A stretch of DNA of 64,000 bases from an uncultured Clostridia bacterium. GTDB lineage: Bacteria; Bacillota; Clostridia; Christensenellales; Pumilibacteraceae. The position numbers were made by a program, and so were the translations under genes. The notes beneath the pieces are model-generated. The model was not told the origin of the DNA and searched no databases. It saw only the letters and a program-made list of their open reading frames with translations. Below are positions 1 through 64,000 of this stretch, piece by piece (within the stretch, counting starts at the first letter, position 1; every line of letters starts with the position of its first letter). Where the stretch lies: positions 1 through 64,000 of the forward strand of contig CAOJOK010000004.1 in assembly GCA_948440265.1 (NCBI GenBank), written 5' to 3'.

Positions 1-8
1 GCCCTTCT

Positions 9-36
9 ATTATACGTCCCCCCCCCGCTCTGTCAA
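9..36 (-). promoter_or_regulatory. Sigma-A promoter facing the left edge, with a 9-bp homopolymer in its spacer
   Basis: On the minus strand TTGACA (31-36) and TATAAT (9-14) are 16 bp apart. The spacer contains nine consecutive C on the plus strand (18-26), G on the minus. The gene it would drive lies outside the window. Both hexamers are consensus, so the call is good, but the target is unknown. Confidence 0.7.
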
Positions 37-99
37 GCGTTTCGCTCCCCGTTTTCTCGCTTTTCGGGAGCTGCGGCTTTAATGAGTGGCGGAAAGCAG

Positions 100-139
100 A
101 AAAAAAGCGCGGCGAATTGCGTTTCGTCACGCTCTTTTT
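100..139 (-). terminator. Terminator of the amidase-domain gene
   Basis: Arms 106-116 and 123-133 form an 11-bp stem with one G-U pair and one mismatch around a 6-nt loop. Read on the minus strand it ends in a T run. It lies about 20 nt past the stop codon at 157. T runs on both sides would let it work in either direction. Confidence 0.75.
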
Positions 140-156
140 ATTGCGGTATATTTTAT

Positions 157-651
157 TTATCCGTCCGTTTGGCGCACGCCGTCTATGTGGATAAAGCGGA
201 TTTTTTCATACGAATATGTGGAAAGCGGTCTGTCGAGAGCGTCGTATGTGTGCGCGCACACCAATATGGTTCTGCCGCGAAAGCCCGTCACTATCGGCGT
301 GTGATAGAAGTCGCCCGTCGCGCGCCCGAGCTGTATGAAGTCGCCTATCTTTATTTCGCTTTCGTCCGTTTCTCTGCCGAAAGGTCCGCTTCCCGTCGTA
401 TTGCCGACCAGAAAATTATAGAAATACTCCACGCCCGTCCAGGACGCCGTGCGCTCGTTTGCGTTTATATAATACCAGCCGATTGTCGGCGTGAAATTCA
501 TTATGCCGCTTCCTGCATACAGACACTGCGACGCATAGTTTGTGCAGTCACCGCCTATGTCGTTGAAATCGAAATATACGGGGTTTCTCCGCATTGCCCA
601 CTTCTTTGCATACTCGACGGCAGAAGCGCGGTCGTACTCTCTCACTATCAT
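157..651 (-). CDS. Amidase-domain protein (papain/NlpC-like, Amidase_6 type)
   Basis: A 164-residue single-domain protein resembling the putative amidase domain (Amidase_6) found in clostridial secreted and spore-associated proteins. Seen: the opening YDRASAVEYAKKWA typical of the family, a GDCTNYASQC motif carrying the likely nucleophile Cys36, and FYHTP with the likely catalytic His117. The reading frame stays open upstream to 909, but that extension overlaps the divergent gene at 797 and its promoter and has no family character, so the ATG at 651 is preferred. No clear ribosome site or signal peptide is visible, which makes export and start uncertain. Peptide or cell-wall amide hydrolysis is inferred from the fold. 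A terminator follows at 100-139. Confidence 0.75.
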   Translation of the reverse strand: MIVREYDRASAVEYAKKWAMRRNPVYFDFNDIGGDCTNYASQCLYAGSGIMNFTPTIGWYYINANERTASWTGVEYFYNFLVGNTTGSGPFGRETDESEIKIGDFIQLGRATGDFYHTPIVTGFRGRTILVCAHTYDALDRPLSTYSYEKIRFIHIDGVRQTDG

Positions 652-744
652 ACCGTTATATATGCGGCGGCGTGGATTTAAGGTGCAGAAAAAACGTTTG
701 GGGGCAAAAGTTTTTCTGTTTTTGCAAAAATTCGTGCAAGGTGC

Positions 745-773
745 TTGCAATCGGCGGAAAAATCGTTTACAAT
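745..773 (+). promoter_or_regulatory. Promoter of the membrane-protein gene at 797
   Basis: TTGCAA (745-750) and TACAAT (768-773) with a 17-bp spacer. The expected start is near 780, just before the ribosome site AAAGGAG at 784-790. Confidence 0.75.
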
Positions 774-796
774 GATTTTCGACAAAGGAGAAAGCT

Positions 797-1612
797 ATGG
801 GGTTATTTTCCGTTAACGAAATCGTGGCGCAAAGAGTATTTTCGCCGCTGTACATCATTTTGGACACTATATTTTTGATTGCACTGCTTGCCGCGCTCAT
901 TTTGCGCAAGCGTTATGCCTGCGCGATTTTCGCAATAGCGGGCGGCGTGCTCTATATGATTGTGGATTACGGCATTTTTCATCTTGCACTCGGCACGCGC
1001 AGTATAGAGGGCGGCAGCCTGTTCTGGGTGCTGCTTTGGATGTCGATGAGCTACGGCATTACCAATTTCGCTCTTATCTGGATATGGCTGTCCAAAGACG
1101 AACACTTCGTCGAATACACTGCCGCGATATGGATATGGTGGATATGCTGTCCTATGCTGACGCAGACCTTTTCGGGGTCGGACAATCTCATAAAGATTCA
1201 GCGCACGACGGGGTCCTATCACGGATATATGGCGCTTATTATGGTCGTTTGTTATTTTGCGCTTATAGTCTACAATCTCGTGCAGAAAGAGAAAGACAAG
1301 CGGTTTAACATAGTGTGGCTGTTTATTCTCGGCATACTCGTACAGCTCGGTTGGGAAGCCGGTCTGTTAATCGGCGGCATACGCAGTGCGGACTTTGACC
1401 CGTTCACTAAAATTATGACGCTTATAACCAATTCGCTTGTGGAAACCAATCTCGGTATGCCTGCCATTTACTGCATATACCTTTGGTATTCTTCCCGTTT
1501 CACCGAAGATTTGAAGCGGCGCGACAAAGTGTCTTTCACGGAGCGGCTGAAAGAAAGCAATCTGCTTAAATACCGCAGGCAGAAAGCCGTAACTTCAAAA
1601 GAGAGCGATTAG
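797..1612 (+). CDS. Multi-pass membrane protein, unknown function
   Basis: 271 residues with about seven hydrophobic segments, roughly residues 15-37, 42-65, 75-97, 103-122, 145-165, 172-192 and 213-232. The segments are rich in Trp and Tyr, and a basic cytoplasmic tail of about 40 residues follows. I recognise no catalytic or transport motif. The start is well set: AAAGGAG sits 6 nt before the ATG and a good promoter lies at 745-773. It is a single-gene unit, divergent from the amidase gene and closed by a strong terminator shared with the ferritin gene. Function unknown. Confidence 0.75.
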   Translation: MGLFSVNEIVAQRVFSPLYIILDTIFLIALLAALILRKRYACAIFAIAGGVLYMIVDYGIFHLALGTRSIEGGSLFWVLLWMSMSYGITNFALIWIWLSKDEHFVEYTAAIWIWWICCPMLTQTFSGSDNLIKIQRTTGSYHGYMALIMVVCYFALIVYNLVQKEKDKRFNIVWLFILGILVQLGWEAGLLIGGIRSADFDPFTKIMTLITNSLVETNLGMPAIYCIYLWYSSRFTEDLKRRDKVSFTERLKESNLLKYRRQKAVTSKESD

Positions 1613-1628
1613 AAATTTTGCGGCATAC

Positions 1629-1664
1629 AAAAAAAGCGGCGCACACTTTATGCGCCGCTTTTAT
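1629..1664. terminator. Bidirectional terminator between the membrane-protein and ferritin genes
   Basis: Perfect 9-bp stem AGCGGCGCA (1635-1643) / TGCGCCGCT (1651-1659), 7-nt loop, flanked by an A run on the left and a T run on the right. It can serve the plus gene ending at 1612 and the minus gene ending at 1683. Confidence 0.85.
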
Positions 1665-1682
1665 CATACTGCGCTATTGATT

Positions 1683-2201
1683 TTACATCGCGGGACCCGT
1701 CGTCGAAGGCGCGTACACTCTGGCGGCAAGCTCGGCGTTCAAAGAATACAGACCCTTTGCGTCGCCGCCGAAAATCTGCATTTTCTTCAAAAGGTCTTCC
1801 GCGTTCTTTTCTTCTTCGCCCTGCTCTTTTATGAACCAGTCGAGAAACTGCATTGTCTTGAAGTCCTTTATCGCAAACGCTTCCGAATAGATATTGTTTA
1901 TGAGCGACGTCACATACTGCTCGTGTTCATAGCCTGCATTCAAGGGAGCGACGTTGTCTGCGAACTTCTTGTCGGGCTTGTCGATTTTGCCGAAAGTCAC
2001 TCTCACGCCGTTGTCTATCAGATAGCGGCGCATCATCATTGCGTGGTCGCGCTCTTCCTGCGCCTGAATTTCATACCAATGCGCGAACCCGTCCAGCCCG
2101 GCGTCCGCATAGTAGTTGGCGAAGTCGAGATACAGATATGCCGAGTAGAACTCTTTGTTCACCTGTTCGTTTACGAGTTTTGCAATTTTTTCGTTTATCA
2201 T
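1683..2201 (-). CDS. ftnA: Ferritin (non-haem, bacterial Ftn type)
   Basis: 172 residues, the usual length. Ferritin oxidises Fe(II) and stores it as a mineral in a 24-subunit cytoplasmic cage. Ferroxidase-centre residues are in place: Glu17 in the NKEFYSAY region, Glu50 and His53 in QAQEERDHA, Glu94 in helix C and Glu127 in KEQGEEEKN. No haem-binding Met pattern of bacterioferritin is evident. Start: an AAGGAG site about 6 nt before the ATG at 2201. It lies 34 bp behind the Na/Pi cotransporter gene on the same strand, so the two are probably cotranscribed. Phosphate is the counter-ion of ferritin cores, which could explain the pairing (inference). Confidence 0.95.
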   Translation of the reverse strand: MINEKIAKLVNEQVNKEFYSAYLYLDFANYYADAGLDGFAHWYEIQAQEERDHAMMMRRYLIDNGVRVTFGKIDKPDKKFADNVAPLNAGYEHEQYVTSLINNIYSEAFAIKDFKTMQFLDWFIKEQGEEEKNAEDLLKKMQIFGGDAKGLYSLNAELAARVYAPSTTGPAM

Positions 2202-2235
2202 AAAAATCTCCTTGAAAATATTATTTGCTTAAAAC

Positions 2236-3981
2236 TTAATTCGCCGCGTGCTTTTTGGCGTTTTCTTCGGCGAGCTTTGCCATTGCTTCGATTTGAGAAC
2301 CGGAAGCCGAACGAATGGAAAAGGCTACGTTCGTCAAGTGGTCCGCCACTCTTTCGAGTGCGGTTATAAGCGAATAGAAATGCGTACTGCAATCGACGCT
2401 GCACACGCCTGCGTTCAGTCTCGCGACGTGATTGTTGCCGAGCTCACGTTTCATTACGTCGATTTCGGCTTCCATTTGAGATACTTCGGCAAGTTTGCCC
2501 GTGTCGCGGTTTTCGAATACGTATATCGCGGCGTCGAACATTTTGCGCACTTTCGTGTACATCTGCGTGAGTTCTTCCACGGCGTCGGGCGTGAACTTTA
2601 TGTCGCTGTCTATCATATCCGACGCTTCTTCCGTGAAGTTCTCCGCGTGGTCGCCGATACGCTCTATGTCGCTTATGACGTGGTGCAGAGAGCCGACGAG
2701 TTTTTCGTCCGACTTGGACAGCGAAAGCGACTGCATTTTAATCAGATATCTTGCGACGCCCTTATTGACGAAGTTGATTTTTTCTTCTTCTTTAAGCACT
2801 TTGTCGCGCTCGCTCAAGCTTCTTTCCACGACGCACTTCATTCCCCTGTCGAGATTGTCGCGCGCCATTTCGCTCATATTCACGACTTCTTTGAGCACCT
2901 GCGCGACGGCTATCGGCGGCGTATGCAAAATGCGGTCGTCTATGTAATACATCTTTAAAACGTCGTCGTCGTTCTTCTTATCCTTGACAAGCAGAGTGGC
3001 AAGTTTGGTCAGCGGCTTTATGAACGGCACGAGCAGTGCGGTGGTCAGCACGTTGAATATGACGTGAAACAAAGCGACCTGCATTTGCGGACTGTTCGGT
3101 GCCATAAGGTTAAACAGATAGACGACGGGATTTTTGAATATCCATATGAACGTCGTGAAAATCACGGTGCCTATCGCGTTGAACAGCAGGTGTATCATTG
3201 CCGTGCGCTTGGCGTTCGTACTCGCGCCGAATGCCGCTATTATCGCGGTGACGCAGGTGCCGATGTTTGTGCCGAGGATAATAAAAAGCGCGCTCTCCAT
3301 AGGAATTATCGTTCCGACCATTGTGACGACAAGCGCCGTCATTGCCGTGGACGACTGAAAGAGCGCGGTACAGACGATACCAATTAAAATCAATAACAGC
3401 GGAAACTGCACGGCTTCGAGAGTGAACAGGTTTTGCAATGCCCCCGTCAGTATCTCCGAGCCTTTTAAAGAACTGCTCATAAACGACAGACCGACGAACA
3501 TCAAGCCGAGACCGGTAAGCGCGAAGCCCACCCTTTTCACGGTGTCGTTTTTGGCGAACATATTTATTAGCACGCCGACAAACGCCAGCACCGCCATATA
3601 CGCGCCTATGTCGAAGCCCGACAGCGCGATTATCACGCCCGTAAGCGTCGTTCCTATATTGGCGCCCATTATTATCGAAGTTGCCTGAAACAGAGTCATA
3701 AGCCCCGCATTGACGAAGCCGATGACCATTACCGTCGTGGCGGCGGACGAGTTCACGAGTATGGTGGACACCGCGCCCACGCCGATGCCTGCAAAGCGGT
3801 TATTGCTTATCTTGCCGAACAGCTTGCGCATACTGCCGCCGGCACTGCGCTCTAACCCCTCGCTCAACATCTTCATTCCCGTCATAAGCACGCCGAGACC
3901 TGCAAGCAGCATCAAAACGCTGGATACGATTTCGGTTGCTCCGCCTGCGGAAAGTAACGATAACGTGAAAGTTGCTGTCAT
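2236..3981 (-). CDS. Na+/phosphate cotransporter family protein with PhoU-like tail
   Basis: 581 residues. The first ~330 residues hold two Na_Pi_cotrans repeats with paired signature regions, NSSAATTVMVIG and FQSSTAMTALVV, in about eight to nine membrane segments. The last ~230 residues form a helical PhoU-like domain (SLHHVISDIERIGDHAENF and LITALERVADHLTNVA repeats). This is the YjbB/NptA-type architecture, which moves phosphate with sodium across the cytoplasmic membrane; direction is not settled by sequence. Start: GGAGG about 6 nt before the ATG, and a promoter at 4029-4058. The ferritin gene follows after 34 bp. The PhoU-like tail suggests control by phosphate status. Confidence 0.9.
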   Translation of the reverse strand: MTATFTLSLLSAGGATEIVSSVLMLLAGLGVLMTGMKMLSEGLERSAGGSMRKLFGKISNNRFAGIGVGAVSTILVNSSAATTVMVIGFVNAGLMTLFQATSIIMGANIGTTLTGVIIALSGFDIGAYMAVLAFVGVLINMFAKNDTVKRVGFALTGLGLMFVGLSFMSSSLKGSEILTGALQNLFTLEAVQFPLLLILIGIVCTALFQSSTAMTALVVTMVGTIIPMESALFIILGTNIGTCVTAIIAAFGASTNAKRTAMIHLLFNAIGTVIFTTFIWIFKNPVVYLFNLMAPNSPQMQVALFHVIFNVLTTALLVPFIKPLTKLATLLVKDKKNDDDVLKMYYIDDRILHTPPIAVAQVLKEVVNMSEMARDNLDRGMKCVVERSLSERDKVLKEEEKINFVNKGVARYLIKMQSLSLSKSDEKLVGSLHHVISDIERIGDHAENFTEEASDMIDSDIKFTPDAVEELTQMYTKVRKMFDAAIYVFENRDTGKLAEVSQMEAEIDVMKRELGNNHVARLNAGVCSVDCSTHFYSLITALERVADHLTNVAFSIRSASGSQIEAMAKLAEENAKKHAAN

Positions 3982-4028
3982 TCAAGCCTCCGTGAACGCA
4001 TACGGCAAGCGTATGCCCATACCCGTTT

Positions 4029-4058
4029 ATTGTAACGTATTTACCCCGTTCTTGTCAA
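4029..4058 (-). promoter_or_regulatory. Promoter of the Na/Pi cotransporter-ferritin unit
   Basis: Minus strand TTGACA (4053-4058) and TACAAT (4029-4034), 18-bp spacer. Confidence 0.75.
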
Positions 4059-4103
4059 ATATTTCGACAGCGACAATAAAACTTAAAATTCGACACCGCC
4101 CGA

Positions 4104-4132
4104 TTGACCTTTGAGCCGCCGCTGTGTATAAT
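4104..4132 (+). promoter_or_regulatory. Promoter giving a probably leaderless rsmF-like mRNA
   Basis: TTGACC (4104-4109) and TATAAT (4127-4132), 17-bp spacer. The usual +1 falls at 4139, the A of the start codon, and no ribosome site precedes it. Confidence 0.75.
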
Positions 4133-4138
4133 AGTCTT

Positions 4139-5509
4139 ATGGAACTTACAAAACAGGCGGCAGAGCATCTGAAGAAAAATCTCGGACGGGATTTCGACGA
4201 TTTCGCCGCCGTCTTAAATCAAGCGCCCAAGCGCGCAATCAGAATTAACACCTTGAAAGCCGACCCGAAAGAAATAGCGGCGGCGCTTTCGCTAACCGAA
4301 AAAACGGCGTACTGCGACAGCGGCTATATCGCAGACGGCATAAGCGGCAACCACCCCTATCACCTGTCGGGGCTGTTCTATATGCAGGAGCCGTCGGCAA
4401 TGCTGCCCGTCGAGGCGGCGCGTCCGCATTTAAAAGAAATTTTTGCCGAGCAGAGCTATCCTATGGTGCTCGACCTTTGTGCCGCGCCCGGCGGAAAGAC
4501 CGGGCACATCGCCGCAATTATGAACGGACGGGGCGCAATTATGTCCAATGAAACGGTGTTTAAGCGCGCCGCCCTGCTTGCTTCCAACGTAGAACGGCTG
4601 GGCATAAGAAACGCGCTGGTCACAAGCGACACTCCCGACAGAATAAGTCGGCTTTTGGGCGGAGCGTTCGACGTCGTTATCGTGGACGCGCCCTGCTCGG
4701 GCGAAGGGATGTTGAGAAAAGAGCCCGAAGCCGTAAACAATATGAACGAAAAAACTATGATTGCCTGCGCAATCCGGCAGAGCGAAATTATGCGCTCCGC
4801 CGCAAAGTGCGTCAAGGAAAACGGGCTTTTGATATATTCCACCTGCACGCTGAACGTATGCGAAAACGAAGAAGTCCTGCTTCCGTTTGTCCGAAGCGGA
4901 GAGCTTGTGCCGTTGGAATGTCCGCACCTGCCGCTTGTACGAAAGAGCAATTATTTCCCTGCCTACCGCGCCTATCCGCAGGACGGCGGCGGCGAAGGGC
5001 ATTTTGTCTGCGTTTTGAGAAAGACCGCTTCCGAAAAGCCGCCGAAATTCGCAAGTCCGTTCGACGGCGTTTACAAAAAGACAGCCGAGCTGAAAGCCCT
5101 GCTGTCGCCTATGTCGAACAATCCGATTTTTCACACCGCATACCGTTTTAAGGACGCCGTTATTTTGAGTCCGCTCCTGCCGTTTGTCAAGGGCTTGTCC
5201 GTCGTCAAAGCCGGCGTAAAGGCGGCGACCGACGGCGGCAGACTTATTCCCGACCACGCTTACGCCGCGGCTCTCACCCGAAAGGACGCCGTCTGCGCCG
5301 TCAATGCCTACTTCGAAACAGCAAGCGCGCAGGAGCGTGCCGCAGGCAGGGCGCTTACGGAAAAGTATCTTCGCGGCGAACAGCTCGACGTCAAGCCGCG
5401 CTATGACGGATACGGGCTTTTCTGTGTGGACGGTTATCCCTTGGGTTTGGTGAAATCGAGCGCGGACGGCGTCAAGAACCACTATCCGAAGGGTCTTCGC
5501 AAACAGTAG
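4139..5509 (+). CDS. rsmF: RsmF/RsmB-type RNA (cytosine-5-)-methyltransferase
   Basis: 456 residues. Uses S-adenosylmethionine to make 5-methylcytosine in 16S rRNA (the RsmF target is assumed from family). Seen: an N-terminal RsmF-like domain, the SAM-binding motif LDLCAAPGGKTGHIA, the DAPCSGEGM motif with the release cysteine, and YSTCTL with the nucleophile cysteine. The C-terminal ~150 residues match the RsmF extension with a PUA-like end. Start: the ATG at 4139 coincides with the predicted transcription start, so the message appears leaderless. A GTG at 4124 in frame is rejected because it lies upstream of the -10 box. The 3' end overlaps the convergent membrane-protein gene by 38 bp. Confidence 0.9.
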   Translation: MELTKQAAEHLKKNLGRDFDDFAAVLNQAPKRAIRINTLKADPKEIAAALSLTEKTAYCDSGYIADGISGNHPYHLSGLFYMQEPSAMLPVEAARPHLKEIFAEQSYPMVLDLCAAPGGKTGHIAAIMNGRGAIMSNETVFKRAALLASNVERLGIRNALVTSDTPDRISRLLGGAFDVVIVDAPCSGEGMLRKEPEAVNNMNEKTMIACAIRQSEIMRSAAKCVKENGLLIYSTCTLNVCENEEVLLPFVRSGELVPLECPHLPLVRKSNYFPAYRAYPQDGGGEGHFVCVLRKTASEKPPKFASPFDGVYKKTAELKALLSPMSNNPIFHTAYRFKDAVILSPLLPFVKGLSVVKAGVKAATDGGRLIPDHAYAAALTRKDAVCAVNAYFETASAQERAAGRALTEKYLRGEQLDVKPRYDGYGLFCVDGYPLGLVKSSADGVKNHYPKGLRKQ

Positions 5510-6431
5510 TCTGCGAGCGGTTTTTGAGTTTTTTACTCGCGCTTACTATCATTGCGACAGCCATTATTATGATTACGGCGCACGCAAAAAATCCGACCGC
5601 CGACTTGATATACAGCATAGAACCTCCCGACGTGCCGTCGTCGAACGTGGAAATCATAAGCACCGTCAGCGACACGACTGCCATACAGGCGTCGGCAAGG
5701 TTTAAGTTGCGCAGAGCCTGCACTATCGGATTGTCGAATTTGCGGGCTTTGAACAAGTTGTATATCGCCATACCCATTTTGAAAAAAGTATACGCCGCAT
5801 TGGCGATTGCCATAACCATACCGCTCCGCATAGGCTTGCCCGACAGCATAAGCTGTGTGATTGCCGCCGCCATAGCAAGCTCCAACGGTATCAGACATAT
5901 TCCGCCCGAAAGGTATATCTTCCACCTGTCCGTTTCGTACTGCCTTTCGTCGCCGCCGCATTTCTTTTTTCGGATTCTGTCGGCAAGCAGTACGCCGCCG
6001 CGGAAAACAATGAGTACGGCATAATATGCGGCGATTGCCCAATACCAAACGAGACGATAGCGCACCGCGCTCACAATATTCATCACGGCAAACGCCACCG
6101 TTATGCCGAACGACACGAGCGAAAACAGCACGGTTTTGAAACCGTAATTTTCCAAAACGTTTGCAAAGAATTTATTGCGCTTTAACAGTTCGACAACTTT
6201 TCGTTTCACCGTTCCCGCGTATATTACGACCGTATAAACCGTGTAGGCAAGCAGTACCGCCGAAAGTCCGTACAAGCAGTATGCGGCGATTTGAAGCGGC
6301 GTGTCGGGGCGGACGAATATAACCGAAACGACAGCCCCTGCTATCGCGGCGGCGGTCAAAAGATATATCAGTACCAAAAAGACGCCGTGCGGTCTTTTCA
6401 GCCATTGCAGAAATTTATTGTCTTTCTTCAC
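5472..6431 (-). CDS. Multi-pass membrane protein, unknown function
   Basis: 319 residues with roughly eight hydrophobic segments, a short basic N-terminus and a polar C-terminus. No recognisable transporter or enzyme motif. The start is a GTG at 6431 preceded by AAAGGA at about 8-nt spacing. Its last 38 bp overlap the end of the convergent methyltransferase gene, so there is no terminator between them. Function unknown. Confidence 0.7.
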   Translation of the reverse strand: MKKDNKFLQWLKRPHGVFLVLIYLLTAAAIAGAVVSVIFVRPDTPLQIAAYCLYGLSAVLLAYTVYTVVIYAGTVKRKVVELLKRNKFFANVLENYGFKTVLFSLVSFGITVAFAVMNIVSAVRYRLVWYWAIAAYYAVLIVFRGGVLLADRIRKKKCGGDERQYETDRWKIYLSGGICLIPLELAMAAAITQLMLSGKPMRSGMVMAIANAAYTFFKMGMAIYNLFKARKFDNPIVQALRNLNLADACMAVVSLTVLMISTFDDGTSGGSMLYIKSAVGFFACAVIIIMAVAMIVSASKKLKNRSQTTVCEDPSDSGS

Positions 6432-6515
6432 TTGCCCTGTCCTTTCGCGCTTTTTTCAACGCGCACTCTTATTATAGCAGATATGCGCCGTTAAATCAAA
6501 CACTTACACTGCCGA

Positions 6516-6546
6516 AACAAAAAGGGTCCGAGTTAATCGGACCCGA
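6516..6546 (-). terminator. Terminator of the 7152/6566 operon
   Basis: Perfect 8-bp stem GGGTCCGA (6524-6531) / TCGGACCC (6537-6544), 5-nt loop, followed on the minus strand by five T. Confidence 0.85.
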
Positions 6547-6565
6547 GTTTTGATTTAGATATAGT

Positions 6566-7120
6566 TCAAGACAGACTGTCTGCGTCGATTTTTGTCAAGA
6601 CAGGCTCTTTTGCGCCGAAGGAAAACAGTTCTTCGCCGCACTTTACGACGGCGGGCAGATGAAAAAGTCTGTGCAGTTCTTCCACGCGCTTTTCCCGTTC
6701 TTTATCGAAAGAGCGCGTGACTGCGACAACGGCGTCCGCCTTTTCCGACAGCTTTCTCCACACCGTTTCGCTGTCTATATCGTCGTCCACGGCAATGCCG
6801 ACGTTCACTCCGTTGACGCCGTACACTTTCAGTTCCGTCGAAAGTTCTTCGCCCGAAAAATGCAAAGTGCAGTCCGCCACGTCGACGAGCATTCCGTCGT
6901 GAAAGGTCACGAGCGCGTATCTGTCCAGCTCCCCGAGACGAAAGTGCGCGCCGTATATCGAAGTGGTTTTCAGGCTTTTGAGCGCCGCGTCGACGAGGTA
7001 CGTCGTGCCGCCCGTCATTTCTTCTCTCAAATCGATTTCGCCCAAAACGTCGAAGCCGTACAGCTTTACGTCGGCGAGTTCTCCGCCGAGTATCAATGAT
7101 TTCACCGCCGCATATTCCAT
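6566..7120 (-). CDS. Hypothetical cytoplasmic protein
   Basis: 184 residues, no membrane segment or signal peptide. The protein reads as an alpha/beta fold with several beta-rich stretches and an acidic run (VDDDIDSE) near residue 115. There is a distant look of the nitrilase / carbon-nitrogen hydrolase fold, but I cannot find the Glu-Lys-Cys triad, so no function is proposed. It starts 31 bp after the short-chain dehydrogenase stop on the same strand and ends at the terminator at 6516-6546, so the two form an operon. No good ribosome site precedes the ATG at 7120, so the start is provisional. Confidence 0.6.
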   Translation of the reverse strand: MEYAAVKSLILGGELADVKLYGFDVLGEIDLREEMTGGTTYLVDAALKSLKTTSIYGAHFRLGELDRYALVTFHDGMLVDVADCTLHFSGEELSTELKVYGVNGVNVGIAVDDDIDSETVWRKLSEKADAVVAVTRSFDKEREKRVEELHRLFHLPAVVKCGEELFSFGAKEPVLTKIDADSLS

Positions 7121-7151
7121 AGTCCATACTATGAACGCGGCTTTCGGCTTG

Positions 7152-7943
7152 TTACTTCCTTTTAATCATAAATCTGCCCGTCCCCGACAACATTGCGCCG
7201 ACGGGAAAGATTTTGGACAGGAAGTACAACATTCGGTATTTCGCGCCGACAATATACATTGCGCCCTTTTTTCTTGCGGCTATTTTATAAATCTTTTTCG
7301 ACGCGCGTAAGCAGCTCATACGCTTTTCTTCCTTGTCGTCGATATGTTTTGCCGACAGCTTTATGCTGTCGCCGTACCTGTCGTTTGTCGCATAGTTTTT
7401 TATCCGCGCCGAAGTGAACCCCGTCTTTATCTCGCCCGGGCAGACGGTCACGACGGTTATGCCGCTGTTTTTAAGTTCCATACGCAGACCGAACGACATC
7501 ATATTGACCGCCGCCTTTGCCGCGCAGTACAGCGAGCGGTACGGCAGTGCGAACAGCGCGCAGACCGAGCTTATGTTCACAATTCTGCCGCCTGCGGGTA
7601 TATACTTGACTGCCGCGCGGCAGACATTGAAAACGCCGTCGACGTCGGTGGACATAATCTTTTTATAGTCGTCGTCGGTCGTAAGTTCCAGCGCGCCGCT
7701 TATGCCCACGCCTGCATTGTTTATGAGAATATCTATTTTCCCGTACTGCATACCGACGGCGTCTATCGTGCTTTTGACCTGCTCAAAGTCCGTCACGTCG
7801 CACTTTCTCCACTCCTTTCCGCAGTCGCCGCGCGACAGACCCACTACGGTATGTCCGTCTCTTTCGAACAGCTGTTTCAGTCCTTTGCCGATACCGCTCG
7901 ACGCGCCCGTGATTACGACTATCTTACTCTCTTTCTTCTTCAT
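7152..7943 (-). CDS. Short-chain dehydrogenase/reductase (SDR), NAD(P)-dependent
   Basis: 263 residues, classical SDR length. Seen: the cofactor-binding GASSGIGKG near residue 13, LINNAGVG, the catalytic Ser in RIVNISSVCA and the YXXXK motif in YRSLYCAAKAA, then CPGEIKT. It oxidises or reduces an alcohol or ketone substrate that the sequence does not identify; the C-terminal basic, hydrophobic region suggests the membrane-associated DHRS7/YqjQ-like subgroup. Start: AAAGGAG about 6 nt before the ATG at 7943; the frame stays open far upstream but that part lies inside the next gene. First gene of a two-gene unit with the hypothetical gene at 6566. Confidence 0.9.
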   Translation of the reverse strand: MKKKESKIVVITGASSGIGKGLKQLFERDGHTVVGLSRGDCGKEWRKCDVTDFEQVKSTIDAVGMQYGKIDILINNAGVGISGALELTTDDDYKKIMSTDVDGVFNVCRAAVKYIPAGGRIVNISSVCALFALPYRSLYCAAKAAVNMMSFGLRMELKNSGITVVTVCPGEIKTGFTSARIKNYATNDRYGDSIKLSAKHIDDKEEKRMSCLRASKKIYKIAARKKGAMYIVGAKYRMLYFLSKIFPVGAMLSGTGRFMIKRK

Positions 7944-7960
7944 ATAACTCCTTTCAAGCC

Positions 7961-7996
7961 AAAAAGAAACCGCCGTCATAAAGAGCGGCGGTCTTT
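7961..7996 (-). terminator. Terminator of the fused ABC transporter gene
   Basis: Stem ACCGCCG (7969-7975) / CGGCGGT (7986-7992) around a 10-nt loop, followed on the minus strand by a T-rich run, directly after the stop at 8000. Confidence 0.75.
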
Positions 7997-7999
7997 TGT

Positions 8000-10498
8000 T
8001 TACTCTGTTCTCAAAGCCACTACGGGGTCTTTCTTTGCCGCCATCCGCGACGGAATGGCGCCGGCTATGAGCGTCAGCACGACGCTTACTCCCACCAAAA
8101 TTATTGCCGCAATCGGACTTAATACCGCCAGATTTGTCGTCACCATACCGTCGGCAAGCGCCTTGATAATAGCGGACACGGGGAACGTGAGAATGAACGA
8201 TATAACGACGCCGAGTACGCCTGCGACAAAACCTATCAGCATTGTTTCGGCATTGAACACTCTGCTTATATCTTTCTTTCTCGCGCCTATACTGCGCAGT
8301 ACGCCTATTTCCTTTGTGCGTTCTATGACGGACACCCAAGTGATTATTCCTATCATTATGCTGGACACGACGAGCGACACCGCCGCAAACGCCACGAGCG
8401 CGTAAGAGATTATGTCAATCATCGTTCCCATCGTATCGGACAGCAGCGACGCCGCATCCATATACAATATTTTTTTGCTTTCCTCTTTGCCCTCGTTGAA
8501 CGCGTCGAGATGAGCGTTTATCTTCGCCTTGGTTTCGAAGCTCTTGGGATAGATATAAATATTCTTCGGAATGTCGCTGGCGCCTATCTGCTGCAACACC
8601 GCTTCTTTCAGCATTGCTTCCGTTGTTTCCAATCCCTGCGACGCCGCCATTTTGCTCTCGAACGCAAATTCCAAGCCCGTGATGTAATCGTGCGTTTCGC
8701 CTTTTACCGAATTCTGTTTTTCGGCAATCTCGCTCTTTTTGCCGCTCTCGCGCAAGAACTCGGAGAGCGCGGGCGTATACACTATGCCCGTATTGTACAG
8801 GGAAAGCGGAGTGCCCTGTTTCACACGCATAATGCCGACTATTTTCAGCGACACCTGCGACTCGTTGTAAAGCCTCTCGTACTCGCTGCTTTCGGGGTCG
8901 GTGTAATAATCGGAGAGCGGATATCCGTATTCGCTCATTCCCGAATCCTTATGCACATACCAATCGTCGTTTAAAACGACTTTGAATTCGGTGCCCGTAA
9001 TGTCGGAAAGCGTTTTTCCGTCGACCGACTCCTTATTCATTTGCAGGCTTTCCAGCGTGGTTGTGGAAATACGGTTGTATTTGTCCACGACGAGAGCCAG
9101 CTCGTTTTTCTCCGTCGGATATTTTCCGTCTATGATATCGTACTGTTCCTGAACAAACGAACCCGGTGCAAGCTCCTGCCACGAACCTGCCTGCGTACCG
9201 ATTAAGCTTGCCATCATATCGGTGCTCACCGTTTCCACAAGTCCGTAACCGACTTTTCCGTCCGTCTCCACTTTCGACAGAACGTGCGAAGTTATTCCGT
9301 AAGAATAGCTTATGCTGTTCACGAGCGACGAATCGATTGCGTTCAGATGGTCGAGATAGCTCTTATCGATAGCGTTATAATGATACTGCATTCTCTGCGG
9401 TTCGTATGCGATGACTTTGCCGTCGGACGGATATTCGGGCAAATCCACCTTGCCCATACCGCCCATTTGCGAGCTCATTGTCTGCACGTCCACGGTGTAC
9501 TGCGATACGGTTACGGGAAAGCCTGCGAGAGTGTCCGACTGCATCTGGTTTATGTATATTTTAAAGCCGTTGCTTATCGCGAGCACAAGCGCGATGCCTA
9601 TTATGCCGATTGACCCTGCAAACGCCGTCAGAAACGTCCTGCCCTTTTTGGTGCGCAGGTTGTTGAACGACAGACTGATTGCGGTCAGAAAGCTCATCGA
9701 CGTGCGTTTTAGCTGCGCCTTCTTGGCTTTGGCAAGCTGCTTTTCCCTTTTCTTCGCCGCCTTTTCGTCAAGCGGCTGTTCGACTTCTTCCTGTGTTTCT
9801 TCTGCGGGGGGGGGTTCGGGTTCGTACGGGTTTGTATCCCCGACCACCTTGCCGTCGAGAAGATTGACCGTCCGCGTGGCGTACTCTGCGGCAAGGTCGT
9901 TGTTGTGCGTGACCATAATCACAAGACGCTCTTTGGCTATCTCCTGCAAAAGGTCGGCAATCTGCACGCTCGTCTTGCTGTCCAGCGCGCCCGTCGGTTC
10001 GTCGGCGAGAATTATCTCGGGGTCGTTGACTATGGCTCTGGCAATAGCCACTCTCTGCATCTGTCCGCCCGAAAGCTGGTTCGGACGTTTGTTCATCTGC
10101 TCTTTGAGTCCCACCCTTTCCAGCGCTTTTGCCGCACGCTGTTTGCGCTCGGCTTTGGATATGCCCGACAGCGTGAGCGCAAGCTCCACGTTGCCGATTA
10201 CGGTCTGGTGCGGAATCAGGTTGTAGTTTTGGAATACAAAGCCCACGCAGCTGTTTCTGTATGCGTCCCAATCCTGCGTTTTGAAGTCCTTGGTCGACTT
10301 GCCGTTTATCAGTAAATCGCCGTCGGTGTAACCGTCGAGACCGCCCACTATGTTCAGCATTGTCGTCTTGCCGCAACCGCTCGGTCCGAGTATGGCGACG
10401 AATTCCGCTTTGCGAAAGGCGAGCGACACCCCGTCGAGGGCTCGCACCTTGGTGTCGGCTGCGGTATAATCTTTTGTTATACCTTTGAGTTCCAGCAT
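8000..10498 (-). CDS. ABC transporter, ATPase fused to FtsX/MacB-type permease
   Basis: 832 residues. Residues 1-225 are a LolD/MacB-type ATPase: Walker [10 protein letters not shown] (38-46), signature LSGGQ (142-146), Walker [10 protein letters not shown] (162-170), H-loop MVTHN. Residues ~226-265 form a charged linker starting with three prolines. The rest is an FtsX-type permease: one membrane segment near 295, a ~400-residue extracytoplasmic domain, then three C-terminal segments. Such proteins usually act mechanically in lipoprotein, peptide or antibiotic handling rather than classical import. Start: GGAG about 8 nt before the ATG, with a consensus promoter at 10553-10581. Codons for Pro229-231 are nine consecutive C, a possible slippage site between the domains. 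Confidence 0.92.
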
Positions 10499-10552
10499 TG
10501 TTATAACTCCTGTATTTTATTTCTTACACTCTCATTTTTTCCTACGACGTCT

Positions 10553-10581
10553 ATTATAATTTATTTTCCTTTCGCAGTCAA
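10553..10581 (-). promoter_or_regulatory. Promoter of the fused ABC transporter gene
   Basis: Minus strand TTGACT (10576-10581) and TATAAT (10553-10558), 17-bp spacer. Confidence 0.8.
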
Positions 10582-10633
10582 ATAATTAGCATTAAAATCA
10601 GATTAAAATACGGTGATAAGCAGATGTAATCTC

Positions 10634-10663
10634 TTGCGTTTTGTACGCGTTTTATGCTATAAT
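10634..10663 (+). promoter_or_regulatory. Extended -10 promoter of the SNF2 helicase gene
   Basis: TTGCGT (10634-10639) and TATAAT (10658-10663), 18-bp spacer, with TG one base before the -10 hexamer. It is divergent from the ABC promoter about 55 bp away. Confidence 0.75.
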
Positions 10664-10703
10664 ATTCTGTACTGAAAATCTACTACGGGAGCATACTAAA
10701 ACT

Positions 10704-13700
10704 ATGGCGTTGGATTTCGACACGTTGTACAACGAAGCGTCTTCGGGCGCATTTACGGGCGGAAAGAAAAGATACTACGACAACCGCGTTCGCAATCTGA
10801 ATCTCTGCTATGACGGCGGCAAAGCAGTCATTTCGGCAATCGTCGGCGGCACGAACACCGACCGCATTACGCGCATTATCTTCGACGAACAGGGCGGTCT
10901 GTACGACTATTCCTGCGACTGCGAATTCATATCCCAGACCGACGGACCGTGCAAGCACGTCGTCGCGACGGCGCTGGCTTTCGAAGAAAAGAATCCTTCG
11001 GCAAGCGAGACCAAGACCGCCGCAAAGGCGAACGCCACGACGCCTGCCGCGCTCACTCTGATTTCCGACTATGCCAAAAAGAAGAATCTGCGCCGACCTG
11101 CCGTAAACGAAAGTCCGGTGCGGCTTTTGCCCACGCTCTGTCTTGAAGACGGCAAAGTCTTTCTTATGCTGCAAATCGGCAGGGACAAGCTCTATCTCGT
11201 GCGCGACGTCAGCGATTTCGCGTCCTGTATGCAGTCGGGCGCGCTGCGAAGATACGGCGTCGATTTGACGCTTACGCACTGTTATGAACGGTTCGACGAG
11301 CTGTCGGCGAAGTTGGCTCGGTTCGTCGTCGGCTGTTACAACGAAAAAAGCGCGCTGGGACTTTCTTCTCCTGCGAAAAATCTTCTGCCGCTTCCCTGCG
11401 GAGACCTTGACGAATTTTTCGACCTTTACCGCGGTCAGACGGCTATGTTCAACGACGGCAACGTCCGAGGCGGTATGCGGCTTCTTTTCCCTGACGTCAA
11501 TGCGACGGGCGCAAAGCTCATAGCCGCGCAAAAGGACGGCGGTTTCGAATTCTCCTGCGTGCCCGCTTCGTTCAAGACCGTGCTCGGCAAGAACTATACT
11601 TATATGATAACGGACACGAGAATATTCCGACTCGACGATGACTTTGCCGGCTCGGTTTTGCCCGCGCTCAAAATTATGAATATGCACCGCAATATGTTTG
11701 TGTCGCTGACCGATATGCCGTTATTCTACAACAACGTCATTGCGCAGGTGGCGCGCTTTATTTCGGTGGAGAGCGGCGGCGCCGACCTGACCGTTTTCGA
11801 AGCCGCTCCGTTGGTTGCGAAGCTGTTTTTGAACCCCGGCGAAAAATCGGGCGCTATAAGCGCGAAGCTTGTATGCACCTACGACGACAACGAAGTGGAC
11901 ATACTCGACGACAACGCGCCTTACGGCAGTGCGGTGCGCGACTTCGAAGCCGAGCGCATAATCAAGAACCTGCTTTTGAAATATTTTCCGTCCTTCCCCA
12001 ATCTTACGCTGGACGACGAATATTCCGTATACGTCTTTCTCGCAAACGGCGTGAACGAGCTTGTTTCCTATCTCGACGTATATCTTGCCGACGAGCTTAA
12101 ACGTATGAAAGTCAAGAAGCCGCCCAGAATAAAGGTGGGCGTGCGGCTGTCGAGCGACCTTTTGGGTCTGGACGTGGAAGCCGAGGACTTCTCCGCAGAA
12201 CAGCTTATGACCGTGCTTAAAGCCTACCGCGAAAAGCGCAGTTACATTCGCCTGTCGGACGGCTCGTTCGTCGATTTGAACGACGAATCTTTGAGCGCGT
12301 TGAGCGAAATTCTCGATGTGGCGACAATCGACGAAGGCAGAATGACCGTTCCGAAATATTATGCGCCGTTTATCAACAACGAGCTGAAAAACGGTTTCTT
12401 CAATCTGGAACGCGACAGAGAGTTCAAGGCTATGATACAGGAGCTTTCCGCGCCCGAAACGCTGGACATAGAAGTTCCCGAAAGTCTGCGGAGCGTGCTT
12501 CGAAACTATCAAAAGACGGGCTATCGCTGGCTGAAAACTTTATGCAAATACGGCTTCGGCGGCATACTCGCCGACGATATGGGTCTCGGCAAGTCGCTGC
12601 AGGTCATTGCTATGCTGCTGTCGCAGGAGCGGAAAAAACCGTCCATTATCGTCTGCCCTACCACGCTCATTTTAAACTGGGTGAGCGAGCTGAACAAGTT
12701 TGCGCCGCAGTTGAAGGTTCTGCCCGTTATGGGGACGCTGGACGAGCGCAAGCAGCTTTTGACGGGAGCAAAAGACAGCGACGTGGTTATAACGTCGTAC
12801 GAGCTCATACGGCGCGACGACGACCTTTACAAAAATATAGATTTTCTGTACGCCATAGTCGACGAAGCGCAGTTCATCAAAAATCCCGAAACCAGAAACG
12901 CGCGTTCCGTCAAGACGCTCAATTCCGATTATCGTTTCGCGCTTACGGGAACGCCGATTGAAAATTCGCTTGCCGAGCTGTGGAGTATTTTCGATTTCAT
13001 AATGCCGCGCTATCTCGGCTCTTATCCGCGTTTCAAAGAGACTTACGAGTCGGAGATACTCCGCGGAAACGACAGCGCGTACACGAAACTGAAAAAGCTG
13101 GTTTCGCCGTTTATCCTGCGCCGTTTGAAGTCCGCCGTTTTGAGCGAGCTTCCGCCCAAAGTGGAAAGCAACGTCGTGAGCGGACTGTTCGGAGAACAGA
13201 AAGAGCTGTACGACGCCAATCTCGCTCTGGTGAAAAAGAGCGTGACGGGCGAATCGGTAAACAAAGTAGTCGTATTGAGTATGCTGACGAAGCTGCGGCA
13301 GCTGTGCTGTCACCCCTCTCTCGTATATCCCGAGTACGCAGGCAATTCCGCCAAGCTCGACACCTGTCTCGAACTTTTGCAGTCGGCGACGCAGAGCGGA
13401 CACAAGGTTCTGCTGTTCTCGCAGTTCACTTCTATGCTGGACGTATTGCGGCAGAAACTGGTGGAGCTCGACTTATCGCACTACATCTTAAAGGGCGACA
13501 CGCCGAAAACCGAACGTATGCGCCTTGTCAACCGTTTCAACACCGACGACACGAAAGTGTTTCTCATTTCCCTGAAAGCAGGCGGCACTGGTCTGAATCT
13601 TACGGGCGCGGACGTCGTCATTCACTACGACCCGTGGTGGAACGAGTCGGTTATGAATCAAGCCACGGACAGAGCATACCGCATAGGTCAAAACCGTTCC

Positions 13701-13844
13701 GTGCAGGTCTACAAACTCATACTGAAAAACACGGTCGAAGAAAAAATTGTCAAGCTTCAGGAGAAAAAGAGCGCGCTGTCTTCGCTTATGGTGGGCGGCG
13801 AAAACGCCTGGACTATGAAGGACATAATGGAAATACTCGGCTGA
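10704..13844 (+). CDS. SNF2-family ATP-dependent helicase with SWIM zinc finger
   Basis: 1046 residues. The N-terminus holds a SWIM finger (CDCEFISQTDGPCKHVV, pattern C-x-C-x(n)-C-x-H) that binds DNA or protein. A ~450-residue SNF2-associated region follows. The motor comes last: motif I LADDMGLGKSLQ, motif II DEAQ, motif III ALTGTPIEN, then in the second lobe GGTGLNL and QATDRAYRIGQ. Such proteins translocate on double-stranded DNA; roles include RNA polymerase recycling (RapA-like) and repair. The exact role here is unknown. Start: ATG at 10704 behind GGGAG at about 12 nt; a longer frame from 10641 would begin upstream of the -10 box. The TPR-like gene follows after 31 bp. Confidence 0.93.
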   Translation: MALDFDTLYNEASSGAFTGGKKRYYDNRVRNLNLCYDGGKAVISAIVGGTNTDRITRIIFDEQGGLYDYSCDCEFISQTDGPCKHVVATALAFEEKNPSASETKTAAKANATTPAALTLISDYAKKKNLRRPAVNESPVRLLPTLCLEDGKVFLMLQIGRDKLYLVRDVSDFASCMQSGALRRYGVDLTLTHCYERFDELSAKLARFVVGCYNEKSALGLSSPAKNLLPLPCGDLDEFFDLYRGQTAMFNDGNVRGGMRLLFPDVNATGAKLIAAQKDGGFEFSCVPASFKTVLGKNYTYMITDTRIFRLDDDFAGSVLPALKIMNMHRNMFVSLTDMPLFYNNVIAQVARFISVESGGADLTVFEAAPLVAKLFLNPGEKSGAISAKLVCTYDDNEVDILDDNAPYGSAVRDFEAERIIKNLLLKYFPSFPNLTLDDEYSVYVFLANGVNELVSYLDVYLADELKRMKVKKPPRIKVGVRLSSDLLGLDVEAEDFSAEQLMTVLKAYREKRSYIRLSDGSFVDLNDESLSALSEILDVATIDEGRMTVPKYYAPFINNELKNGFFNLERDREFKAMIQELSAPETLDIEVPESLRSVLRNYQKTGYRWLKTLCKYGFGGILADDMGLGKSLQVIAMLLSQERKKPSIIVCPTTLILNWVSELNKFAPQLKVLPVMGTLDERKQLLTGAKDSDVVITSYELIRRDDDLYKNIDFLYAIVDEAQFIKNPETRNARSVKTLNSDYRFALTGTPIENSLAELWSIFDFIMPRYLGSYPRFKETYESEILRGNDSAYTKLKKLVSPFILRRLKSAVLSELPPKVESNVVSGLFGEQKELYDANLALVKKSVTGESVNKVVVLSMLTKLRQLCCHPSLVYPEYAGNSAKLDTCLELLQSATQSGHKVLLFSQFTSMLDVLRQKLVELDLSHYILKGDTPKTERMRLVNRFNTDDTKVFLISLKAGGTGLNLTGADVVIHYDPWWNESVMNQATDRAYRIGQNRSVQVYKLILKNTVEEKIVKLQEKKSALSSLMVGGENAWTMKDIMEILG

Positions 13845-13875
13845 TAAACAATAATTTAACGGAGAAACTATCTAT

Positions 13876-14778
13876 ATGCAAAACACTTCCGAAATCACCG
13901 AAGCGCTTGCACTCGGCACTCTTTTGAAGATGAGCGAAACTGCGGCGAAATCTTTCGACCTTCCCGCCCGCGTCAAAAACGGCGTGCTGAATGCCGTCAA
14001 CCGTTTCGGTTCGGAATTTCTTTCCGAGGACGATTTCAAACCGAAAAGCTACGGCGGCGACACGGTTACGCCGTATGAGATGGCGTACCGCATCGTTTCG
14101 ATGACGGACAATCTCGACCTGAAAGCTTTATGGTATATCTTCTACCCCTATCTCGTCGTCGCGTCTCCGCACATAGACGAAACGCTTTACGAAAAGACAA
14201 AAGCCATACTGTGCGACAGGACGGTGCTACAAGCCGTGCTTGTCTCGCGCTATCGCGAGCTCATCTACGACTGCGAAGAAGATTTGCAGGCGGCGGGGCT
14301 TGCAGGCGTTTACGTCGAATGGTACGAGCCGTACGCCGATTTCAAGAAGGAAACGGACGAGACGGGCGACACGCGCGAAATGAGAAACTTCAAGCGGCTT
14401 TTGACGGCAGGCGAATTCGACGCCGTGGAAAAGGGCACGGGACGGCTTTTGAACTATGACCCGTACAACGTCGACGTCGCGCTTTTGAACATAGCGGCAA
14501 GAGTGGCGCTTCTGCCCGGAAGCGTGGAGAAGAAGGCGGCGGCTTTAAGCGATACGGTGGAATTCATAGACGAATATATCGCCTGCTGCGAAAATCAAAA
14601 ACAGCTGTCCTTTCTGCACTATTACCGCGGACTTTGTCTTTTGGGACTGGCGGCAAGCGGCGGCGACATAGAGTCGGCTCGGACGGAATTTCAAACCTGT
14701 CTGGACATAACGCCCGATTTCGAGCGCGCCGCGCTTATGCTTAAAGCAATAGACGAGAAACTTACCGATAACGGTTAA
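13876..14778 (+). CDS. Hypothetical protein with TPR-like C-terminus
   Basis: 300 residues, soluble, acidic. The last ~90 residues resemble tetratricopeptide helices (HYYRGLCLLGLAASGGD, then ESARTEFQTCLDITPDFE). The first ~200 are helical with no motif I recognise. It starts 31 bp after the SNF2 helicase, with GGAG about 9-10 nt upstream of the ATG, and is probably cotranscribed, so it may be an accessory partner of that helicase (inference from position only). Confidence 0.65.
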   Translation: MQNTSEITEALALGTLLKMSETAAKSFDLPARVKNGVLNAVNRFGSEFLSEDDFKPKSYGGDTVTPYEMAYRIVSMTDNLDLKALWYIFYPYLVVASPHIDETLYEKTKAILCDRTVLQAVLVSRYRELIYDCEEDLQAAGLAGVYVEWYEPYADFKKETDETGDTREMRNFKRLLTAGEFDAVEKGTGRLLNYDPYNVDVALLNIAARVALLPGSVEKKAAALSDTVEFIDEYIACCENQKQLSFLHYYRGLCLLGLAASGGDIESARTEFQTCLDITPDFERAALMLKAIDEKLTDNG

Positions 14779-14860
14779 AACGGTACGCCTTTTGTTCGTT
14801 TCGGCATAAAATGATATTATGCCGAAAAACAGAGAGCGTCGTCCGAAAAGAGGATTGGCA

Positions 14861-16588
14861 ATGTTTAAACTCATAAAATATCTGAAAGGCTACGGCGTGC
14901 AGACGGTTATCGCACCGATATTCAAATTCGTCGAAGCGTTTTTCGAACTCATAATTCCGATTATAGTTGCGGCAATCGTGGACGTCGGCATAAAAAACGG
15001 CGACACTTCTTATGTATTGAAGGCAGGCGCGGTTATGGTGGCGCTCGGCGCGGCGGGACTTATATTCTCGCTTATGTGCCAATATCTTGCCGCGGTGTCG
15101 AGCTCCGGCTACGGCACGAACCTGCGCGAGGCTATGTTCAGGCACATAAACTCTCTGTCGTTTGCAGAGCTTGACAAAATAGGCTCCTCGTCGATGCTGA
15201 CGCGCATAACGTCGGACGTCAATCAGACGCAGCAAGCCGTTGCTATGTTCATCCGTCTGATAACCCGAGTGCCGTTTATCGTCATCGGGTCTGCCGTTAT
15301 GGCATTTTTGATAAACTGGCAGCTCGCGCTTATTTTCGTGGGCGGCGCGATTGTGATTTCCGTCATTCTGTTTTTCATAATGCGCGCGACCATTCCGTCT
15401 TACAAAAAAGTGCAGGCGCGATTGGACGACGTCGGAGAGCTTACCGAAGAAAATCTGACGGGCGCGAGAGTGGTGCGCGCGTTTTCCAAGCAGGACGAAG
15501 AAAGAGCGGACTTCGACGCCGCCACCGACAAGCTGACCAAGGTTTCGGAAGCCGTCGGCAGGCTTTCCGCGCTTCTGAACCCGTTGACATACGTCGTCAT
15601 AAACGCCTGCATTATCGCCGTTATCGCTCTCGGCGGATACAAAGTATACGACGGCGCGCTGACGCAGGGCAATCTCATAGCGCTGGTCAATTATCTGTCG
15701 CAGATTCTGCTTGCGCTTATAGTCTTTGCCAATCTCATAGTGACTTTCACGAAGGCTTCGGCGTCGGCAAGCAGAATCAACGAAGTATTCGCCCTGTCCC
15801 CTTCCGTGCGCGAAACGGCGGAAAAGAACGTGGAGCGCGACGAGAGCGCGCCCGAAGTGGAATTCGATTCGGTGTGCTTTTCGTACAATGCCGACAGGCT
15901 GTCTTTGAAAGATATATCCTTGAAAATTCCGCGCGGTTCCACGCTCGGCATAATCGGAGCGACGGGCAGCGGCAAGACCACTCTCGTCAATCTCATTCCG
16001 CGCTTTTACGACGTTATTAGCGGCGGCGTCAGATACCGCGGCACAGACGTCAAAAACTATCCGTTCAAACAGCTCCGCGACGAAATAGGAATCGTGGCGC
16101 AAAAGACCGGACTGTTTTCCGGAACGGTCCGAGAAAATATGAAAATGGGCGACGAGAGCATTTCCGACGACGACGTCATAGCCGCGCTGAAAACGGCGCA
16201 GGCTTATGACTTTGTGTCCGCCCTGCCCGACTTTTTGGACGCGCCCGTTGCCGCAGGCGGCAAAAACTTTTCGGGCGGACAGCGCCAGCGGCTCACGATT
16301 GCTCGAGCGCTTGCGAAAAAGCCGTCCCTTTTGATACTCGACGATTCGTCGTCCGCTTTGGACACTTTGACCGACAAGCGGCTGCGCACCGCGCTCAAAC
16401 AGATACCCGACCTTACTACGATTATAGTTTCCCAGCGGTGCGGCTCTATCAAGGACGCCGACAACATAATAGTGCTGGACGACGGAGAGGACGTCGGTCA
16501 GGGCACGCACGCGCAGTTATACGACGACTGCGAAGTATACCGCGAAATATGCCAATCGCAGGGCGTCGGCAAAGGAGGTGCGAAATGA
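14861..16588 (+). CDS. ABC exporter half-transporter, subunit A (degenerate ATPase site)
   Basis: 575 residues: six membrane segments (~1-310) then an ATPase with Walker A GATGSGKTT, signature FSGGQ and a Walker B ending in LDDSSSALD. The catalytic Glu after Walker B is replaced by Asp, and the switch His is replaced by Gln (VSQRCGS instead of AHRLS). Those two changes mark the non-canonical site of heterodimeric exporters such as TM287/288, BmrCD and LmrCD. Start: ATG at 14861 with AAAGAGGA about 7 nt upstream; an in-frame ATG at 14819 sits within the likely promoter -10 and lacks a ribosome site. The partner gene overlaps its end by 4 bp (ATGA). Confidence 0.92.
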   Translation: MFKLIKYLKGYGVQTVIAPIFKFVEAFFELIIPIIVAAIVDVGIKNGDTSYVLKAGAVMVALGAAGLIFSLMCQYLAAVSSSGYGTNLREAMFRHINSLSFAELDKIGSSSMLTRITSDVNQTQQAVAMFIRLITRVPFIVIGSAVMAFLINWQLALIFVGGAIVISVILFFIMRATIPSYKKVQARLDDVGELTEENLTGARVVRAFSKQDEERADFDAATDKLTKVSEAVGRLSALLNPLTYVVINACIIAVIALGGYKVYDGALTQGNLIALVNYLSQILLALIVFANLIVTFTKASASASRINEVFALSPSVRETAEKNVERDESAPEVEFDSVCFSYNADRLSLKDISLKIPRGSTLGIIGATGSGKTTLVNLIPRFYDVISGGVRYRGTDVKNYPFKQLRDEIGIVAQKTGLFSGTVRENMKMGDESISDDDVIAALKTAQAYDFVSALPDFLDAPVAAGGKNFSGGQRQRLTIARALAKKPSLLILDDSSSALDTLTDKRLRTALKQIPDLTTIIVSQRCGSIKDADNIIVLDDGEDVGQGTHAQLYDDCEVYREICQSQGVGKGGAK

Positions 16589-18333
16589 GCGGAAAGGAAA
16601 AAAACAAGCCGCGCACCGTGGCGCGCATATTGAAATACGTCAAGCCGTATATGTTCTGGCTGATTCTCGCACTTATACTTGCCGTCATACAGATTGCCGC
16701 CACACTGCTTGCGCCGATAGTCATAGGCAAAGCAATCGACTTTATCATAGCCGAAAAAGAAGTATACTTCGACGAAGTATTCGTGCGGCTTTTACAGCTC
16801 GGCGGACTTGTAGCCGCGGCGGCGCTGTTTCAGTGGCTGGTGTCTTTATGCACGAATAAAGTTTCTTACCGAACGATACGCGACATACGCCGCGACGCTT
16901 TCGACAAGCTCAACCGCGTGCCGCTTAAAGTCATAGACGGCAGCAGCAGAGGCGACCTTATGACGCGCGTGGGCGCGGATACGGAGCAGATTTCCGACGG
17001 GCTCATTCAGGGCTTTACGCAACTGTTCACGGGCATAGTGACAGTGGTGGGCACGCTGTGCTTTATGCTTGCCGTCAACGTCTGGGTGACGCTGGTCGTC
17101 GTCGTCGTGACGCCGCTGTCCATTGTCGTCGCCTATTTCATTGCAAAGGGCTGTCACGACAAGTTCAAAAGCCAGTCCGACAAGCGCGGAGAGCTGGGCG
17201 GTTTATGCGAAGAAATGCTTCACGATTTCAAAACCGTCAAAGCCTTTTCCTATGAAGCCGCGGCGCAAAAGAGATTCGGCGTCATAAACAAAAAACTGCA
17301 AAAAGTCGGCGTCAAGGCGCAGTTCTATTCGGCAATGGTCAATCCCTGCACGCGGTTCGTAAACGGTATCGTCTATGCCGCGGTAGCCATTATGGGCGCA
17401 TTTTTATGTATCAACGGCAAACTGTCCGTCGGATATCTCTCCACGTTTTTGACGTATGCCAACCAATACACGAAGCCGTTCAACGAGATAACGGGCGTCA
17501 TAACCGAACTGCAGACTGCCACCGCCGCCGCCGCGCGCGTCTTCAAACTCTTGGACGAAGCCGAAGAAGTCGACGACGCAAACGGCAGAGAGTTTACGGC
17601 AAGCGGCGATATTTCCATAAAAGAGGTCGACTTCTCCTACTCCGACAAACCGCTCATTCAAAACTTCAATCTCGAAGTGAAACACGGTCAGCGCGTCGCA
17701 ATCGTCGGACCGACGGGCTGCGGAAAGACGACGCTGATAAACCTTTTGATGAGGTTCTACGACGTCAAGGGCGGCGAAATACTCGTCGACGGCGTGAACA
17801 TCAAGGATATGACGAGAAAGAGCCTGCGGCAGAATTTCGGTATGGTATTGCAGGACAGCTGGCTGTTTCACGGCACCATACGCGAAAACATTGCTTACGG
17901 CAAAGAGAGCGCGACGGACGAAGAAATAGTCGCCGCCGCCAAAAAAGCGCATATCCACAACTTCATTATGCGCTTAAAAGACGGATACGACACGGTCATT
18001 TCCGATAAGGACGACGGCATATCGCAGGGTCAGCGACAGCTTTTGTGTATTGCTCGCATTATGCTTATGGACCCCCCTATGCTCATTCTCGACGAAGCGA
18101 CGAGCAATATCGATACGCGCACGGAAATACGCATACAGAAAGCGTTTGCCGAAATAATGAAGGGGCGCACGTCGTTTATAGTCGCGCACCGTCTGTCCAC
18201 CATAAAGGAAGCCGATATCATTCTCGTTATGAAAGACGGCAACGTCATAGAAAAGGGCAATCACGATTCGCTTATGGCACTCGGCGGATTCTACAAGACG
18301 CTGTTCGAAGCCGGATACGGCGACGCGCAGTAA
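16585..18333 (+). CDS. ABC exporter half-transporter, subunit B (active ATPase site)
   Basis: 582 residues: six membrane segments (~20-325) then an ATPase with Walker A GPTGCGKTT, Walker B MLILDEATSNID with the catalytic Glu, and the switch VAHRLST with its His. The signature is the variant ISQGQ rather than LSGGQ. It is the catalytically competent partner of the preceding gene; together they should form an asymmetric drug, lipid or peptide exporter of unknown substrate. Start: ATG at 16585, ATGA overlap with the upstream stop and a strong AAAGGAGGT site. The frame open back to 16438 lies inside the upstream gene. Confidence 0.93.
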   Translation: MSGKEKNKPRTVARILKYVKPYMFWLILALILAVIQIAATLLAPIVIGKAIDFIIAEKEVYFDEVFVRLLQLGGLVAAAALFQWLVSLCTNKVSYRTIRDIRRDAFDKLNRVPLKVIDGSSRGDLMTRVGADTEQISDGLIQGFTQLFTGIVTVVGTLCFMLAVNVWVTLVVVVVTPLSIVVAYFIAKGCHDKFKSQSDKRGELGGLCEEMLHDFKTVKAFSYEAAAQKRFGVINKKLQKVGVKAQFYSAMVNPCTRFVNGIVYAAVAIMGAFLCINGKLSVGYLSTFLTYANQYTKPFNEITGVITELQTATAAAARVFKLLDEAEEVDDANGREFTASGDISIKEVDFSYSDKPLIQNFNLEVKHGQRVAIVGPTGCGKTTLINLLMRFYDVKGGEILVDGVNIKDMTRKSLRQNFGMVLQDSWLFHGTIRENIAYGKESATDEEIVAAAKKAHIHNFIMRLKDGYDTVISDKDDGISQGQRQLLCIARIMLMDPPMLILDEATSNIDTRTEIRIQKAFAEIMKGRTSFIVAHRLSTIKEADIILVMKDGNVIEKGNHDSLMALGGFYKTLFEAGYGDAQ

Positions 18334-18344
18334 ACACTGCAAAG

Positions 18345-18376
18345 CAAAAGCTCTCGGGCGTCCGAGAGCTTTTTTA
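18345..18376. terminator. Bidirectional terminator, ABC exporter / oxidoreductase
   Basis: Stem AGCTCTCGG (18349-18357) / CCGAGAGCT (18362-18370), 4-nt loop, A run before and T run after. It serves the exporter operon ending at 18333 and the minus gene ending at 18378. Confidence 0.85.
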
Positions 18377-18377
18377 T

Positions 18378-19355
18378 TTATGTCGTTTGATTTTCAAACG
18401 AGAATTTCAAACCGATTTTGCGGCGGATTTCGTCGAGTATTTCCATAACGTCGATGGTCGACTGCGGCGGCACAAAAGAGCTTTCCTTTCTGCCCGAGCG
18501 CATTTCTTCCGCCGCTCTGTCGAACTGCGTCAGCATAGCGTTTTTATCCGACTCTATTTCAGTCTTTCCCGATTCGGTCACTGCTTTCGCCCCTGCTCCG
18601 CTGTGGTAATTCCCCGACTTTATATATCCGTTGTCGCCTGTTATTTTCAGGCGCTCTCCCACTCCGCGAAGCGAGCGCACCGACGCCTTTATCTCGACGT
18701 CGAAACCGTCGTACTTGAATATTATATCGTCGCTTACATCCACGCCGCACTTGAATTTTGCCGAACATTCTATGCTTTCGGGTTTTCCGAAAAGGCGGTA
18801 AGCATAGGTCACGGGATAGACGCCGACATCCAAAAGAGCGCCGCCTGCCAGCGAACTTTTCAAAAGGCGGCTGTTTTTCCCGAAGGCTATCGGCAGGCAC
18901 AGCGTTATGAGCGCGCCGTTTATTTTGCCGAGAGCGCCGTCCGACACCGCTTTTTCGACGTTCGCCGCAGGGTCGGAAAACCACGTCCACATAGCTTCGG
19001 CAAGGTATACTCCGTTTTCTTTCGCCGTCGCAAACAGCTCTCTCGCCTGCTCTGCGTCCGTCGTGAACGGCTTTTCCATAAGCACGGGCTTTTTTAAGGC
19101 AAGCGCTTTTTTACAGCAATCGAAATGCACGTTGTTCGTCACATTTATATACACGCCGTCCACGCTGTCGTCGGCAACGGCTTCTTCGATTGTCCCGTAC
19201 GCCCTGCCGCCGTACTTTGCGGCAAACCTTTCCGCTTTGGAAAAGGTGCGGTTATAAACAGCGGCAAGCCTGTGCCTGCCGCTGTCGAATATTCGTTTTG
19301 CGACGCTGTGCGCTATTCCGCCTGCGCCTATGAACGCCCAATTAAAAGGTTTCAT
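18378..19355 (-). CDS. Gfo/Idh/MocA family oxidoreductase
   Basis: 325 residues. An NAD(P)-dependent dehydrogenase of the glucose-fructose oxidoreductase / inositol dehydrogenase family, typically acting on sugars or sugar-like alcohols. Seen: the N-terminal dinucleotide-binding FIGAGGIA, the family motif LMEKPFT near residue 95, and the C-terminal beta-sheet domain (GGALLDVGVYP). The substrate cannot be read from the sequence. Start: ATG at 19355 within an ATGA overlap with the preceding 171-residue gene, with GAGAGGAA upstream. It is the third gene of a guaA - hypothetical - oxidoreductase operon. Confidence 0.9.
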   Translation of the reverse strand: MKPFNWAFIGAGGIAHSVAKRIFDSGRHRLAAVYNRTFSKAERFAAKYGGRAYGTIEEAVADDSVDGVYINVTNNVHFDCCKKALALKKPVLMEKPFTTDAEQARELFATAKENGVYLAEAMWTWFSDPAANVEKAVSDGALGKINGALITLCLPIAFGKNSRLLKSSLAGGALLDVGVYPVTYAYRLFGKPESIECSAKFKCGVDVSDDIIFKYDGFDVEIKASVRSLRGVGERLKITGDNGYIKSGNYHSGAGAKAVTESGKTEIESDKNAMLTQFDRAAEEMRSGRKESSFVPPQSTIDVMEILDEIRRKIGLKFSFENQTT

Positions 19356-19861
19356 TTTTCCTCTCTGCGCCTATGCCATTCATTCCAAAAGGCAATATAT
19401 CCATTACGGTCGAACTCGTCGCCCGACATTTTTTTGGGAGAACAGGACTTATAATAATTCTCTATTTTATCGGCGAACTTATAAACTTCTTTTTTGTATT
19501 CTTCCGAAGAAACCGTCACTTTAGTACCGTTTTCCGTAATTAAAACGACATTATTTTCGCTATGCTTTACCGTCCAGTCGATTCCGTTGCCGCAGCCGAT
19601 TATCGCAACGTTTTCAAGAGCTTCATCCGGAATATAAAAGTGTCCGCAACAGGGCAGCATTGCTATATCCGTATCGATAATATGTTCTTCTGTCAGCGTC
19701 TTTAACAAATAGAGCGCGGTTGCGCTGACGGTAGCGTCGAATTCCAACCTCTCGTCTCCGATATGGACAACGGTATGACCGTGCAGACACAAGTCATCGG
19801 CATTGTCGGCGCTTTTGTCAATCCAATGTAAATCCGTTGCATCAATCGAAAATTTTCTCAT
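19352..19861 (-). CDS. Hypothetical protein, translationally coupled to guaA
   Basis: 169 residues, acidic and soluble. The N-terminal ~95 residues look like a beta-rich domain ([36 protein letters not shown], then [10 protein letters not shown]), and the remainder has a helical C-terminus rich in Trp, Tyr and charged residues. No family recognised. The ATG at 19861 overlaps the guaA stop as ATGA and an ATGA overlap also joins it to the oxidoreductase gene. An ATG two codons earlier (19867) is possible. Tight coupling to GMP synthase suggests a constant co-expression need but does not give a function. Confidence 0.65.
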
Positions 19862-21387
19862 TCCCATTCTATGGTTGCGGGGGGTTTGCTCGTTATGTCG
19901 TACACTATGCGGTTGATATGACCGACTTCGTTGACTATGCGGTTGGACACGGTTTCGAGAACGTCATACGGGATACGCGCCCAATCGGCGGTCATACCGT
20001 CCACGCTCGTCACGCCGCGCAGAGCAAGCGTATAGTCGTAAGTGCGCTCGTCGCCCATAACGCCGACGCTTCTCGAACCCGTAAGGACGGCGAAATACTG
20101 CCATATATCTCTGTCGAGTTTGGCTCTTGCTATCTCCTCTCTGAAAATCGCGTCCGCGCCTTTCAGTATGTCGAGCTTATCCTTGGTGACTTCTCCGATA
20201 ATGCGGATTGCCAGACCCGGTCCGGGGAAAGGCTGGCGCATAACTATCGATTCGGGCAAGCCGATTTCGAAGCCGCAGGCACGCACTTCGTCTTTGAACA
20301 GTTCGCGCAGTGGCTCGACTATTTCCTTGAAATCTATTACGTCGGGCAGTGCGCCGACGTTGTGGTGGCTTTTGATTACCGCCGACTGACCGAGACCGCT
20401 CTCTATTACGTCGGGATATATCGTGCCCTGCACGAGATAATCCACCGCGCCGATTTTTTTTGCTTCGCGCTCGAATACGCGTATGAACTCGCTGCCTATT
20501 ATCTTGCGCTTCTTTTCGGGGTCGGTCACGCCCTTCAATTTTTTAAGGAATATTTCCGACGCGTCCACCGTTATCAGGTTCATTCCCTGTTCGTCCTTGA
20601 ACACGCGCTTGACTTCTTCCGCTTCGTCTTTGCGCAGCAGACCGTGGTCCACGAACACGCAAATCAGGTTTTTGCACGCCTTATGCACGAGCGTTGCGGC
20701 AACGGCGCTGTCCACTCCGCCGGAGAGCGCGCACAGCACTTTCTTGTCGCCTATCTTCTCTTTGAGCGCGGCGATTGTCTTTTCGGCAAAGTTCTTCATC
20801 GTCCAGTCGCCGCTTGCGCCGCAAACGCCGAACAGGAAATTTTTAAGCACCTGCGTGCCGAACTCGGTATGCATAACTTCGGGGTGGAACTGCACGGCAT
20901 AATATTTCTTCTGAACATTCTCGTATGCCGCCGTCGGACAGGTGTCCGTGCCTGCCGTCACGACGCAGTCTTTCGGGACTTTGTCCACAAAGTAGCTGTG
21001 GCTCATCCAGCAGGTGGATTCTTTCGGCACGTCCTTAAACAGTGCGCCGCCCTTGCCCACCACAAGTTTGCGCTTGCCGTATTCTCTCGCGCCGCCGATA
21101 ACGCTGCCGCCGTGCATATATGCAAGGAGCTGACATCCGTAACATATTCCGAGAACGGGAACGCCTATTTGCAACACTTTTTCGTCCAGACGCGGCGCGC
21201 CTTCTTCCGTCACGGAATTGGGTCCGCCCGTCAATATTATGCCGATAAGATTCTTTTCTTTCAGTTTTTCGACGGGAGTATTGTACGGCAGAAGTTCGCA
21301 ATACACTCCGCATTCGCGCACTCTGCGCGCTATGAGCTGATTATACTGTCCTCCGAAATCGAGCACGACTACGGTCTGATTATTCAT
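19858..21387 (-). CDS. guaA: GMP synthase (glutamine-hydrolysing)
   Basis: 509 residues. Converts XMP, ATP and glutamine to GMP, the last step of guanine nucleotide synthesis. An N-terminal class I glutamine amidotransferase ([10 protein letters not shown]; nucleophile Cys in GICYGCQ; catalytic His-x-Glu in FHPEV) is followed by the ATP pyrophosphatase P-loop SGGVDSAV and the C-terminal dimerisation domain ending in KPPATIEWE, a hallmark end of GuaA. Start: ATG at 21387 with AAGGAGA about 7 nt upstream; the frame open to 21420 has no ribosome site. Promoter at 21428-21456. I looked for a purine riboswitch in the short leader and found none. Confidence 0.97.
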
Positions 21388-21427
21388 ATGTGTATCTCCT
21401 TGCACAAAGTATAGAAACAATATATTA

Positions 21428-21456
21428 AGTATATCACATTATTGTTTTATACGCAA
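21428..21456 (-). promoter_or_regulatory. Promoter of guaA operon
   Basis: Minus strand TTGCGT (21451-21456) and TATACT (21428-21433), 17-bp spacer. The leader to the ATG at 21387 is only about 35 nt. Confidence 0.7.
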
Positions 21457-21495
21457 TTAAAATGCGGCGTGTTTATTTTATGAAAAGCTTTTTAC

Positions 21496-21525
21496 TTGAC
21501 ACAAACGGCGGTTAAATGATACAAT
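21496..21525 (+). promoter_or_regulatory. Promoter of leuA
   Basis: TTGACA (21496-21501) and TACAAT (21520-21525), 18-bp spacer. It is divergent from the guaA promoter. The leader is about 20 nt, too short for a leucine attenuator or T-box. Confidence 0.8.
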
Positions 21526-21553
21526 AGACGAAATACTTTAGGGAGATAGCAAA

Positions 21554-23230
21554 GTGAAGAATACGGAAAAATACACGACACTGTTTCATATGCCGCCGGA
21601 GGACTGTTACGACTGGGTGAAAAAATCGAAAATCGAAAGGGCGCCCGTATGGTGCTCCGTAGATTTGCGCGACGGCAATCAAGCGCTTGTCAATCCGATG
21701 ACAACGGAAGAAAAGCTGGAATTCTTCGCCTATCTCGTAAAGCTCGGGTTCAAAGAAATCGAAATAGGCTTCCCCGCCGCCAGCGAAACGGAATACGAGT
21801 TCACGCGCAGACTGATTGAGGGCAATCTCATTCCCGCCGACGTGACCGTTCAGGTGCTGACGCAGAGCCGCGAACACATAATCAAAAAGACTTTCGACGC
21901 AATCAAGGGCGTCAAAAACGCCATTGTACATCTTTACAATTCCACGTCGGTGGCACAGCGCGAGCAGGTGTTCAATAAGTCCAAAGACGATATTTTGAAA
22001 ATAGCCGTGGACGGCGCCGTTATGCTCGACACGCTGACAAAGGAAAACGGCGGCGATTACCGATTCGAATACTCCCCCGAAAGTTTTACGGGAACGGAAC
22101 CCGAATATGCGCTTAAAGTGTGCAATGCCGTGCTTGACGTGTGGAAACCGAAAAAGACGCGCAAGGCGATTATCAATCTCCCCGTCACGGTATCGCACAG
22201 TATGCCGCACGTCTATGCCTGCCAAATCGAATATATGAACAAACATCTCGCTTACCGCGACGCGGTGGTACTCTCCTCCCACCCCCACAACGACCGAGGC
22301 TGCGGCGTCGCCGACGCGGAAGCCGCCTTGCTTGCAGGCGCGGACAGAATCGAGGGTACGCTGTTCGGCAACGGAGAGCGCACGGGCAACGTCGACATAG
22401 TTACGCTCGCGCTCAATATGTACAGCCAGGGCGTTGACCCGAAGCTCGATTTTTCGGACATATCGGAGACGATTGCCGTTTACGAAAAGCTTACGGCAAT
22501 GAGCGTTCCGCCCCGTCAGCCTTACGGCGGCAAGCTGGTGTTTACGGCGTTTTCCGGTTCGCACCAGGACGCAATCGCCAAAGGCTTCAAGCACCGCGAA
22601 ACAGCCGCTCCGAAATATTGGGACGTACCCTATCTGCCCATAGACCCGAAAGACATCGGCAGAGATTACGAAGGCGACGTCATCAGAATAAACTCGCAAT
22701 CGGGCAAAGGCGGCGTCGGCTATTTATTGGAACGCAAGTACGGTTTCTGTATTCCGAAAGCTATGCGCGAGGACTGCGGCTATACCGTCAAAAACGCGTC
22801 CGACAAGTTGAAGCGCGAACTGCAGCCGCAGGAAGTGCTGGACGTTTTCGTCAAAGCCTACGTCAACATAGATTCGCCGCTTAATATGACGGCTCACACT
22901 TTCGACAAGCGCGGCGAAAACACCGTGGTCGGGCTTACGCTGTCAAGCGGCGGAAAGCAGTTCACGATTACAGGCGAAGGCAACGGTCAGCTCAATGCCG
23001 CCGCCAATGCCTTAAAGGCTCACTTTAAAACTTCGTTTACGACGGTTCTGTATACCGAACACGCGCTCGACAGCGGCTCCGGCTCGCGTGCGGCGGCGTA
23101 CATAGGCATTACGGACAGGCTTGGCGGAAAGACGTTCTTTGCCTGCGGCGTGGATACGGACATAATGGTGGCGTCCATAAAAGCCCTACTCGGCGCATAC
23201 AATAAATTTACGGCAGGCGAAAACAAATAG
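21554..23230 (+). CDS. leuA: 2-isopropylmalate synthase
   Basis: 558 residues, the long LeuA2-type form. Condenses acetyl-CoA with 2-oxoisovalerate, the first committed step of leucine synthesis. Seen: the HMGL-like catalytic signature SVDLRDGNQAL near residue 40, the metal-binding SSHPHNDRGCG, the GNGERTGN loop, and a C-terminal LeuA allosteric domain (~430-558) for leucine feedback. Start: GTG at 21554 with GGGAG about 8 nt upstream. No leuB, leuC or leuD is adjacent, so the pathway genes are dispersed or absent. It is a single-gene unit with its own promoter. Confidence 0.95.
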   Translation: MKNTEKYTTLFHMPPEDCYDWVKKSKIERAPVWCSVDLRDGNQALVNPMTTEEKLEFFAYLVKLGFKEIEIGFPAASETEYEFTRRLIEGNLIPADVTVQVLTQSREHIIKKTFDAIKGVKNAIVHLYNSTSVAQREQVFNKSKDDILKIAVDGAVMLDTLTKENGGDYRFEYSPESFTGTEPEYALKVCNAVLDVWKPKKTRKAIINLPVTVSHSMPHVYACQIEYMNKHLAYRDAVVLSSHPHNDRGCGVADAEAALLAGADRIEGTLFGNGERTGNVDIVTLALNMYSQGVDPKLDFSDISETIAVYEKLTAMSVPPRQPYGGKLVFTAFSGSHQDAIAKGFKHRETAAPKYWDVPYLPIDPKDIGRDYEGDVIRINSQSGKGGVGYLLERKYGFCIPKAMREDCGYTVKNASDKLKRELQPQEVLDVFVKAYVNIDSPLNMTAHTFDKRGENTVVGLTLSSGGKQFTITGEGNGQLNAAANALKAHFKTSFTTVLYTEHALDSGSGSRAAAYIGITDRLGGKTFFACGVDTDIMVASIKALLGAYNKFTAGENK

Positions 23231-23294
23231 TTCCTTTTAAATATAAAAGGCGCGCTTTAACCGCCGTTTCCATAAGGTACACAGTAATTTAATT

Positions 23295-24146
23295 ATGAAA
23301 AGCACCAAACAAAAAATTTATTTATATGGTTTTGACGGTGTATTTTTTGTACCCAAAACAAAAACCGACAAGGTAATGATAGTAATTACAGGCTCGGACG
23401 GCGGTCTTAACTTTGCGTGCCGTTCTGCCAAGCGGTACTCCGAAAACGGAATAGCCGCGCTTGCCGTCGCACTCTTCGGCACAAGTCGCACGAACAAAAA
23501 TCTTGACAGGGTTCCCGTAGAATACATTGAAAACGCAATAAATTTTTTACGCAAATCGGGTTATAAAAGAATCGGTATCGACGGTATGTCAAAAGGCAGT
23601 GAGTTGGCAATTTATTCTGCAATAAATTTTTCTGAAATATCTTGCGCTGTTTTGAGAGTGCCGACGTATTTTATCAGCGAAGGTTTAATAAACAAACAGC
23701 CGTCGGGCTATTCGTGTTGGAGTCGACGCGGGAAGGAGCTTGAATTTACACCGTACCCGACAAGAAAATTCAATTTGCTAAAACAAATTTTGAAAGAAAA
23801 AGAGTATAATCTTTTATCATACAATACCGACAAAACTTTAAACCCGAACAGTGTTTTGAATTTACGGGAATTAAAAATCCCCGTTCTATTACTTTCATCA
23901 AAGCGCGATACGGTGTGGAATTCATTCGAGTATGCCACAAATATATATAATGAATTGAAAAAATCAAATGATTGTTTTCCCGTAAAGCATATTGCATTCG
24001 AGAATATCGGACATTTGATGCTTCACAAAATAGGATTTGCAAAAAAACTGTTGTTCAAGTCGGAGAGAAGAAATAAAAAAATATGTAAGCAAGAGAGAAA
24101 AACGCTTTCGCACGAAGTGCTGCAATGGATAAACGGCGTGTTATAG
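23295..24146 (+). CDS. Alpha/beta hydrolase, BAAT C-terminal / acyl-CoA thioesterase-like
   Basis: 283 residues. Resembles the catalytic domain of bile-acid-CoA:amino acid N-acyltransferase / acyl-CoA thioesterase proteins. Likely triad: Ser in the nucleophile elbow DGMSKGSE (~residue 98), Asp in SSKRDTVW (~residue 201) and His in NIGHLML (~residue 239). The full-length acyl-CoA thioesterase N-terminal domain is absent. The gene is clearly more AT-rich than its neighbours, uses many AAA, TTT and TTA codons and lacks a good ribosome site before the ATG, all consistent with recent transfer. Substrate unknown; an ester or thioester is inferred. Confidence 0.8.
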   Translation: MKSTKQKIYLYGFDGVFFVPKTKTDKVMIVITGSDGGLNFACRSAKRYSENGIAALAVALFGTSRTNKNLDRVPVEYIENAINFLRKSGYKRIGIDGMSKGSELAIYSAINFSEISCAVLRVPTYFISEGLINKQPSGYSCWSRRGKELEFTPYPTRKFNLLKQILKEKEYNLLSYNTDKTLNPNSVLNLRELKIPVLLLSSKRDTVWNSFEYATNIYNELKKSNDCFPVKHIAFENIGHLMLHKIGFAKKLLFKSERRNKKICKQERKTLSHEVLQWINGVL

Positions 24147-24182
24147 CAATGGCAATGCAAATTTCAATATTATCGGGCAATT

Positions 24183-24220
24183 AAAAGAGCGGAGAATTTT
24201 CAAATTCTCCGCTCTTTTAA
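24183..24220. terminator. Bidirectional terminator between hydrolase and DUF1893 genes
   Basis: Near-perfect long stem (about 16 bp) centred on GAGCGGAGAATT / AATTCTCCGCTC with A run before and T run after. It serves the genes ending at 24146 (plus) and 24259 (minus). Confidence 0.88.
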
Positions 24221-24258
24221 TCACTATGGGAATTGTGCTTATAAAGCGCGCCTTTTTT

Positions 24259-24696
24259 TCATATCGTTATCCACTTTGCGCTTTCGCCCGTATATGCGGT
24301 TTTCAGGGCCGCATACGCTTTTTGCGGCGAAGATACGTCTTGCACCGCTATGTTCATAGGACACATACCCGTCCCCTTTCGGTTGATTATATTTTCCACG
24401 AGTTTTTCGCAATCGAGCGCTATGCCGTGCTTTCGGAAAACTGCCGCCGCGCCTTCTTCCGCCACGCGCGCATATACGGCTTTCACTCCGATGAGAGCAT
24501 ACAAAAGAGCGGCGGCTCTGCCCACCACGGTATCGGCGGCGCAGGCGTTTTTCCATTTATCTTTTCCGTTTAAAACCGCAAGCAGCGGCGAAATTCCCCT
24601 GCCGCGGCTGACCGCTCTTTTTCCGTCAAGGCACAAAGCGCAGGTATATTCGGGGTCGGAATCCATCAGCTGTTTGGCAGTCGTCAAATCGTTCAT
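24259..24696 (-). CDS. DUF1893 domain protein
   Basis: 145 residues matching the DUF1893 family, whose fold is related to cytidine deaminases. Seen: CALCLDGKRAVSRGRGISPLL at the N-terminus, the conserved ADTVVGRAAALLY helix and a CPMNIAVQDVSSP-like end with a Cys. Function is not established; some members sit near amino-acid or nucleotide metabolism genes. Start: ATG at 24696 with GGAG about 7 nt upstream; an earlier in-frame ATG at 24717 has no ribosome site. Single-gene unit. Confidence 0.85.
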   Translation of the reverse strand: MNDLTTAKQLMDSDPEYTCALCLDGKRAVSRGRGISPLLAVLNGKDKWKNACAADTVVGRAAALLYALIGVKAVYARVAEEGAAAVFRKHGIALDCEKLVENIINRKGTGMCPMNIAVQDVSSPQKAYAALKTAYTGESAKWITI

Positions 24697-24784
24697 AATA
24701 TTTCTCCGCGAACGCATTTTCTTTCAAGGCAAATATATTGCAGTAATATATTATCATTTTTACGGTGCATACGTCAAATAACAA

Positions 24785-24813
24785 TTGACTTTTTTTTCGC
24801 GGAAGTTTATAAT
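24785..24813 (+). promoter_or_regulatory. Promoter of the H1-like/luxS pair
   Basis: TTGACT (24785-24790) and TATAAT (24808-24813), 17-bp spacer. Confidence 0.8.
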
Positions 24814-24849
24814 TGCAGTCGTATTACATTTTTTTCGGAGGTATTGACA

Positions 24850-25161
24850 ATGAATTATCAGGCTAAACAGGAAGAACTCGACATCAAGAAGTGGTTGGAG
24901 TCCGAGCGCAAGGGCGCGGACACCTGCGGCGAATACGAGTATTGCGCTTGCTGTGACAAAAACGCGGAATATCCCTGCGCGGCGGCGGCGGAAAAGAGCG
25001 CGAAAGCGGTAAAACCCGCGACGGCAAAGACTGCTCCCAAGACGAGCACGGCAAAGTCCGCAACCAAAACCGCAACCGCGAAACCCGCGGCAAGCAAAAC
25101 GGCAACGGCAAAGACGACTGCCGCCAAATCCGCAACCGCAAAGACGACTGCAAAGAAGTAA
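24850..25161 (+). CDS. Small protein: Cys-rich head and histone-H1-like Ala/Lys/Thr tail
   Basis: 103 residues in two parts. Residues 1-45 are charged and carry five Cys (26, 32, 34, 35, 43) that could bind a metal. Residues 46-103 are almost only Ala, Lys, Thr, Ser and Pro in imperfect repeats such as TAKTA, KSAT and TAKP, like the basic tails of histone H1 or bacterial H1-like proteins. The DNA is accordingly repetitive. Such tails bind DNA or RNA without sequence preference; nucleoid or RNA binding is inference. Start: ATG at 24850 with CGGAGG 8-9 nt upstream (TTG at 24844 is too close). Its TAA shares one base with the luxS ATG. Confidence 0.75.
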   Translation: MNYQAKQEELDIKKWLESERKGADTCGEYEYCACCDKNAEYPCAAAAEKSAKAVKPATAKTAPKTSTAKSATKTATAKPAASKTATAKTTAAKSATAKTTAKK

Positions 25162-25586
25162 TGGATAATATAAAATCATTCGAACTCGACCACGACAGCC
25201 TTATGCCCGGCTTTTACTGTCTGGGAGAAAAAAGCGGCGTGTACACCTATGATATGCGGTTCAAAAAACCGAACGGCGGCGATTACATATCTTATGCGGC
25301 GCTTCACTCCATAGAACACTTGTTTGCGGTGGTCATACGCAACAGCGAGATAAAGGACAAAGTCGTATATTTCGGACCTATGGGCTGTCGCACGGGCTGT
25401 TATCTTCTGCTGTCCGACATCGAAGAAAGTCAAGCGAAACCGATTGTGTGCGGCTGTCTCGAAAAGTGTCTTGAAGCGCAAAGCGTTTACGGCGCAACGA
25501 GAAAGGAATGCGGCAACTATCTCGAACACGACCTTGACGGCGCAAAGAAAGAAATTGCGGCATATCTCGAAATATTAAAAAAATAA
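25161..25586 (+). CDS. luxS: S-ribosylhomocysteine lyase
   Basis: 141 residues, slightly short for LuxS (about 150-160). Cleaves S-ribosylhomocysteine to homocysteine and DPD, the precursor of autoinducer-2, in the activated methyl cycle. Metal ligands and catalytic residues are present: FELDH near the N-terminus, HSIEH (His49, Glu52, His53), the Cys76 of PMGCRTG, and Cys117 in KECGNYLEHDL. Start: ATG at 25161, 1-nt overlap (TAATG) with the upstream stop, implying translational coupling to the H1-like protein. No pfs or metK is adjacent. A terminator follows at 25595-25626. Confidence 0.92.
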   Translation: MDNIKSFELDHDSLMPGFYCLGEKSGVYTYDMRFKKPNGGDYISYAALHSIEHLFAVVIRNSEIKDKVVYFGPMGCRTGCYLLLSDIEESQAKPIVCGCLEKCLEAQSVYGATRKECGNYLEHDLDGAKKEIAAYLEILKK

Positions 25587-25594
25587 CCCACTAT

Positions 25595-25626
25595 AAAAAG
25601 GGCGCTTCGAATAAGGCGCTCTTTTT
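25595..25626. terminator. Bidirectional terminator, luxS / XRE gene
   Basis: Stem AAAAAGGGCGC / GCGCTCTTTTT with one G-U pair, about 10-nt loop. It lies between luxS (ends 25586) and the minus XRE gene (ends 25626). Confidence 0.8.
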
Positions 25627-25835
25627 CAATACTCGTCGGTCAGTCCGAGAAGATAAACGGTCGATACTTCGAATATTTTTGCAATGCTCATCAAAGTATT
25701 CAAACTCGGCTCTCCCGTGCCGTACTCATAACGGATATAAGACTGCTGTCTTATGTTTAACAGACTTGCTATTTCCTGCTGCGTCATCGAGTGTTCGAGA
25801 CGCAGTTCTTTTAAACGCTGTGAAAACCTGCTCAT
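25626..25835 (-). CDS. XRE-family transcriptional regulator (single HTH)
   Basis: 69 residues, essentially one Cro/C1-type helix-turn-helix: FSQRLKELR opening, MTQQEIASLLNIRQQSY as the HTH, ending in VSTVYLLGLTDEY. Binds operator DNA as a dimer. Start: GGAGAAC about 6 nt upstream of the ATG. It is divergent from the membrane-protein gene at 25939, and the intergenic region carries two dyads with the shared word TACAGC (25861-25912), likely its operators. Its product probably represses itself and the divergent gene (inference). A similar module follows at 26759-27732. Confidence 0.88.
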   Translation of the reverse strand: MSRFSQRLKELRLEHSMTQQEIASLLNIRQQSYIRYEYGTGEPSLNTLMSIAKIFEVSTVYLLGLTDEY

Positions 25836-25854
25836 AATTTGTTCTCCGAAATTA

Positions 25855-25884
25855 TTGACATTTTACAGCAAAATGTTGTAAAAT
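25855..25884 (+). promoter_or_regulatory. Promoter of the four-TM zinc-ribbon protein gene
   Basis: TTGACA (25855-25860) and TAAAAT (25879-25884), 18-bp spacer. A second possible -10, TATAAT, lies at 25888-25893. Both overlap the dyads at 25861-25912. Confidence 0.6.
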
Positions 25885-25912
25885 GGCTATAATACAGCAT
25901 TTCGCTGTATTA
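25861..25912. promoter_or_regulatory. Two operator-like inverted repeats between XRE and membrane-protein genes
   Basis: Dyad 1: TTTTACA (25861-25867) / TGTAAAA (25877-25883). Dyad 2: TAATACAGC (25890-25898) / GCTGTATTA (25904-25912), perfect 9-bp arms with a 5-nt centre. Both contain TACAGC half-sites and overlap promoter elements, as expected for an XRE repressor. Confidence 0.65.
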
Positions 25913-25938
25913 GGGTCGTTTCAGGGAGAGTGCGCGTT

Positions 25939-26703
25939 ATGGTAAAGATATTTTTCAAAAACTTTTTTCGCAGTCTGTTGACTTCGCTTGTCATAGCCAT
26001 AGTCGGCGGTATCGTGTCGATTATAATAACATTGCTTGCGGCGTTTATCGGAGAAATTACGGAAGCGTTCGAAGTGACGCCGACCGCCATTCTCGTCATA
26101 ACAATCATAGTAGCCGCCATTGCAAGCTTTCTTTGGTTTGCCATAGCGTCGGTTTCCGGAGAGTGGTTTTTCAGCGGCGAAGAAGATTACGTCGACAAAC
26201 CGCCGCACGCCGTCGTCGGTATTCTGCTGTTACTGCTCATAAACGTTTTAATCGGCGGCGCCGCCGTTTATATGATGATATCGGGATATGAAAGACTGAT
26301 TACGCTTATAGAAGCGGCTTCGCAGAAACAGCAGTTTTTGAATCCGTATCTGCTGCTCTTTGTCCTTTTCCCCACCGTTGCCGTTTCGCAGGTTATGTAC
26401 TTTTTTGCGATTATGATTCACTACGGTTCGTGGCAGATATGTTTTAAATGCGGTCGTATGTTCTGCATAAGCTATTCTTACACCGGATATCACAGTTCTC
26501 AAAAAACCAAGTACAAGACAAAGACGAGAAAGGAAAAAATCGGTTCCGTTTCCGCAGGCGGCGTGAAAATTGCCGACGTTTCCGCTAACGTCACGCGCGG
26601 GCACTATGAGACCACAACCGCGGACGTTACGCATTACAACGGAAGATGCGTTCGGTGCGGAAGCGGCAAAAAAAATTCGTCTTTCAACACGAAGGTCGGT
26701 TGA
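25939..26703 (+). CDS. Four-TM membrane protein with C-terminal CxxC zinc-ribbon-like tail
   Basis: 254 residues. Four strong hydrophobic segments (about 8-38, 52-75, 92-118, 135-162) are followed by a cytoplasmic or exposed tail with CFKCGRMFC and, near the end, CVRCGSG, which together could form one split zinc ribbon. The linker between is Ser/Thr/Lys-rich. No family recognised. Start: ATG at 25939, AGGGAG about 10 nt upstream; the GTG at 25930 is too close to that site. Divergent from an XRE gene that probably controls it. A terminator follows at 26725-26760. Confidence 0.7.
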   Translation: MVKIFFKNFFRSLLTSLVIAIVGGIVSIIITLLAAFIGEITEAFEVTPTAILVITIIVAAIASFLWFAIASVSGEWFFSGEEDYVDKPPHAVVGILLLLLINVLIGGAAVYMMISGYERLITLIEAASQKQQFLNPYLLLFVLFPTVAVSQVMYFFAIMIHYGSWQICFKCGRMFCISYSYTGYHSSQKTKYKTKTRKEKIGSVSAGGVKIADVSANVTRGHYETTTADVTHYNGRCVRCGSGKKNSSFNTKVG

Positions 26704-26724
26704 TATATAAAAATACGTCAATAA

Positions 26725-26760
26725 AAATGCGTCCGATTTATTTATGCGGACGCTTTTTTC
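26725..26760. terminator. Terminator between membrane-protein and second XRE genes
   Basis: Stem GCGTCCG (26729-26735) / CGGACGC (26747-26753), loop 11 nt, T run 26754-26759 on the plus strand and A-rich flank on the other side. Confidence 0.8.
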
Positions 26761-26971
26761 AATCTTCCAATCCCAAAAGATAATCGGCGGAGACGTCGAG
26801 ATAACGGCAAATCAGAAACAGCGTGTCTATGCTCGGTTCGCTCTTTCCTGCCTTATAATCGGAAATGCACTGCTTGGAAACACTTGCCGCTTTGGCAAGC
26901 TCCGTCTGCTTTATATCGGAAAATTTCAGACATTCTTTAAATCTCGATTGAAATTTCGTAACTTCGCGCAT
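26759..26971 (-). CDS. XRE-family transcriptional regulator (single HTH)
   Basis: 70 residues, one Cro/C1-type HTH (IKQTELAKAASVSKQCISDY) ending in VSADYLLGLED. It is clearly related in size and C-terminus to the XRE protein at 25626. No ribosome site precedes the ATG at 26971, and possible -10 boxes lie just upstream at about 26980-26990, so the message may have almost no leader. Divergent from the DUF975 gene at 27088, with GTACGC-type repeats in between as likely operators. Role: auto- and divergent repressor (inference). Confidence 0.85.
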   Translation of the reverse strand: MREVTKFQSRFKECLKFSDIKQTELAKAASVSKQCISDYKAGKSEPSIDTLFLICRYLDVSADYLLGLED

Positions 26972-26990
26972 ATATGTAATTATATATTAT

Positions 26991-27060
26991 TTGTACGCTA
27001 ACGCTTGACAAGTAAGTTTATAGCGTACTATAATATTGTCGGTACGTTGACAGCGTACAA
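26991..27060. promoter_or_regulatory. DUF975 promoter embedded in repeated GCGTAC operator words
   Basis: Promoter TTGACA (27006-27011) / TATAAT (27030-27035), 18-bp spacer, plus strand. Around it are TACGCTA (26995-27001) facing TAGCGTA (27022-27028), and GTACG (27043-27047) facing CGTAC (27055-27059). The repeated word GCGTAC / GTACGC in both orientations marks a multi-site operator, presumably for the adjacent XRE protein. Confidence 0.7.
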
Positions 27061-27087
27061 ATATTATATATAAAGGTAGGAAATAAA

Positions 27088-27732
27088 ATGTTAAAGGCAA
27101 AGGATTTCAGAATGCAAGCCTGGAACGCCAAAACCGGCAAATGGGGTACGCTTGCGCTTACCGCATTTGTTATGGCAATCATAAGCGGCTTGTGCAGTGG
27201 ACTTTCGGTTATCGGTATCGGCGCAATCGCTTCGCTGGTTATCACCGGTCCGCTCACTCTCGGTCTTGTTTCGCAGTCGCTTAAGGTTATCAAGGGCGAA
27301 AACGTCGCTGTCGGCGATTTGTTCTCCGGCTTCGGCAGATTCCTCGAAGCGTTTCTCGCACATCTTCTCGTGACGATATTCACGGCATTGTGGTCGCTTC
27401 TGTTCGTCATCCCCGGAATTATCAAGTCTTACTCTTACAGTATGACTTTCTACATTCTGCACGACAATCCCGGTATGGCCGCAAACGACGCGCGCAAGAA
27501 GTCGATGGAAATTATGAAGGGCAACAAGTGGCGTCTGTTCTGTCTCGATTTCAGCTTTATCGGCTGGTATCTGCTCAGCATACTCACGTTCGGCATCCTT
27601 ATCTTCTGGGTAGGACCCTATCACAGAGCGGCTCAGGCGGCTTTCTATAAGAGCATTACCGAAACGACGGAAGCTCCTGCGGCGAAGTCCGAAAACGAAG
27701 TCGGCGAAGTCAGCGAGTCGGCTGCCGAATAA
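27088..27732 (+). CDS. DUF975 family membrane protein
   Basis: 214 residues of the DUF975 family (Firmicutes integral membrane proteins of unknown role). Seen: N-terminal MLKAKDFRMQAWNA, a Gly/Ser/Ile-rich first segment, the family region VIPGIIKSYSYSMTFYILHDNP and the KKSMEIMKGNKWRLF motif, then a last membrane pair and an acidic Glu/Ala-rich tail. Start: AGGTAGGA about 6 nt upstream of the ATG. Controlled by a strong promoter with XRE-type operator repeats. Ends in a terminator at 27753-27785. Confidence 0.88.
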   Translation: MLKAKDFRMQAWNAKTGKWGTLALTAFVMAIISGLCSGLSVIGIGAIASLVITGPLTLGLVSQSLKVIKGENVAVGDLFSGFGRFLEAFLAHLLVTIFTALWSLLFVIPGIIKSYSYSMTFYILHDNPGMAANDARKKSMEIMKGNKWRLFCLDFSFIGWYLLSILTFGILIFWVGPYHRAAQAAFYKSITETTEAPAAKSENEVGEVSESAAE

Positions 27733-27752
27733 TCATTTCATTACAATAAAAC

Positions 27753-27785
27753 AAAGTCGGGTATTCAAAGCCCGACTTTTTCTTT
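27753..27785 (+). terminator. Terminator of the DUF975 gene
   Basis: Stem AAAGTCGGG / CCCGACTTT with a 9-nt loop followed by a T-rich run. Confidence 0.85.
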
Positions 27786-27855
27786 TGCGCTTTCGGTATA
27801 AAATTTCCCCGTAAGGCAATAATCGTTTAACGAAATCCCGACGGAGTTTTATTTT

Positions 27856-28563
27856 ATGGACTATTTGGAAATTATACTGCGCACTTTGCTTTCGATTACC
27901 GTTCTTCTGCTGCTTGCCCGTCTCGACGGCGCAAAACAGGTGGGACAGCTTTCCTTTTACGATTATATCGTGGGAATAACGGCAGGCTCTATCGCCGCCA
28001 CGCTGTGCATAGACAGGGAAATAAACATCTGGTTCTGTCTTATCGCCATAGTTATGTTTATGTTAAGCTCGTTTATTCTCTCGCTCGTCACCAGCAAAAG
28101 TATGTTCCTGCGGCGCGCGCTGACGGGCTCGCCCATATTTTTGATAGCCAAGGGCGAACTTTTATACGACGGACTTAAAAAGGCGCATTTCGACGTCAAC
28201 GACCTTTTGCGCGAATTGCGCAGTCAGGGCTATTTCGACGTCAACGAAGTGAATTATGCCGTACTCGAATCCAACGGTTCGCTGTCCGTAATGCCGAAAG
28301 CCGCCGAGCGCCCTGCGTCGGCGCAGGAAGCCGGACTTTCCCTGCCCGAGGACGAAATCGCCGTCAACGTCATTATAGACGGCAAGATTATGAAGGGCAA
28401 TCTCGACGCGTCCGACTTCGACAGCGACTGGCTGATGAACGAATTGAGCAATCAGAATATTTCTTCCGTGAAAGAAGTCGCCCTTGCGACTTTAGATTCC
28501 AAAGGCACTTTGAACTGCTTTTTGAAAGAGTCCTCTCCCACTGCTCACACCGTATTCGAATAA
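27856..28563 (+). CDS. DUF421 (YetF-type) membrane protein
   Basis: 235 residues of the DUF421/YetF family. Three N-terminal membrane segments (about 5-20, 35-50, 55-75) precede a cytoplasmic alpha/beta domain (SPIFLIAKGELLYDGLKKAHFDVNDLLRELRSQGYFD region). The family motif LARLDGAKQVGQLSFYDYIVGI is present with its conserved polar residues. Function is not firmly known; Bacillus relatives are sporulation-associated. Start: GACGGAG about 9 nt before the ATG. Terminator at 28605-28635. Confidence 0.9.
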   Translation: MDYLEIILRTLLSITVLLLLARLDGAKQVGQLSFYDYIVGITAGSIAATLCIDREINIWFCLIAIVMFMLSSFILSLVTSKSMFLRRALTGSPIFLIAKGELLYDGLKKAHFDVNDLLRELRSQGYFDVNEVNYAVLESNGSLSVMPKAAERPASAQEAGLSLPEDEIAVNVIIDGKIMKGNLDASDFDSDWLMNELSNQNISSVKEVALATLDSKGTLNCFLKESSPTAHTVFE

Positions 28564-28604
28564 AGCGCAACCGATTTTAATTTACGCTTTTAAGGACATT
28601 TTAA

Positions 28605-28635
28605 GACGAAGCATTTTTTGCTTCGCCTTTTTTCG
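28605..28635 (+). terminator. Terminator of the DUF421 gene
   Basis: Stem CGAAGCA (28607-28613) / TGCTTCG (28619-28625), 5-nt loop, then a T run. Confidence 0.8.
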
Positions 28636-28698
28636 TTTTTCGAGTTTTTTCGGTCAAAAAATTCTTTCGACAATTTTTTTGTTTTTATGCAAAAACAG

Positions 28699-28756
28699 TT
28701 GACAAAGCATAGATAATATCATATACTATTATTGAACATTTGAAAGAGTGTTCAAT
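28699..28756 (+). promoter_or_regulatory. arsR promoter with ArsR/SmtB-type operator
   Basis: TTGACA (28699-28704) and TATACT (28722-28727), 17-bp spacer. Right after it lies ATTGAACA (28731-28738) facing TGTTCAAT (28749-28756), perfect 8-bp arms, which also contains a nested TTGAA/TTCAA pair (28740-28744, 28751-28755). Position and TGAACA/TGTTCA words fit an ArsR/SmtB metal-sensor operator. Confidence 0.8.
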
Positions 28757-28773
28757 AATTCGGAGGCATACTT

Positions 28774-29100
28774 ATGGACGAAGCCGCAATCGAAAGTATC
28801 AGGGCACAGCTCCCTCAAGACGACAGTCTGCAAGATTTGGCCGAATTATTCAAGATGTTCGGAGACGGCACGAGAGCGAGAATTTTGAGCTGTCTGCAAA
28901 TCCGCGATTTGTACGTCACCGAGCTTGCCGATATTTTGGATATGAGCGTTTCCGCCGTTTCCCACCAACTGCGGGTCTTGCGCGGAGCAAAGCTCGTCAA
29001 GGGCACAAAGGAAGGCAAAGAAGTCAAGTACTCTCTCGACGACGACCACGTCACGAAAATTATGGAATACGGCTTGACGCACGTAAACGAAAAACACTGA
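28774..29100 (+). CDS. ArsR/SmtB-family metal-sensing repressor
   Basis: 108 residues. Winged-helix repressor released from DNA by metal. The recognition region is VTELADILDMSVSAVSHQLRVLR. The alpha-3 cysteine box (ELCVCDL) of CadC/ArsR types is absent. The C-terminal helix DDDHVTKIMEYGLTHVNEKH has Asp, His, His and Glu at the spacings of the SmtB/CzrA alpha-5 zinc site, so a zinc (or cobalt) sensor is likely. Start: GGAGG about 6-7 nt before the ATG. An operator dyad lies at 28731-28756. It sits upstream of an HMA chaperone and a P1B ATPase, its probable targets. Confidence 0.9.
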   Translation: MDEAAIESIRAQLPQDDSLQDLAELFKMFGDGTRARILSCLQIRDLYVTELADILDMSVSAVSHQLRVLRGAKLVKGTKEGKEVKYSLDDDHVTKIMEYGLTHVNEKH

Positions 29101-29108
29101 CTTAAATT

Positions 29109-29130
29109 ACAGGGCGATTCCCTGTTTTTT
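29109..29130 (+). terminator. Terminator between arsR-type and HMA genes
   Basis: Stem ACAGGG (29109-29114) / CCCTGT (29120-29125), 5-nt loop, T run 29125-29130. It implies a partial stop after the repressor gene. A second TTGAA (29143-29147) / TTCAA (29170-29174) pair downstream may be another operator for the metal-efflux genes. Confidence 0.7.
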
Positions 29131-29230
29131 AAAGGGTAACATTTGAACGGTTGATTAAATATATAAGTATTCAACGATTGTCGAAAAATCTTCGGCAAAT
29201 GAAAATATAAAAAACAAGGAGACTGTTATT

Positions 29231-29449
29231 ATGAAAAAGGTATACCGACTCGAGGATTTGGACTGCGCGAACTGCGCGGCGAAGATGGAGCGCGCCGTGG
29301 CGAAAATCGACGGCGTGGACAGCGTGGCTATAAGTTTTATGGGACAGAGGCTGTCTATCGACGCGGACGAAGCGCGGTTTGACGACATAATAAAGGAAGT
29401 CGTCAAAGTTTGCAGAAAAGTCGAACCCGACTGCAAAATCATTTTATAG
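29231..29449 (+). CDS. Stand-alone heavy-metal-associated (HMA) domain protein
   Basis: 72 residues, one HMA ferredoxin-like domain: LEDLDCANCAAKMERAV with the CxxC metal pair, a core similar to the N-terminal domain of ZntA/CadA ATPases. The adjacent ATPase lacks this domain, so the small protein likely serves as its detached metal-binding domain or a zinc/cadmium chaperone. Start: AAGGAG about 9 nt before the ATG. It is followed by cadA after 23 bp. Confidence 0.88.
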   Translation: MKKVYRLEDLDCANCAAKMERAVAKIDGVDSVAISFMGQRLSIDADEARFDDIIKEVVKVCRKVEPDCKIIL

Positions 29450-29472
29450 TACATAACGGCGAGCGGACTGCA

Positions 29473-31419
29473 ATGAAAAAATTTCGATTGAGTAAAAGAG
29501 AAAAAAATAATTTAATCCGAATAATCGTCGCGCTTTGCGCTTTCGGCGTCATCTTTATTCTGGATAAAGTCCTTGTACTGGGCGATTTAATCGGCGGCAC
29601 ATTGGGGTGGCTTCTTCCCTTCTTTCTGTATCTTGCCGTATATCTCGTAATCGGGTATGACGTTTTGTGGCGCGCAATACGCAACATAGCGCACGGACAG
29701 ATTTTCGACGAGAACTTTTTGATGTGCGTCGCAACGCTCGGAGCTTTCGCGCTTGCCATTTACAGGGGCGTTACGGGGCAGGAAATCGAAGGATTCGACG
29801 AGGCCTGCGCCGTACTGCTGTTTTACCAAGTCGGAGAGTTTTTCCAAAGATATGCGACGGGCAAATCGAGAAAGTCTATTTCCGCGCTTATGGACATACG
29901 CCCCGACTATGCCAACGTAAAGCGCGAAAACACGACCGAGAAAGTCGACCCGTCCGAAGTGGAAATCGGCGACATAATAGTCGTGAATCCCGGCGAAAAG
30001 GTGCCGCTTGACGGCATTGTGATAAGCGGCGCAAGCGCGCTCGACACGAAAGCGCTCACGGGCGAATCTCTGCCGCGCGACATTTCGACTGACAGCGAAG
30101 TCATAAGCGGCTGCGTCAATCTTTCTTCCCAGATAGAAGTCAGAGTGACGAAAAAGTTTTACGACTCCACCGTTTCCAAAATTCTGGAGCTTGTGGAAAA
30201 CGCTTCCGAGCAGAAATCGAAAGCCGAAAACTTTATCACGAAATTTGCCAAATATTACACCCCTGCCGTGGTCATAATCGCCGTACTGCTTGCCGTCATA
30301 CCCGGCATTGTCACGTCGGACTGGTCGACTTGGGTATACCGCGCTTTGAGCTTTTTGGTCGTATCCTGCCCCTGCGCACTAGTTATATCCATACCGCTTT
30401 CCTTCTTTGCCGGTATCGGCGCGGCGTCGAAGTACGGCATACTCGTCAAAGGTTCCAACTATCTCGAAAAGTTTAATCGCGCCGATATATTCGTCTTCGA
30501 CAAAACGGGAACTTTGACAAAGGGCAACTTTGCCGTGACGAAAGTTTTCCCCGAAGATAAGAGAGAAGAAATTCTGTATCTTGCCGCCATTGCCGAAAAG
30601 GACTCCAACCACCCTATCGCAAGGTCAATCGTCGAATGTTACGGAAAAGAGACGGAAGGCGGCTTTACGCTTACGAACGTCGCAGGCTCGGGAATTATTG
30701 CCGCAAACGCAAACACAGCCATTTACTGCGGAAACGAAAAGCTGATGAAAGGCAACGGCATCGAGTTTATCAAAGCGGACGGTCTCGGCACGGTGGTATA
30801 TGTCGCCAAAGACAAAGAGTTTATCGGCTGGCTCTTAATCTCTGACGAAATCAAGCCCGAAACCAAAGACGTAATCGGAGAGCTGAACGATATGGGCTGT
30901 CAAACCGTTATGCTGACAGGCGACAACGAGCAAATCGCAAGCTCCGTCGCAGGCAGTATCGGTCTTACGGGTTATAAAGCTTCTCTCCTGCCGCAGGACA
31001 AAGTGGCGGAAGTGGAGAATATGATGTCGCAGAAAAAGCAGAAAGACGTGCTTTGTTTTGCAGGCGACGGCATTAACGACGCTCCCGTGCTTATGCGCTC
31101 CGACATCGGTATCGCTATGGGCGGCGTGGGCAGCGACGCGGCAATCGAAGCCAGCGATATCGTGCTTATGAAAGACGATTTGCGCGGAATACCGCTTGCA
31201 AAGCGCATTGCGAAAAAGACGATGGGAATCGTTATGCAGAACATTATATTCTCGCTTGCGGTGAAAGCGGCAATACTGATTCTCTCCGCATTCGGCATTG
31301 CCAATATGTGGATTGCGGTGTTCGGCGACGTCGGCGTTGCAGTGCTTGCGATACTCAACGCAATAAGAGTCAACTCAAGCTATGAGAAGAAGAAAAAGCG
31401 CAAAACGGATAAGGCATAA
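29473..31419 (+). CDS. cadA: Zn2+/Cd2+/Pb2+-exporting P1B-type ATPase
   Basis: 648 residues. Pumps divalent soft metals out of the cell at ATP cost. Seen: actuator TGES, the CPC metal motif in SCPCALVISIP, phosphorylation site DKTGTLTKG, the SNHPIARSI motif of the nucleotide domain, and GDGINDAPVL. A Lys in FSLAVKAAILIL and the DxG in FGDVGVAVL fit the P1B-2 (zinc/cadmium/lead) class. No N-terminal HMA domain is present; a separate HMA protein precedes it. Start: ATG at 29473; GAGCGGA upstream is weak, and the earlier open frame lies inside the HMA gene. Regulated, presumably, by the ArsR-type sensor. Terminator follows. Confidence 0.93.
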   Translation: MKKFRLSKREKNNLIRIIVALCAFGVIFILDKVLVLGDLIGGTLGWLLPFFLYLAVYLVIGYDVLWRAIRNIAHGQIFDENFLMCVATLGAFALAIYRGVTGQEIEGFDEACAVLLFYQVGEFFQRYATGKSRKSISALMDIRPDYANVKRENTTEKVDPSEVEIGDIIVVNPGEKVPLDGIVISGASALDTKALTGESLPRDISTDSEVISGCVNLSSQIEVRVTKKFYDSTVSKILELVENASEQKSKAENFITKFAKYYTPAVVIIAVLLAVIPGIVTSDWSTWVYRALSFLVVSCPCALVISIPLSFFAGIGAASKYGILVKGSNYLEKFNRADIFVFDKTGTLTKGNFAVTKVFPEDKREEILYLAAIAEKDSNHPIARSIVECYGKETEGGFTLTNVAGSGIIAANANTAIYCGNEKLMKGNGIEFIKADGLGTVVYVAKDKEFIGWLLISDEIKPETKDVIGELNDMGCQTVMLTGDNEQIASSVAGSIGLTGYKASLLPQDKVAEVENMMSQKKQKDVLCFAGDGINDAPVLMRSDIGIAMGGVGSDAAIEASDIVLMKDDLRGIPLAKRIAKKTMGIVMQNIIFSLAVKAAILILSAFGIANMWIAVFGDVGVAVLAILNAIRVNSSYEKKKKRKTDKA

Positions 31420-31440
31420 AGCCCTGCCGCAAATTCGATA

Positions 31441-31476
31441 AATAAAAGCAGCGAACAGATATTCGCTGCTTTTATC
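31441..31476. terminator. Bidirectional terminator, cadA / membrane-protein gene
   Basis: Stem ATAAAAGCAGCGAA / TTCGCTGCTTTTAT with a 6-nt loop. It lies between cadA (ends 31419) and the minus gene ending at 31513. Confidence 0.85.
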
Positions 31477-31512
31477 TTTATTTGCACAATGAATTTTTAA
31501 TCTTTAAAAAAC

Positions 31513-32037
31513 TTATTTCAACAGCACTTTTGCGCCTACGGAAACACCTGCAAGTATGGAAAGTATTCCGCCGACGATTGCGCCTGCGCCGAGCGTGTAA
31601 AGCTCTTTGAACGCGTCGGAAACTTTCTGCGCCGCGTCCCCCGTCAAGTCTCCGACGTGAACAACCATAAACTGTTCCGCACAGAAGAAGAATACGCCGG
31701 AAACGATGAACGCCGCGGCAGCCACTATCGGAGCGATTTTGCCGAGCTTACCCATAAGCGCAAGCACCGCAAACACTATTCCGACCAATGCCAAGATGTA
31801 TGTGAGCAGGTTCATAAACGAAAAATCGAGTTGAGTTACCGTCGCGCCCAAAACTTCCGTGGAATAACCGAACGTTATCTGCATACCGTTTAAGGGGTCG
31901 CCCTTTACCAAGCCCGTAGCGCTTTGATAGTTCAGCTGCGGAACGAACATCATAACGATTGCCGCAATGCCGAGCAATATCGCAATGCCTGCGACTATCG
32001 TGCCTACACTGATTTTTCCCGTCTTCTTTTTAGCCAT
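31513..32037 (-). CDS. Small four-TM membrane protein, unknown function
   Basis: 174 residues. Four hydrophobic segments (about 11-33, 70-90, 97-117, 145-168); a ~35-residue loop after the first contains no Cys. The basic N-terminus MAKKKTGKISV suggests the ends are inside. No family recognised. Start: ATG at 32037 with AAGGAG about 8 nt upstream (an earlier in-frame start at 32046 is too close to that site). Promoter at 32078-32107. Confidence 0.7.
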   Translation of the reverse strand: MAKKKTGKISVGTIVAGIAILLGIAAIVMMFVPQLNYQSATGLVKGDPLNGMQITFGYSTEVLGATVTQLDFSFMNLLTYILALVGIVFAVLALMGKLGKIAPIVAAAAFIVSGVFFFCAEQFMVVHVGDLTGDAAQKVSDAFKELYTLGAGAIVGGILSILAGVSVGAKVLLK

Positions 32038-32077
32038 TTTCAACACTCCTTATTTATAATATTTTTAGGATATATAT

Positions 32078-32107
32078 AATATATCACACCGAACATTATT
32101 TTGTCAA
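32078..32107 (-). promoter_or_regulatory. Promoter of the membrane-protein gene at 31513
   Basis: Minus strand TTGACA (32102-32107) and TATATT (32078-32083), 18-bp spacer. Confidence 0.7.
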
Positions 32108-32127
32108 CACTTATTTTCTCTACCGAC

Positions 32128-32172
32128 AGTAGAAAAACGATAAAGCCGCTCTACTAATCGAAAGCGGCTTTA
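32128..32172 (-). terminator. Terminator of the TM1266/ABC importer operon
   Basis: Stem AAAGCCGCT (32142-32150) / AGCGGCTTT (32163-32171), 12-nt loop, with a T-rich stretch on the minus strand beyond. It lies directly after the ATPase stop at 32175. Confidence 0.7.
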
Positions 32173-32174
32173 AG

Positions 32175-32798
32175 TCAGAGAGTTTTCAATATTTCGATAA
32201 GGTTTTTTTCATTCAGCTTTTCTCCCGAAAAGTCGGCGATTATCTTTCCTTCGTCCAAAATGACGGCTCTGTCCGCCACGGCGCAGGCTTCATACGGGCT
32301 GTGCGTCACAAACAGCACGTCGCCGCCCCTGTCCCTTTGCAGTCTCCCGAAAAGGTCTGTCATTCTCGTTTTCAGTCCTATATCCAAGCCGCGGAACGGC
32401 TCGTCCATCAAGAGCGTGCCGCCGCCGCGAACGAAAGCTCTCGCCAAAGAAACTCTGTCCGCCATACCGCCCGACAGCTCTTTCGGATAAAGATTCCCGT
32501 CCACGCCCACTTCTGCGAGCATACTCTCCGCCTGCTCTTTTCCCGCGCCGACGAGCAGCAGATTTTCCAGCACGGTCAGATTTTTGATAAGTCTCGGCTG
32601 CTGAAAAATATAGGAAACTTCGCCCGTAATTTTCACTTCGCCTTCGTAATCGACAAGACCTGCCGCGATGTTCAGCAGTGTGGTCTTACCGCAGCCGCTT
32701 CGTCCCAAAACCGCCGTAATGCCCTCGAAACGGGCGGAAAAGCCGTCGTAGACCGTTTTATCGCCGAAGCTTTTCTTCACGTCTTTAAACTCAATCAT
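32175..32798 (-). CDS. ABC importer ATP-binding subunit (SsuB/TauB-like)
   Basis: 207 residues, short for the family (usually ~240-260). Walker A GRSGCGKTT, signature ELSGG (~residue 112), Walker B TLLMDEPFRG and switch VTHSPYEA are all present, so it should hydrolyse ATP. The nitrate/sulfonate/taurine (SsuB/TauB) type is inferred from partners. Start: ATG at 32798 with GGAGGT about 5 nt upstream; it overlaps the permease stop as ATGA. Last gene of the operon TM1266 regulator - binding protein - permease - ATPase. Confidence 0.9.
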   Translation of the reverse strand: MIEFKDVKKSFGDKTVYDGFSARFEGITAVLGRSGCGKTTLLNIAAGLVDYEGEVKITGEVSYIFQQPRLIKNLTVLENLLLVGAGKEQAESMLAEVGVDGNLYPKELSGGMADRVSLARAFVRGGGTLLMDEPFRGLDIGLKTRMTDLFGRLQRDRGGDVLFVTHSPYEACAVADRAVILDEGKIIADFSGEKLNEKNLIEILKTL

Positions 32799-33571
32799 TG
32801 CCACCTCCGTGCAGGCAGAGCCGCCGCCCGAACCGCAACTTCCACGATAAAACAGACGGTCACGGCAAGCAGAGTTACGGCAAACAGCCGCGCCGTATCT
32901 ATATATATATTGGCAAGATTGAGCGTGCCGCCGAGGCTGTCCGCCGTCTGCGCAAGCGCTTCGCCGGCTATGACGAGCTTGACTCCGAACGAAAGATTGC
33001 CTGCCGAAAAGTCGGCTATCTGCGGCAGAGTCTGCGGCAGTACGAACTTTGTCAGCACCTTTTTTTTCGGCACTTTATACACCTTGCACATTTCGAAAAT
33101 GCCGTCGTCGAGCGAAGACAGCATTGCCGTCGTCTGCGAATATATAATCGGCATAAGCACCGTGAACGCGACTATGACGGGCGCGAAAATCGACCGAAAC
33201 CACAGCGTCAGCAGAAATATTACCGCCATAGTCGGCACCGAGCGGAGAAAAGTCATCAGCGGCGCGAGCGCCTTTTGCAGCAGTTTTAAGCGGCTTGCGG
33301 CAATGCCGAGCGCGCCGCCGACAACAAATGCCGCCGCGAACGCGCCGAGCGAGCGCAGTAAGGTGAACGCCAGCGACTTATAAAAGTCCGCGCTTTTCAG
33401 CAGTGCGCCCACGGCAAATACTATCTCGCTTATTTTGGGCATAACCAAGCTTTCGCCCACGACAGCCGCGGCGATTGCGTATACGGCAATCATTACCAAA
33501 ACCGTAACAAGCGGAAACAGCAAGTTTATAACTGCGCTTTTGACGAGTTTTTTGTCCGATTTATTTTTCAC
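32795..33571 (-). CDS. ABC importer permease (SsuC/TauC-like)
   Basis: 258 residues, about six membrane segments, with the BPD_transp_1 coupling motif as GEALAQTADSLGGTLNLA (EAA loop variant) near residue 210. It forms the membrane channel of the importer. Start: GTG at 33571 overlapping the binding-protein stop as GTGA, with no separate strong ribosome site, so translation is coupled. Substrate class is inferred from the SsuA/NMT1-like binding protein. Confidence 0.9.
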   Translation of the reverse strand: MKNKSDKKLVKSAVINLLFPLVTVLVMIAVYAIAAAVVGESLVMPKISEIVFAVGALLKSADFYKSLAFTLLRSLGAFAAAFVVGGALGIAASRLKLLQKALAPLMTFLRSVPTMAVIFLLTLWFRSIFAPVIVAFTVLMPIIYSQTTAMLSSLDDGIFEMCKVYKVPKKKVLTKFVLPQTLPQIADFSAGNLSFGVKLVIAGEALAQTADSLGGTLNLANIYIDTARLFAVTLLAVTVCFIVEVAVRAAALPARRWQ

Positions 33572-34614
33572 TTTGCTTCTTCGTGTATCTTATCGTAAAC
33601 CATAGAAGCGGCGGGCTCGGCAAGCAGTCCGAAGTCTATTTGACCGAGTTTCAGCGCCTGTATGATTGCGCCGCCGTCCGCATAATAGCGCAGAGCCACT
33701 TTTCCGTCGATTGCGGTATCGCTTCTTTCATAAGAAATTTCCTTGCGCTTCAAAATATATCTGAACACCAAGTCGGGGACCTGCCCTTCCCCTATGACGC
33801 CGACCGTCTTTCCGACAAAGGTCTGCGCGCCGTCCATATCGCCGCCGACGATATAGAGATTGCCGTGCGTCAATGTTGCAACGAGTTTATATCTGCCGTT
33901 CTTATTATAAAGTTTTGCCGCAAGGTTGGACGGTACGACGGCAATATCCGCTTCGCCCGTGGTGACCTTTTGCGCTATCTGATTGGACGGTACGACGGTG
34001 TATTTTACGTCGACGCCGTCAATCTTTTCCGAACTTGCCATAAGCGGCGAGAGCGCGAGAGCAGTCGCTCCGTCCGGCATAAAGACCTTGACGCTTACGG
34101 GTATTTCGCCGCCGTCGGCAGGCTGTGCGTAAAAATCTTCGTCCGGCAGCTTTCCGCCTATCAAGTCCTGCGACAGTTCTTTTTCCATATCGATAAACAA
34201 ATTCAAGTATGCTTCCGCCGCCGCCTTTGCTTCCATAGCCGGCACCGTCTTTATATGACATCTCTGCACGATTTCTTTCGTAACCGAAGTCACGGTGGAA
34301 GTCGTGCCCGACTGCATATTGTTCTTTATCGCTTCGACCGCCTGCGCCGTATTATTCTCCGCCCAGCCGTCTGCTTCTTTAAGCGCCGCCGCAAAGCTCT
34401 TGACGAATCCGCCCGACGTCTGCAGAAGTTCGCTTTTTGCCACAAGGCACGCCTGCGGATATTCCGCCGTACCCGTAACTTCCCGCCACAGCGTCTGCAC
34501 GTCCATTCTGTCGGTGACCAACGTGGGCGTGTAACAATCGCACGCGGCAAACGGCAGAATCGCCGTAAGCGCAAGGCACATAACTATCGTCGCTATCTTT
34601 CCCGTTCTTTTCAT
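33568..34614 (-). CDS. ABC substrate-binding lipoprotein, SsuA/NMT1-like, circularly permuted order
   Basis: 348 residues: signal peptide with lipobox-like FAAC (Cys25), then the binding protein. The order of parts is unusual. In SsuA/NMT1 proteins the chain opens with a 'V.IG..ps..pl..A' strand and ends with a 'YP..lv....f....p..v..fl.a' region. Here that ending (EYPQACLVAKSELL..., about residues 45-145) comes first. The usual opening (VSVKVFMPDGATALALSPL) starts only at residue 174, followed by TTGEADIAVVPSN and finally LKLGQIDFGLLAEPAASM at the C-terminus. This reads as a circular permutation. Start: AAGGAG about 8 nt before the ATG at 34614. Overlaps the permease gene as GTGA. The ligand is unknown. 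Confidence 0.85.
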   Translation of the reverse strand: MKRTGKIATIVMCLALTAILPFAACDCYTPTLVTDRMDVQTLWREVTGTAEYPQACLVAKSELLQTSGGFVKSFAAALKEADGWAENNTAQAVEAIKNNMQSGTTSTVTSVTKEIVQRCHIKTVPAMEAKAAAEAYLNLFIDMEKELSQDLIGGKLPDEDFYAQPADGGEIPVSVKVFMPDGATALALSPLMASSEKIDGVDVKYTVVPSNQIAQKVTTGEADIAVVPSNLAAKLYNKNGRYKLVATLTHGNLYIVGGDMDGAQTFVGKTVGVIGEGQVPDLVFRYILKRKEISYERSDTAIDGKVALRYYADGGAIIQALKLGQIDFGLLAEPAASMVYDKIHEEAK

Positions 34615-34627
34615 AAAATCAATCTCC

Positions 34628-34882
34628 TTATTTATCTGTTCTGGCAAACAGCGTTTTTGCGGATACTCCGTCGAGATTTCCGAGTTTGCCCGTCAGTGCA
34701 TTTATCCTGTCCGCAGGCGCGTCCATTACCACGGAAATCACATTTATTCCGCGCGCGGCAAGCGGCAGTCCCATTCTGCCGATTATGTACTCGCCGAACT
34801 CCGACAGCAGAGAGTTGAGCGTTTCCACCGCGGCTTTGTTCTCCACTATTATTCCGACTTGCGCCAATCTGTTTTCCGACAT
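34628..34882 (-). CDS. TM1266-family (iron-only hydrogenase system) putative regulator
   Basis: 84 residues, an ACT/NikR-C-like ferredoxin-fold domain: RLAQVGIIVENKAAVETLN, EYIIGRMGLPLAARGINVISVV, then APADRINALTGKLG. This matches the TM1266 family, named for its frequent link to [FeFe]-hydrogenase genes; its ligand and targets are not established. Start: ATG at 34882 with AAGGAGC about 8 nt upstream. First gene of the importer operon (gap 13 bp to the binding protein), behind a leader with a terminator. No hydrogenase gene is in this window, so here it may serve the transporter instead. Confidence 0.85.
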   Translation of the reverse strand: MSENRLAQVGIIVENKAAVETLNSLLSEFGEYIIGRMGLPLAARGINVISVVMDAPADRINALTGKLGNLDGVSAKTLFARTDK

Positions 34883-35050
34883 AATTATTAGCTCCTTTTC
34901 AAAAATAAAACCCCTTTTCCATACGAAAAGGGGGAATAAAATTAAGCCGCGTCCGACACGGAAGTACAACCGCGCAAAATGCCTTGCGGACGCAATCTGC
35001 TTTTTAAATTAACCCGCCTTGACAATCAGGTCACCCTTTTCGTTCAGGAC
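34883..35050 (-). promoter_or_regulatory. Structured 5' leader with terminator/antiterminator (candidate riboswitch or attenuator)
   Basis: About 165 nt between the predicted start (~35050) and the TM1266 start codon. Near the 3' end is an intrinsic terminator: arms 34925-34933 and 34911-34919, 5-nt loop, then a U-rich tract (34901-34910). The leader segment complementary to 35034-35043 pairs perfectly over 10 nt with the terminator's first arm (34923-34932), a classic antiterminator. Between them is another stem, GCGTCCG / CGGACGC, extended by AAGC / GCUU. I cannot match it to a known riboswitch class. Confidence 0.7.
34901..34934 (-). terminator. Leader terminator upstream of the importer operon
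   Basis: Perfect 9-bp stem CCCCTTTTC / GAAAAGGGG, loop 34920-34924, followed on the minus strand by nine T in ten bases. It lies before, not after, a gene, only ~20 nt ahead of the TM1266 start, so it must act as an attenuator. Confidence 0.8.
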
Positions 35051-35056
35051 ATATAC

Positions 35057-35086
35057 AGTATACACCCCGACGACGGTCTTTGTCAA
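35057..35086 (-). promoter_or_regulatory. Promoter of the TM1266/importer operon
   Basis: Minus strand TTGACA (35081-35086) and TATACT (35057-35062), 18-bp spacer. It starts right after the stop of the gene at 35090. Confidence 0.8.
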
Positions 35087-35089
35087 GAA

Positions 35090-35638
35090 TTATACGGGAG
35101 CGAAATCGCAGAGTCTGCCGCGATAAATAATCTCGCCTTTTTTCATATTCAGAAACTCTACGGGACGGACCACTTCGCCGAACTCGTCTTTTTCCAAAAT
35201 GTCGAACTTGTCCAAGAGTTCTTTGATAAACTCCGAACAATAATAGCAGTTTGCCTTGCGGCGGTGAATACCCAATTTGGCAAGAAACAGTCCGAGATAG
35301 TTATAATGATATTTCTTCCTGTCCACATACATATTTTTTATGTACTCGTTTATCTCGGCATATTTATCCTTGCTCACAGTCAGACGGATAACCACGACTT
35401 CGCTGTTTTTAAACCGCTTCATAGAACCGAAATGCACGGACTCTTTCACAAATCCGCCGATAAAGGGGTTGCTGGGGAAAATTCTGCCGAAAGAATACAT
35501 CTCGTTCAAGTCGTCTTCCAGACTTATGGACGAATGGGCATACTTATCTCCCGTAACCTTTCTTATTATCTTGGAAACAATAGAATCGGTTGCGCTGACA
35601 ACTATGTAAATATGTTTTTTCTTTTCTTTCTTTTCCAC
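35090..35638 (-). CDS. Permuted papain-fold (YiiX/NlpC-P60-like) hydrolase
   Basis: 182 residues, no signal peptide. The likely catalytic His35 (KYAHSSISL) comes before the likely Cys134 (CYYCSEFIKEL), the order typical of permuted papain-like YiiX/YebB proteins. These act on amide or ester bonds; substrate unknown. The frame stays open to an ATG at 35749, but a consensus promoter (35705-35734) lies inside that extension. The GTG at 35638 with AAGGATAGG upstream is therefore the better start. Very Lys-rich N-terminus (EKKEKKKH). Confidence 0.75.
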   Translation of the reverse strand: MEKKEKKKHIYIVVSATDSIVSKIIRKVTGDKYAHSSISLEDDLNEMYSFGRIFPSNPFIGGFVKESVHFGSMKRFKNSEVVVIRLTVSKDKYAEINEYIKNMYVDRKKYHYNYLGLFLAKLGIHRRKANCYYCSEFIKELLDKFDILEKDEFGEVVRPVEFLNMKKGEIIYRGRLCDFAPV

Positions 35639-35704
35639 TTTCCTATCCTTAACGCCACCGAAATCGGGTCGCGACTCATATAAGAATTTAACCTCGTATT
35701 GTTT

Positions 35705-35734
35705 ATTATAAACGGCAAACCGCTCGTTTGTCAA
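35705..35734 (-). promoter_or_regulatory. Promoter of the permuted papain-like gene
   Basis: Minus strand TTGACA (35729-35734) and TATAAT (35705-35710), 18-bp spacer. Start near 35698, about 60 nt before the GTG at 35638. Confidence 0.8.
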
Positions 35735-35844
35735 ATAACTTATGGGCATATAACGGAAAAACAGACAAAAATTTCGTAAAAACGTATATTTTCCCCTCGT
35801 TTTCGCCTAATACCATTTATGCTTCGGCGGTTTGAATTATGCTC

Positions 35845-36381
35845 TTAAACGCTTGCGCCCATTTCGAAAGCTCTCTGTCCGAAGTCGGTTTTGGCTATAT
35901 CGTCCCTGTCTTCCAGACCTATACCGCGAATGACGCCTTTCAGCTCTACGCCGTCGAAGCAGTCTATCCAGCCCTGTATGTCGGACACGCTGCCGTTCAT
36001 TGCCGCTTCGCTGTCGTCCGCCGCGGTTGCCAATAGATAGACTTCTTTGAACTTGTTTTTGCGTGTATACAATGGGTTGAGTCTGTCAAGAAAAGTTTTC
36101 AGCTGTCCCGAAACGGCATAATAATACACGGGCGTGGCGAACACGAGCACGTCGGCGTTTTGGAATTTAGAGTACAGCGCGTTCATTCCGTCGTTTAATA
36201 CGCATTTGTCGTGCGAGTGGCAATACATACAGCCCGTACAGAACTGCAGTTTCACGTCGCGCACCGCAACCTGCTCCACTTCGTGACCCGCGCTCTTTGC
36301 GCCTTGCGCGAACATATCGGCAAGCGTTTCGGAATTGCCGCCCTTTCTCGGCGACGACGTTACCACTATTACTTTTTTCAT
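35845..36381 (-). CDS. Flavodoxin-like NAD(P)H:FMN oxidoreductase
   Basis: 178 residues of the NADPH-dependent FMN reductase / iron-sulfur flavoprotein group. FMN phosphate loop SSPRKGGNSETL near the N-terminus; a CTGCMYCHSHDKC cluster (four Cys) around residues 48-60 resembles the compact cysteine motif of clostridial iron-sulfur flavoproteins; TPVYYYAVSGQLKTFLDR is the isoalloxazine-binding loop. Likely a redox carrier or quinone/nitro reductase. Start: GTGAGGA about 8 nt before the ATG. Confidence 0.88.
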   Translation of the reverse strand: MKKVIVVTSSPRKGGNSETLADMFAQGAKSAGHEVEQVAVRDVKLQFCTGCMYCHSHDKCVLNDGMNALYSKFQNADVLVFATPVYYYAVSGQLKTFLDRLNPLYTRKNKFKEVYLLATAADDSEAAMNGSVSDIQGWIDCFDGVELKGVIRGIGLEDRDDIAKTDFGQRAFEMGASV

Positions 36382-36442
36382 ATTTATATCCTCACTTTAA
36401 ATTCTTTACATAGATATTTCTCGGGTAGATACAAGCTCTCGT

Positions 36443-37786
36443 TTATATCCGTTTTGTCAGGACGGCAAGAGTTTCGACGGATGTGGTCTGCGGGAACATA
36501 TCGTACGGTTGGACGGAGGTTATATCGAAACCGCCCGTTTTCAGTATCGCGCAGTCGCGGGCAAGCGTGGACGGATTGCAGCTGACATAAATAATTTTAT
36601 TTACCTGCTTTGCCGCCGCCAATGTTTCGACGACGGATTTCTGACAGCCGCTTTTCGGCGGGTCGAGTATGACGCACACGTTTTCTTTCAGTGTTTCGAT
36701 TGCGCTTTCAAGCTGTAGGGCGCAATCGCCGCAAACGAACGAAAGGTTTAATATATTCCTTTCCCTTTTAAGCGTCTGCGCGCTTTTGACCGCCGCCGCG
36801 CTTATTTCCAGACCTATGACCTTTGCGGCTTTCTCTGCCGCCATTGCGCTCATAATGCCTGCTCCGCAGTATGCGTCCACGACGTTTGCGCCGCTTTCGA
36901 TTTCGTCGATAACTGCTTTATACAGCATATCGCGCACGCCGTCGTTGACCTGAAAAAATGCCTGCGGATGATTTTCCGCTTCCATACCGCAGAGCGTCGC
37001 GCGCTCCGAGCCGTAAACAAGTCTTGTTTCTTCGCCCAAAATAACATTGTCGCGGCGTCTGTTTATATTTACGAAAATGCCTGCGTTTTCGCTTCCGCTC
37101 TTTTGCGCCGCTTCTTTGAGTTTGGTTTCGAAATTCTTTTTCTCTCCGTTCAGCACGAAAGTCAAAGCCGTTTTGCCGCCGAGCGTGCGCACGGTAATAT
37201 GGCGCAGGTCTCCGCGTCCGCTCGTTTCGTCGTATGCCGTCAAGCCAGACGACAGCGCAAATTCGAGCGCGCGTCTTGCAATCTCGAAAGTGGGCGGCTT
37301 TTGCAGCATACAGCTGTCCGTTTCCACCACTCTATGCGAGCGTTTCATAAACAGTCCGCCCACGCTTCCGCGTTTTGCGTCGAACCGCACGGGCATTGAC
37401 AGCTTATTGCGGTATTCGTACGGCAGGCTCGGCACGGTGTTTTTCACATTCACATTTTCTCCCGCGTACTTTTTCAGAGCATTTGCCACGATATCCCTTT
37501 TCAGCCGCAGCTGCTCTCCATACTCCACGTGCTGCAGACTGCATCCGCCGCACTGCTTGAAATACGGACAGGGCGGCGAAACTCTGTGCGGCGACGGCGT
37601 AAGAATCTTATTCAGCACCGCGTGGGCAAGGTTGGGTTTTGCCATAACTATTCTTGCACTGACGCGCTCTCCTACTATCGCGCCCGGTATGAATACCGTC
37701 TGTCCGCCGACGTGGGTTATGCCTTCCCCGTACACGCCCATATCTTCGATTACGCACTCTATTACGTCGTCCTTTTCGGTTTCCAT
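36443..37786 (-). CDS. rlmD: 23S rRNA (uracil-5-)-methyltransferase, RlmD/RlmCD type
   Basis: 447 residues. Methylates a uracil of 23S rRNA at C5 using SAM. N-terminal TRAM domain (~1-60), a [4Fe-4S] cysteine set beginning CPYFKQCGGC (Cys73, 79, 82, then Cys in TDSCMLQ), SAM motifs VVDAYCGAGIMS, the DPPKSGC motif and the nucleophile Cys in YVSCNPSTLARD. Start: ATG at 37786 with AAGGAG about 6 nt upstream, rather than the upstream in-frame start at 37807. Which uracil(s) it modifies (1939, 747 or both) cannot be read from sequence. Confidence 0.93.
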   Translation of the reverse strand: METEKDDVIECVIEDMGVYGEGITHVGGQTVFIPGAIVGERVSARIVMAKPNLAHAVLNKILTPSPHRVSPPCPYFKQCGGCSLQHVEYGEQLRLKRDIVANALKKYAGENVNVKNTVPSLPYEYRNKLSMPVRFDAKRGSVGGLFMKRSHRVVETDSCMLQKPPTFEIARRALEFALSSGLTAYDETSGRGDLRHITVRTLGGKTALTFVLNGEKKNFETKLKEAAQKSGSENAGIFVNINRRRDNVILGEETRLVYGSERATLCGMEAENHPQAFFQVNDGVRDMLYKAVIDEIESGANVVDAYCGAGIMSAMAAEKAAKVIGLEISAAAVKSAQTLKRERNILNLSFVCGDCALQLESAIETLKENVCVILDPPKSGCQKSVVETLAAAKQVNKIIYVSCNPSTLARDCAILKTGGFDITSVQPYDMFPQTTSVETLAVLTKRI

Positions 37787-37813
37787 TATTTCTCCTTTTT
37801 TCGTCACGCTTTT

Positions 37814-37842
37814 AATATAACATTATTTTGCCGATAAGTCAA
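37814..37842 (-). promoter_or_regulatory. Promoter of rlmD
   Basis: Minus strand TTGACT (37837-37842) and TATATT (37814-37819), 17-bp spacer. Confidence 0.7.
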
Positions 37843-37883
37843 CATCTTTGCTTTTGCACATTTGGAACCGCTTTGAAAAACTG

Positions 37884-37912
37884 TTGCATAAAAATTAAAA
37901 ATATGGTATAAT
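37884..37912 (+). promoter_or_regulatory. Extended -10 promoter of the citrate synthase gene
   Basis: TTGCAT (37884-37889) and TATAAT (37907-37912), 17-bp spacer, with TG one base ahead of the -10. The ~70-nt leader contains a small TTCGAC / GTCGAA dyad near 37940-37963. Confidence 0.75.
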
Positions 37913-37991
37913 AATAGAAATATTCGTTTTTACACACCGTGTTCGACAGAGGAAAACCGTCGAATACAAGACCCGAATTTAAGGAGATTCT

Positions 37992-39386
37992 ATGACCGAA
38001 TTCGAACAATTGCTCCAAGACGTTATGCCGAAAATAGAAAAGCTGTCGCTACTTGCCGAAGAAAAATCCATTATCGACAGTTCGTTCTATTATCAGTTCG
38101 ACGTAAAACGCGGTCTGCGCGACATCAACGGAAACGGAGTGCTTGCCGGCTTGACGGAGATAAGCGACATTCAGGCTTTTCAGCGTGACGAAAACGGAAA
38201 AGCCGTATTCGACGACGAGGGAAAGCGCATACCGTGCAACGGTATACTTCGTTATCGCGGTATCGACATAAAAGATATTGTCAGAGGGTGCATACAGGAC
38301 AACAGGTACGGTTATGAAGAAGTTGTCTACCTCCTACTTTTCGGAGAACTGCCCAATCAGAAGAAGCTGAAAAGTTTTAAAAAACTGCTCGGCGGATTCC
38401 GCACGCTTCCCGTTTCCTTTGTCCGCGACGTCATTATGAAAGCCCCGTCCACCGATATGATGAACGGTCTGGCGCGCAGTGTGCTTACTATGTATTCCTA
38501 CGACGACCACCCCGACGATATTTCCATATCCAACGTATTGCGGCAATGTCTGCAGCTCATAAGCCAAATGCCGCTTATGGCGGTATATACCTATCAGGTC
38601 TACAAGTATTACCACGAATACAATTCGCTTATAATTCACAAACCGAGAGCCGACCTTTCCACGGCGGAAGCTATGCTGGCGCTTATGCGCGACGACGAGC
38701 AGTATACGGAATTGGAAGCGCGCACTCTGGATTTGATGCTCATACTGCACGCAGAGCACGGCGGCGGAAACAACTCCACGTTCACCACGCACGTCGTATC
38801 GTCTTCCGGAACCGATACATATTCCGTAATCGCGGCGTCGCTCGGCTCGCTTAAAGGACCGCGGCACGGAGGCGCAAACATAAAAGTGGTCAAGATGTTC
38901 GACGATATGAAACAGCATCTCAAAAACCGCAGCGACGGCGCTGTGCGCGACTATCTGAAAAAACTTTTGAACAAAGAAGCTTTCGACAAGAGCGGTCTAA
39001 TATACGGTATGGGTCACGCCGTATATTCCCTGTCCGACCCGAGAGCGGACATTATGAGAAAGTATGTAGAGCAGTTGGCGGAAGAAAAGAAACTGCACGA
39101 CGACTATGAGCTTTACGAAAAGATAGAACGGCTGGCGCCCGAAGTCATAGGAGAATACCGAACGGTATATAAAGGCGTTGCCGCGAACGTGGACTTTTAC
39201 TCCGGATTCGTCAATTCTATGCTCGGCATACCTATGGAGCTGTTCACGCCGATATTCGCCGTGTCCCGTATGGCAGGCTGGGCGGCGCACCGCATAGAGG
39301 AGCTTTCCAACAAGGGCAAGATAATCAGACCGTCCTATAAGGGAATATGCCCCGTCCGCGACTATGTGCCGCTGGACAAGAGATAA
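37992..39386 (+). CDS. gltA: Citrate synthase (clostridial long type)
   Basis: 464 residues. Condenses acetyl-CoA and oxaloacetate to citrate; 2-methylcitrate synthase activity cannot be excluded. Seen: RYRGIDIKDIV near residue 90, catalytic-region HAEHGGGNNSTFTTHVVSS, GPRHGGANIKVV, and GMGHAVYSLSDPRADIMR with the second catalytic His. The ~40-residue N-terminal extension and 464-residue length fit the clostridial citrate/2-methylcitrate synthase group. Start: AAGGAG about 6 nt before the ATG. No aconitase or isocitrate dehydrogenase gene is adjacent, so it may feed glutamate synthesis from elsewhere in the genome. Confidence 0.94.
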   Translation: MTEFEQLLQDVMPKIEKLSLLAEEKSIIDSSFYYQFDVKRGLRDINGNGVLAGLTEISDIQAFQRDENGKAVFDDEGKRIPCNGILRYRGIDIKDIVRGCIQDNRYGYEEVVYLLLFGELPNQKKLKSFKKLLGGFRTLPVSFVRDVIMKAPSTDMMNGLARSVLTMYSYDDHPDDISISNVLRQCLQLISQMPLMAVYTYQVYKYYHEYNSLIIHKPRADLSTAEAMLALMRDDEQYTELEARTLDLMLILHAEHGGGNNSTFTTHVVSSSGTDTYSVIAASLGSLKGPRHGGANIKVVKMFDDMKQHLKNRSDGAVRDYLKKLLNKEAFDKSGLIYGMGHAVYSLSDPRADIMRKYVEQLAEEKKLHDDYELYEKIERLAPEVIGEYRTVYKGVAANVDFYSGFVNSMLGIPMELFTPIFAVSRMAGWAAHRIEELSNKGKIIRPSYKGICPVRDYVPLDKR

Positions 39387-39388
39387 TT

Positions 39389-39424
39389 TAAAGAGCGAAG
39401 AAATAAACTTCTTCGCTCTTTTCA
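39389..39424. terminator. Bidirectional terminator, gltA / TIR-like gene
   Basis: Stem AAAGAGCGAAGAA / TTCTTCGCTCTTT with a 6-nt loop and T run. It lies between gltA (ends 39386) and the minus gene ending at 39453. Confidence 0.85.
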
Positions 39425-39452
39425 ATATACCGTTCGGATTTATACTCTTTAC

Positions 39453-40802
39453 TTATTCTTCCACGAACTGTCCCTGTTTGTCCAGATTCTCTTTTATGCG
39501 AAGCAGCAGTCTGTTTGTGTACTCCGTCTTTTGTTTACGCTTTGCTTCATCCTTCCACTTCTTATACTGTGCGGCGATAAACGACATTGACGAGCTGTCG
39601 TTTTTGAGAAGGCACTGTTCGCTGAAAGCGATGAGATATTCCTGCTGCAACTTATCCGACATATATACGTTTGTGGGGAACTCCCGTTTGAAATTGTCCC
39701 AAAGTATGAAGCGGTTTTCCACCGAATTTTCCAGATTTTTTGCATACTCTTCGTTGTTTCCGATAACGTCTTTATAAAGGTGAGCAAGGTCGTTATAAAT
39801 ATACGACCGCAGAAGATATATCAGACAGTCGTTGCTGTCTTTGAATCTTTCTTCAAGCTTATCTATAAGCTTTATGGTGTCTTTGAAATATTTTAGAGCA
39901 TTGTTTTTGCAGTCGTCTTTTCTCTGCTCCGTCAAGCCCGCATCTTTTAAATACAGCAGATTTATCAGCCCCAAAATATCATTGCAGAGAATATCGATAA
40001 TATCGTCCAATACGCTGGGCTGTTTGCCGCCGCCGTTTGAGAAACTGACGGTTTCCTTTCTTCTATTCAAAATACGCTGTATTCTCTGCTCTGCCATAAA
40101 CTCGTCTGCCAACAGCGCGTTTGCCATATCGCCGCTCTTTAAGAATACGTCGACGTAAGTCTTGGCAAACGACACTATTTCACCCGTTCTGCCGCGACCC
40201 GAAATCCTGTCGAGACTGTCGCGGAATCGCTGATTGTCGTTATAATAATATGCGGCAAGACAGCCGATTACTATGTATTCTTCAAACTCCGTACTGTTAT
40301 AACAGTCCTTGTCGCTTTCCAAATCGCGGCTTATGTACTGCCAATCGTCGATTATTTTAAAGTAGTTGACGGGCAGCTCTTTATTCAGGTTGTTTTCAAA
40401 AAGCCTGTATACTTCGTCCGCCAATTCGTCATCGCTCTTTTCTCCGCCGTCATCGCTCTTTTTGCGAGTCAATTCTTCCGCCCAAACGCCTTCCAAATCG
40501 CTCGGCAAGTCGCTTTTATGCTTGTCTATCAAGAATACGTGTATGCGTTTCATTCGCTTATAGCCGACAAGGTATCCCCACTCGTACATAAGGTTGGTGC
40601 TGAAACCTATGTTCTTATAGTTTTCGACAAGCAGTATGGCTTTGTCGCAAGACTTCATCTGTTCTATTATCTGATTGCCGACAAACATCTGATTGGGGGC
40701 GCCGCCGCCCATAACGATATTGTGGCCGTTTTCTTTGAATTTGCTCTCTAATTTTTGCGCCAATGTCTCGTTGCCGCCCCATCCGATAAAAATATTCGAC
40801 AT
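39453..40802 (-). CDS. TIR-like domain protein with large helical C-terminal region
   Basis: 449 residues. Residues 1-~100 resemble a bacterial TIR-like (predicted nucleotide-binding) domain: IFIGWGGNETLAQKLESKF, a loop with GGGAP, CDKAILLVENYKN, then the conserved helix STNLMYEWGYLVG whose Glu74 sits where the catalytic Glu of NADase TIR domains is expected. Residues ~130-449 are helical and charged, without a family I recognise; a TPR-like sensor or adaptor is possible. TIR domains in bacteria often cleave NAD+ or make signalling nucleotides in antiphage defence. Start: AGGAGG about 8 nt before the ATG. It lies 28 bp after a LOG-family gene on the same strand, sharing its promoter. Confidence 0.8.
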   Translation of the reverse strand: MSNIFIGWGGNETLAQKLESKFKENGHNIVMGGGAPNQMFVGNQIIEQMKSCDKAILLVENYKNIGFSTNLMYEWGYLVGYKRMKRIHVFLIDKHKSDLPSDLEGVWAEELTRKKSDDGGEKSDDELADEVYRLFENNLNKELPVNYFKIIDDWQYISRDLESDKDCYNSTEFEEYIVIGCLAAYYYNDNQRFRDSLDRISGRGRTGEIVSFAKTYVDVFLKSGDMANALLADEFMAEQRIQRILNRRKETVSFSNGGGKQPSVLDDIIDILCNDILGLINLLYLKDAGLTEQRKDDCKNNALKYFKDTIKLIDKLEERFKDSNDCLIYLLRSYIYNDLAHLYKDVIGNNEEYAKNLENSVENRFILWDNFKREFPTNVYMSDKLQQEYLIAFSEQCLLKNDSSSMSFIAAQYKKWKDEAKRKQKTEYTNRLLLRIKENLDKQGQFVEE

Positions 40803-40830
40803 TGTATTTTCCTCCTATCTTTACTTTTCG

Positions 40831-41406
40831 TCAATGCTTTTTTCTGTGTTTGTCGGGGTCTTTCGGACTGCTGTCCAAAAGCCTGACGACTTCTTCCGCG
40901 CAGTCGGCAGTAAAGTATAACTCATTCTTATCCACAGTTACAAAATGTTCTTCGCAAGCCTTTAAGATAAACTTTTTCAAATCGTCAAAGTATCCGAAAG
41001 CATTATATACGACTACCGTTTTATTGTGCCGACCGAACATCTTTAAAGACAGCACTTCAAAAAATTCTTCCAATGTGCCTATGCCGCCGGGAAGAATTAC
41101 AAATGCGTCCGACCCCATTATCATTTCTTTTTTTCTTTCGGCGATATCAACCGTCAACGTGATTTTATCGGCATCGAAAAAAGGCGTATCGTAACCTTCG
41201 GTTTCGAAAAACTCGGGTACGATGCCGTGAACATAGCCCTTTTGCGATTTTGCTCCGCGTGCGACTGCTCCCATAAGACCCGTTCCGCCCGCGCCGAAAA
41301 CCAGCATATGTCCCTTTTCGACAAGCGCGGCGCCGAGTTTTTCCGCCGCCTTGATATATTTATCGTCGATATGCGCGCTTGCCGCGCCGAATACGCAAAC
41401 ATTCAT
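40831..41406 (-). CDS. LOG family protein (cytokinin riboside 5'-monophosphate phosphoribohydrolase type)
   Basis: 191 residues, normal LOG length. Rossmann-like fold that hydrolyses N-glycosidic bonds of nucleoside monophosphates. Motifs: GAGGTGLMGAVARG (~38-51), Arg91-Lys92 and Met95 in ERKKEMIM, and the signature PGGIGTLEE (~106-114) with catalytic Glu. It is first of a two-gene operon with the TIR-like gene (28-bp gap). LOG proteins belong to the SLOG superfamily, and the SLOG domain of Thoeris ThsA binds a TIR-made signal, which makes the pairing noteworthy. Start: ATG at 41406, AGGAG about 9 nt upstream; a TTG at 41415 is too close. Confidence 0.9.
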   Translation of the reverse strand: MNVCVFGAASAHIDDKYIKAAEKLGAALVEKGHMLVFGAGGTGLMGAVARGAKSQKGYVHGIVPEFFETEGYDTPFFDADKITLTVDIAERKKEMIMGSDAFVILPGGIGTLEEFFEVLSLKMFGRHNKTVVVYNAFGYFDDLKKFILKACEEHFVTVDKNELYFTADCAEEVVRLLDSSPKDPDKHRKKH

Positions 41407-41436
41407 CTTTAACAACTCCTACTGTTTACGCTTTTT

Positions 41437-41465
41437 ATTATAGCAGATTTTTTAAGATTTGTCAA
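41437..41465 (-). promoter_or_regulatory. Consensus promoter of the LOG-TIR-like operon
   Basis: Minus strand TTGACA (41460-41465) and TATAAT (41437-41442), 17-bp spacer: a perfect match to the sigma-A consensus. It overlaps the last codons of the upstream glycosyltransferase gene and gives a leader of about 25 nt. Confidence 0.85.
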
Positions 41466-42645
41466 CGCGGCGGGTTCTTTTTGTCTCAACGCCCACTTTG
41501 TCGCCCCACTTGGCGCGGTTTTCGGCGATTGCCGTTTCGAACATTTTCTCCATTTCCAAAACGCAGTTTTCCACGCGAAAGTTCTTCGCATATTCGACAT
41601 ACCTTTCGGAATATTCGCGTTTTTCGTCGGGGTGCTCTATGAAATACTCTATCTTGTTTCTCAAATCTTCGGCGTTGCCTTTTCTGAACAGGTTTTTCTC
41701 ATCCAAAGCGAACTGTTTGGTCGCCACCATAGGGCTGTCCGAAATTACGGGCACAAGTCCGCAGGAAAACGCTTCCATACAGGAAATGGCTTCTATTTCC
41801 ACGTCGGACGCGTGAACGTATAGGTCGCAATAGTTTATCGTGTCCCGAAGCTCCTGCCAGTCGCAGAATTTGAATATCGGTTTATTTTTCAGTCCCAGCG
41901 CTTCGGCTTTCTTTATCAAACTCTTTTTCCACGGACCCTTTCCGCAGAATATGAGCCGTATATCGTCGGCATACTTACTGCCTGCGACGGCTTCGATAAT
42001 CAAATCCTGTCTCTTTTCACGCGAGAAGCGACCCGACATTAAAATCAGATATTGCCCTTCCAATTCCTTGGGGCGCACAGAATCGGTCTTGACGAAATAA
42101 TCGGATACGCCGTTGCTTATGACGTGCTTTTTCGCCTTGTATCCGTAGCCGTCGAGTATGTCTTTTAACATTTGGCTGGGGCAATGTATGTGCGCGAACT
42201 TATTATAATATTGCTCGAATATCTTGTATATCAGCATATTTACAAGCTCGACTTTATTCATCTTTATCGTATAAGTGATGTTCTCGGGCTGAACGTGGAA
42301 AGCGGCAGTCGTGGCGATATGAAGTTTGTCGGCAATGGATTTACCCGCTTTCGACAAGCCGAACGGCAAAAAGAAATGCACTATGTCTGCGCCCGTTATG
42401 GCGTCGGTCAAGATTTTTTTATCGGGCTTTGCCAACTTCATTCCCTGCGAGTGTACTATACTATTCAGAAGCGGCAGGTTTCTTTCGGGCACAACGTACA
42501 CGTTTTCTTCCCTGACGTTTTCCACGGAAGTGACTATACGCACCGTATGACCGTGCTTACGCATTATATCCGCCAACCGCATAGCCGTCGTGGTCGTGCC
42601 GTTACTCGTATCTCCGTATTGGTCCATTACCAAAGTTATAATCAT
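41452..42645 (-). CDS. Glycosyltransferase family 4 (GT-B), diacylglycerol glucosyltransferase-like
   Basis: 397 residues, GT-B fold. N-terminal acceptor half (MDQYGDTSNGTTTTAMRLADIMRKHG opening region) and C-terminal donor half with LMSGRFSREKRQD and the EX7E-type motif EAISCMEAFSCGLVPVIS. It resembles processive or simple diacylglycerol glycosyltransferases that make membrane glycolipids; the acceptor is inferred. Start: AAAGGTGAG about 5 nt before the ATG. Its end contains the -35 region of the next operon. Confidence 0.88.
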   Translation of the reverse strand: MIITLVMDQYGDTSNGTTTTAMRLADIMRKHGHTVRIVTSVENVREENVYVVPERNLPLLNSIVHSQGMKLAKPDKKILTDAITGADIVHFFLPFGLSKAGKSIADKLHIATTAAFHVQPENITYTIKMNKVELVNMLIYKIFEQYYNKFAHIHCPSQMLKDILDGYGYKAKKHVISNGVSDYFVKTDSVRPKELEGQYLILMSGRFSREKRQDLIIEAVAGSKYADDIRLIFCGKGPWKKSLIKKAEALGLKNKPIFKFCDWQELRDTINYCDLYVHASDVEIEAISCMEAFSCGLVPVISDSPMVATKQFALDEKNLFRKGNAEDLRNKIEYFIEHPDEKREYSERYVEYAKNFRVENCVLEMEKMFETAIAENRAKWGDKVGVETKRTRRVDKS

Positions 42646-42861
42646 AACTCACCTTTATAATGTTTCTTTGTTTTTGCGCAACAACCGAAAAAGCGACAAT
42701 GGCCGACGCGGTTTGCCGTTTAAACCCTACCTGAAAGTACGCGCAAATTTCGTCCCATTATCAAACAACGTGTTTCAAACGCATTGCAGTTTCTATGCAA
42801 ATGCGCAGTAAATCCGCAAATTCTCTTTACTGCGATTATTCCCCGACCGTATATGTTTATA
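42646..42861. other. Intergenic region with a 9-bp inverted repeat
   Basis: CGCAGTAAA (42804-42812) and TTTACTGCG (42826-42834) are perfect 9-bp arms around a 13-nt centre. No T run follows on the minus strand, so a terminator for the gene ending at 42862 is doubtful; an operator for the glycosyltransferase gene is possible. The rest of the 216 bp shows no gene. Confidence 0.5.
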
Positions 42862-43497
42862 CTATTTTACGTTAAAAGTAGTATTCTGAATTTTATAATA
42901 GCTGCCGCAGACGTCGCACTTTCCTATCGTTTCCATTCCTTCGTGTACGAAGCCGCAATTGCAGTCGTCGACAAGCTGCATAGGCTCTCCGCACGCCGAG
43001 CAGCGGTTAGGCATAACGTAAATGTTTTCCCGTTTGCCGTCCATATAGCGCACGCGAATATAGAGTCTGTTTTCGAATTTTTCGCACTTTTTGCACCAGA
43101 AGATACCGTTGAACGCTATCGTCCCTTCTATGCCTGCGGCTATCGACCACTTCTTTTTGCTCAACGCTATCTTTTCCGTAACGGGCGGCTGCATAAGTTT
43201 TTGATATGCGGTGTTCTTTTCCAAATCTTCCGCCTTAAACATAGGCACACAGCCTTCGAATAAGTCGTAATTGATATTGGTCAGATATTCGGCGTGGTTC
43301 AGATAGAAATTGTAATGCGCCGACTTCGGCTTTTTGGCTTCTATCGCCACCATAAGGGTCATTATTTTCTGCATAGTCTTTTCGTCCGTCAAGAGCGCGA
43401 CGGCGTCTTTAAGCGACTGCAAATCGCTTCCCGCACCGACCTTGAAACTCTTTTGGTTCAGACAATCGTGACATTTCATAGTAATAGTTTTAGACAT
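42862..43497 (-). CDS. Hypothetical protein with multiple zinc-ribbon-like CxxC motifs
   Basis: 211 residues, soluble. CxxC pairs occur at the N-terminus (CHDC), in the middle (CKKC), then CSAC, CNCG and CDVCG in the last 50 residues, enough for two or more zinc ribbons. The central region (~25-120) is helical. No family recognised; a nucleic-acid or protein-binding role is suggested only by the zinc ribbons. Start: ATG at 43497, with AAAGGAGC upstream at somewhat long spacing. Promoter at 43547-43575. Confidence 0.7.
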   Translation of the reverse strand: MSKTITMKCHDCLNQKSFKVGAGSDLQSLKDAVALLTDEKTMQKIMTLMVAIEAKKPKSAHYNFYLNHAEYLTNINYDLFEGCVPMFKAEDLEKNTAYQKLMQPPVTEKIALSKKKWSIAAGIEGTIAFNGIFWCKKCEKFENRLYIRVRYMDGKRENIYVMPNRCSACGEPMQLVDDCNCGFVHEGMETIGKCDVCGSYYKIQNTTFNVK

Positions 43498-43546
43498 TTT
43501 CTCTTTAAAAAGCTCCTTTCGCTATTGCTTTGACATTTACCATATA

Positions 43547-43575
43547 AGTATATCACTACCGCCGTCTTTTGTAAA
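43547..43575 (-). promoter_or_regulatory. Promoter of the zinc-ribbon protein gene
   Basis: Minus strand TTTACA (43570-43575) and TATACT (43547-43552), 17-bp spacer. Confidence 0.7.
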
Positions 43576-43622
43576 CCGTTTTTCGGCAAAAGTTGGTTTT
43601 ATGATTTTATATGACTGATTTC

Positions 43623-43660
43623 AAATGAAAAACCGCGGGAGAGGCTCTCGCGGTTTTGAT
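43623..43660 (-). terminator. Terminator of the gyrBA operon
   Basis: Stem AAAACCGCG-GGAG / CTCT-CGCGGTTTT with one G-U pair and a short loop, followed on the minus strand by a T run, just after the gyrA stop at 43681. Confidence 0.82.
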
Positions 43661-43680
43661 GAATTTCATATTTTTAAGCG

Positions 43681-46185
43681 TTACTCTTCGACGTCTTCTT
43701 CCACTTCGGGCTCGGGTGCGGCGACTGCCACGCAGACTACGCTTCCCTGTCCTTTGAGTTTCATTATGCGGACGCCCTGCGTGTCCCTGCTGATTTTGGA
43801 AATTTCCTTGGCTCTCATTCTGATTATGATACCGTTGTCCGCAATCAACATCAAGTCGTCGTCGGGGTTTATCTGTTTCAAGTTTACCAGACGTCCCGTC
43901 TTCTGCGTGAAGATACCTGCCTTTATGCCCTTGCCTGCGCGCGACTGCAAACGGTAATCGTTAAGGTCGGTACGCTTGCCGTAACCGTACTGCGATACCG
44001 TTATGATTTCGTGTCCCGGCTTTATGACGGTCATATCCACGACTTCTTCGTCGTCCGTTATCTTCATCGCTCTCACGCCGCGGGTGTCTCTGCCCATAAC
44101 GCGAACGTCGTCTTCGGCAAAACGTATGCACTTGCCGGAGGAGGACGCAATCAATATCTCGTCTCTGCCGTTGGTCTGCTGAACGCCGATAAGCTCGTCG
44201 TCTTCGGCAAGCTTGATAGCTATTTTGCCCACCTTTCTTATCGAAACGAATTCCGAAAGCGACGTCTTTTTAATCATACCGCGTTTCGTAGCCATTATGA
44301 GATTGCCGAGATAGTTGTCTTCTTCTATCCTTATGACGGCGTTGACTTTTTCTCCGTCTTCGAGATTCAACAGATTGACAATGGCTCTGCCACGCGCCGT
44401 CTTTTCCGCTTCTGGCACTTCGTATGCCTTTATCGCGTACACCTTGCCGAAGTTTGTGAAGAACAGCAAATCGTCGTGCGTGCAGGTGACGAACATTGTT
44501 TCCACGAAGTCTTCTTCTTTTGGCTTGTGCGCGGTCACGCCTTTGCCGCCGCGGTGCTGTGTGCGGTATTCCGATTTCGGCAGACGCTTCACATAACCGA
44601 AGTGCGTCATAGAAATGACCACGTCTTCTCTTTCAATCAAGTCGCCGATATCTATCTCGTCATAGTCGACGCAGATTTCCGTTCTTCTCGGCACGCCGTA
44701 TTTGTTCTTGATTTCTTCGAGCTCGTTCTTGACGATTTCCAGCACCCGTTTCGGCGAAGCTATTATGCTCTTTAAATCGGCGATGAGCAGCTGCAGCTGC
44801 GCCAAGTCGTTCTTTATCGATTCGATTTCCAGGCTCGTCAATCTCTGCAAGCGCATTTCGAGAATGGCGTTTGCCTGTTTATCGGACAGGTAGAATTCCG
44901 CCATCAATTTTTCCGCCGCTTCGAATTTATCACGGCTGCTCTTGATTATCTTTATTACCTTATCGATATTCGTGAGCGCTTTGACAAGACCTTCCAAGAT
45001 ATGCTCGCGTTCCTGAGCCTTATCCAAATCGTACTTGGTTCTGCGAAGCACGACTTCCTTTTGATGTTCGAGATAGTGATATAATATCTCTTTTATGTTG
45101 AGTATCTTCGGCTCGCCGTTCACGAGAGCAAGGAAAGTTATACCGCCCGACGTCTGCAAGTTCGTGTGCTTATACAGCGTGTTCAGCACGACCTGCGCCT
45201 GAGCGTCTCTCTTTATTTCTATGACGATGCGCAAACCGTCTCTGTCGGACTCCTCGTTTATCGCGCTTATGCCTTCCACGCGCTTGTCCTTGACGAGATT
45301 TGCCATACTCTTTATGAGTTCCGCCTTGTTTACCTGATACGGCAATTCGGTCACGACTATTCTCTGTCTGGGCTGTCCGCCTTCCTTTGTCGTATACTCC
45401 TCGATTTCGCACTTGGAGCGGATAACTACGCCGCCGTGACCGGTGCGGTATGCACAGCGCAAGTTGGCTCTGCCCATTATCGTGCCGCCCGTGGGATAGT
45501 CCGGTCCGGGAATGTAGCCGATTATTTCGTCCACGGTTATGTCGGGATTGTCTATGAGCGCCTGCACGGCGTTTATTACTTCCACCAGGTTGTGCGGCGG
45601 TATATTCGTCGCCATACCGACGGCAATACCGTCACTGCCGTTTACAAGCAGGTTCGGGAATCTCGACGGCAAAACGGTGGGCTGCTGCAACGTATCGTCG
45701 AAGTTGGGATACCAATCGACGGTTTCCTTATCTATATCGCGCAGCATTTCCGACGCTATCTTCGCAAGACGGGCTTCCGTGTAACGCATAGCCGCAGGAG
45801 GGTCGCCGTCCACGCTGCCGAAGTTGCCGTGTCCGTCCACAAGCGGATGATTTATGGAGAAGTCCTGTGCCAAACGCACCAAAGCGTCGTACACGGAGCT
45901 GTCGCCGTGGGGATGATATTTACCCAAGACGTCACCGACGATACGCGCGCATTTTCTGTGCGGCTTGTCGGAAAACAGGTTGAGTTCGCCCATAGAATAC
46001 AGTATTCTGCGGTGGACGGGTTTTAAGCCGTCGCGAACGTCGGGTATGGCACGGGACACGTTGACCGCCATTGCGTATGCAATGAACGACGTCTTCATCT
46101 CGTCCACGACCTGACGGCGGACAATCTTGGTTTTATCTACGTGTTTAATCTCGTCATCCGAGAATTTTCTTTTTCTTTCTGCCAT
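43681..46185 (-). CDS. gyrA: DNA gyrase subunit A
   Basis: 834 residues. Breaks and rejoins DNA in the A2B2 gyrase that introduces negative supercoils. N-terminal winged-helix/tower core with the active-site Tyr in [14 protein letters not shown] sequence [14 protein letters not shown] (Ser at the position of E. coli Ser83, Asp at 87, so no classic quinolone-resistance change), GyrA-box region near QSRAGKG, and six beta-propeller blades in the last ~320 residues. The C-terminal tail is acidic (EVEEDVEE). Start: GAGGTG about 6 nt before the ATG; 12 bp after gyrB. Confidence 0.97.
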
Positions 46186-46197
46186 TTCACACCTCGA

Positions 46198-48201
<2,004 letters not shown>

Positions 48202-48334
48202 TTATTTTTGTCGTTATTTTTTGTATACACGCCATATAACGCCCTTAAACGGGCATACAAGCGGTTAAAGCGTTTTGCGCGACCTGCACTCTATTTCTTC
48301 AAACGCGCGTTTAAACGCAAATTTTACCTTTATA

Positions 48335-50584
48335 TCATTCGAAAGCTATGCTTATCACTCTCTTGCAGCCGCCTGCCGTCACGGCGAGCAGACGGGACTT
48401 GTCTCTGCGGTACGCAACCACGGTTTCGCCCGTATCTTCGTCGTACACATAGCTTTTCATAAAGGCGAATCTTCCGCCGTATTCGGGGACATAGGTCACG
48501 TCTTTTAAAATCACTCTGCCCCTGTTGTTCATAACTTCTATCGAGCCGTCGGCGGATTTACCCGTCGTCAGTCCTTCCGTCGATTGCAGTTCCGCATATA
48601 TCTTTCCCAGACGTTTTCCGTAAAAATCGGCTTGGAAATAGGTCGGTGCATACTCTCCCCTTATATTGTCTCCGTCCACGCTCACAATCACAAAGCCGTC
48701 GTGCAGTTCCATTTGCTTATACGTCGGGGACAGCGTTACTTTGCCGCCGTCGATTATTCCGTAAAGTCCGCTTTGATTGTTTCTGAACACGAAAGTGTTT
48801 TCGCCCTTTTCGGTTATGACCGCGCCGCCGTCCATTCTGCGTTCGTCAGACACCGACCCGTCGTTTAAGTCGAGCACGGTGAAGCCGTCGGACCGAATTG
48901 CCACGGCGTATCTGTTATAGCGGCTGAATTCGATACTGTCGAACTTTACCGATATCTCTTTATCTTTGGAAACGACTGTCACCTTATCCTTGCCCACCAC
49001 AAAAAGCTGGGACTGCGACACGCTTATCGTCTCGCCTTCTCCCACCGTGAAGTTCGTGATTTTATTTCTGTTTTTGTAGAGATTGAAACTGCCGTCGGTC
49101 AGTCCTTCCAAAACAAAGAAATTGCTTTCGTCCGTGCAGTATACGATTTCCACAGTCGAATCGAGTGCGACTTCTATTTCGCCGCGCGGCAATACTATCT
49201 TTTTCTTGCCTTCCGCCGTTTCGGCGTAAGCGGGCAGATAGGCGTCTATCACCTGCGGCGATTTCAAATTGGTTTTTTTGTCTTTGAGGCGGAAGAACGA
49301 ATCGTATATTTCCGTCTTCTCGCTTGTCTGCGTTATTATGCGCGATTCGGTTGCGGACTCTTTATTTACGACCTGCTTTACGAATTCCAAACGCTGTACC
49401 AGCTTTCCGTTTTCATATTCGTAAAGTTTGCCGTCGGCGACAAGACACCGAACGACCGACATATAGTATGCCCTGTTCTTTTCTTTTTCGCGCTTCAATT
49501 CATAAAAACCGAAATCTTCGGCGCGTATGATATTACATTCGTCGTCCAAAATGTACGTCTTTTCCGTTTCCGAAAGACGGAAGTAGGTTACGCTTCCGCC
49601 CGTCAGATTTTCCGTTGCCGCTCCGCCGACCGTTTCTTTCAACGTACTGCCGTCAAAATAGAACACGCTGCCGCCGTATATCGAATTCACAACAGCGCGA
49701 TTTCCGTCCGTCAGTGTAACGGCGGCATCGGACGACGTGGAAAATTCCAGATACCTATATTGATTGGGCACGCCGTGAATATAGACGGCGGAAGCGTTAT
49801 CGTATCTATGCGACACGGCGCGACCGTCGACGACATAGTAATAATCGGCTGCGGAAACTGCGCCGTCTTTCGGAAGCAGTCCGAAAAGAGAAGTGATTTC
49901 TCTCAAATCGACACCGTATGTGCGGCAGTCTTCCCCTTTCTTTACAGTCAGATAGCCGTCCGCGGCATAACAGTTTTCACTCGGAGAAAACGGCAGGTTA
50001 TACGTCTTATATTCCTTTGTATCCACCGCGGCAAACTTTCCGTCTTTATCTATATATGCGACATAATAATCGCCGAAAGCGTCGTAGAACTTTTCGAAGT
50101 CGGAATATAACAGCGGCGTTCCCTTAAACTTCTCGCTTTTTCCGTCGCCGTTTTTGACGACAAACTCGCCTTTTTCGGAATCGGTCTTAACCGCCACGCG
50201 GCTGAAATAAGACGACGGTATGAGCGGCTCGAAATCGCCGCCGAACTCTATTTCCACGGAGCCGTCGGTGTTCACATAACCCCAACCTTTGCCGTCGGTA
50301 TTTATGAAATAAAACCGTCCCTCTCCTGCATATTCGAGCTGTCCGAATGTGCGGGATATGGAATCTCCGCCGCGATATAACTGCCACTTGCCGCCCTTCA
50401 TAGTTATATAGGCGTTGTCGTACATAGCGTCGCCGACATAGTCGAACTCCGCACCGTAAACTTCCGTCTTGATGTCGGTATCCAAAAGCGCGAGCGCGAT
50501 TATCCAAACAATGGCACCCATAATGAGCACGAATGCCGCTATTCCGATAACTATTTTAAGTTTAAGCGTCAGCTTTTTCTTCAA
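48335..50584 (-). CDS. Membrane-anchored WG-repeat / beta-propeller-like protein
   Basis: 749 residues. One N-terminal membrane segment (about 10-33) then a large extracytoplasmic region made of repeated beta-hairpin units of the 'x-DGK-WGYVN..G' kind (for example KGGKWQLYRG, TDGKGWGYVNTDG, GLYGIIDGGKV), resembling WG repeats. Probably surface-exposed; function unknown. Start: a TTG at 50584, with AAGGAGC about 7 nt upstream and a basic MKKKLTLKLK opening. Promoter at 50696-50724 with an 11-bp dyad at the start site. Confidence 0.7.
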   Translation of the reverse strand: MKKKLTLKLKIVIGIAAFVLIMGAIVWIIALALLDTDIKTEVYGAEFDYVGDAMYDNAYITMKGGKWQLYRGGDSISRTFGQLEYAGEGRFYFINTDGKGWGYVNTDGSVEIEFGGDFEPLIPSSYFSRVAVKTDSEKGEFVVKNGDGKSEKFKGTPLLYSDFEKFYDAFGDYYVAYIDKDGKFAAVDTKEYKTYNLPFSPSENCYAADGYLTVKKGEDCRTYGVDLREITSLFGLLPKDGAVSAADYYYVVDGRAVSHRYDNASAVYIHGVPNQYRYLEFSTSSDAAVTLTDGNRAVVNSIYGGSVFYFDGSTLKETVGGAATENLTGGSVTYFRLSETEKTYILDDECNIIRAEDFGFYELKREKEKNRAYYMSVVRCLVADGKLYEYENGKLVQRLEFVKQVVNKESATESRIITQTSEKTEIYDSFFRLKDKKTNLKSPQVIDAYLPAYAETAEGKKKIVLPRGEIEVALDSTVEIVYCTDESNFFVLEGLTDGSFNLYKNRNKITNFTVGEGETISVSQSQLFVVGKDKVTVVSKDKEISVKFDSIEFSRYNRYAVAIRSDGFTVLDLNDGSVSDERRMDGGAVITEKGENTFVFRNNQSGLYGIIDGGKVTLSPTYKQMELHDGFVIVSVDGDNIRGEYAPTYFQADFYGKRLGKIYAELQSTEGLTTGKSADGSIEVMNNRGRVILKDVTYVPEYGGRFAFMKSYVYDEDTGETVVAYRRDKSRLLAVTAGGCKRVISIAFE

Positions 50585-50666
50585 GACTTCTGCTCCTTAA
50601 TCTCTTTCAAACCTTATGATATTATTGCCTTTTTTAAGTCGAATTTACTTCCAAAAGCCGCAATAA

Positions 50667-50695
50667 ATGTATACGGACAAATTTTCCGTATACAT
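50667..50695. promoter_or_regulatory. 11-bp inverted repeat at the start site of the WG-repeat gene
   Basis: ATGTATACGGA (50667-50677) and TCCGTATACAT (50685-50695), perfect arms, 7-nt centre. It begins at about +1 of the promoter at 50696-50724 and has no T run, so it fits an operator (or a 5' mRNA hairpin) better than a terminator. Confidence 0.6.
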
Positions 50696-50724
50696 ATTTT
50701 AGCACAATGCGAAAAAAATGGCAA
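50696..50724 (-). promoter_or_regulatory. Promoter of the WG-repeat gene
   Basis: Minus strand TTGCCA (50719-50724) and TAAAAT (50696-50701), 17-bp spacer, with TG one base before the -10. Confidence 0.7.
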
Positions 50725-50759
50725 GCATTCTATATGCCGACTTTTTCACTTTTGAAATA

Positions 50760-50793
50760 AGAAAACTCCCCGAGGGACTCGGGGAGTTGTTAT
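50760..50793 (-). terminator. Terminator of the tuf/str operon
   Basis: Stem AACTCCCCGAG / CTCGGGGAGTT with a short loop, T-rich on the minus strand, 30-60 bp after the tuf stop at 50824. Confidence 0.85.
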
Positions 50794-50823
50794 ATTGCAT
50801 TTTAGTATATAAAGTTATTTGAC

Positions 50824-52026
50824 TTACTTTATAATCTTGGAAACGACGCCGGAGCCGACCGTTCTGCCGCCTTCGCGGATAGCGAAACGAAGTCCCTGTT
50901 CTGCCGCGATGGGTGCGATAAGTTTCACGGAAATCGTGATGTTGTCGCCGGGCATAACCATTTCCGTTCCCTTCGGAAGCTCTATGGTTCCGGTAACGTC
51001 GGTCGTTCTGAAGTAGAACTGAGGACGGTAGCCGTTGAAGAACGGAGTGTGACGTCCGCCTTCTTCCTTTTTAAGGACGTAAATCTGACCTTCGAACTCG
51101 GTGTGCGGCGTGATGCTGCCGGGTTTTGCGATAACCTGTCCGCGCTCGATTTCTTTCTTGTCTACGCCGCGGAGAAGCACGCCTGCGTTGTCGCCTGCCA
51201 TTGCCGAATCAAGAGACTTTCTGAACATCTCTATACCGGTAACGACGGAGCTTCTCGTTGCCTTGATACCTACGATTTCGACGGGGTCGCCGACCTTTAT
51301 CTGTCCGCGCTCTACTCTGCCGGTTGCAACGGTGCCGCGGCCGGTAATCGTGAACACGTCTTCGACAGGCATAAGGAAGGGCTTGTCGGTGTCGCGCTGA
51401 GGGTCGGGAATCCACTTATCGACTGCGCTCATAAGCTCGAATATGCACTTGCATTCTGCGCCGTCCACGTTGCCGTTGGAAGCAGCTTCGAGAGCTTTGA
51501 CCGCGCTGCCGCGGATTATCGGGGTGTCGTCGCCGGGGAACTCATACTGCGTCAAAAGGTCTCTGATTTCCATTTCGACGAGGTCCAAAAGTTCGGGGTC
51601 GTCCACAAGGTCGGTCTTGTTCATAAACACTACAATCTTGGGCACACCGACCTGACGGGCAAGCAGAATGTGCTCGCGGGTCTGGGGCATCGGGCCGTCC
51701 GTTGCCGCAACGACAAGGATTGCGCCGTCCATCTGAGCCGCACCGGTTATCATATTCTTGACATAGTCGGCGTGGCCCGGGCAGTCAACGTGAGCATAGT
51801 GACGGTTTTCCGTCTCGTACTCTACGTGAGCCGTGTTTATCGTGATACCTCTTGCCTTTTCCTCGGGCGCGGAGTCGATTTGGTCGTACCTCATCTTCTG
51901 CGAAAGACCCTTGGAAGCCAGCGTCATTGTGATAGCCGCAGTCAAGGTGGTCTTGCCGTGGTCGACGTGACCGATAGTACCTATGTTAACGTGCGGTTTG
52001 CTTCTGTCGAATTTAGCTTTTGCCAT
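50824..52026 (-). CDS. tuf: Elongation factor Tu
   Basis: 400 residues. GTPase that delivers aminoacyl-tRNA to the ribosome. G1 [10 protein letters not shown]2 region [10 protein letters not shown]3 DCPGHADY, G4 NKTD, followed by domains II and III ending in [12 protein letters not shown]. Start: GGAGG upstream of the ATG at somewhat long (13-nt) spacing. It follows fusA by 117 bp and has its own promoter (52094-52122), so it is transcribed both with the str operon and separately. Confidence 0.98.
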
Positions 52027-52093
52027 ACTATTTTTGATTCCTCCATTAAAATCTTTTTTGATATTATCGGGTTTTCAAGAGTCCCGCTCTCAT

Positions 52094-52122
52094 ATTATAA
52101 CTGATTTTTACAAATAAGACAA
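52094..52122 (-). promoter_or_regulatory. Internal promoter of tuf
   Basis: Minus strand TTGTCT (52117-52122) and TATAAT (52094-52099), 17-bp spacer, between fusA and tuf. Confidence 0.7.
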
Positions 52123-52143
52123 CCGTTTTGCGGCGAAAATATT

Positions 52144-54258
<2,115 letters not shown>

Positions 54259-54276
54259 AATTTTGTTTCCTCTGAC

Positions 54277-54747
54277 TTACCAACGGTAATGAGCAAACGC
54301 TCTGTTCGCTTCCGCCATTTTGTGCATTTCTTCCTTGCGACGTATTGCGCTTCCCGCATTGTTGTAGGCGTCCATTATCTCGCCTGCCATACGTTCCGCC
54401 ATAGTCTTTTCGCTGCGCTTTCTCGCAAACGCCACCATCCAGCGGATTGCCAGCGTCTGACGACGGTCGGGGCGTATCTCGATGGGCACCTGATAGGTGC
54501 TGCCGCCCACTCTGCGAGCCTTGACTTCCAACACCGGCTTTATGTTCTCCAAAGCCTGCGTGAACACGTCCATAGGTTCCAAACTCATTTTGTCTTTTAC
54601 GATATCGAAAGCCCCGTACACTATCTGCTGCGCCGTGCCTTTTTTGCCGTCCAGCATTACCTGATTGACGAGCTTCGTGATAACCTTGCTGTTATACACG
54701 GGGTCGGGCAGAACGTCGCGCTTGGGGACACCGTTTCTTCTCGGCAT
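54277..54747 (-). CDS. rpsG: 30S ribosomal protein S7
   Basis: 156 residues, primary 16S rRNA-binding protein that nucleates the 30S head. Signature region [16 protein letters not shown] and [23 protein letters not shown]. Start: AAAGGAG about 8 nt before the ATG. In Escherichia coli S7 regulates the str operon by binding its mRNA; whether that holds here is unknown. Confidence 0.98.
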
Positions 54748-54802
54748 AATAATATCTCCTTTATTGAATTTTTCCGTAACGTATTTTTACCGATTTAATA
54801 CA

Positions 54803-55174
54803 TTACTTTGCGCGTTTTGCACCGTACTTCGAGCGGGACTGCTTGCGCTTTGCGACACCTGCGGTATCCAACGCGCCGCGTATGATATGATATCTTACGC
54901 CGGGCAAATCCTTCACTCTGCCGCCACGAATAAGCACGACGCTGTGTTCCTGCAAATTGTGTCCGATTCCCGGAATGTAAACAGTGCCTTCCATCTTGTT
55001 CACAAGACGTACTCTGGCAATTTTCCGAAGCGCCGAGTTGGGCTTTTTCGGAGTGGTCGTCGTCACCGAAAGACATACGCCGCGCTTTTGCGGGTTACCT
55101 TCGAGAATGGGGCTCAAAGACTTGAACTCGATTTTCTCGCGGCCTTTTCTGATTAACTGGTTAATCGTAGGCAT
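54803..55174 (-). CDS. rpsL: 30S ribosomal protein S12
   Basis: 124 residues, decoding-site protein. [49 protein letters not shown] and C-terminal [10 protein letters not shown] are typical. The Lys in TPKKPNS, a common streptomycin-resistance site, is wild type. Start: AAGGAGGT upstream of the ATG at 55174; longer frames run into the leader. First gene of the str operon here; rpoBC is not in view upstream. Confidence 0.98.
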
Positions 55175-55337
55175 TATTACTCTACCTCCTTTTAGTAGTT
55201 TGCCCCCGCATTCATTCGAAGCCGCCTGTTTCGGCAAGACCCTATGTCCGCCGAAAGCGCGCGCTTTCAATAAAGCGAGTTTTGATTTTCTCCGCCTGTT
55301 TTCGGCGCAGAAAATCTACGTGTAGAATTTACACGCA
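55175..55337 (-). promoter_or_regulatory. Long structured rpsL leader
   Basis: About 160 nt from the predicted start (~55337) to the rpsL ATG. Two hairpins: CGTGTA / TACACG (55319-55335) at the 5' end, and GATTTTCT / AGAAAATC (55284-55291, 55309-55316) with an inner CGCC / GGCG. No terminator follows. Such leaders often carry autogenous ribosomal-protein control; the effector is not identifiable from sequence. Confidence 0.6.
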
Positions 55338-55343
55338 TTCGTG

Positions 55344-55373
55344 ATTATACTACTTTTACGCAAGGCTTGTCAA
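55344..55373 (-). promoter_or_regulatory. Promoter of the str operon
   Basis: Minus strand TTGACA (55368-55373) and TATAAT (55344-55349), 18-bp spacer. Confidence 0.82.
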
Positions 55374-55415
55374 GCGATTGCGGCAAATTGATTTCAAGCA
55401 ATTTGAGCGGCATAC

Positions 55416-55454
55416 GAAAAGCCCTCCCGTCGCTGTGACAAGGAGGACTTTCCG
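55416..55454 (-). terminator. Terminator of the histidine-kinase operon
   Basis: Minus strand AAAGTCCTCC / GGAGGGCTTT stem (one G-U pair) with ~14-nt loop and short T run, about 100 bp past the kinase stop at 55552. Between 55374 and 55551 I see no gene. Confidence 0.65.
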
Positions 55455-55551
55455 CAAAGATAGGAAACTAATGAGGTTGCCTATATGATACTATACAAAT
55501 GTGATAGGCGTATGATAAAAAGGCGAAAGCTGTTTGTTTTTTTCGGAAAGA

Positions 55552-57150
55552 TTATTCTTTCTTTTGTTCAGTCTTTATTCGGTCTTTGGCTTTCGGCTCC
55601 TTCCTGCGGCGCTTTTTCTGCGGCGTCGGTTCGGGCGCCTGTTCGACAAACTTTTCCAGCTCGAACCAGAACGTCGTGCCGCTCTCTTTGCCATCGGCAT
55701 TGTCTTCCGTGACGCTGTCCACGCCGTATACGGCGCCGTGCTTTTCCAAAATACTCTTGACAATCGGCAAGCCGAGACCCGTGCCGACGGTCGTCCGCTT
55801 GGTCTGATTGGCGCGGTAGTATCTGTCCCACACGGCTTCGATTTCTTCGGGGGCTATCCCCTTGCCCCTGTCGGAAACTTCTATGCGCACCGTCTTTTCC
55901 TTTTCCGTCACGCCGACGGTTATCTTCTTTATTTCGCGGCTGTAATTCATCGCGTTGCTTATCAGGTTGTACAGCGCCTGTTCTATTCTCTTTCCGTCGC
56001 ACAGCGCGTCCGACTTGCATACTATATTGCTTTCGAACTCGAAGCCGTTCTGCTCACCCATTGCCGAAAAGCGTCCGACGACGGTTTCGGCAAGTCTGGC
56101 GACGTCCGTTCTGCCGATATTGTATTCGGCGGTGTCCGCCTGCAATTTGCTCAATTCCAAAATGTCGCCCACAAGCAGCGTCAGTCTGTCCGCTTCGTCC
56201 ATAATTATCTGCGCGTGCTTTTCTCTCTTTTCTTTATCTTCTCCCGATATGTCGCGAATCATTTCGGCATACGCCCTGACCATTGTCAGCGGCGTGCGCA
56301 AATCGTGGGATACGTTGGCAAAAAAGTCTCTGCGCATCGCTTCCGTTTTGCCGATTTCTTCCGTCGCATAGTTAAGCGTGTCGGCAAGCTCGTCGATTTC
56401 CGTCCAGCCGTTGCCCGTAAAGCGCACAGAATAGTCGCCCTTGCCCAGCTTTCTCGCGCCCTTGGAAAACTCCGATATCGGTCGGCTTATCGTGCGGCTG
56501 AAAGTCAACGCAAGCGCCATACTGACGAACATACACAGCACGGTTACTATGATAAGCTGATTGCGCAAGACCGCAACGGTGGCGTCTGCTTTCGACAGCG
56601 GCTTTAATATGCACAGACAAAGTTCGCCGCCTTTTTGCGACGTCGTCAAAGCTCCGTACACTATGAACTCGCCGTGGTATTCCGCCGAAACGGTATAGAC
56701 GCTGCCCGCCTCGCTTACCTTGGACTTGAACTCGTGCGAATTTACTATTTCATCGAAAAGGCCGCGGTCCATCTGCTCGTGGTCCTTGGAACCGTTTGCA
56801 TTTGCATAATAGCTTGGAAGACCCGTCTTTCTGTCGAAAAAGAACGCCGAGAAACCGCCGCTTATCGCGCTGACGCGCAATTTCTCCTGAAAGTCGTCTT
56901 CATCGAGCTCGCACACGTCGACTTTGAGTTTGTCCCCGACGCGCTTCACTTCGCTTTTGCTCATATCGTTCAGACCTGCGGTATAAAACACGACCTGCGC
57001 CACCCACAGTATGACGAGAGTCAGTGCGGTCAAAGCGACGAAGCTCAACCACATTCTAAACTGGATACTTTTCAACCCCAGCACGTCGCCGTCCGACTTC
57101 GACGGTTTGACTACGGGAATTCCCGATTCTTTTTCCTTTTCCGCGACCAC
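55552..57150 (-). CDS. Membrane sensor histidine kinase
   Basis: 532 residues. Two membrane segments (about 33-56 and 192-216) bracket an extracytoplasmic sensor of ~135 residues; then HAMP, dimerisation helix with the phospho-acceptor His in FFANVSHDLRTPLTMVRAYAEM, and HATPase with NLISNAMNYS, DRGKGIAPEE and GTGLGLPIVKSI. The C-terminus is a basic, Lys/Arg/Pro-rich tail. Start: GTG at 57150 with GGAGC upstream at ~12 nt. 7 bp after its response regulator, so a classic pair. Signal unknown. Confidence 0.93.
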   Translation of the reverse strand: MVAEKEKESGIPVVKPSKSDGDVLGLKSIQFRMWLSFVALTALTLVILWVAQVVFYTAGLNDMSKSEVKRVGDKLKVDVCELDEDDFQEKLRVSAISGGFSAFFFDRKTGLPSYYANANGSKDHEQMDRGLFDEIVNSHEFKSKVSEAGSVYTVSAEYHGEFIVYGALTTSQKGGELCLCILKPLSKADATVAVLRNQLIIVTVLCMFVSMALALTFSRTISRPISEFSKGARKLGKGDYSVRFTGNGWTEIDELADTLNYATEEIGKTEAMRRDFFANVSHDLRTPLTMVRAYAEMIRDISGEDKEKREKHAQIIMDEADRLTLLVGDILELSKLQADTAEYNIGRTDVARLAETVVGRFSAMGEQNGFEFESNIVCKSDALCDGKRIEQALYNLISNAMNYSREIKKITVGVTEKEKTVRIEVSDRGKGIAPEEIEAVWDRYYRANQTKRTTVGTGLGLPIVKSILEKHGAVYGVDSVTEDNADGKESGTTFWFELEKFVEQAPEPTPQKKRRRKEPKAKDRIKTEQKKE

Positions 57151-57157
57151 CTGCGAA

Positions 57158-57817
57158 TTAAAGCTCCAACTTATAGCCCAAGCCGCGCAAAGTCACAATC
57201 TTGTCGCGGTATTTGCCGAGAGAGGCGCGCAGCATTTTTATATGCGTATCCACCGTTCTGTCGTCGCCGTAAAAGTCGTAACCCCAGACCTCGCTCAACA
57301 GTTTTTCTCTCGACACGGCTATGCCCGCGTTATCGGCAAGATAGAACAGCAGTTCGTATTCTTTCGGAGTCATTTCGGCTTTTGCGCCGTCCACATATAC
57401 GTTTCTGCCCGCCTTGTCTATCACGAGCCCGTCGGACACTATCTTGCCCTTGCTCACTTTTCCGCGTTTTAAAATCGCGCCGATTCTCGCCATAACTTCT
57501 TTGGGCGAAAAGGGTTTCGTCACATAGTCGTCCACGCCCATTTCGAATCCGAAAAGTTTGTCGTATTCTTCGACGCGCGCCGAAAGCATAATGACGGGGG
57601 TGTCCTTTTTCTTGCGTATTTCCTTGACCGCGGAAAAGCCGTCCAGCTTCGGCATCATCACGTCCATAATAATCACGTCGTAATCGTTTGCCAATGCTTT
57701 CTGCACGGCCTCCATTCCGTCCACCGCTTCCGCACATTCATAACCCTCGAACTTGGCGTACTCGGCAATTACGGAGCGAATCATTTCTTCGTCGTCGGCA
57801 ATCAATATCTTCGTCAC
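57158..57817 (-). CDS. OmpR-family response regulator
   Basis: 219 residues. Receiver domain with acidic pocket DDE near residue 8, phospho-acceptor Asp52 in IIMDVMMPKLDG, Lys in VTKPFSP; then winged-helix OmpR/PhoB DNA-binding domain ending in DTHIKMLRASLGKYRDKIVTLRGLGYKLEL. Start: GTG at 57817 with AAAGGAGG about 8 nt upstream. Middle gene of Rrf2 - response regulator - kinase. Confidence 0.95.
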   Translation of the reverse strand: MTKILIADDEEMIRSVIAEYAKFEGYECAEAVDGMEAVQKALANDYDVIIMDVMMPKLDGFSAVKEIRKKKDTPVIMLSARVEEYDKLFGFEMGVDDYVTKPFSPKEVMARIGAILKRGKVSKGKIVSDGLVIDKAGRNVYVDGAKAEMTPKEYELLFYLADNAGIAVSREKLLSEVWGYDFYGDDRTVDTHIKMLRASLGKYRDKIVTLRGLGYKLEL

Positions 57818-57841
57818 AAATCCATCCTCCTTTGTTCGGCA

Positions 57842-58201
57842 CTATTTTTCTTCCATCAAATCCGCCACCGTAAACCCGTCTATGACGGCGGCAACGGCTT
57901 TTTCCAGCTTTTTTATCGCAACGCTTTCGTCGGCGCTCTTTTTCGGCGACCCGTCCATAAGCCGCAGTACATCGCCGACGCGATAGTTGTCGGGCGGCAA
58001 AACGAGCCGATAGCCGCCGCGGCTGCCGCGCTCGCTCGTCACGAAGCCTGCGCGTTTCAATATGCTCATAATCTGCTCGGCGTATTTATCGGAAATTTGT
58101 CTGCGCCGCGCAATCGCGCTCACGGAAACCGGTCTGTCCCTGTGTTCGGCAAGGTCGGTCATTATCTCCAACGCGTATCGGCTTTTGGAAGAAAGGGTCA
58201 T
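57842..58201 (-). CDS. Rrf2-family regulator lacking the Fe-S cysteines
   Basis: 119 residues, short for Rrf2 (~140-150). Rrf2 winged helix: LSSKSRYALEIMTDLAEH, VSAIARRRQISDKYAEQIMSILKRAGFVTSERGSRGGYRL. Unlike IscR or NsrR it has no cysteine at all, so it cannot hold a cysteine-ligated [2Fe-2S] or [4Fe-4S] cluster. Start: GGAGA about 9-10 nt before the ATG; promoter at 58233-58261. First gene of an operon with a two-component pair (24 bp to the response regulator), an uncommon partnership. It may be CymR/ligand-type or a purely protein-controlled regulator. Confidence 0.88.
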   Translation of the reverse strand: MTLSSKSRYALEIMTDLAEHRDRPVSVSAIARRRQISDKYAEQIMSILKRAGFVTSERGSRGGYRLVLPPDNYRVGDVLRLMDGSPKKSADESVAIKKLEKAVAAVIDGFTVADLMEEK

Positions 58202-58232
58202 AGCGTGCCGTCTCCTGTATTTCCTACCTGCA

Positions 58233-58261
58233 AGTATAGATTATAGTTCAGTGTTTGTCAA
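58233..58261 (-). promoter_or_regulatory. Promoter of the Rrf2-regulator-kinase operon
   Basis: Minus strand TTGACA (58256-58261) and TATACT (58233-58238), 17-bp spacer. Confidence 0.8.
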
Positions 58262-58327
58262 CGGGTCAAAACCGCCGAAAATCAAAATTCACTGCACTTT
58301 CACCGTTTCGACACAACGAAAGCGGAT

Positions 58328-60157
58328 TTATTTGATGAGCGAGTTTATTCTCATAACAAACGCCGCTTCGTCGTCCACTTCGCCGAGCGAAGTCAAAGCC
58401 GCTTCGTCGTACAGAATGAGCGCAACGGTCTGATAGTCGCCGCCGCTTTCGTATTCCTTTTCCAGCTTTTTATAGAGCGCGTGCTCGGGATTGAGTTCCA
58501 GCACTCTGTCGGCTTTTACGGGCTGTCCGCTTGCCGCAAAAACGCGTTCCATTTCCAGCGATATTTCGCCGTCGGCGGTTATGCAGGAAGCGTGCGATTT
58601 CATTCTCGACGACAGCCGCACTTTATTGACCTTGCCTTCCAGCAGTTTTTTCACGCTGTCCAGCAGTTCTTTCGACTTGTCCTTTTCTTGGCTCTTGTCT
58701 TCCTTTTCGGATTCGGACTTCAATGCGTTTATAAATGTTTTGCCGCCGTACTCATTCAGCGCCATAAGGCAGAATTCGTCCACGCGCTGTGTGCAATACA
58801 GAATTTCCCTGCCGTCGTCTTTGAGTTTTTCCAACTGCGGCAGGGCGTCGATTTTTTCTTCGCTCTCGCCGCACGCATAATATATCCCTTCCGAATCTTC
58901 TTTCATTCTCGACACGTACTCCGAAAGCAGAGCGGGCTTTTTCTCGGTGGACGAATACATCAGTATCAAATCTTTAAGCTCGTCCTTTCTCTCGCCGAAG
59001 TTTTCGTATACGCCGTACTTTATGCCTTCGCCGAGTTCTTTGAAAAACTTTTCATAGCCTTCCCTGTCGTTTTTCAGCCACTTCTTGAAGTCGTCGAGAA
59101 TTTTCTTTCTGACGGAATCGGCGATGAAACGCAGCTGTCTGTCCTGCTGCAGAACTTCTCTGGAAAGGTTGAGCGTCAAGTCGGGCGAGTCCACCACGCC
59201 CTTGACAAAGCCCAGCCAATCGGGCAGAAGCTCGGCGCACTTCTCGCGAATGAGCACTCCGCTCGAATACAGAGCAAGACCCTTTTCGTAATCTTTCGAA
59301 TAATAGTTGTTCGGCAGTTTCTCGGGCACGAACAAGAGCGCGGTATAGTTCACGTTGCCTTCGATATTCACGTTTATGACGCGAACGGGAGCGCGGAAAT
59401 CGTGAAAGCGCGAACGGTAAAACGCGTCGTAGTCTTCTTTCTTGACGCTTCTTTTCGGTTTCTTCCAAATCGGGGTCATCGTGTTCAGCGTTTCCGTTTC
59501 GGTATACTCGGTATAGCCGTCGCCGCTCTCCTGTTTTTTCGACTTGGTCACGTCCATAAGTATGGGATAGCGGATATAGTCGGAATAGGTCTTGACGAGT
59601 TCGCGCAGTTTGTACTCCGACAGATATTCCGAATAGCGGCAGTCGTCGTCGTTTTCTCTCATCCACAGCGTCACCGTCGTGCCTGCCTGCTCTCTTTGAC
59701 AGGGCTTTATGTCATAGCCTTCCGCGCCGCTGCTCGTCCAACGATATGCCGCTTCTTCCCGTACCGAACGCGAAACGACTTCCACCTTGCTTGCCACCAT
59801 AAACGCCGAATAGAATCCGACGCCGAACTGACCGATTAGAGAGTCGGCATTTTCCTGCGACTCGCGGAATTTGAGCGTGCCGCTGGCGGCGATTGTGCCG
59901 AGATTGTTTTCCAGCTCGTCCTTGCTCATACCCACGCCGTTGTCGGTTATCTTCAACGTCCTTGCGTTTTTGTCCGCTTCTATTACTATATTGAAGTCGG
60001 CGGAAAGCTCCGGCTCGGTCAGCGACATAAAGTGACGCTTGTCCAGAGCGTCCGACGCATTGGAAATAAGCTCGCGCAAAAATACGTCCTTATTCGTGTA
60101 GATGGAGTTTATCATCATATCCATCAGCTTTTTCGATTCCGCTTTAAACTGTTTCAT
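58328..60157 (-). CDS. htpG: Chaperone protein HtpG (Hsp90)
   Basis: 609 residues. ATP-dependent chaperone. GHKL nucleotide site: ELISNASDALDKRHF, DNGVGMSKDELENNLG, GQFGVGFYSAFMVA; middle domain with NLSREVLQQDRQL; C-terminal dimerisation domain. Bacterial length. Start: GGAGG about 9 nt before the ATG. 31 bp after the GH13 gene, last of a five-gene run. Confidence 0.96.
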   Translation of the reverse strand: MKQFKAESKKLMDMMINSIYTNKDVFLRELISNASDALDKRHFMSLTEPELSADFNIVIEADKNARTLKITDNGVGMSKDELENNLGTIAASGTLKFRESQENADSLIGQFGVGFYSAFMVASKVEVVSRSVREEAAYRWTSSGAEGYDIKPCQREQAGTTVTLWMRENDDDCRYSEYLSEYKLRELVKTYSDYIRYPILMDVTKSKKQESGDGYTEYTETETLNTMTPIWKKPKRSVKKEDYDAFYRSRFHDFRAPVRVINVNIEGNVNYTALLFVPEKLPNNYYSKDYEKGLALYSSGVLIREKCAELLPDWLGFVKGVVDSPDLTLNLSREVLQQDRQLRFIADSVRKKILDDFKKWLKNDREGYEKFFKELGEGIKYGVYENFGERKDELKDLILMYSSTEKKPALLSEYVSRMKEDSEGIYYACGESEEKIDALPQLEKLKDDGREILYCTQRVDEFCLMALNEYGGKTFINALKSESEKEDKSQEKDKSKELLDSVKKLLEGKVNKVRLSSRMKSHASCITADGEISLEMERVFAASGQPVKADRVLELNPEHALYKKLEKEYESGGDYQTVALILYDEAALTSLGEVDDEAAFVMRINSLIK

Positions 60158-60188
60158 TTTATATATCCTCCGAAATTTTTTTACTGTT

Positions 60189-61487
60189 TTATCCGAAAAT
60201 TCTGAACGAGTGCGGCGGCACTTCGGCTCTGCTGCTTTCCTCTCGCCCGTCGATTAAGTCCTTACAGCTGCCGCCTATATCCACCGAAACGGGGTTGTCC
60301 GAAATGTTCACGGCAAGCGTCGTTCTCTCGCCGTCGTGCGTTCTGCAAACGGCGAAATATTCGTTGCTTAACGATACCTTTTCATACGCGCCGATTTGCA
60401 GGCTTACTCTTGTATTCTTCAACCGTATCAGCTTTTTAAGCGTTTCAGTCAATTCGATATTTTTGTTTCTGTCCACGTCGCTCATCTTCGGGCGGAGATG
60501 AACGTCCCCGTCCCCTTTGACTCCTTCCGCCGCATACTCGCTTCCGTAATAGATACAGGGTATGCCCGGCATTACAAACAGTATCGCATAAGCCGCCGCC
60601 GCATTGCGCTTGTCCGTCAGCACGCTGTACAGTCTCGGCACGTCGTGATTGTCCGCGAAGTTCAAAAGATGTCTGCCCTTATACAGCGCCCAAGGCGTGT
60701 TTGCAAACTGTCTGGACAGAGAGTGTTCTATCTCGAAAAGATTTCTGCTGTTAATCGCGGAATACAGCCCCTTATAGCACTCGTAGTTCGTGACGGATTC
60801 CACGCCGCAGTTCAGCAGTCGGTTATAGTCGCCGTGTATGGCTTCCGCCGCCAGAAAGAAATCGCTCTTTTTGCTCTTGCACACGCCGCTCAAATCGCGG
60901 ATAAAGTCCTCGGGCAGGCTGTAACACACGTCCAGGCGCAAGCCGTCTATATCGAGCTCGTCTATATAGAACCGCACCGCGTCGAACAGGAAATTGCGCA
61001 CGTCGCCGTTTTGGAGATTGAGCTTCACGAGCTCGTAATGACCTTCCCAGCCCTCATAGTAAAAGCCGTCGTTGTACGCGCTGTTTCCGTTGAAGTCGAT
61101 ATGGAACCAATGCTTATACGGCGAATCCCACTTCTTCTGCCTGACGTCGGCAAACTGCGGAAACTCTCTGCCGACGTGGTTGAACACGCCGTCCAGCACC
61201 ACCCTTATGCCGCTGTCGTGGCATTTTTTCACGAGACGTTTCAAGTCGGCGTTATCTCCGAGGCGGCAGTCGGTGTTATAAAAGTCCACGGTGTCGTAAC
61301 CGTGCGCGACCGACTGAAACAGCGGATTCAACAGCAGTGCGCCGATACCCGTTTCTTTGAGACGGGGTATTTCTTCTTCTACGGCTTTCAATCTGTGTCT
61401 GACCTTTCCGAAATCGTTTTGTCTTTCCGCTCCGCAAAACCCGAGCGGATATATCTGATAGAAAACTTTTTCCTGCCACCACTGCAT
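60189..61487 (-). CDS. GH13 alpha-amylase family glycosidase
   Basis: 432 residues, intracellular (no signal peptide). (beta/alpha)8 barrel with the GH13 regions: DGVFNHVG (region I), DGLRLDVCYS with nucleophile Asp186, LAAEAIHGD with acid/base Glu215, and FADNHDVPR with Asp282. C-terminal beta domain ~360-432. Resembles cyclomaltodextrinase / neopullulanase-type short cytosolic enzymes; product specificity is not readable. Start: AAGGAG about 8 nt before the ATG. Between MBL and htpG genes in the same operon. Confidence 0.92.
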   Translation of the reverse strand: MQWWQEKVFYQIYPLGFCGAERQNDFGKVRHRLKAVEEEIPRLKETGIGALLLNPLFQSVAHGYDTVDFYNTDCRLGDNADLKRLVKKCHDSGIRVVLDGVFNHVGREFPQFADVRQKKWDSPYKHWFHIDFNGNSAYNDGFYYEGWEGHYELVKLNLQNGDVRNFLFDAVRFYIDELDIDGLRLDVCYSLPEDFIRDLSGVCKSKKSDFFLAAEAIHGDYNRLLNCGVESVTNYECYKGLYSAINSRNLFEIEHSLSRQFANTPWALYKGRHLLNFADNHDVPRLYSVLTDKRNAAAAYAILFVMPGIPCIYYGSEYAAEGVKGDGDVHLRPKMSDVDRNKNIELTETLKKLIRLKNTRVSLQIGAYEKVSLSNEYFAVCRTHDGERTTLAVNISDNPVSVDIGGSCKDLIDGREESSRAEVPPHSFRIFG

Positions 61488-61499
61488 ATACGATTCTCC

Positions 61500-62810
61500 T
61501 TATTTCTTTGCGCCGCTTCTCTTTCCGCCCATAAAAATCGGCAGAACGAGCAGTACCACGCCTGCAATCACTATGAACGTGACGACTATTTCCAGCCAGG
61601 TGATGTCGATTGCTCCGAGCGACACCGTCTTTTGCGTTCTTACGACGTCGGCGCCGAAGAACAGCGCGTATTCTCCGCTTGCTTCGTCGAACTTTATGCT
61701 CATAGCTATGTCGCCGTTGACGTCGGTGCGCAAGATGTTTTCCTGTTTAAAGCCGAGCGCGTCCAGTCTTTCCAGCACTTCTTTATGCGGATGTCCGTAT
61801 TTATTGTCCAATCCGCAGCTTATGATTATGCGAACGTCCTTTCGGCTTTCCTGCGTCGTCATAGTCTTTAAATATTTTTCCGACGACGAAGTGCGGCTGC
61901 CGTGATGTCCGAGTTTTATCGCCTGCACGGTGAACGTATCGTCGAATATCGCATAGCGGCCTTCCTTCTGTTCTGCCTTTGCGACAAAGTCGGCTTCCGC
62001 TTCCTTTTCCGCGTCGCCCGACAGCGCGACTCTGTTGTCGCCGTATTCGAGAATGATTACGGGAGAGTAATTGTTATAATCGGAATAACTGTCTTTCACG
62101 GGCGCATAGAAATTTATTTCGTAATAGCCCTCGTCGCCGTCGTTTAATCCGTCGGGCTTTATGACGTTTATCTCGTCGTTAAGCGCATTCGTGACAACGC
62201 CTTTGGCTCCGCCTGCATAGCCTGCCGTTATCGCGTCGGCGTAAGTCGCGGTGTTCTTGCCGTTATAGTTTCCGTAAAGCTCCGCTTTGCCCGGGTCGGC
62301 AATCTTCGTCGCTTCCTGATTCGGGCGGTAAAACACTCCCGTTACGGGGAAGCGGCTTAAAACGTCTTTCATTTCGCCGCAGTGGTCGGAATCGGAATGG
62401 GTTATGACCGCTATGTCGAAGTGCGTTATCGTCTTGCCGCCGTCGTCCTTGATGTTTTCGTCTATGTAATGAATGAGTTTGTCCTTGCTGTCCTTTTCGC
62501 CGCTGTCAATCAGCATATTTCTTCCGTCGGGCAGTTCCACTACGCAGGCGTCGCCCTGCCCCACGTCCACAAAGTGCAGGTTCAAATCTCCGCCGCTACC
62601 CGTCAGCACGGTTTCGGTTTTCATACCGCCGTATTCGCTTTCGTCGACGCGTTTTAAGCCCAGCGCGGCGCTTATCTCGTTCTGCCAGAAAAGACTTATC
62701 GCAAGCCCTGCGGCAATGACCAAAAAGATTATCAGTCTTGTCACGAACGGTATTTTCGACACTGCCTTTGCCGCGGCTTTTTCCGCTTTTCTGTTATAAT
62801 TTTTTGCCAT
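61500..62810 (-). CDS. Membrane-anchored metallo-beta-lactamase-fold hydrolase (ComEC C-terminal-like)
   Basis: 436 residues. An N-terminal membrane segment (~22-42), an MBL domain resembling the nuclease part of ComEC/Rec2 (LHFVDVGQGDACVVE, ITHSDSDHCGE metal-binding motif, LSGDAEKEAE, IKLGHHGSRTSSS), and a second membrane segment at ~400-422 before a basic end. Such stand-alone proteins are predicted extracytoplasmic hydrolases, possibly acting on nucleic acid; this is not proven. Start: AGGAG about 8 nt before the ATG. 12 bp before GH13. Confidence 0.88.
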   Translation of the reverse strand: MAKNYNRKAEKAAAKAVSKIPFVTRLIIFLVIAAGLAISLFWQNEISAALGLKRVDESEYGGMKTETVLTGSGGDLNLHFVDVGQGDACVVELPDGRNMLIDSGEKDSKDKLIHYIDENIKDDGGKTITHFDIAVITHSDSDHCGEMKDVLSRFPVTGVFYRPNQEATKIADPGKAELYGNYNGKNTATYADAITAGYAGGAKGVVTNALNDEINVIKPDGLNDGDEGYYEINFYAPVKDSYSDYNNYSPVIILEYGDNRVALSGDAEKEAEADFVAKAEQKEGRYAIFDDTFTVQAIKLGHHGSRTSSSEKYLKTMTTQESRKDVRIIISCGLDNKYGHPHKEVLERLDALGFKQENILRTDVNGDIAMSIKFDEASGEYALFFGADVVRTQKTVSLGAIDITWLEIVVTFIVIAGVVLLVLPIFMGGKRSGAKK

Positions 62811-62847
62811 AGCGTTTTCTCCTGCACATTATTCTATTCGCTTTTCG

Positions 62848-63633
62848 TCAAAGCTGTTTTATCCTGTCTATGAATTTCAGCGTCTGTTCGTACCCGAGTT
62901 CTATCATTTCCTGCCAGCCGTCCTTGGACGACGACGAAAACTTCTTCAAATCGGGCGCGATGACAAGGTCGGAATTTTTAAGTCCAGCCACCGAGGAATT
63001 GGCGGTCATAATGGACAGCGTGCCTTTAAGCACCGACAGCCAGCCCAAGTCTTTCGTACCGCCGCCGCGCGTGGGATTTACGTCCACCGTCACGACTTTG
63101 TCCGCGCCGAGCATTTTGCACACGTCGGCAGGAATATTGTTCAGCAGTCCGCCGTCCACAAGATGTCGTCTTCCGTATATGACAGGCTTGAACAAAAGCG
63201 GTACGGCAGAGGACGCCGATACGGCAATGGACACGTCGCCGCTGTCGATTATTATTTGTTTGGCGTCCACAAGGTCGACGGCGACGCAGGCGAACTTTCT
63301 CGGAAAATCTTCTATGTTCTTTCTGCCGATTGCGTCGGTCACGATTTTGCCTATTTTGGCGGCGTCGTTGGGAGTGACGACTATGCCGTTGTGGACGTTC
63401 TTCATTTCCAGCTTTTCGCCGCACTCGCGCATTTGCGAGCTTGTCAGTCCTGCGGCATACATTGCACCGACGATACTGCCTGCCGACACGCCGACGACGG
63501 TATCGAAAGAAATGCCGTTTTCTTCGAAAGCCTTTATCGCTCCGACGTGCGCGAATCCGCGCGCGCCGCCGCCCGACAGGCAGAGCCCGACCTTGCTTTG
63601 AATTTTCTTTTTGTTACTTCTGAATAAACCCAC
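62848..63633 (-). CDS. Patatin-like phospholipase (RssA/YchK-like)
   Basis: 261 residues. Ser-Asp dyad acyl hydrolase: oxyanion loop GGGARG (21-26), nucleophile Ser50 in GVSAGS, catalytic Asp in VDGGLLNNIP. No signal peptide, so cytosolic or membrane-peripheral. Start: GTG at 63633 with AAGGAG 6 nt upstream. Begins 3 bp after the truA stop. Confidence 0.93.
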   Translation of the reverse strand: MGLFRSNKKKIQSKVGLCLSGGGARGFAHVGAIKAFEENGISFDTVVGVSAGSIVGAMYAAGLTSSQMRECGEKLEMKNVHNGIVVTPNDAAKIGKIVTDAIGRKNIEDFPRKFACVAVDLVDAKQIIIDSGDVSIAVSASSAVPLLFKPVIYGRRHLVDGGLLNNIPADVCKMLGADKVVTVDVNPTRGGGTKDLGWLSVLKGTLSIMTANSSVAGLKNSDLVIAPDLKKFSSSSKDGWQEMIELGYEQTLKFIDRIKQL

Positions 63634-63636
63634 CGT

Positions 63637-64000
63637 TTACTCCTTGCCGTATTTTTGGCTTTCAAGATACAGTCCGCAGGCAGGCGCCGTTCCGCGCACA
63701 AGCGTTCTGTCCTTTGCCGCAATCAAAAAGTCCACGTCGCTCTCCGACAGTCTGCCGCGCCCTGCCGCTTCTATGACGGAAGTCATTATACGCACCATAT
63801 TATACAAAAAACCGTTTGCCGACGTTTGAAATATAATGAAACCGTCCCTTTCGCACACGTCGGCTTTCAGCACTTTCCGCACGCTGCTTACGGTATCCGA
63901 ACCGCCTGCCATAAAGGACTTGAAGTCCTTTTCGCCTATGAAGCGCAAAGCCGCTCTTTTCATTTTCTCCACGTCTATGTCGGGGTCCACCGCCCACGCT
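63637..64000 (-). CDS. truA: tRNA pseudouridine synthase A, C-terminal part (runs off the right edge)
   Basis: The last ~121 residues of TruA, which makes pseudouridine at tRNA positions 38-40. Seen: the AAxxxxGEKDFKSFM segment, FIIFQTSANGFLYNMVRIM and the conserved end RGTAPACGLYLESQKY. The N-terminal part with the catalytic Asp lies beyond 64000. It is the most upstream visible gene of truA - patatin - MBL - GH13 - htpG. Confidence 0.92.
   Translation of the reverse strand, partial: AWAVDPDIDVEKMKRAALRFIGEKDFKSFMAGGSDTVSSVRKVLKADVCERDGFIIFQTSANGFLYNMVRIMTSVIEAAGRGRLSESDVDFLIAAKDRTLVRGTAPACGLYLESQKYGKE

Follow-up and report, generated by a model that had tools for sequence, protein, structure and literature searches.

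Most natural circular permutants on record are old and isolated cases, and their origins have thus been argued from distant relatives, with duplication or fission–fusion as the standard models (PMC3320104). Duplication and trimming explain the natural permutation of the DNA methyltransferases and of saposin and swaposin, which have other folds and form old classes (PMC3320104). The glucose-binding lipoprotein TpMglB-2 (Tp0684) of Treponema pallidum, a substrate-binding protein (SBP) of an ABC transporter, is a natural circular permutant that retains ligand binding despite the permutation (PMC4990184). OpuAC-type glycine-betaine-binding proteins, molybdate-binding proteins and CysB are grouped in one circular-permutation family, all with type II SBP-like folds (CPSARST, PMC2395249), though this relation is very distant, at less than 24% identity between different families and functions (PMC2395249). 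In the open-access library searched, no paper was found that describes the same orthologous SBP being permuted repeatedly; two hits on recurrent circular permutation of orthologues were incidental, their abstracts dealing with other topics.

The SBP gene analysed here lies in the window, a 64,000-nucleotide stretch of DNA from an uncultured Clostridia bacterium of the Pumilibacteraceae. By sequence its product belongs to the same family as the SsuA/NMT1-like ABC binding protein BDI_1369 of Parabacteroides distasonis (PDB 3hn0), which is also its best structural match but is unpermuted, with the canonical N-M-C segment order. The SBP is permuted like TpMglB-2, but the latter has a type I (cluster B) fold, a sugar ligand and a single reported permuted topology, and its permuted part shares only 13% identity with the unpermuted relative, without a series of independent permutations (PMC4990184). 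Unlike in the OpuAC family, the permutation here relates orthologues with about 77% identity in the same operon and, unlike in the methyltransferases and saposins, it represents recent switches between near relatives at one conserved locus. It is very probable that the window gene encodes a functional permuted SBP of an ABC importer and is one of many independent permutations.

Segment order and predicted fold of the window SBP

The SBP gene is part of an operon-like array of a TM1266-like regulator, the SBP, a permease and an ATPase, with the cognate permease and ATPase genes directly 3′ of the SBP gene (Table 1). A Shine–Dalgarno-like AGGAG precedes the ATG of the SBP open reading frame (ORF), which encodes 348 amino acids and ends with a stop codon at 33568–33570; the TM1266-like gene probably starts with the ATG at 34882 (MSENRLAQ). 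The lipobox FAAC (residues 22–25) identifies the SBP as a lipoprotein, on sequence alone. The 1.86 Mb genome contains a single SBP copy. Neither riboswitches nor other Rfam elements that could hint at the ligand were found in the window, and a literature search for TM1266 together with hydrogenase returned nothing beyond a genome note. Two further ORFs on the minus strand flank the array: one whose product, a small predicted membrane protein, is matched by neither Pfam nor NCBIfam (31513–32046), between a P-type-ATPase-like ORF (29410–31419, plus strand) and the ABC ATPase gene, and a 219-amino-acid ORF without a Pfam match (35090–35749), 5′ of the TM1266-like gene.

Table 1. Coordinates of the SBP gene, its segments and the neighbouring operon genes in the window
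Feature	Coordinates	Strand	Basis
TM1266-like regulator gene, 5′ of the SBP gene in the operon	34628..34882	−	PF21699 E=2e-29, TIGR03959 E=4.3e-30
Whole SBP lipoprotein gene, type A, order C-N-M	33568..34614	−	ORF, profile matches, AlphaFold2
Signal peptide, residues 1–24, before lipidated Cys25	34543..34614	−	Sequence
Segment C, residues 31–163; C-terminal part in canonical relatives, here directly after the signal peptide	34126..34524	−	Single and doubled profile h170–302; SsuA profile 177–247
Linker QPADGGEIPV, residues 164–173, from old C-terminus to old N-terminus	34096..34125	−	Modelled with high confidence
Segment N, residues 174–258; opens the mature protein in canonical relatives	33841..34095	−	Profile match from h2; 3hn0 from residue 7
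Segment M, residues 259–343; mid-protein in canonical relatives, C-terminal end here	33586..33840	−	Profile match to h171
ABC transporter permease gene, start overlaps the SBP stop codon	32795..33571	−	PF00528 E=9.1e-19
ABC transporter ATPase gene	32175..32804	−	PF00005 E=1.3e-21

A canonical profile built from 29 unpermuted relatives matched the SBP in two pieces, with its positions 170–302 aligned to residues 31–163 (126 bits) and its positions 2–171 to residues 174–343 (209 bits). The same profile doubled in tandem gave one unbroken match across the junction (h170–475) with 347 bits, compared to the two separate scores. Each profile position was thus used once in a cyclically shifted manner, demonstrating the segment order C-N-M instead of the canonical N-M-C. 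Consistently, EYPQACLVAKSELL and ADGWAENNTAQAVEAI lie within residues 31–163, residue 173 opens the stretch VSVKVFMPDGA, and the C-terminus carries LKLGQIDFGLLAEPAASM. The structure 3hn0 also matched with its halves exchanged (whole-sequence E=1.6e-13), its residues 7–156 corresponding to residues 175–338 of the SBP (i-Evalue 6e-9) and its residues 231–280 to residues 110–163, the latter stretch being weak alone (i-Evalue 0.38). The evidence for the segment order is far beyond chance.

Because standard family searches match the SBP only in short parts, the protein might instead be read as an unpermuted, normal SBP core that received an unrelated domain behind the signal peptide and is truncated at the C-terminus. 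The PF09084 NMT1 profile aligned only its positions 19–120 to residues 199–296 (24.4 bits, above the cut-off of 20.5), and the TIGR01728 SsuA profile only its positions 177–247 to residues 45–116 (24.6 bits, against a cut-off of 163.5), so that the SBP falls outside the SsuA subfamily proper. However, the stretch that would be the inserted domain is the one matching the C-terminal part of the canonical profile, and with the doubled profile each position is accounted for a single time. This refutes the reading, which we rejected as having next to no chance of being correct. Standard domain annotation thus recognises such permuted proteins only in part.

AlphaFold2, run with natural relatives, modelled the window SBP with a mean pLDDT of 92.3 and a pTM of 0.86. 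The model predicts one complete two-lobed type II SBP (Venus-flytrap) fold with the full set of alpha/beta elements, rather than an ordinary SBP carrying an extra domain, and the 10-residue linker is predicted to be ordered (pLDDT about 96). The best match of the model in Foldseek, which depends on chain order, was 3hn0, with approximately half of the protein aligned (about 183 columns) and TM-scores of 0.36–0.45, as expected of a permutant in an order-keeping search. Judging from the model, both the fold and the ligand cleft are preserved, and the lipid anchor would no longer sit at the start of lobe 1 but at the former crossover from lobe 2 to lobe 1.

The initial annotation had proposed a circular permutation relative to SsuA/NMT1 proteins, with the usual protein end placed right after the signal peptide, the usual mature start near residue 174, the normal mid-protein segment at the C-terminus and the old termini joined near residues 150–174. 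The doubled profile, the swapped halves of 3hn0 and the AlphaFold2 model bear this out in each part, and a normal C-terminal segment elsewhere, which would have refuted it, was present neither as a second copy in the protein nor in the flanks or the genome. The SBP meets the family-profile criterion of SsuA/NMT1-like type II SBPs but not their canonical N-M-C order, and is a permuted variant rather than a canonical member. It also fulfils what is required of a natural circular permutant, namely segments present once each, a shifted order, a continuous tandem match that demonstrates the join and, in the model, a linker compatible with the fold.

Rotation types and their recurrence among orthologues

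The initial annotation had also anticipated homologues of the same order adjoining TM1266 genes. These were found, including in G001 (63% identity), the one additional representative of the genus within the genome set searched, but the finding goes further than that annotation foresaw: permutation has recurred, and the orthologues use three different cut sites. The permuted protein alone as query recovered no relative in the related-locus search; a narrow alignment of segments N and M did.

We typed 140 loci, from the order and from named records, as 90 canonical, 34 type C, 10 type A, 4 type B and 2 incomplete. Some genomes were entered twice because they are present in two collections, and the loci were partly picked for a permuted look, so the shares of the types are not frequencies. 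Type A, that of the window SBP, is cut near profile position 171, type B near 86 and type C near 127, inside segment M. Within the family, most orthologues are canonical and the others are permuted at the site of the window SBP or at another; type C is present in Candidatus Coproplasma. The family, which includes Pumilibacter muris and Anaerocaecibacter muris, is the Pumilibacteraceae and belongs to the GTDB order Christensenellales. Outside this order, all 56 full-length orthologues are canonical (a 57th is fragmented across two contigs), suggesting that the canonical order is likely ancestral. One member of the order (G129) carries two full-length canonical SBP copies on different contigs (C16:140454–141368 and C36:83015–83980).

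The synteny of the TM1266–SBP–permease–ATPase operon is demonstrably kept in all rotations, and the linkers of the permuted genes are mostly 10–14 residues long. The genes neighbouring the SBP gene are unpermuted. In a control with the other ORFs of the same loci, exchanged order was seen in only 2 of 17527 pairs, one of them antisense to the SBP and the other involving a long ORF, compared with 2552 of 9041 SBP pairs. In the match lists, the more distant NMT1-type paralogues of the same genomes were free of exchanged pieces.

By inspection of the window model, cut B falls in the loop after the strand at 253–257, cut C in the loop after the strand at 295–297 and cut A after the helix ending at 347. 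All three sites, each used repeatedly, are thus placed by the model at loops or lobe crossovers. A type C relative was modelled equally well (pLDDT 94.5, pTM 0.91). For the type C model (L113:2395–3324), OpuAC structures ranked at the top with whole-length alignments, at TM-scores below 0.5; as far as this model indicates, the type C rotation may share the OpuAC strand order.

An SBP tree of 83 rows, for which all proteins were first rotated into one common order, required 15 changes of rotation type (bootstrap range 14–16), of which at least 12, between the canonical order and a permuted one, are imposed by branches with good support. A quick tree of 122 rows likewise gave 15 rotation changes, and the permease tree gave 19. 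These counts cannot separate gain from reversal, and the permease tree differs in detail from that of the SBP; part of the changes may therefore stem from recombination or reversal and not from fresh permutations. The recurrence is nevertheless demonstrated: the same orthologous gene has been permuted many separate times within one bacterial order, with about 15 rotation changes.

That every cut site is common to several lineages, and that the SBP tree is not matched everywhere by the permease tree, would also fit a small number of ancient events, with a single permutation for each cut site, followed by horizontal transfer, with a recurrence that is only apparent. However, the rotated SBP sequences do not group by type. 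The AU test, with groups defined by segment order and not taken from the tree, rejected a single clade for both type A (p=1.5e-5) and type C (p=1.6e-14). Furthermore, permuted and canonical proteins are each other's nearest relatives, L113 and L115 standing with L096 and L106 (74–77% identity), L032 with L068, and L151–153 with L138 and L143. Ancient permutation with later transfer is thus quite improbable, and we favour repeated permutation. In close relatives with about 77% protein identity, the flanks are colinear and the sole difference is that the halves of the gene have changed places. Between L113 (type C) and L096 (canonical), DNA identity is 81% upstream and 72% downstream, and the gene halves are 78% identical in exchanged order; such halves between colinear flanks also occur in L032/L068 (type A), L037/L041 (type B) and L151/L138 (type A).

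Selection, proposed route of permutation and lipid anchoring

The value of dN/dS was 0.08–0.18 within permuted pairs, similar to that of canonical pairs, and 0.39 in one mixed pair (L151/L143). Although these values are rough because several pairs have nearly saturated dS, they demonstrate purifying selection, and the permuted proteins thus look functional, with ligand, expression and transport undetermined. All permuted genomes that can be named are MAGs, and no permuted isolate genome was identified, as might be expected if the order were an artefact of assembly or binning or the mark of a decaying pseudogene. This is scarcely conceivable given that G001 and many independent MAG projects share the order, that the junctions are in frame and the flanking genes colinear, and that the lipobox is retained in nearly all permuted relatives according to a simple pattern match. 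Both readings were rejected on the profile, colinear-flank, model and dN/dS evidence.

We propose the following scenario for the origin of the permuted genes. The mature coding region was likely duplicated in tandem and in frame within the gene while the signal peptide was kept; superfluous 5′ sequence immediately following the signal peptide would then have been lost and the 3′ end truncated, and this duplication and trimming would have been repeated across the order. The signal peptide stays first in every rotation while the remainder rotates, and in-gene tandem duplication with trimming is thus inferred as the simplest account. No duplicated or half-trimmed intermediate was present among the 140 typed loci, and no leftover segments were found in 1679 translations of the flanks of permuted genes; the duplication route was thus not directly seen and stays an inference. 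A search of the window operon for direct or inverted repeats that could drive a rearrangement yielded only short and weak ones, none of which bracket the segments. Natural circular permutants are held to arise by two standard routes, one of which is fission of the protein into two genes and their fusion in swapped order (PMC3320104). This route is very unlikely here, as none of the full-length typed loci showed a split pair and a swapped-order fusion alone would not leave the signal peptide first.

Ligand binding by the permuted SBP, and any effect of the permutation on its anchoring, are inferred; a similar anchoring idea was raised by the authors of the TpMglB-2 study (PMC4990184). It is possible, though doubtful, that a mutational or selective bias keeps rotating the SBP through the three loop cut sites, perhaps also back, and that the position of the anchor relative to the lobes and the permease is an evolving trait. 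As one orthologous gene in a fixed operon has changed its rotation about a dozen times or more, in some cases between relatives at about 77% protein identity with colinear flanks, the duplication, fission–fusion and cut-and-paste routes become testable by comparing sister genomes. The locus provides an unusually good natural record of protein rewiring with the fold kept, and its natural sets of viable cut sites could be used for engineering SBP biosensors.

In the genus of Pumilibacter muris (g8), type B and canonical loci (L036–L042) are interleaved in the SBP and permease trees alike, suggesting that repeated gains or reversals there may be recent.

Follow-up and report, generated by a model that had tools for sequence, protein, structure and literature searches.

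The window analysed here, i.e., the whole stretch of 64,000 nt, carries on its minus strand an operon whose first gene encodes a TM1266-family protein and which continues with the genes of an ABC transporter. Between a promoter and the ATG of the TM1266 gene lies a leader, in which a 5' hairpin, a second stem and an intrinsic terminator follow one another in this order. The individual features are the following:

35081..35086, minus strand: promoter -35 element TTGACA, read from the sequence, with 18-nt spacing to the -10 element
35057..35062, minus strand: promoter -10 element TATACT, read from the sequence and kept in the genus mate
35017..35048, minus strand: conserved pseudo-symmetric hairpin (the motif), based on RNAalifold, covariation, CM hits in several orders and the MFE fold
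35044..35045, minus strand: GA, 5' side of the outer internal loop, with CA at 35020-35021 as the 3' side (alignment A4)
35026..35027, minus strand: GA, 3' side of the inner internal loop, with AA at 35038-35039 as the 5' side; near-invariant in A4
35034..35043, minus strand: antiterminator strand ACGAAAAGGG within the conserved hairpin, 10-bp complement of 34923-34932
34944..35002, minus strand: linker stem AAGC..GCGUCCG / CGGACGC..GCUU, based on the fold and on compensatory changes
34911..34933, minus strand: intrinsic terminator hairpin, read from the sequence
34901..34910, minus strand: terminator U tract TTTTATTTTT, read from the sequence
34892..34897, minus strand: Shine-Dalgarno sequence AAGGAG, read from the sequence
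34628..34882, minus strand: TM1266-family gene (TIGR03959, PF21699), first gene of the operon, based on profile matches and the homologue 2NZC
33568..34620, minus strand: NMT1/SsuA-like substrate-binding protein (SBP)
32795..33571, minus strand: ABC transporter permease
32175..32804, minus strand: ABC transporter ATPase

The promoter is of the sigma-70 type (TTGACA at 35086-35081, TATACT at 35062-35057, both from the sequence), a promoter-like pair is located at the same position in 30 of 33 homologous leaders, and transcription is expected to start near 35050, immediately 5' of the hairpin. Neither the promoter nor the fact that 35048-35017 itself forms a conserved hairpin had been noticed in the preliminary description of this DNA, whose account of the downstream elements was confirmed. 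The terminator (CCCCTTTTC-GTATG-GAAAAGGGG, 34933-34911, -13.8 kcal/mol) is followed by the U tract (34910-34901) and, about 20 nt further on, by the ATG (34882) of the first gene; the segment at 35043-35034 is a perfect 10-nt complement of CCCUUUUCGU at 34932-34923, a stretch formed by eight 5'-arm bases and two loop bases of the terminator; and the intermediate stem GCGTCCG/CGGACGC (34993-34987/34955-34949) with its AAGC/GCUU extension (35002-34999/34947-34944) is present, the genus mate retaining it by two compensatory changes. The fold of the entire leader is more stable than that of shuffled sequences (z = -2.35). Just 5' of the leader, positions 35090-35749 of the minus strand encode a conserved hypothetical protein, which is syntenic in the genus mate and has no Pfam or NCBIfam match.

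In the window the motif reads CCU GA ACGA AA AGG (GUGA) CCU GA UUGU CA AGG and folds into three stacked helices of 3, 4 and 3 bp, split by two identical GA/AA internal loops into a pseudo-symmetric hairpin. Structure alignments comprised 33, 40 and 44 leaders; RNAalifold returned the same helices on the first of them, and the unconstrained single-sequence MFE fold of the window is the same hairpin, pair for pair. Double changes affect seven of the ten pairs, 92% of the cells are paired, and the covariation score is 0.457, compared with 0.170 +/- 0.016 after shuffling, with slid versions not exceeding 0.124. The middle helix, ACGA/UUGU in the window, is found as ACCG/CGGY, ACGG/CCGC, AUUC/GGGU, ACUA/UAGU, CCCG/CGGG or GCUC/GAGU in relatives, its first pair (columns 15-52) often being an A.C mismatch; the variable pair of the inner helix switches among G-C, C-G and A-U, and the otherwise invariant outer C-G pair is A-U in L126 and G-C in the tandem copy of L120. 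On the 5' side of the outer loop, the A is invariant and the G is mostly kept, being otherwise A (A4). The spacing between the two halves ranges from about 4 to 22 nt, with long insertions folding as hairpins (L015, L048). The segment 35048-35017 is a conserved covarying RNA structure. Because nested pairing accounts for the covariation and is identical to the MFE fold, a kissing-loop interpretation of the two CCTGA..AAAGG boxes was abandoned.

In the one genus mate, conserved blocks are located 3' of the promoter. When relatives of the operon were fetched through the binding protein across the Pumilibacteraceae, the same element, of the form CTGAAYCGAAAG-n-CTGACGGYAAAG, was found before TM1266 in nearly all TM1266-transporter loci. 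An exact-pattern scan of one genome per species (about 85,000 species) yielded 27 loci, all of which except L054 and L060 resemble the leader; these two and the CM hits L127 and L128 look false and have no operon downstream. A pattern search with the 3' half of the motif in the whole order returned only the two copies of the genus and chance matches, the wider motif family being reachable only via the operon. CM searches detected the motif in 32 of 74 Pumilibacteraceae genomes (one copy each), in 40 of 396 genomes of the window's order, and in 17 of 391 genomes of other orders of the class (two of these being false). Two distant orders had it in 20 of 67 and 5 of 58 genomes. Some genomes contain two or three motifs, and L145 contains a tandem pair. 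At L143 (genome G592, 4028-4081), a second copy of the hairpin is located within the operon, immediately 5' of the hydG start codon, and overlaps the likely ribosome-binding site, which suggests translational besides transcriptional control for this copy.

Across several orders of Clostridia, the motif thus distributed lies nearly always directly before TM1266-transporter or [FeFe]-hydrogenase maturation genes, the identities of representative downstream genes having been checked against curated models. In the window's order it precedes TM1266-SBP-permease-ATPase or the SBP gene directly, elsewhere TM1266-hydG-hydF, TM1266-hydE-hydG-hydF, hydE-hydG-hydF, aspA-hydF or hydG. In vitro, the nitrogen of the dithiomethylamine ligand of the H-cluster can be provided by aspartate ammonia-lyase, whose gene is a frequent neighbour of hyd genes (PMC11736057); the motif ties aspA and an uncharacterised importer to the H-cluster regulon. 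In the Pumilibacteraceae the motif precedes the transporter in genomes devoid of HydG: the latter is absent from the genome of the window and from all other motif-positive genomes of the family, and scores above the cut-off in two genera only, in which TM1266 is the first gene of a hydE-hydG operon that has no convincing motif. The imported substrate, earlier put forward as a possible ligand, has lost ground, because the same RNA precedes hydE, hydG and aspA-hydF in the absence of a transporter and the motif is absent from 17 Pumilibacteraceae genomes that have an SBP homologue but lack TM1266.

In agreement with the earlier remark that no known aptamer was recognisable, Rfam 15 gave no family at the gathering threshold for the window, 16 loci of the family and 11 distant loci, and the best sub-threshold scores for the window mostly match the terminator. 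Rfam was also found to hold no regulatory RNA for [FeFe]-hydrogenase maturation, nor was one for hyd genes or TM1266 met with in the literature searched, the coverage of which was partial, so that a description elsewhere is possible. In PyrR-type attenuators a protein-stabilised 5' hairpin favours the terminator over the antiterminator, and the logic proposed here is the same; a PyrR-binding leader was rejected since the model reached 16 bits against a cutoff of 54, with a terminator-dominated alignment, and the genes are different. The pan motif, located upstream of biosynthesis genes and proposed as a dimeric protein-binding site, is a simple stem in leaders, often in tandem, in which conserved unpaired adenosines recur (PMC2864571). 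It resembles our element in these respects, but has two single bulged As and pantothenate genes (panB, panC, aspartate decarboxylase), whereas the internal loops found here are 2x2 GA/AA and H-cluster genes follow; on account of these loops, the missing pan genes and the missing Rfam hit, it was rejected. The guanidine-IV riboswitch and Gd4v consist of two hairpins joined by a loop-loop pseudoknot, of which the 3' one is itself the terminator, and are associated with sugE, MATE, GNAT or transaminase genes (PMC7736828, PMC9788692, PMC11611296). They too are Bacillota leader RNAs controlling a terminator, but are set apart by their published consensus, as the covariation here is that of a single hairpin with two internal loops and the terminator is separate, and by the unrelated gene context (TM1266, NMT1 ABC transporter, hydE/G/F, aspA). 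The NMT1 motif, a xanthine riboswitch, is named after NMT1-type transport genes (PMC7373994), one of which is also downstream here; it was rejected because the leader has no Rfam match and the same RNA also precedes hyd genes.

A terminator-like hairpin with a U-rich tail was found in 52 of 52 leaders examined, a survey in which the wrong hairpin was probably chosen for L014, L016 and L117, and in many leaders one strand of the conserved hairpin is able to base-pair with the 5' arm of the terminator. The 10-bp duplex of the window has an energy of -16.8 kcal/mol, whereas shuffled arms average -9.2 kcal/mol (p < 1/300). Over the set, the hairpin strand pairs better with its own terminator arm than with swapped arms (p = 6e-4; mean z of -1.24 against shuffled arms), with the complementarity being individually significant (p <= 0.05) in 15 of the 52 leaders only and the species being related. 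The two general marks of an attenuator leader, a terminator ahead of the first gene and an alternative pairing incompatible with it, are thus present strongly in the window and statistically in the set. Of the riboswitch or protein-attenuator architecture proposed at the outset, the attenuator layout is well supported by the strong covariation of the 5' hairpin, by the absence of Rfam hits and by the terminator-like hairpin present in every leader examined; the specific 10-nt pairing, however, is not universal, as the genus mate and many relatives pair the other strand (AAAGGnnn) with their own terminator arm. In the full leader of the window, hairpin plus terminator amounts to -48.7 kcal/mol versus -45.7 for the antiterminator, a difference of only 3 kcal/mol, which makes the default state uncertain. 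When the transcript ends at 34924, the MFE structure flips from the hairpin to the antiterminator. Since little energy separates the two states and a transcript that has only the first terminator arm prefers the antiterminator, a factor holding the hairpin closed should favour termination.

The common denominator of the motif contexts is TM1266, not the transporter. In the Pumilibacteraceae TM1266 was found in 32 of 32 motif-positive genomes and the motif in none of 30 TM1266-negative genomes (Fisher p = 3e-11); 17 of 17 further motif-positive genomes encode TM1266 as well, in nine cases away from the motif, giving 49 of 49 motif-positive genomes tested. Much of this co-occurrence is linkage, and the unlinked cases represent only about three lineages. 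Six genomes (L182, L183, L186, L188, L191, L192) have an unlinked TM1266 gene at a shared spot without a motif of its own, next to a thymidylate-synthase-like gene and, in five of six each, a sigma-70-family gene and a short-chain dehydrogenase gene; they probably derive from one relocation, so that their co-occurrence is suggestive rather than independent evidence. In some TM1266-hydE-hydG operons (g17, g9), no convincing motif was found and TM1266 may act otherwise there. The protein is annotated as a putative regulator of the iron-only hydrogenase system and has a solved homologue (2NZC). From its length of about 80 residues and general knowledge, we take its fold to be ACT-like and devoid of a DNA-binding domain; the invariant basic residues R36 and K76 would be compatible with nucleic-acid contact, without being proof of it. 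At 34628-34882 of the window and in 31 other genomes of the family, TM1266 is kept beside the ABC importer and HydG is absent; as TM1266 and the motif RNA occur in HydG-lacking genomes, annotation of this protein family as hydrogenase-specific is too narrow.

As judged from sequence comparison, the leader is probably a new, previously undescribed attenuator class bound by TM1266. Transcription would start a few nucleotides before the conserved hairpin; with the hairpin held closed, the downstream terminator would form and the operon would be off, and upon opening one strand would pair with the 5' terminator arm and allow readthrough. The factor keeping the hairpin closed would most likely be TM1266, and we regard the chances as even that the leader works in this way. 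The binding of TM1266 to the RNA, the off-when-bound direction and a signal sensed by TM1266 are the parts that we infer. Tentatively, and at slightly less than even chances, TM1266 may be the RNA-binding attenuation protein for the GA/AA hairpin, defining a new protein-RNA regulon of H-cluster biogenesis and an uncharacterised importer, in which it would control hydE, hydG, hydF and aspA and, in Pumilibacteraceae and relatives, the ABC importer too. The tandem copies, the up to three motifs per genome and the pseudo-twofold symmetry fit an oligomeric protein partner. The main rival is a small-molecule riboswitch, in which a pocket made by the two GA/AA loops would take up a metabolite or metal that H-cluster assembly and the importer have in common, the bound ligand would close the hairpin and cause termination, and TM1266 would sense or handle the same ligand. 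Strongly conserved loop nucleotides within freely covarying helices, the leader and terminator architecture, and the position beside transporter and cofactor-maturation genes agree with it; tandem copies occur in riboswitches too, and small-molecule aptamers of similar size exist. The element is, however, a single short hairpin that follows TM1266 more tightly than it follows the transporter or HydG, and aspA, hydE and an NMT1-type importer have no obvious common ligand, which leaves the riboswitch a serious though rather improbable reading. We consider it unlikely that another RNA-binding protein binds the hairpin and TM1266 is merely co-inherited: repeated-loop hairpins are typical protein sites and the motif is absent from some TM1266 operons, but no further gene was seen common to all motif contexts, and TM1266 is retained even where unlinked. 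A DNA operator over the transcription start, suggested by the repeated CCTGA..AAAGG box at most about 10 nt from the -10 element, is disfavoured and very improbable in view of the variable half spacing with its hairpin-forming insertions, the covarying helices and the copy inside an operon directly before hydG.

A regulatory RNA for H-cluster maturation and the unexplained role of TM1266 both become directly testable, as the hairpin is short, is easy to synthesise and has a clear mutational logic. Elsewhere in the window, the plus strand carries at 28774-31419 what appear by eye to be an ArsR-like regulator gene and, following it, a P-type metal ATPase gene, and the protein encoded at 39453-40802 of the minus strand has an N-terminus that looks TIR- or nucleotide-binding-like by eye, possibly marking a defence or signalling gene.

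Follow-up and report, generated by a model that had tools for sequence, protein, structure and literature searches.

A LOG-family gene and a predicted TIR–TPR effector gene form an operon in an uncultured Clostridia bacterium, within a family whose enzyme partners are exchanged

In the 64,000-nucleotide stretch of DNA that we analyzed (the window), we observe a two-gene operon on the minus strand, with a promoter of its own, that encodes a LOG-family protein and a 449-residue protein joining an N-terminal TIR domain to a TPR-like helical tail. In relatives of this TIR–TPR protein, the layout is retained but a deaminase or an acetyltransferase occupies the position of LOG. The mechanism that we favor, ahead of simple co-expression and with a probability of roughly 45%, is metabolic coupling, in which a triggered NADase with a TPR-like sensor would be tuned by an interchangeable small-molecule enzyme. 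The basis of this reading is the families of the two proteins, their fold, a predicted catalytic glutamate and the operon layout, together with the replacement of LOG among the relatives.

The features of the operon are collected in Table 1. A first-pass annotation of this DNA had described a consensus promoter, a complete LOG gene carrying PGGIGTLEE and a two-gene operon, and all three descriptions hold. The promoter matches the consensus at every position and extends into the 3′ end of the glycosyltransferase gene upstream. The LOG reading frame is complete, with its best start at the ATG at 41406 and its end at 40831, and the spacing to the TIR gene is 28 bp, with an AGGAGG ribosome site ahead of the TIR ATG at 40802. 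Downstream, a hairpin whose 70-nt stretch has an energy of −20.5 kcal/mol separates the pair from a convergent citrate synthase gene. This hairpin was absent from the list of a terminator scan; it is probably a terminator common to both convergent genes.

Table 1. Positions of the operon features in the window
Feature	Position	Strand	Description
Promoter TTGACA-17-TATAAT	41437..41465	−	12/12 consensus match, TG ahead of −10
LOG-family gene	40831..41406	−	191 aa; GGTGLMG and PGGIGTLEE; predicted nucleoside 5′-monophosphate phosphoribohydrolase
TIR–TPR protein gene	39453..40802	−	449 aa
TIR domain	40371..40802	−	residues 1–144, PF10137; predicted catalytic E74 in NLMYEWGY; invariant W8, G10, N70, G76, D102
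TPR-like helical superhelix	39456..40370	−	residues 145–449, C-terminal; predicted sensor; invariant E388, near-invariant Y389
Hairpin 3′ of TIR gene	about 39391..39420	−	13 bp, between convergent genes; probable shared terminator

The upstream protein is assigned to the LOG family on sequence criteria, namely the PGGxGTxxE motif and a near full-length match to the TIGR00730 profile (2.2e-41; 141.6 bits against a cut-off of 96.35). It also matches PF03641 (1.5e-31) and PF18306, the 'SLOG cluster4' family, and scores 107.7 bits with the equivalog NF058542, below the 300-bit cut-off of that profile. The protein is a single domain of 191 residues that carries the enzyme motif and no effector domain. 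By analogy with its family, the predicted enzyme would release the base from a nucleoside 5′-monophosphate.

The N-terminal part of the 449-residue protein matches PF10137 (CAP12-PCTIR_TIR) over residues 3–110 (1.7e-9; 38.1 bits against a cut-off of 24.7), as do all 46 of the relatives scanned at 0.001. An AlphaFold model built with 46 aligned sequences (pLDDT 89.6, pTM 0.85) places a TIR fold in residues 1–144, followed by an entirely helical region between about residues 147 and 443. Both results uphold the earlier suggestion of a TIR-like fold, and the proposed division into about 100 TIR-like and about 320 helical residues fits the model. In structure comparisons, residues 1–144 resemble the TIRs of RPS4, RUN1, SPARTA and SfSTING with VIA Z scores of 11–13, nearly tied with the scores of 11–12 for the nucleotide N-glycosidases DNPH1, Rcl, MilB and BcmB. 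We prefer a TIR over a DNPH1/MilB assignment because the best PDB match of the sequence profile is Cap12 (7un8, 9e-7). Across 46 sequences, F5, W8, G10, A15, G32, G33, Q48, N70, E74, G76, D102 and E388 are invariant, with N70, E74, G76 and D102 unchanged across phyla, and the profile alignment puts the E74 motif on the FEFG of SfSTING/Cap12. We take E74 to be catalytic, a role carried over from what is known of TIR-STING. Judged by its sequence, the protein is a true TIR, of the kind found in Cap12 and Pycsar effectors, and it probably cleaves NAD+, as TIR-STING/Cap12 do.

The C-terminal tail folds confidently on its own (pLDDT 93.2) and resembles the TPR superhelices of LGN, APPBP2, Rap and NprR in a PDB structure search (Z 12–14). 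A search with the tail alone returned generic TPR and 14-3-3-like matches at Z 11–14, which lies within or near the range that helical proteins reach through a common arrangement, so that 'TPR-like' describes a shape. Among the matches listed for this all-helical tail, there is no STING-like structure or domain. The region was correctly called helical at first; it was also called unrecognized, a description that the structure search replaces with a TPR-like superhelix, which we predict to be a sensor.

Relatives of the TIR–TPR protein were sought among near relatives, the order, the class and a genome-contig collection, which together gave 75 loci in 57 clusters at 90% identity. At the order level, 24 of 396 genomes contain a match (E 0.001). 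The genome-contig collection yielded 48 loci with an alignment-based query and no match with the single TIR protein as query, and additional family and phylum searches added one near-copy (L099, like L054) and one weak match. Records with relatives include those labeled Actinomycetota, Bacteroidota, Spirochaetota and Planctomycetota; many records are MAGs, in which single odd taxa may reflect binning errors. The plasmid, phage and viral collections searched contain zero TIR–TPR relatives. The patchy distribution within the order is consistent with an accessory system. In two loci (L042 and L045), distant short TIR-like proteins of 245–263 residues follow a gene for a 378-residue protein that by eye resembles a type I restriction specificity subunit.

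Tight same-strand pairs, with gaps mostly from −20 to +50, recur across the family. Assigning partner families by Pfam (MFS by reading the sequence), we find that the same-strand gene directly preceding the TIR gene encodes a CAT-type acetyltransferase in 24 clusters and a guanine/guanosine-deaminase-like protein in six, with LOG as the partner in the window only (1 of 57 clusters). A nucleoside hydrolase is the upstream partner in L092 and lies downstream of a CAT–TIR pair in L072. Single or double cases include asparaginase-like (L068) and PNP (L073) genes downstream of the TIR gene, an ArgG-like gene upstream in L063 and L067, an MFS gene ahead of it in L064 and an HAD gene ahead of it in L089 (82 bp), and some family members are solo. 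The first-pass annotation had proposed a functional link between LOG and the TIR-like protein; what stands is a TIR recurrently and tightly paired with small-molecule enzymes, among which LOG is one of several alternatives.

Several individual loci show unusual arrangements. At L066 (1612–5068), the TIR–TPR gene sits between genes resembling agmatine deiminase (aguA) and N-carbamoylputrescine amidase (aguB, a C–N hydrolase), touching the former and overlapping the latter by 4 bases. In Propionibacteriaceae, it overlaps an argininosuccinate-synthase-like gene, by 4 bases at the end of that gene in L063 (4619–7290) and by 8 bases in the longest open reading frames in L067. The order at L072 (2231–4884) is CAT, TIR–TPR, nucleoside hydrolase, which brings two partner types into one apparent operon. 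At L089 (2340–3623), a second, different protein that is TIR-like by eye (FLSYHSSKVELVEHLAKYL) is encoded immediately ahead of the HAD gene that lies upstream of TIR–TPR.

Among known structures, the deaminase is similar to those acting on guanine and guanosine (1tiy, 7dbf) and the CAT partner to true chloramphenicol acetyltransferases (2i9d). All 24 CATs retain the catalytic H..DG and all six deaminases retain HGE together with PCxxC, and this retention of active-site motifs argues for working enzymes. Distances among the CATs correlate with those among their TIRs (Mantel r = 0.77, with 0 of 2000 permutations as high and mean identities of ∼40% each), which fits long co-inheritance, although host relatedness can add to such a correlation. 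For the deaminase, with only six pairs, 94 of 2000 permutations were as high. Reciprocal searches place homologs of the deaminase and the nucleoside hydrolase mostly without TIR–TPR nearby, and the partners look like ordinary enzymes that TIR–TPR has repeatedly joined. The LOG protein, the deaminase, the nucleoside hydrolase and PNP all act on nucleosides, nucleotides or bases, a suggestive pattern that we noticed post hoc and for which CAT, the commonest partner, is no obvious fit.

The possibility that LOG–TIR pairs are conserved, which the first-pass annotation proposed to survey near defense genes, found no support in the sample: the adjacency occurs in this genome only, with no second LOG–TIR pair in the other 56 clusters. 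A search of 61 genomes with LOG returned six good homologs, 0 of 6 beside a TIR of this family. In the TIR tree, all CAT pairs fall in a fully supported clade of 31 (24 of 31 rows), and the LOG pair belongs to another fully supported clade, of 11, with six deaminase pairs and four members that have no tight partner. Since the LOG-linked TIR lies inside this deaminase clade, LOG either replaced a deaminase or both were acquired separately. In a genome of the same genus (G001, a sister species), the TIR is 42% identical, a deaminase-like gene lies 15 bp upstream of it and LOG is absent. There, the deaminase–TIR pair is on a different contig from the glycosyltransferase gene, which is followed by other genes, and the citrate synthase gene, near a contig end, has no TIR beside it in the available sequence. 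Because the surroundings of these two flanking genes differ in G001, the LOG–TIR operon is probably a unit that occupies a variable site. The LOG-specific hypothesis thus fails the conservation test in this sample, yet it points to enzyme swapping around one TIR–TPR effector.

By Pfam, the neighbors in the window are citrate synthase, a gyrase/topoisomerase A subunit, an RNA uracil-methyltransferase, a glycosyltransferase and genes without assignment. Comparing 119 flanking genes of the relatives with PADLOC, we found that each family listed matched 1 of 119, including a methyltransferase and a reverse transcriptase. A defense-island setting was therefore dropped, there being no enrichment among the flanking genes and housekeeping neighbors in the window, and the expected neighborhood of defense genes finds no support in either. 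What speaks for antiphage defense, which is unproven, is the TIR family together with the patchy distribution. Two intact proteins of the window (42862–43497 and 35090–35749) have no Pfam match at 1e-5; a close homolog of the former lies next to the glycosyltransferase of the same-genus genome (L108, 680–1312).

In the coupling mechanism, the TIR–TPR effector, probably NAD+-cleaving, would be held off until a trigger, which we guess to be phage infection or another stress, is sensed by its TPR-like tail. The co-expressed enzyme, here LOG, would tune the system by making, removing or altering a ligand or product, and our guess is that the small molecule it handles links the two proteins. Against coupling, several members are solo, which indicates that the partner is not obligatory, and the partners include proteins other than nucleotide enzymes (CAT, ArgG, AguA/AguB, asparaginase, MFS, HAD). 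A more specific proposal, which we regard as unlikely, is a modular immune family in which the exchangeable enzyme (CAT, guanine/guanosine deaminase, LOG or nucleoside hydrolase) would tailor or erase the TIR product or ligand to give acetylated, deaminated or base-free ADP-ribose-type signals. The main rival, possible if doubtful, is that TIR–TPR acts alone and that its gene, often without a promoter of its own, settles behind expressed metabolic genes, the upstream gene serving for expression only. The solo members, the unrelated partners (aguA/aguB-like in L066, argG-like in L063, MFS in L064) and the deaminase and nucleoside-hydrolase homologs that usually occur without TIR are what such a history would leave. 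Its difficulty lies in the persistence of the CAT partner through most of a clade that has diverged deeply and whose CAT and TIR distances correlate, in the reappearance of nucleoside hydrolases from a single subfamily on two branches far apart (L072, L092) and in the promoter that the LOG and TIR genes of the window have in common, which is their own and not that of a host operon.

The remaining rivals are less probable. A guard or decoy arrangement, in which the tail is bound to the partner enzyme and responds once a phage or toxin interferes with that enzyme, has rather poor odds: the modeled superhelix would suit protein or peptide binding and both the partner swapping and the correlated CAT–TIR divergence accord with it, but one conserved tail would need to recognize several unrelated folds, and the kept active sites favor catalysis over a dead decoy. 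We consider very unlikely a Thoeris-like relay in which LOG senses or destroys a cyclic ADP-ribose signal produced by the TIR. The activators of SIR2–SLOG ThsA effectors are cADPR isomers (PMC11204291). The membership of LOG in the SLOG superfamily and its PF18306 match are in keeping with such a relay; its single-domain, enzyme-like architecture is not, nor is its replacement by a deaminase in the closest relatives or by CAT elsewhere, neither of which is an SLOG protein. Least probable of all is an assignment of the N-terminal domain to the nucleotide N-glycosidases of the DNPH1/MilB type, with a metabolic rather than an immune role for the operon. Its tied structural scores, the housekeeping neighbors and the several companion enzymes from nucleoside metabolism would agree with that assignment, whereas the sequence profiles point to PF10137 in every relative scanned and, in the PDB, to Cap12 instead of DNPH1 or MilB, and the patchy distribution suits an accessory system.

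Should the pairing prove functional, the wiring of a single TIR effector to several unrelated small-molecule enzymes would represent a new control of NAD+-consuming effectors and could uncover new nucleotide-like signals. We found no description of a TIR–TPR/enzyme pairing in the open-access literature searched. Because the CAT pairs are common and have long been inherited together, they open the pairing to direct testing, and in gut Clostridia some genes annotated as 'chloramphenicol acetyltransferase' may be parts of TIR–TPR systems.

Among known systems, the LOG cytokinin riboside 5′-monophosphate phosphoribohydrolases (TIGR00730) share the near full-length match and PGGxGTxxE with the window protein, whose solved relatives include YvdD (1t35) and At2g37210 (2a33). 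Unlike the known LOG phosphoribohydrolases, it is co-transcribed with a TIR gene and falls below the NF058542 cut-off. Thoeris likewise sets a TIR gene beside an SLOG-superfamily protein. The operon differs from it in that LOG lacks a SIR2 or effector domain, the TIR is of the PF10137 family with a TPR-like tail and the partner is exchangeable. PF10137 is the sole TIR family matched, the ThsB-type TIR (PF08937) being unmatched, and with no effector-bearing ThsA and with glycosyltransferase and citrate synthase as the adjacent genes, the operon is judged not to be Thoeris, in agreement with the initial judgment. CBASS was rejected for want of an adjacent CD-NTase (the neighbors are LOG, glycosyltransferase and citrate synthase), and Pycsar for want of a PycC cyclase among the adjacent genes. 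Weak similarity to the PADLOC candidate defense proteins PDC-S35 appears along the catalytic stretch of the TIR in 39 of 46 members, and the P0001 match covers a short segment of about 40 residues at a weak 3e-4. TIR-STING/Cap12 of CBASS and PycTIR of Pycsar belong to the same Pfam TIR family, align at the FExG glutamate motif and provide the best PDB match (7un8), and 24 of 46 members show a weak match to the PycTIR profile. The window TIR differs from Cap12 and PycTIR in that no cyclase gene is adjacent to it, and it carries a TPR-like tail where Cap12 has STING and a metabolic enzyme as its partner.
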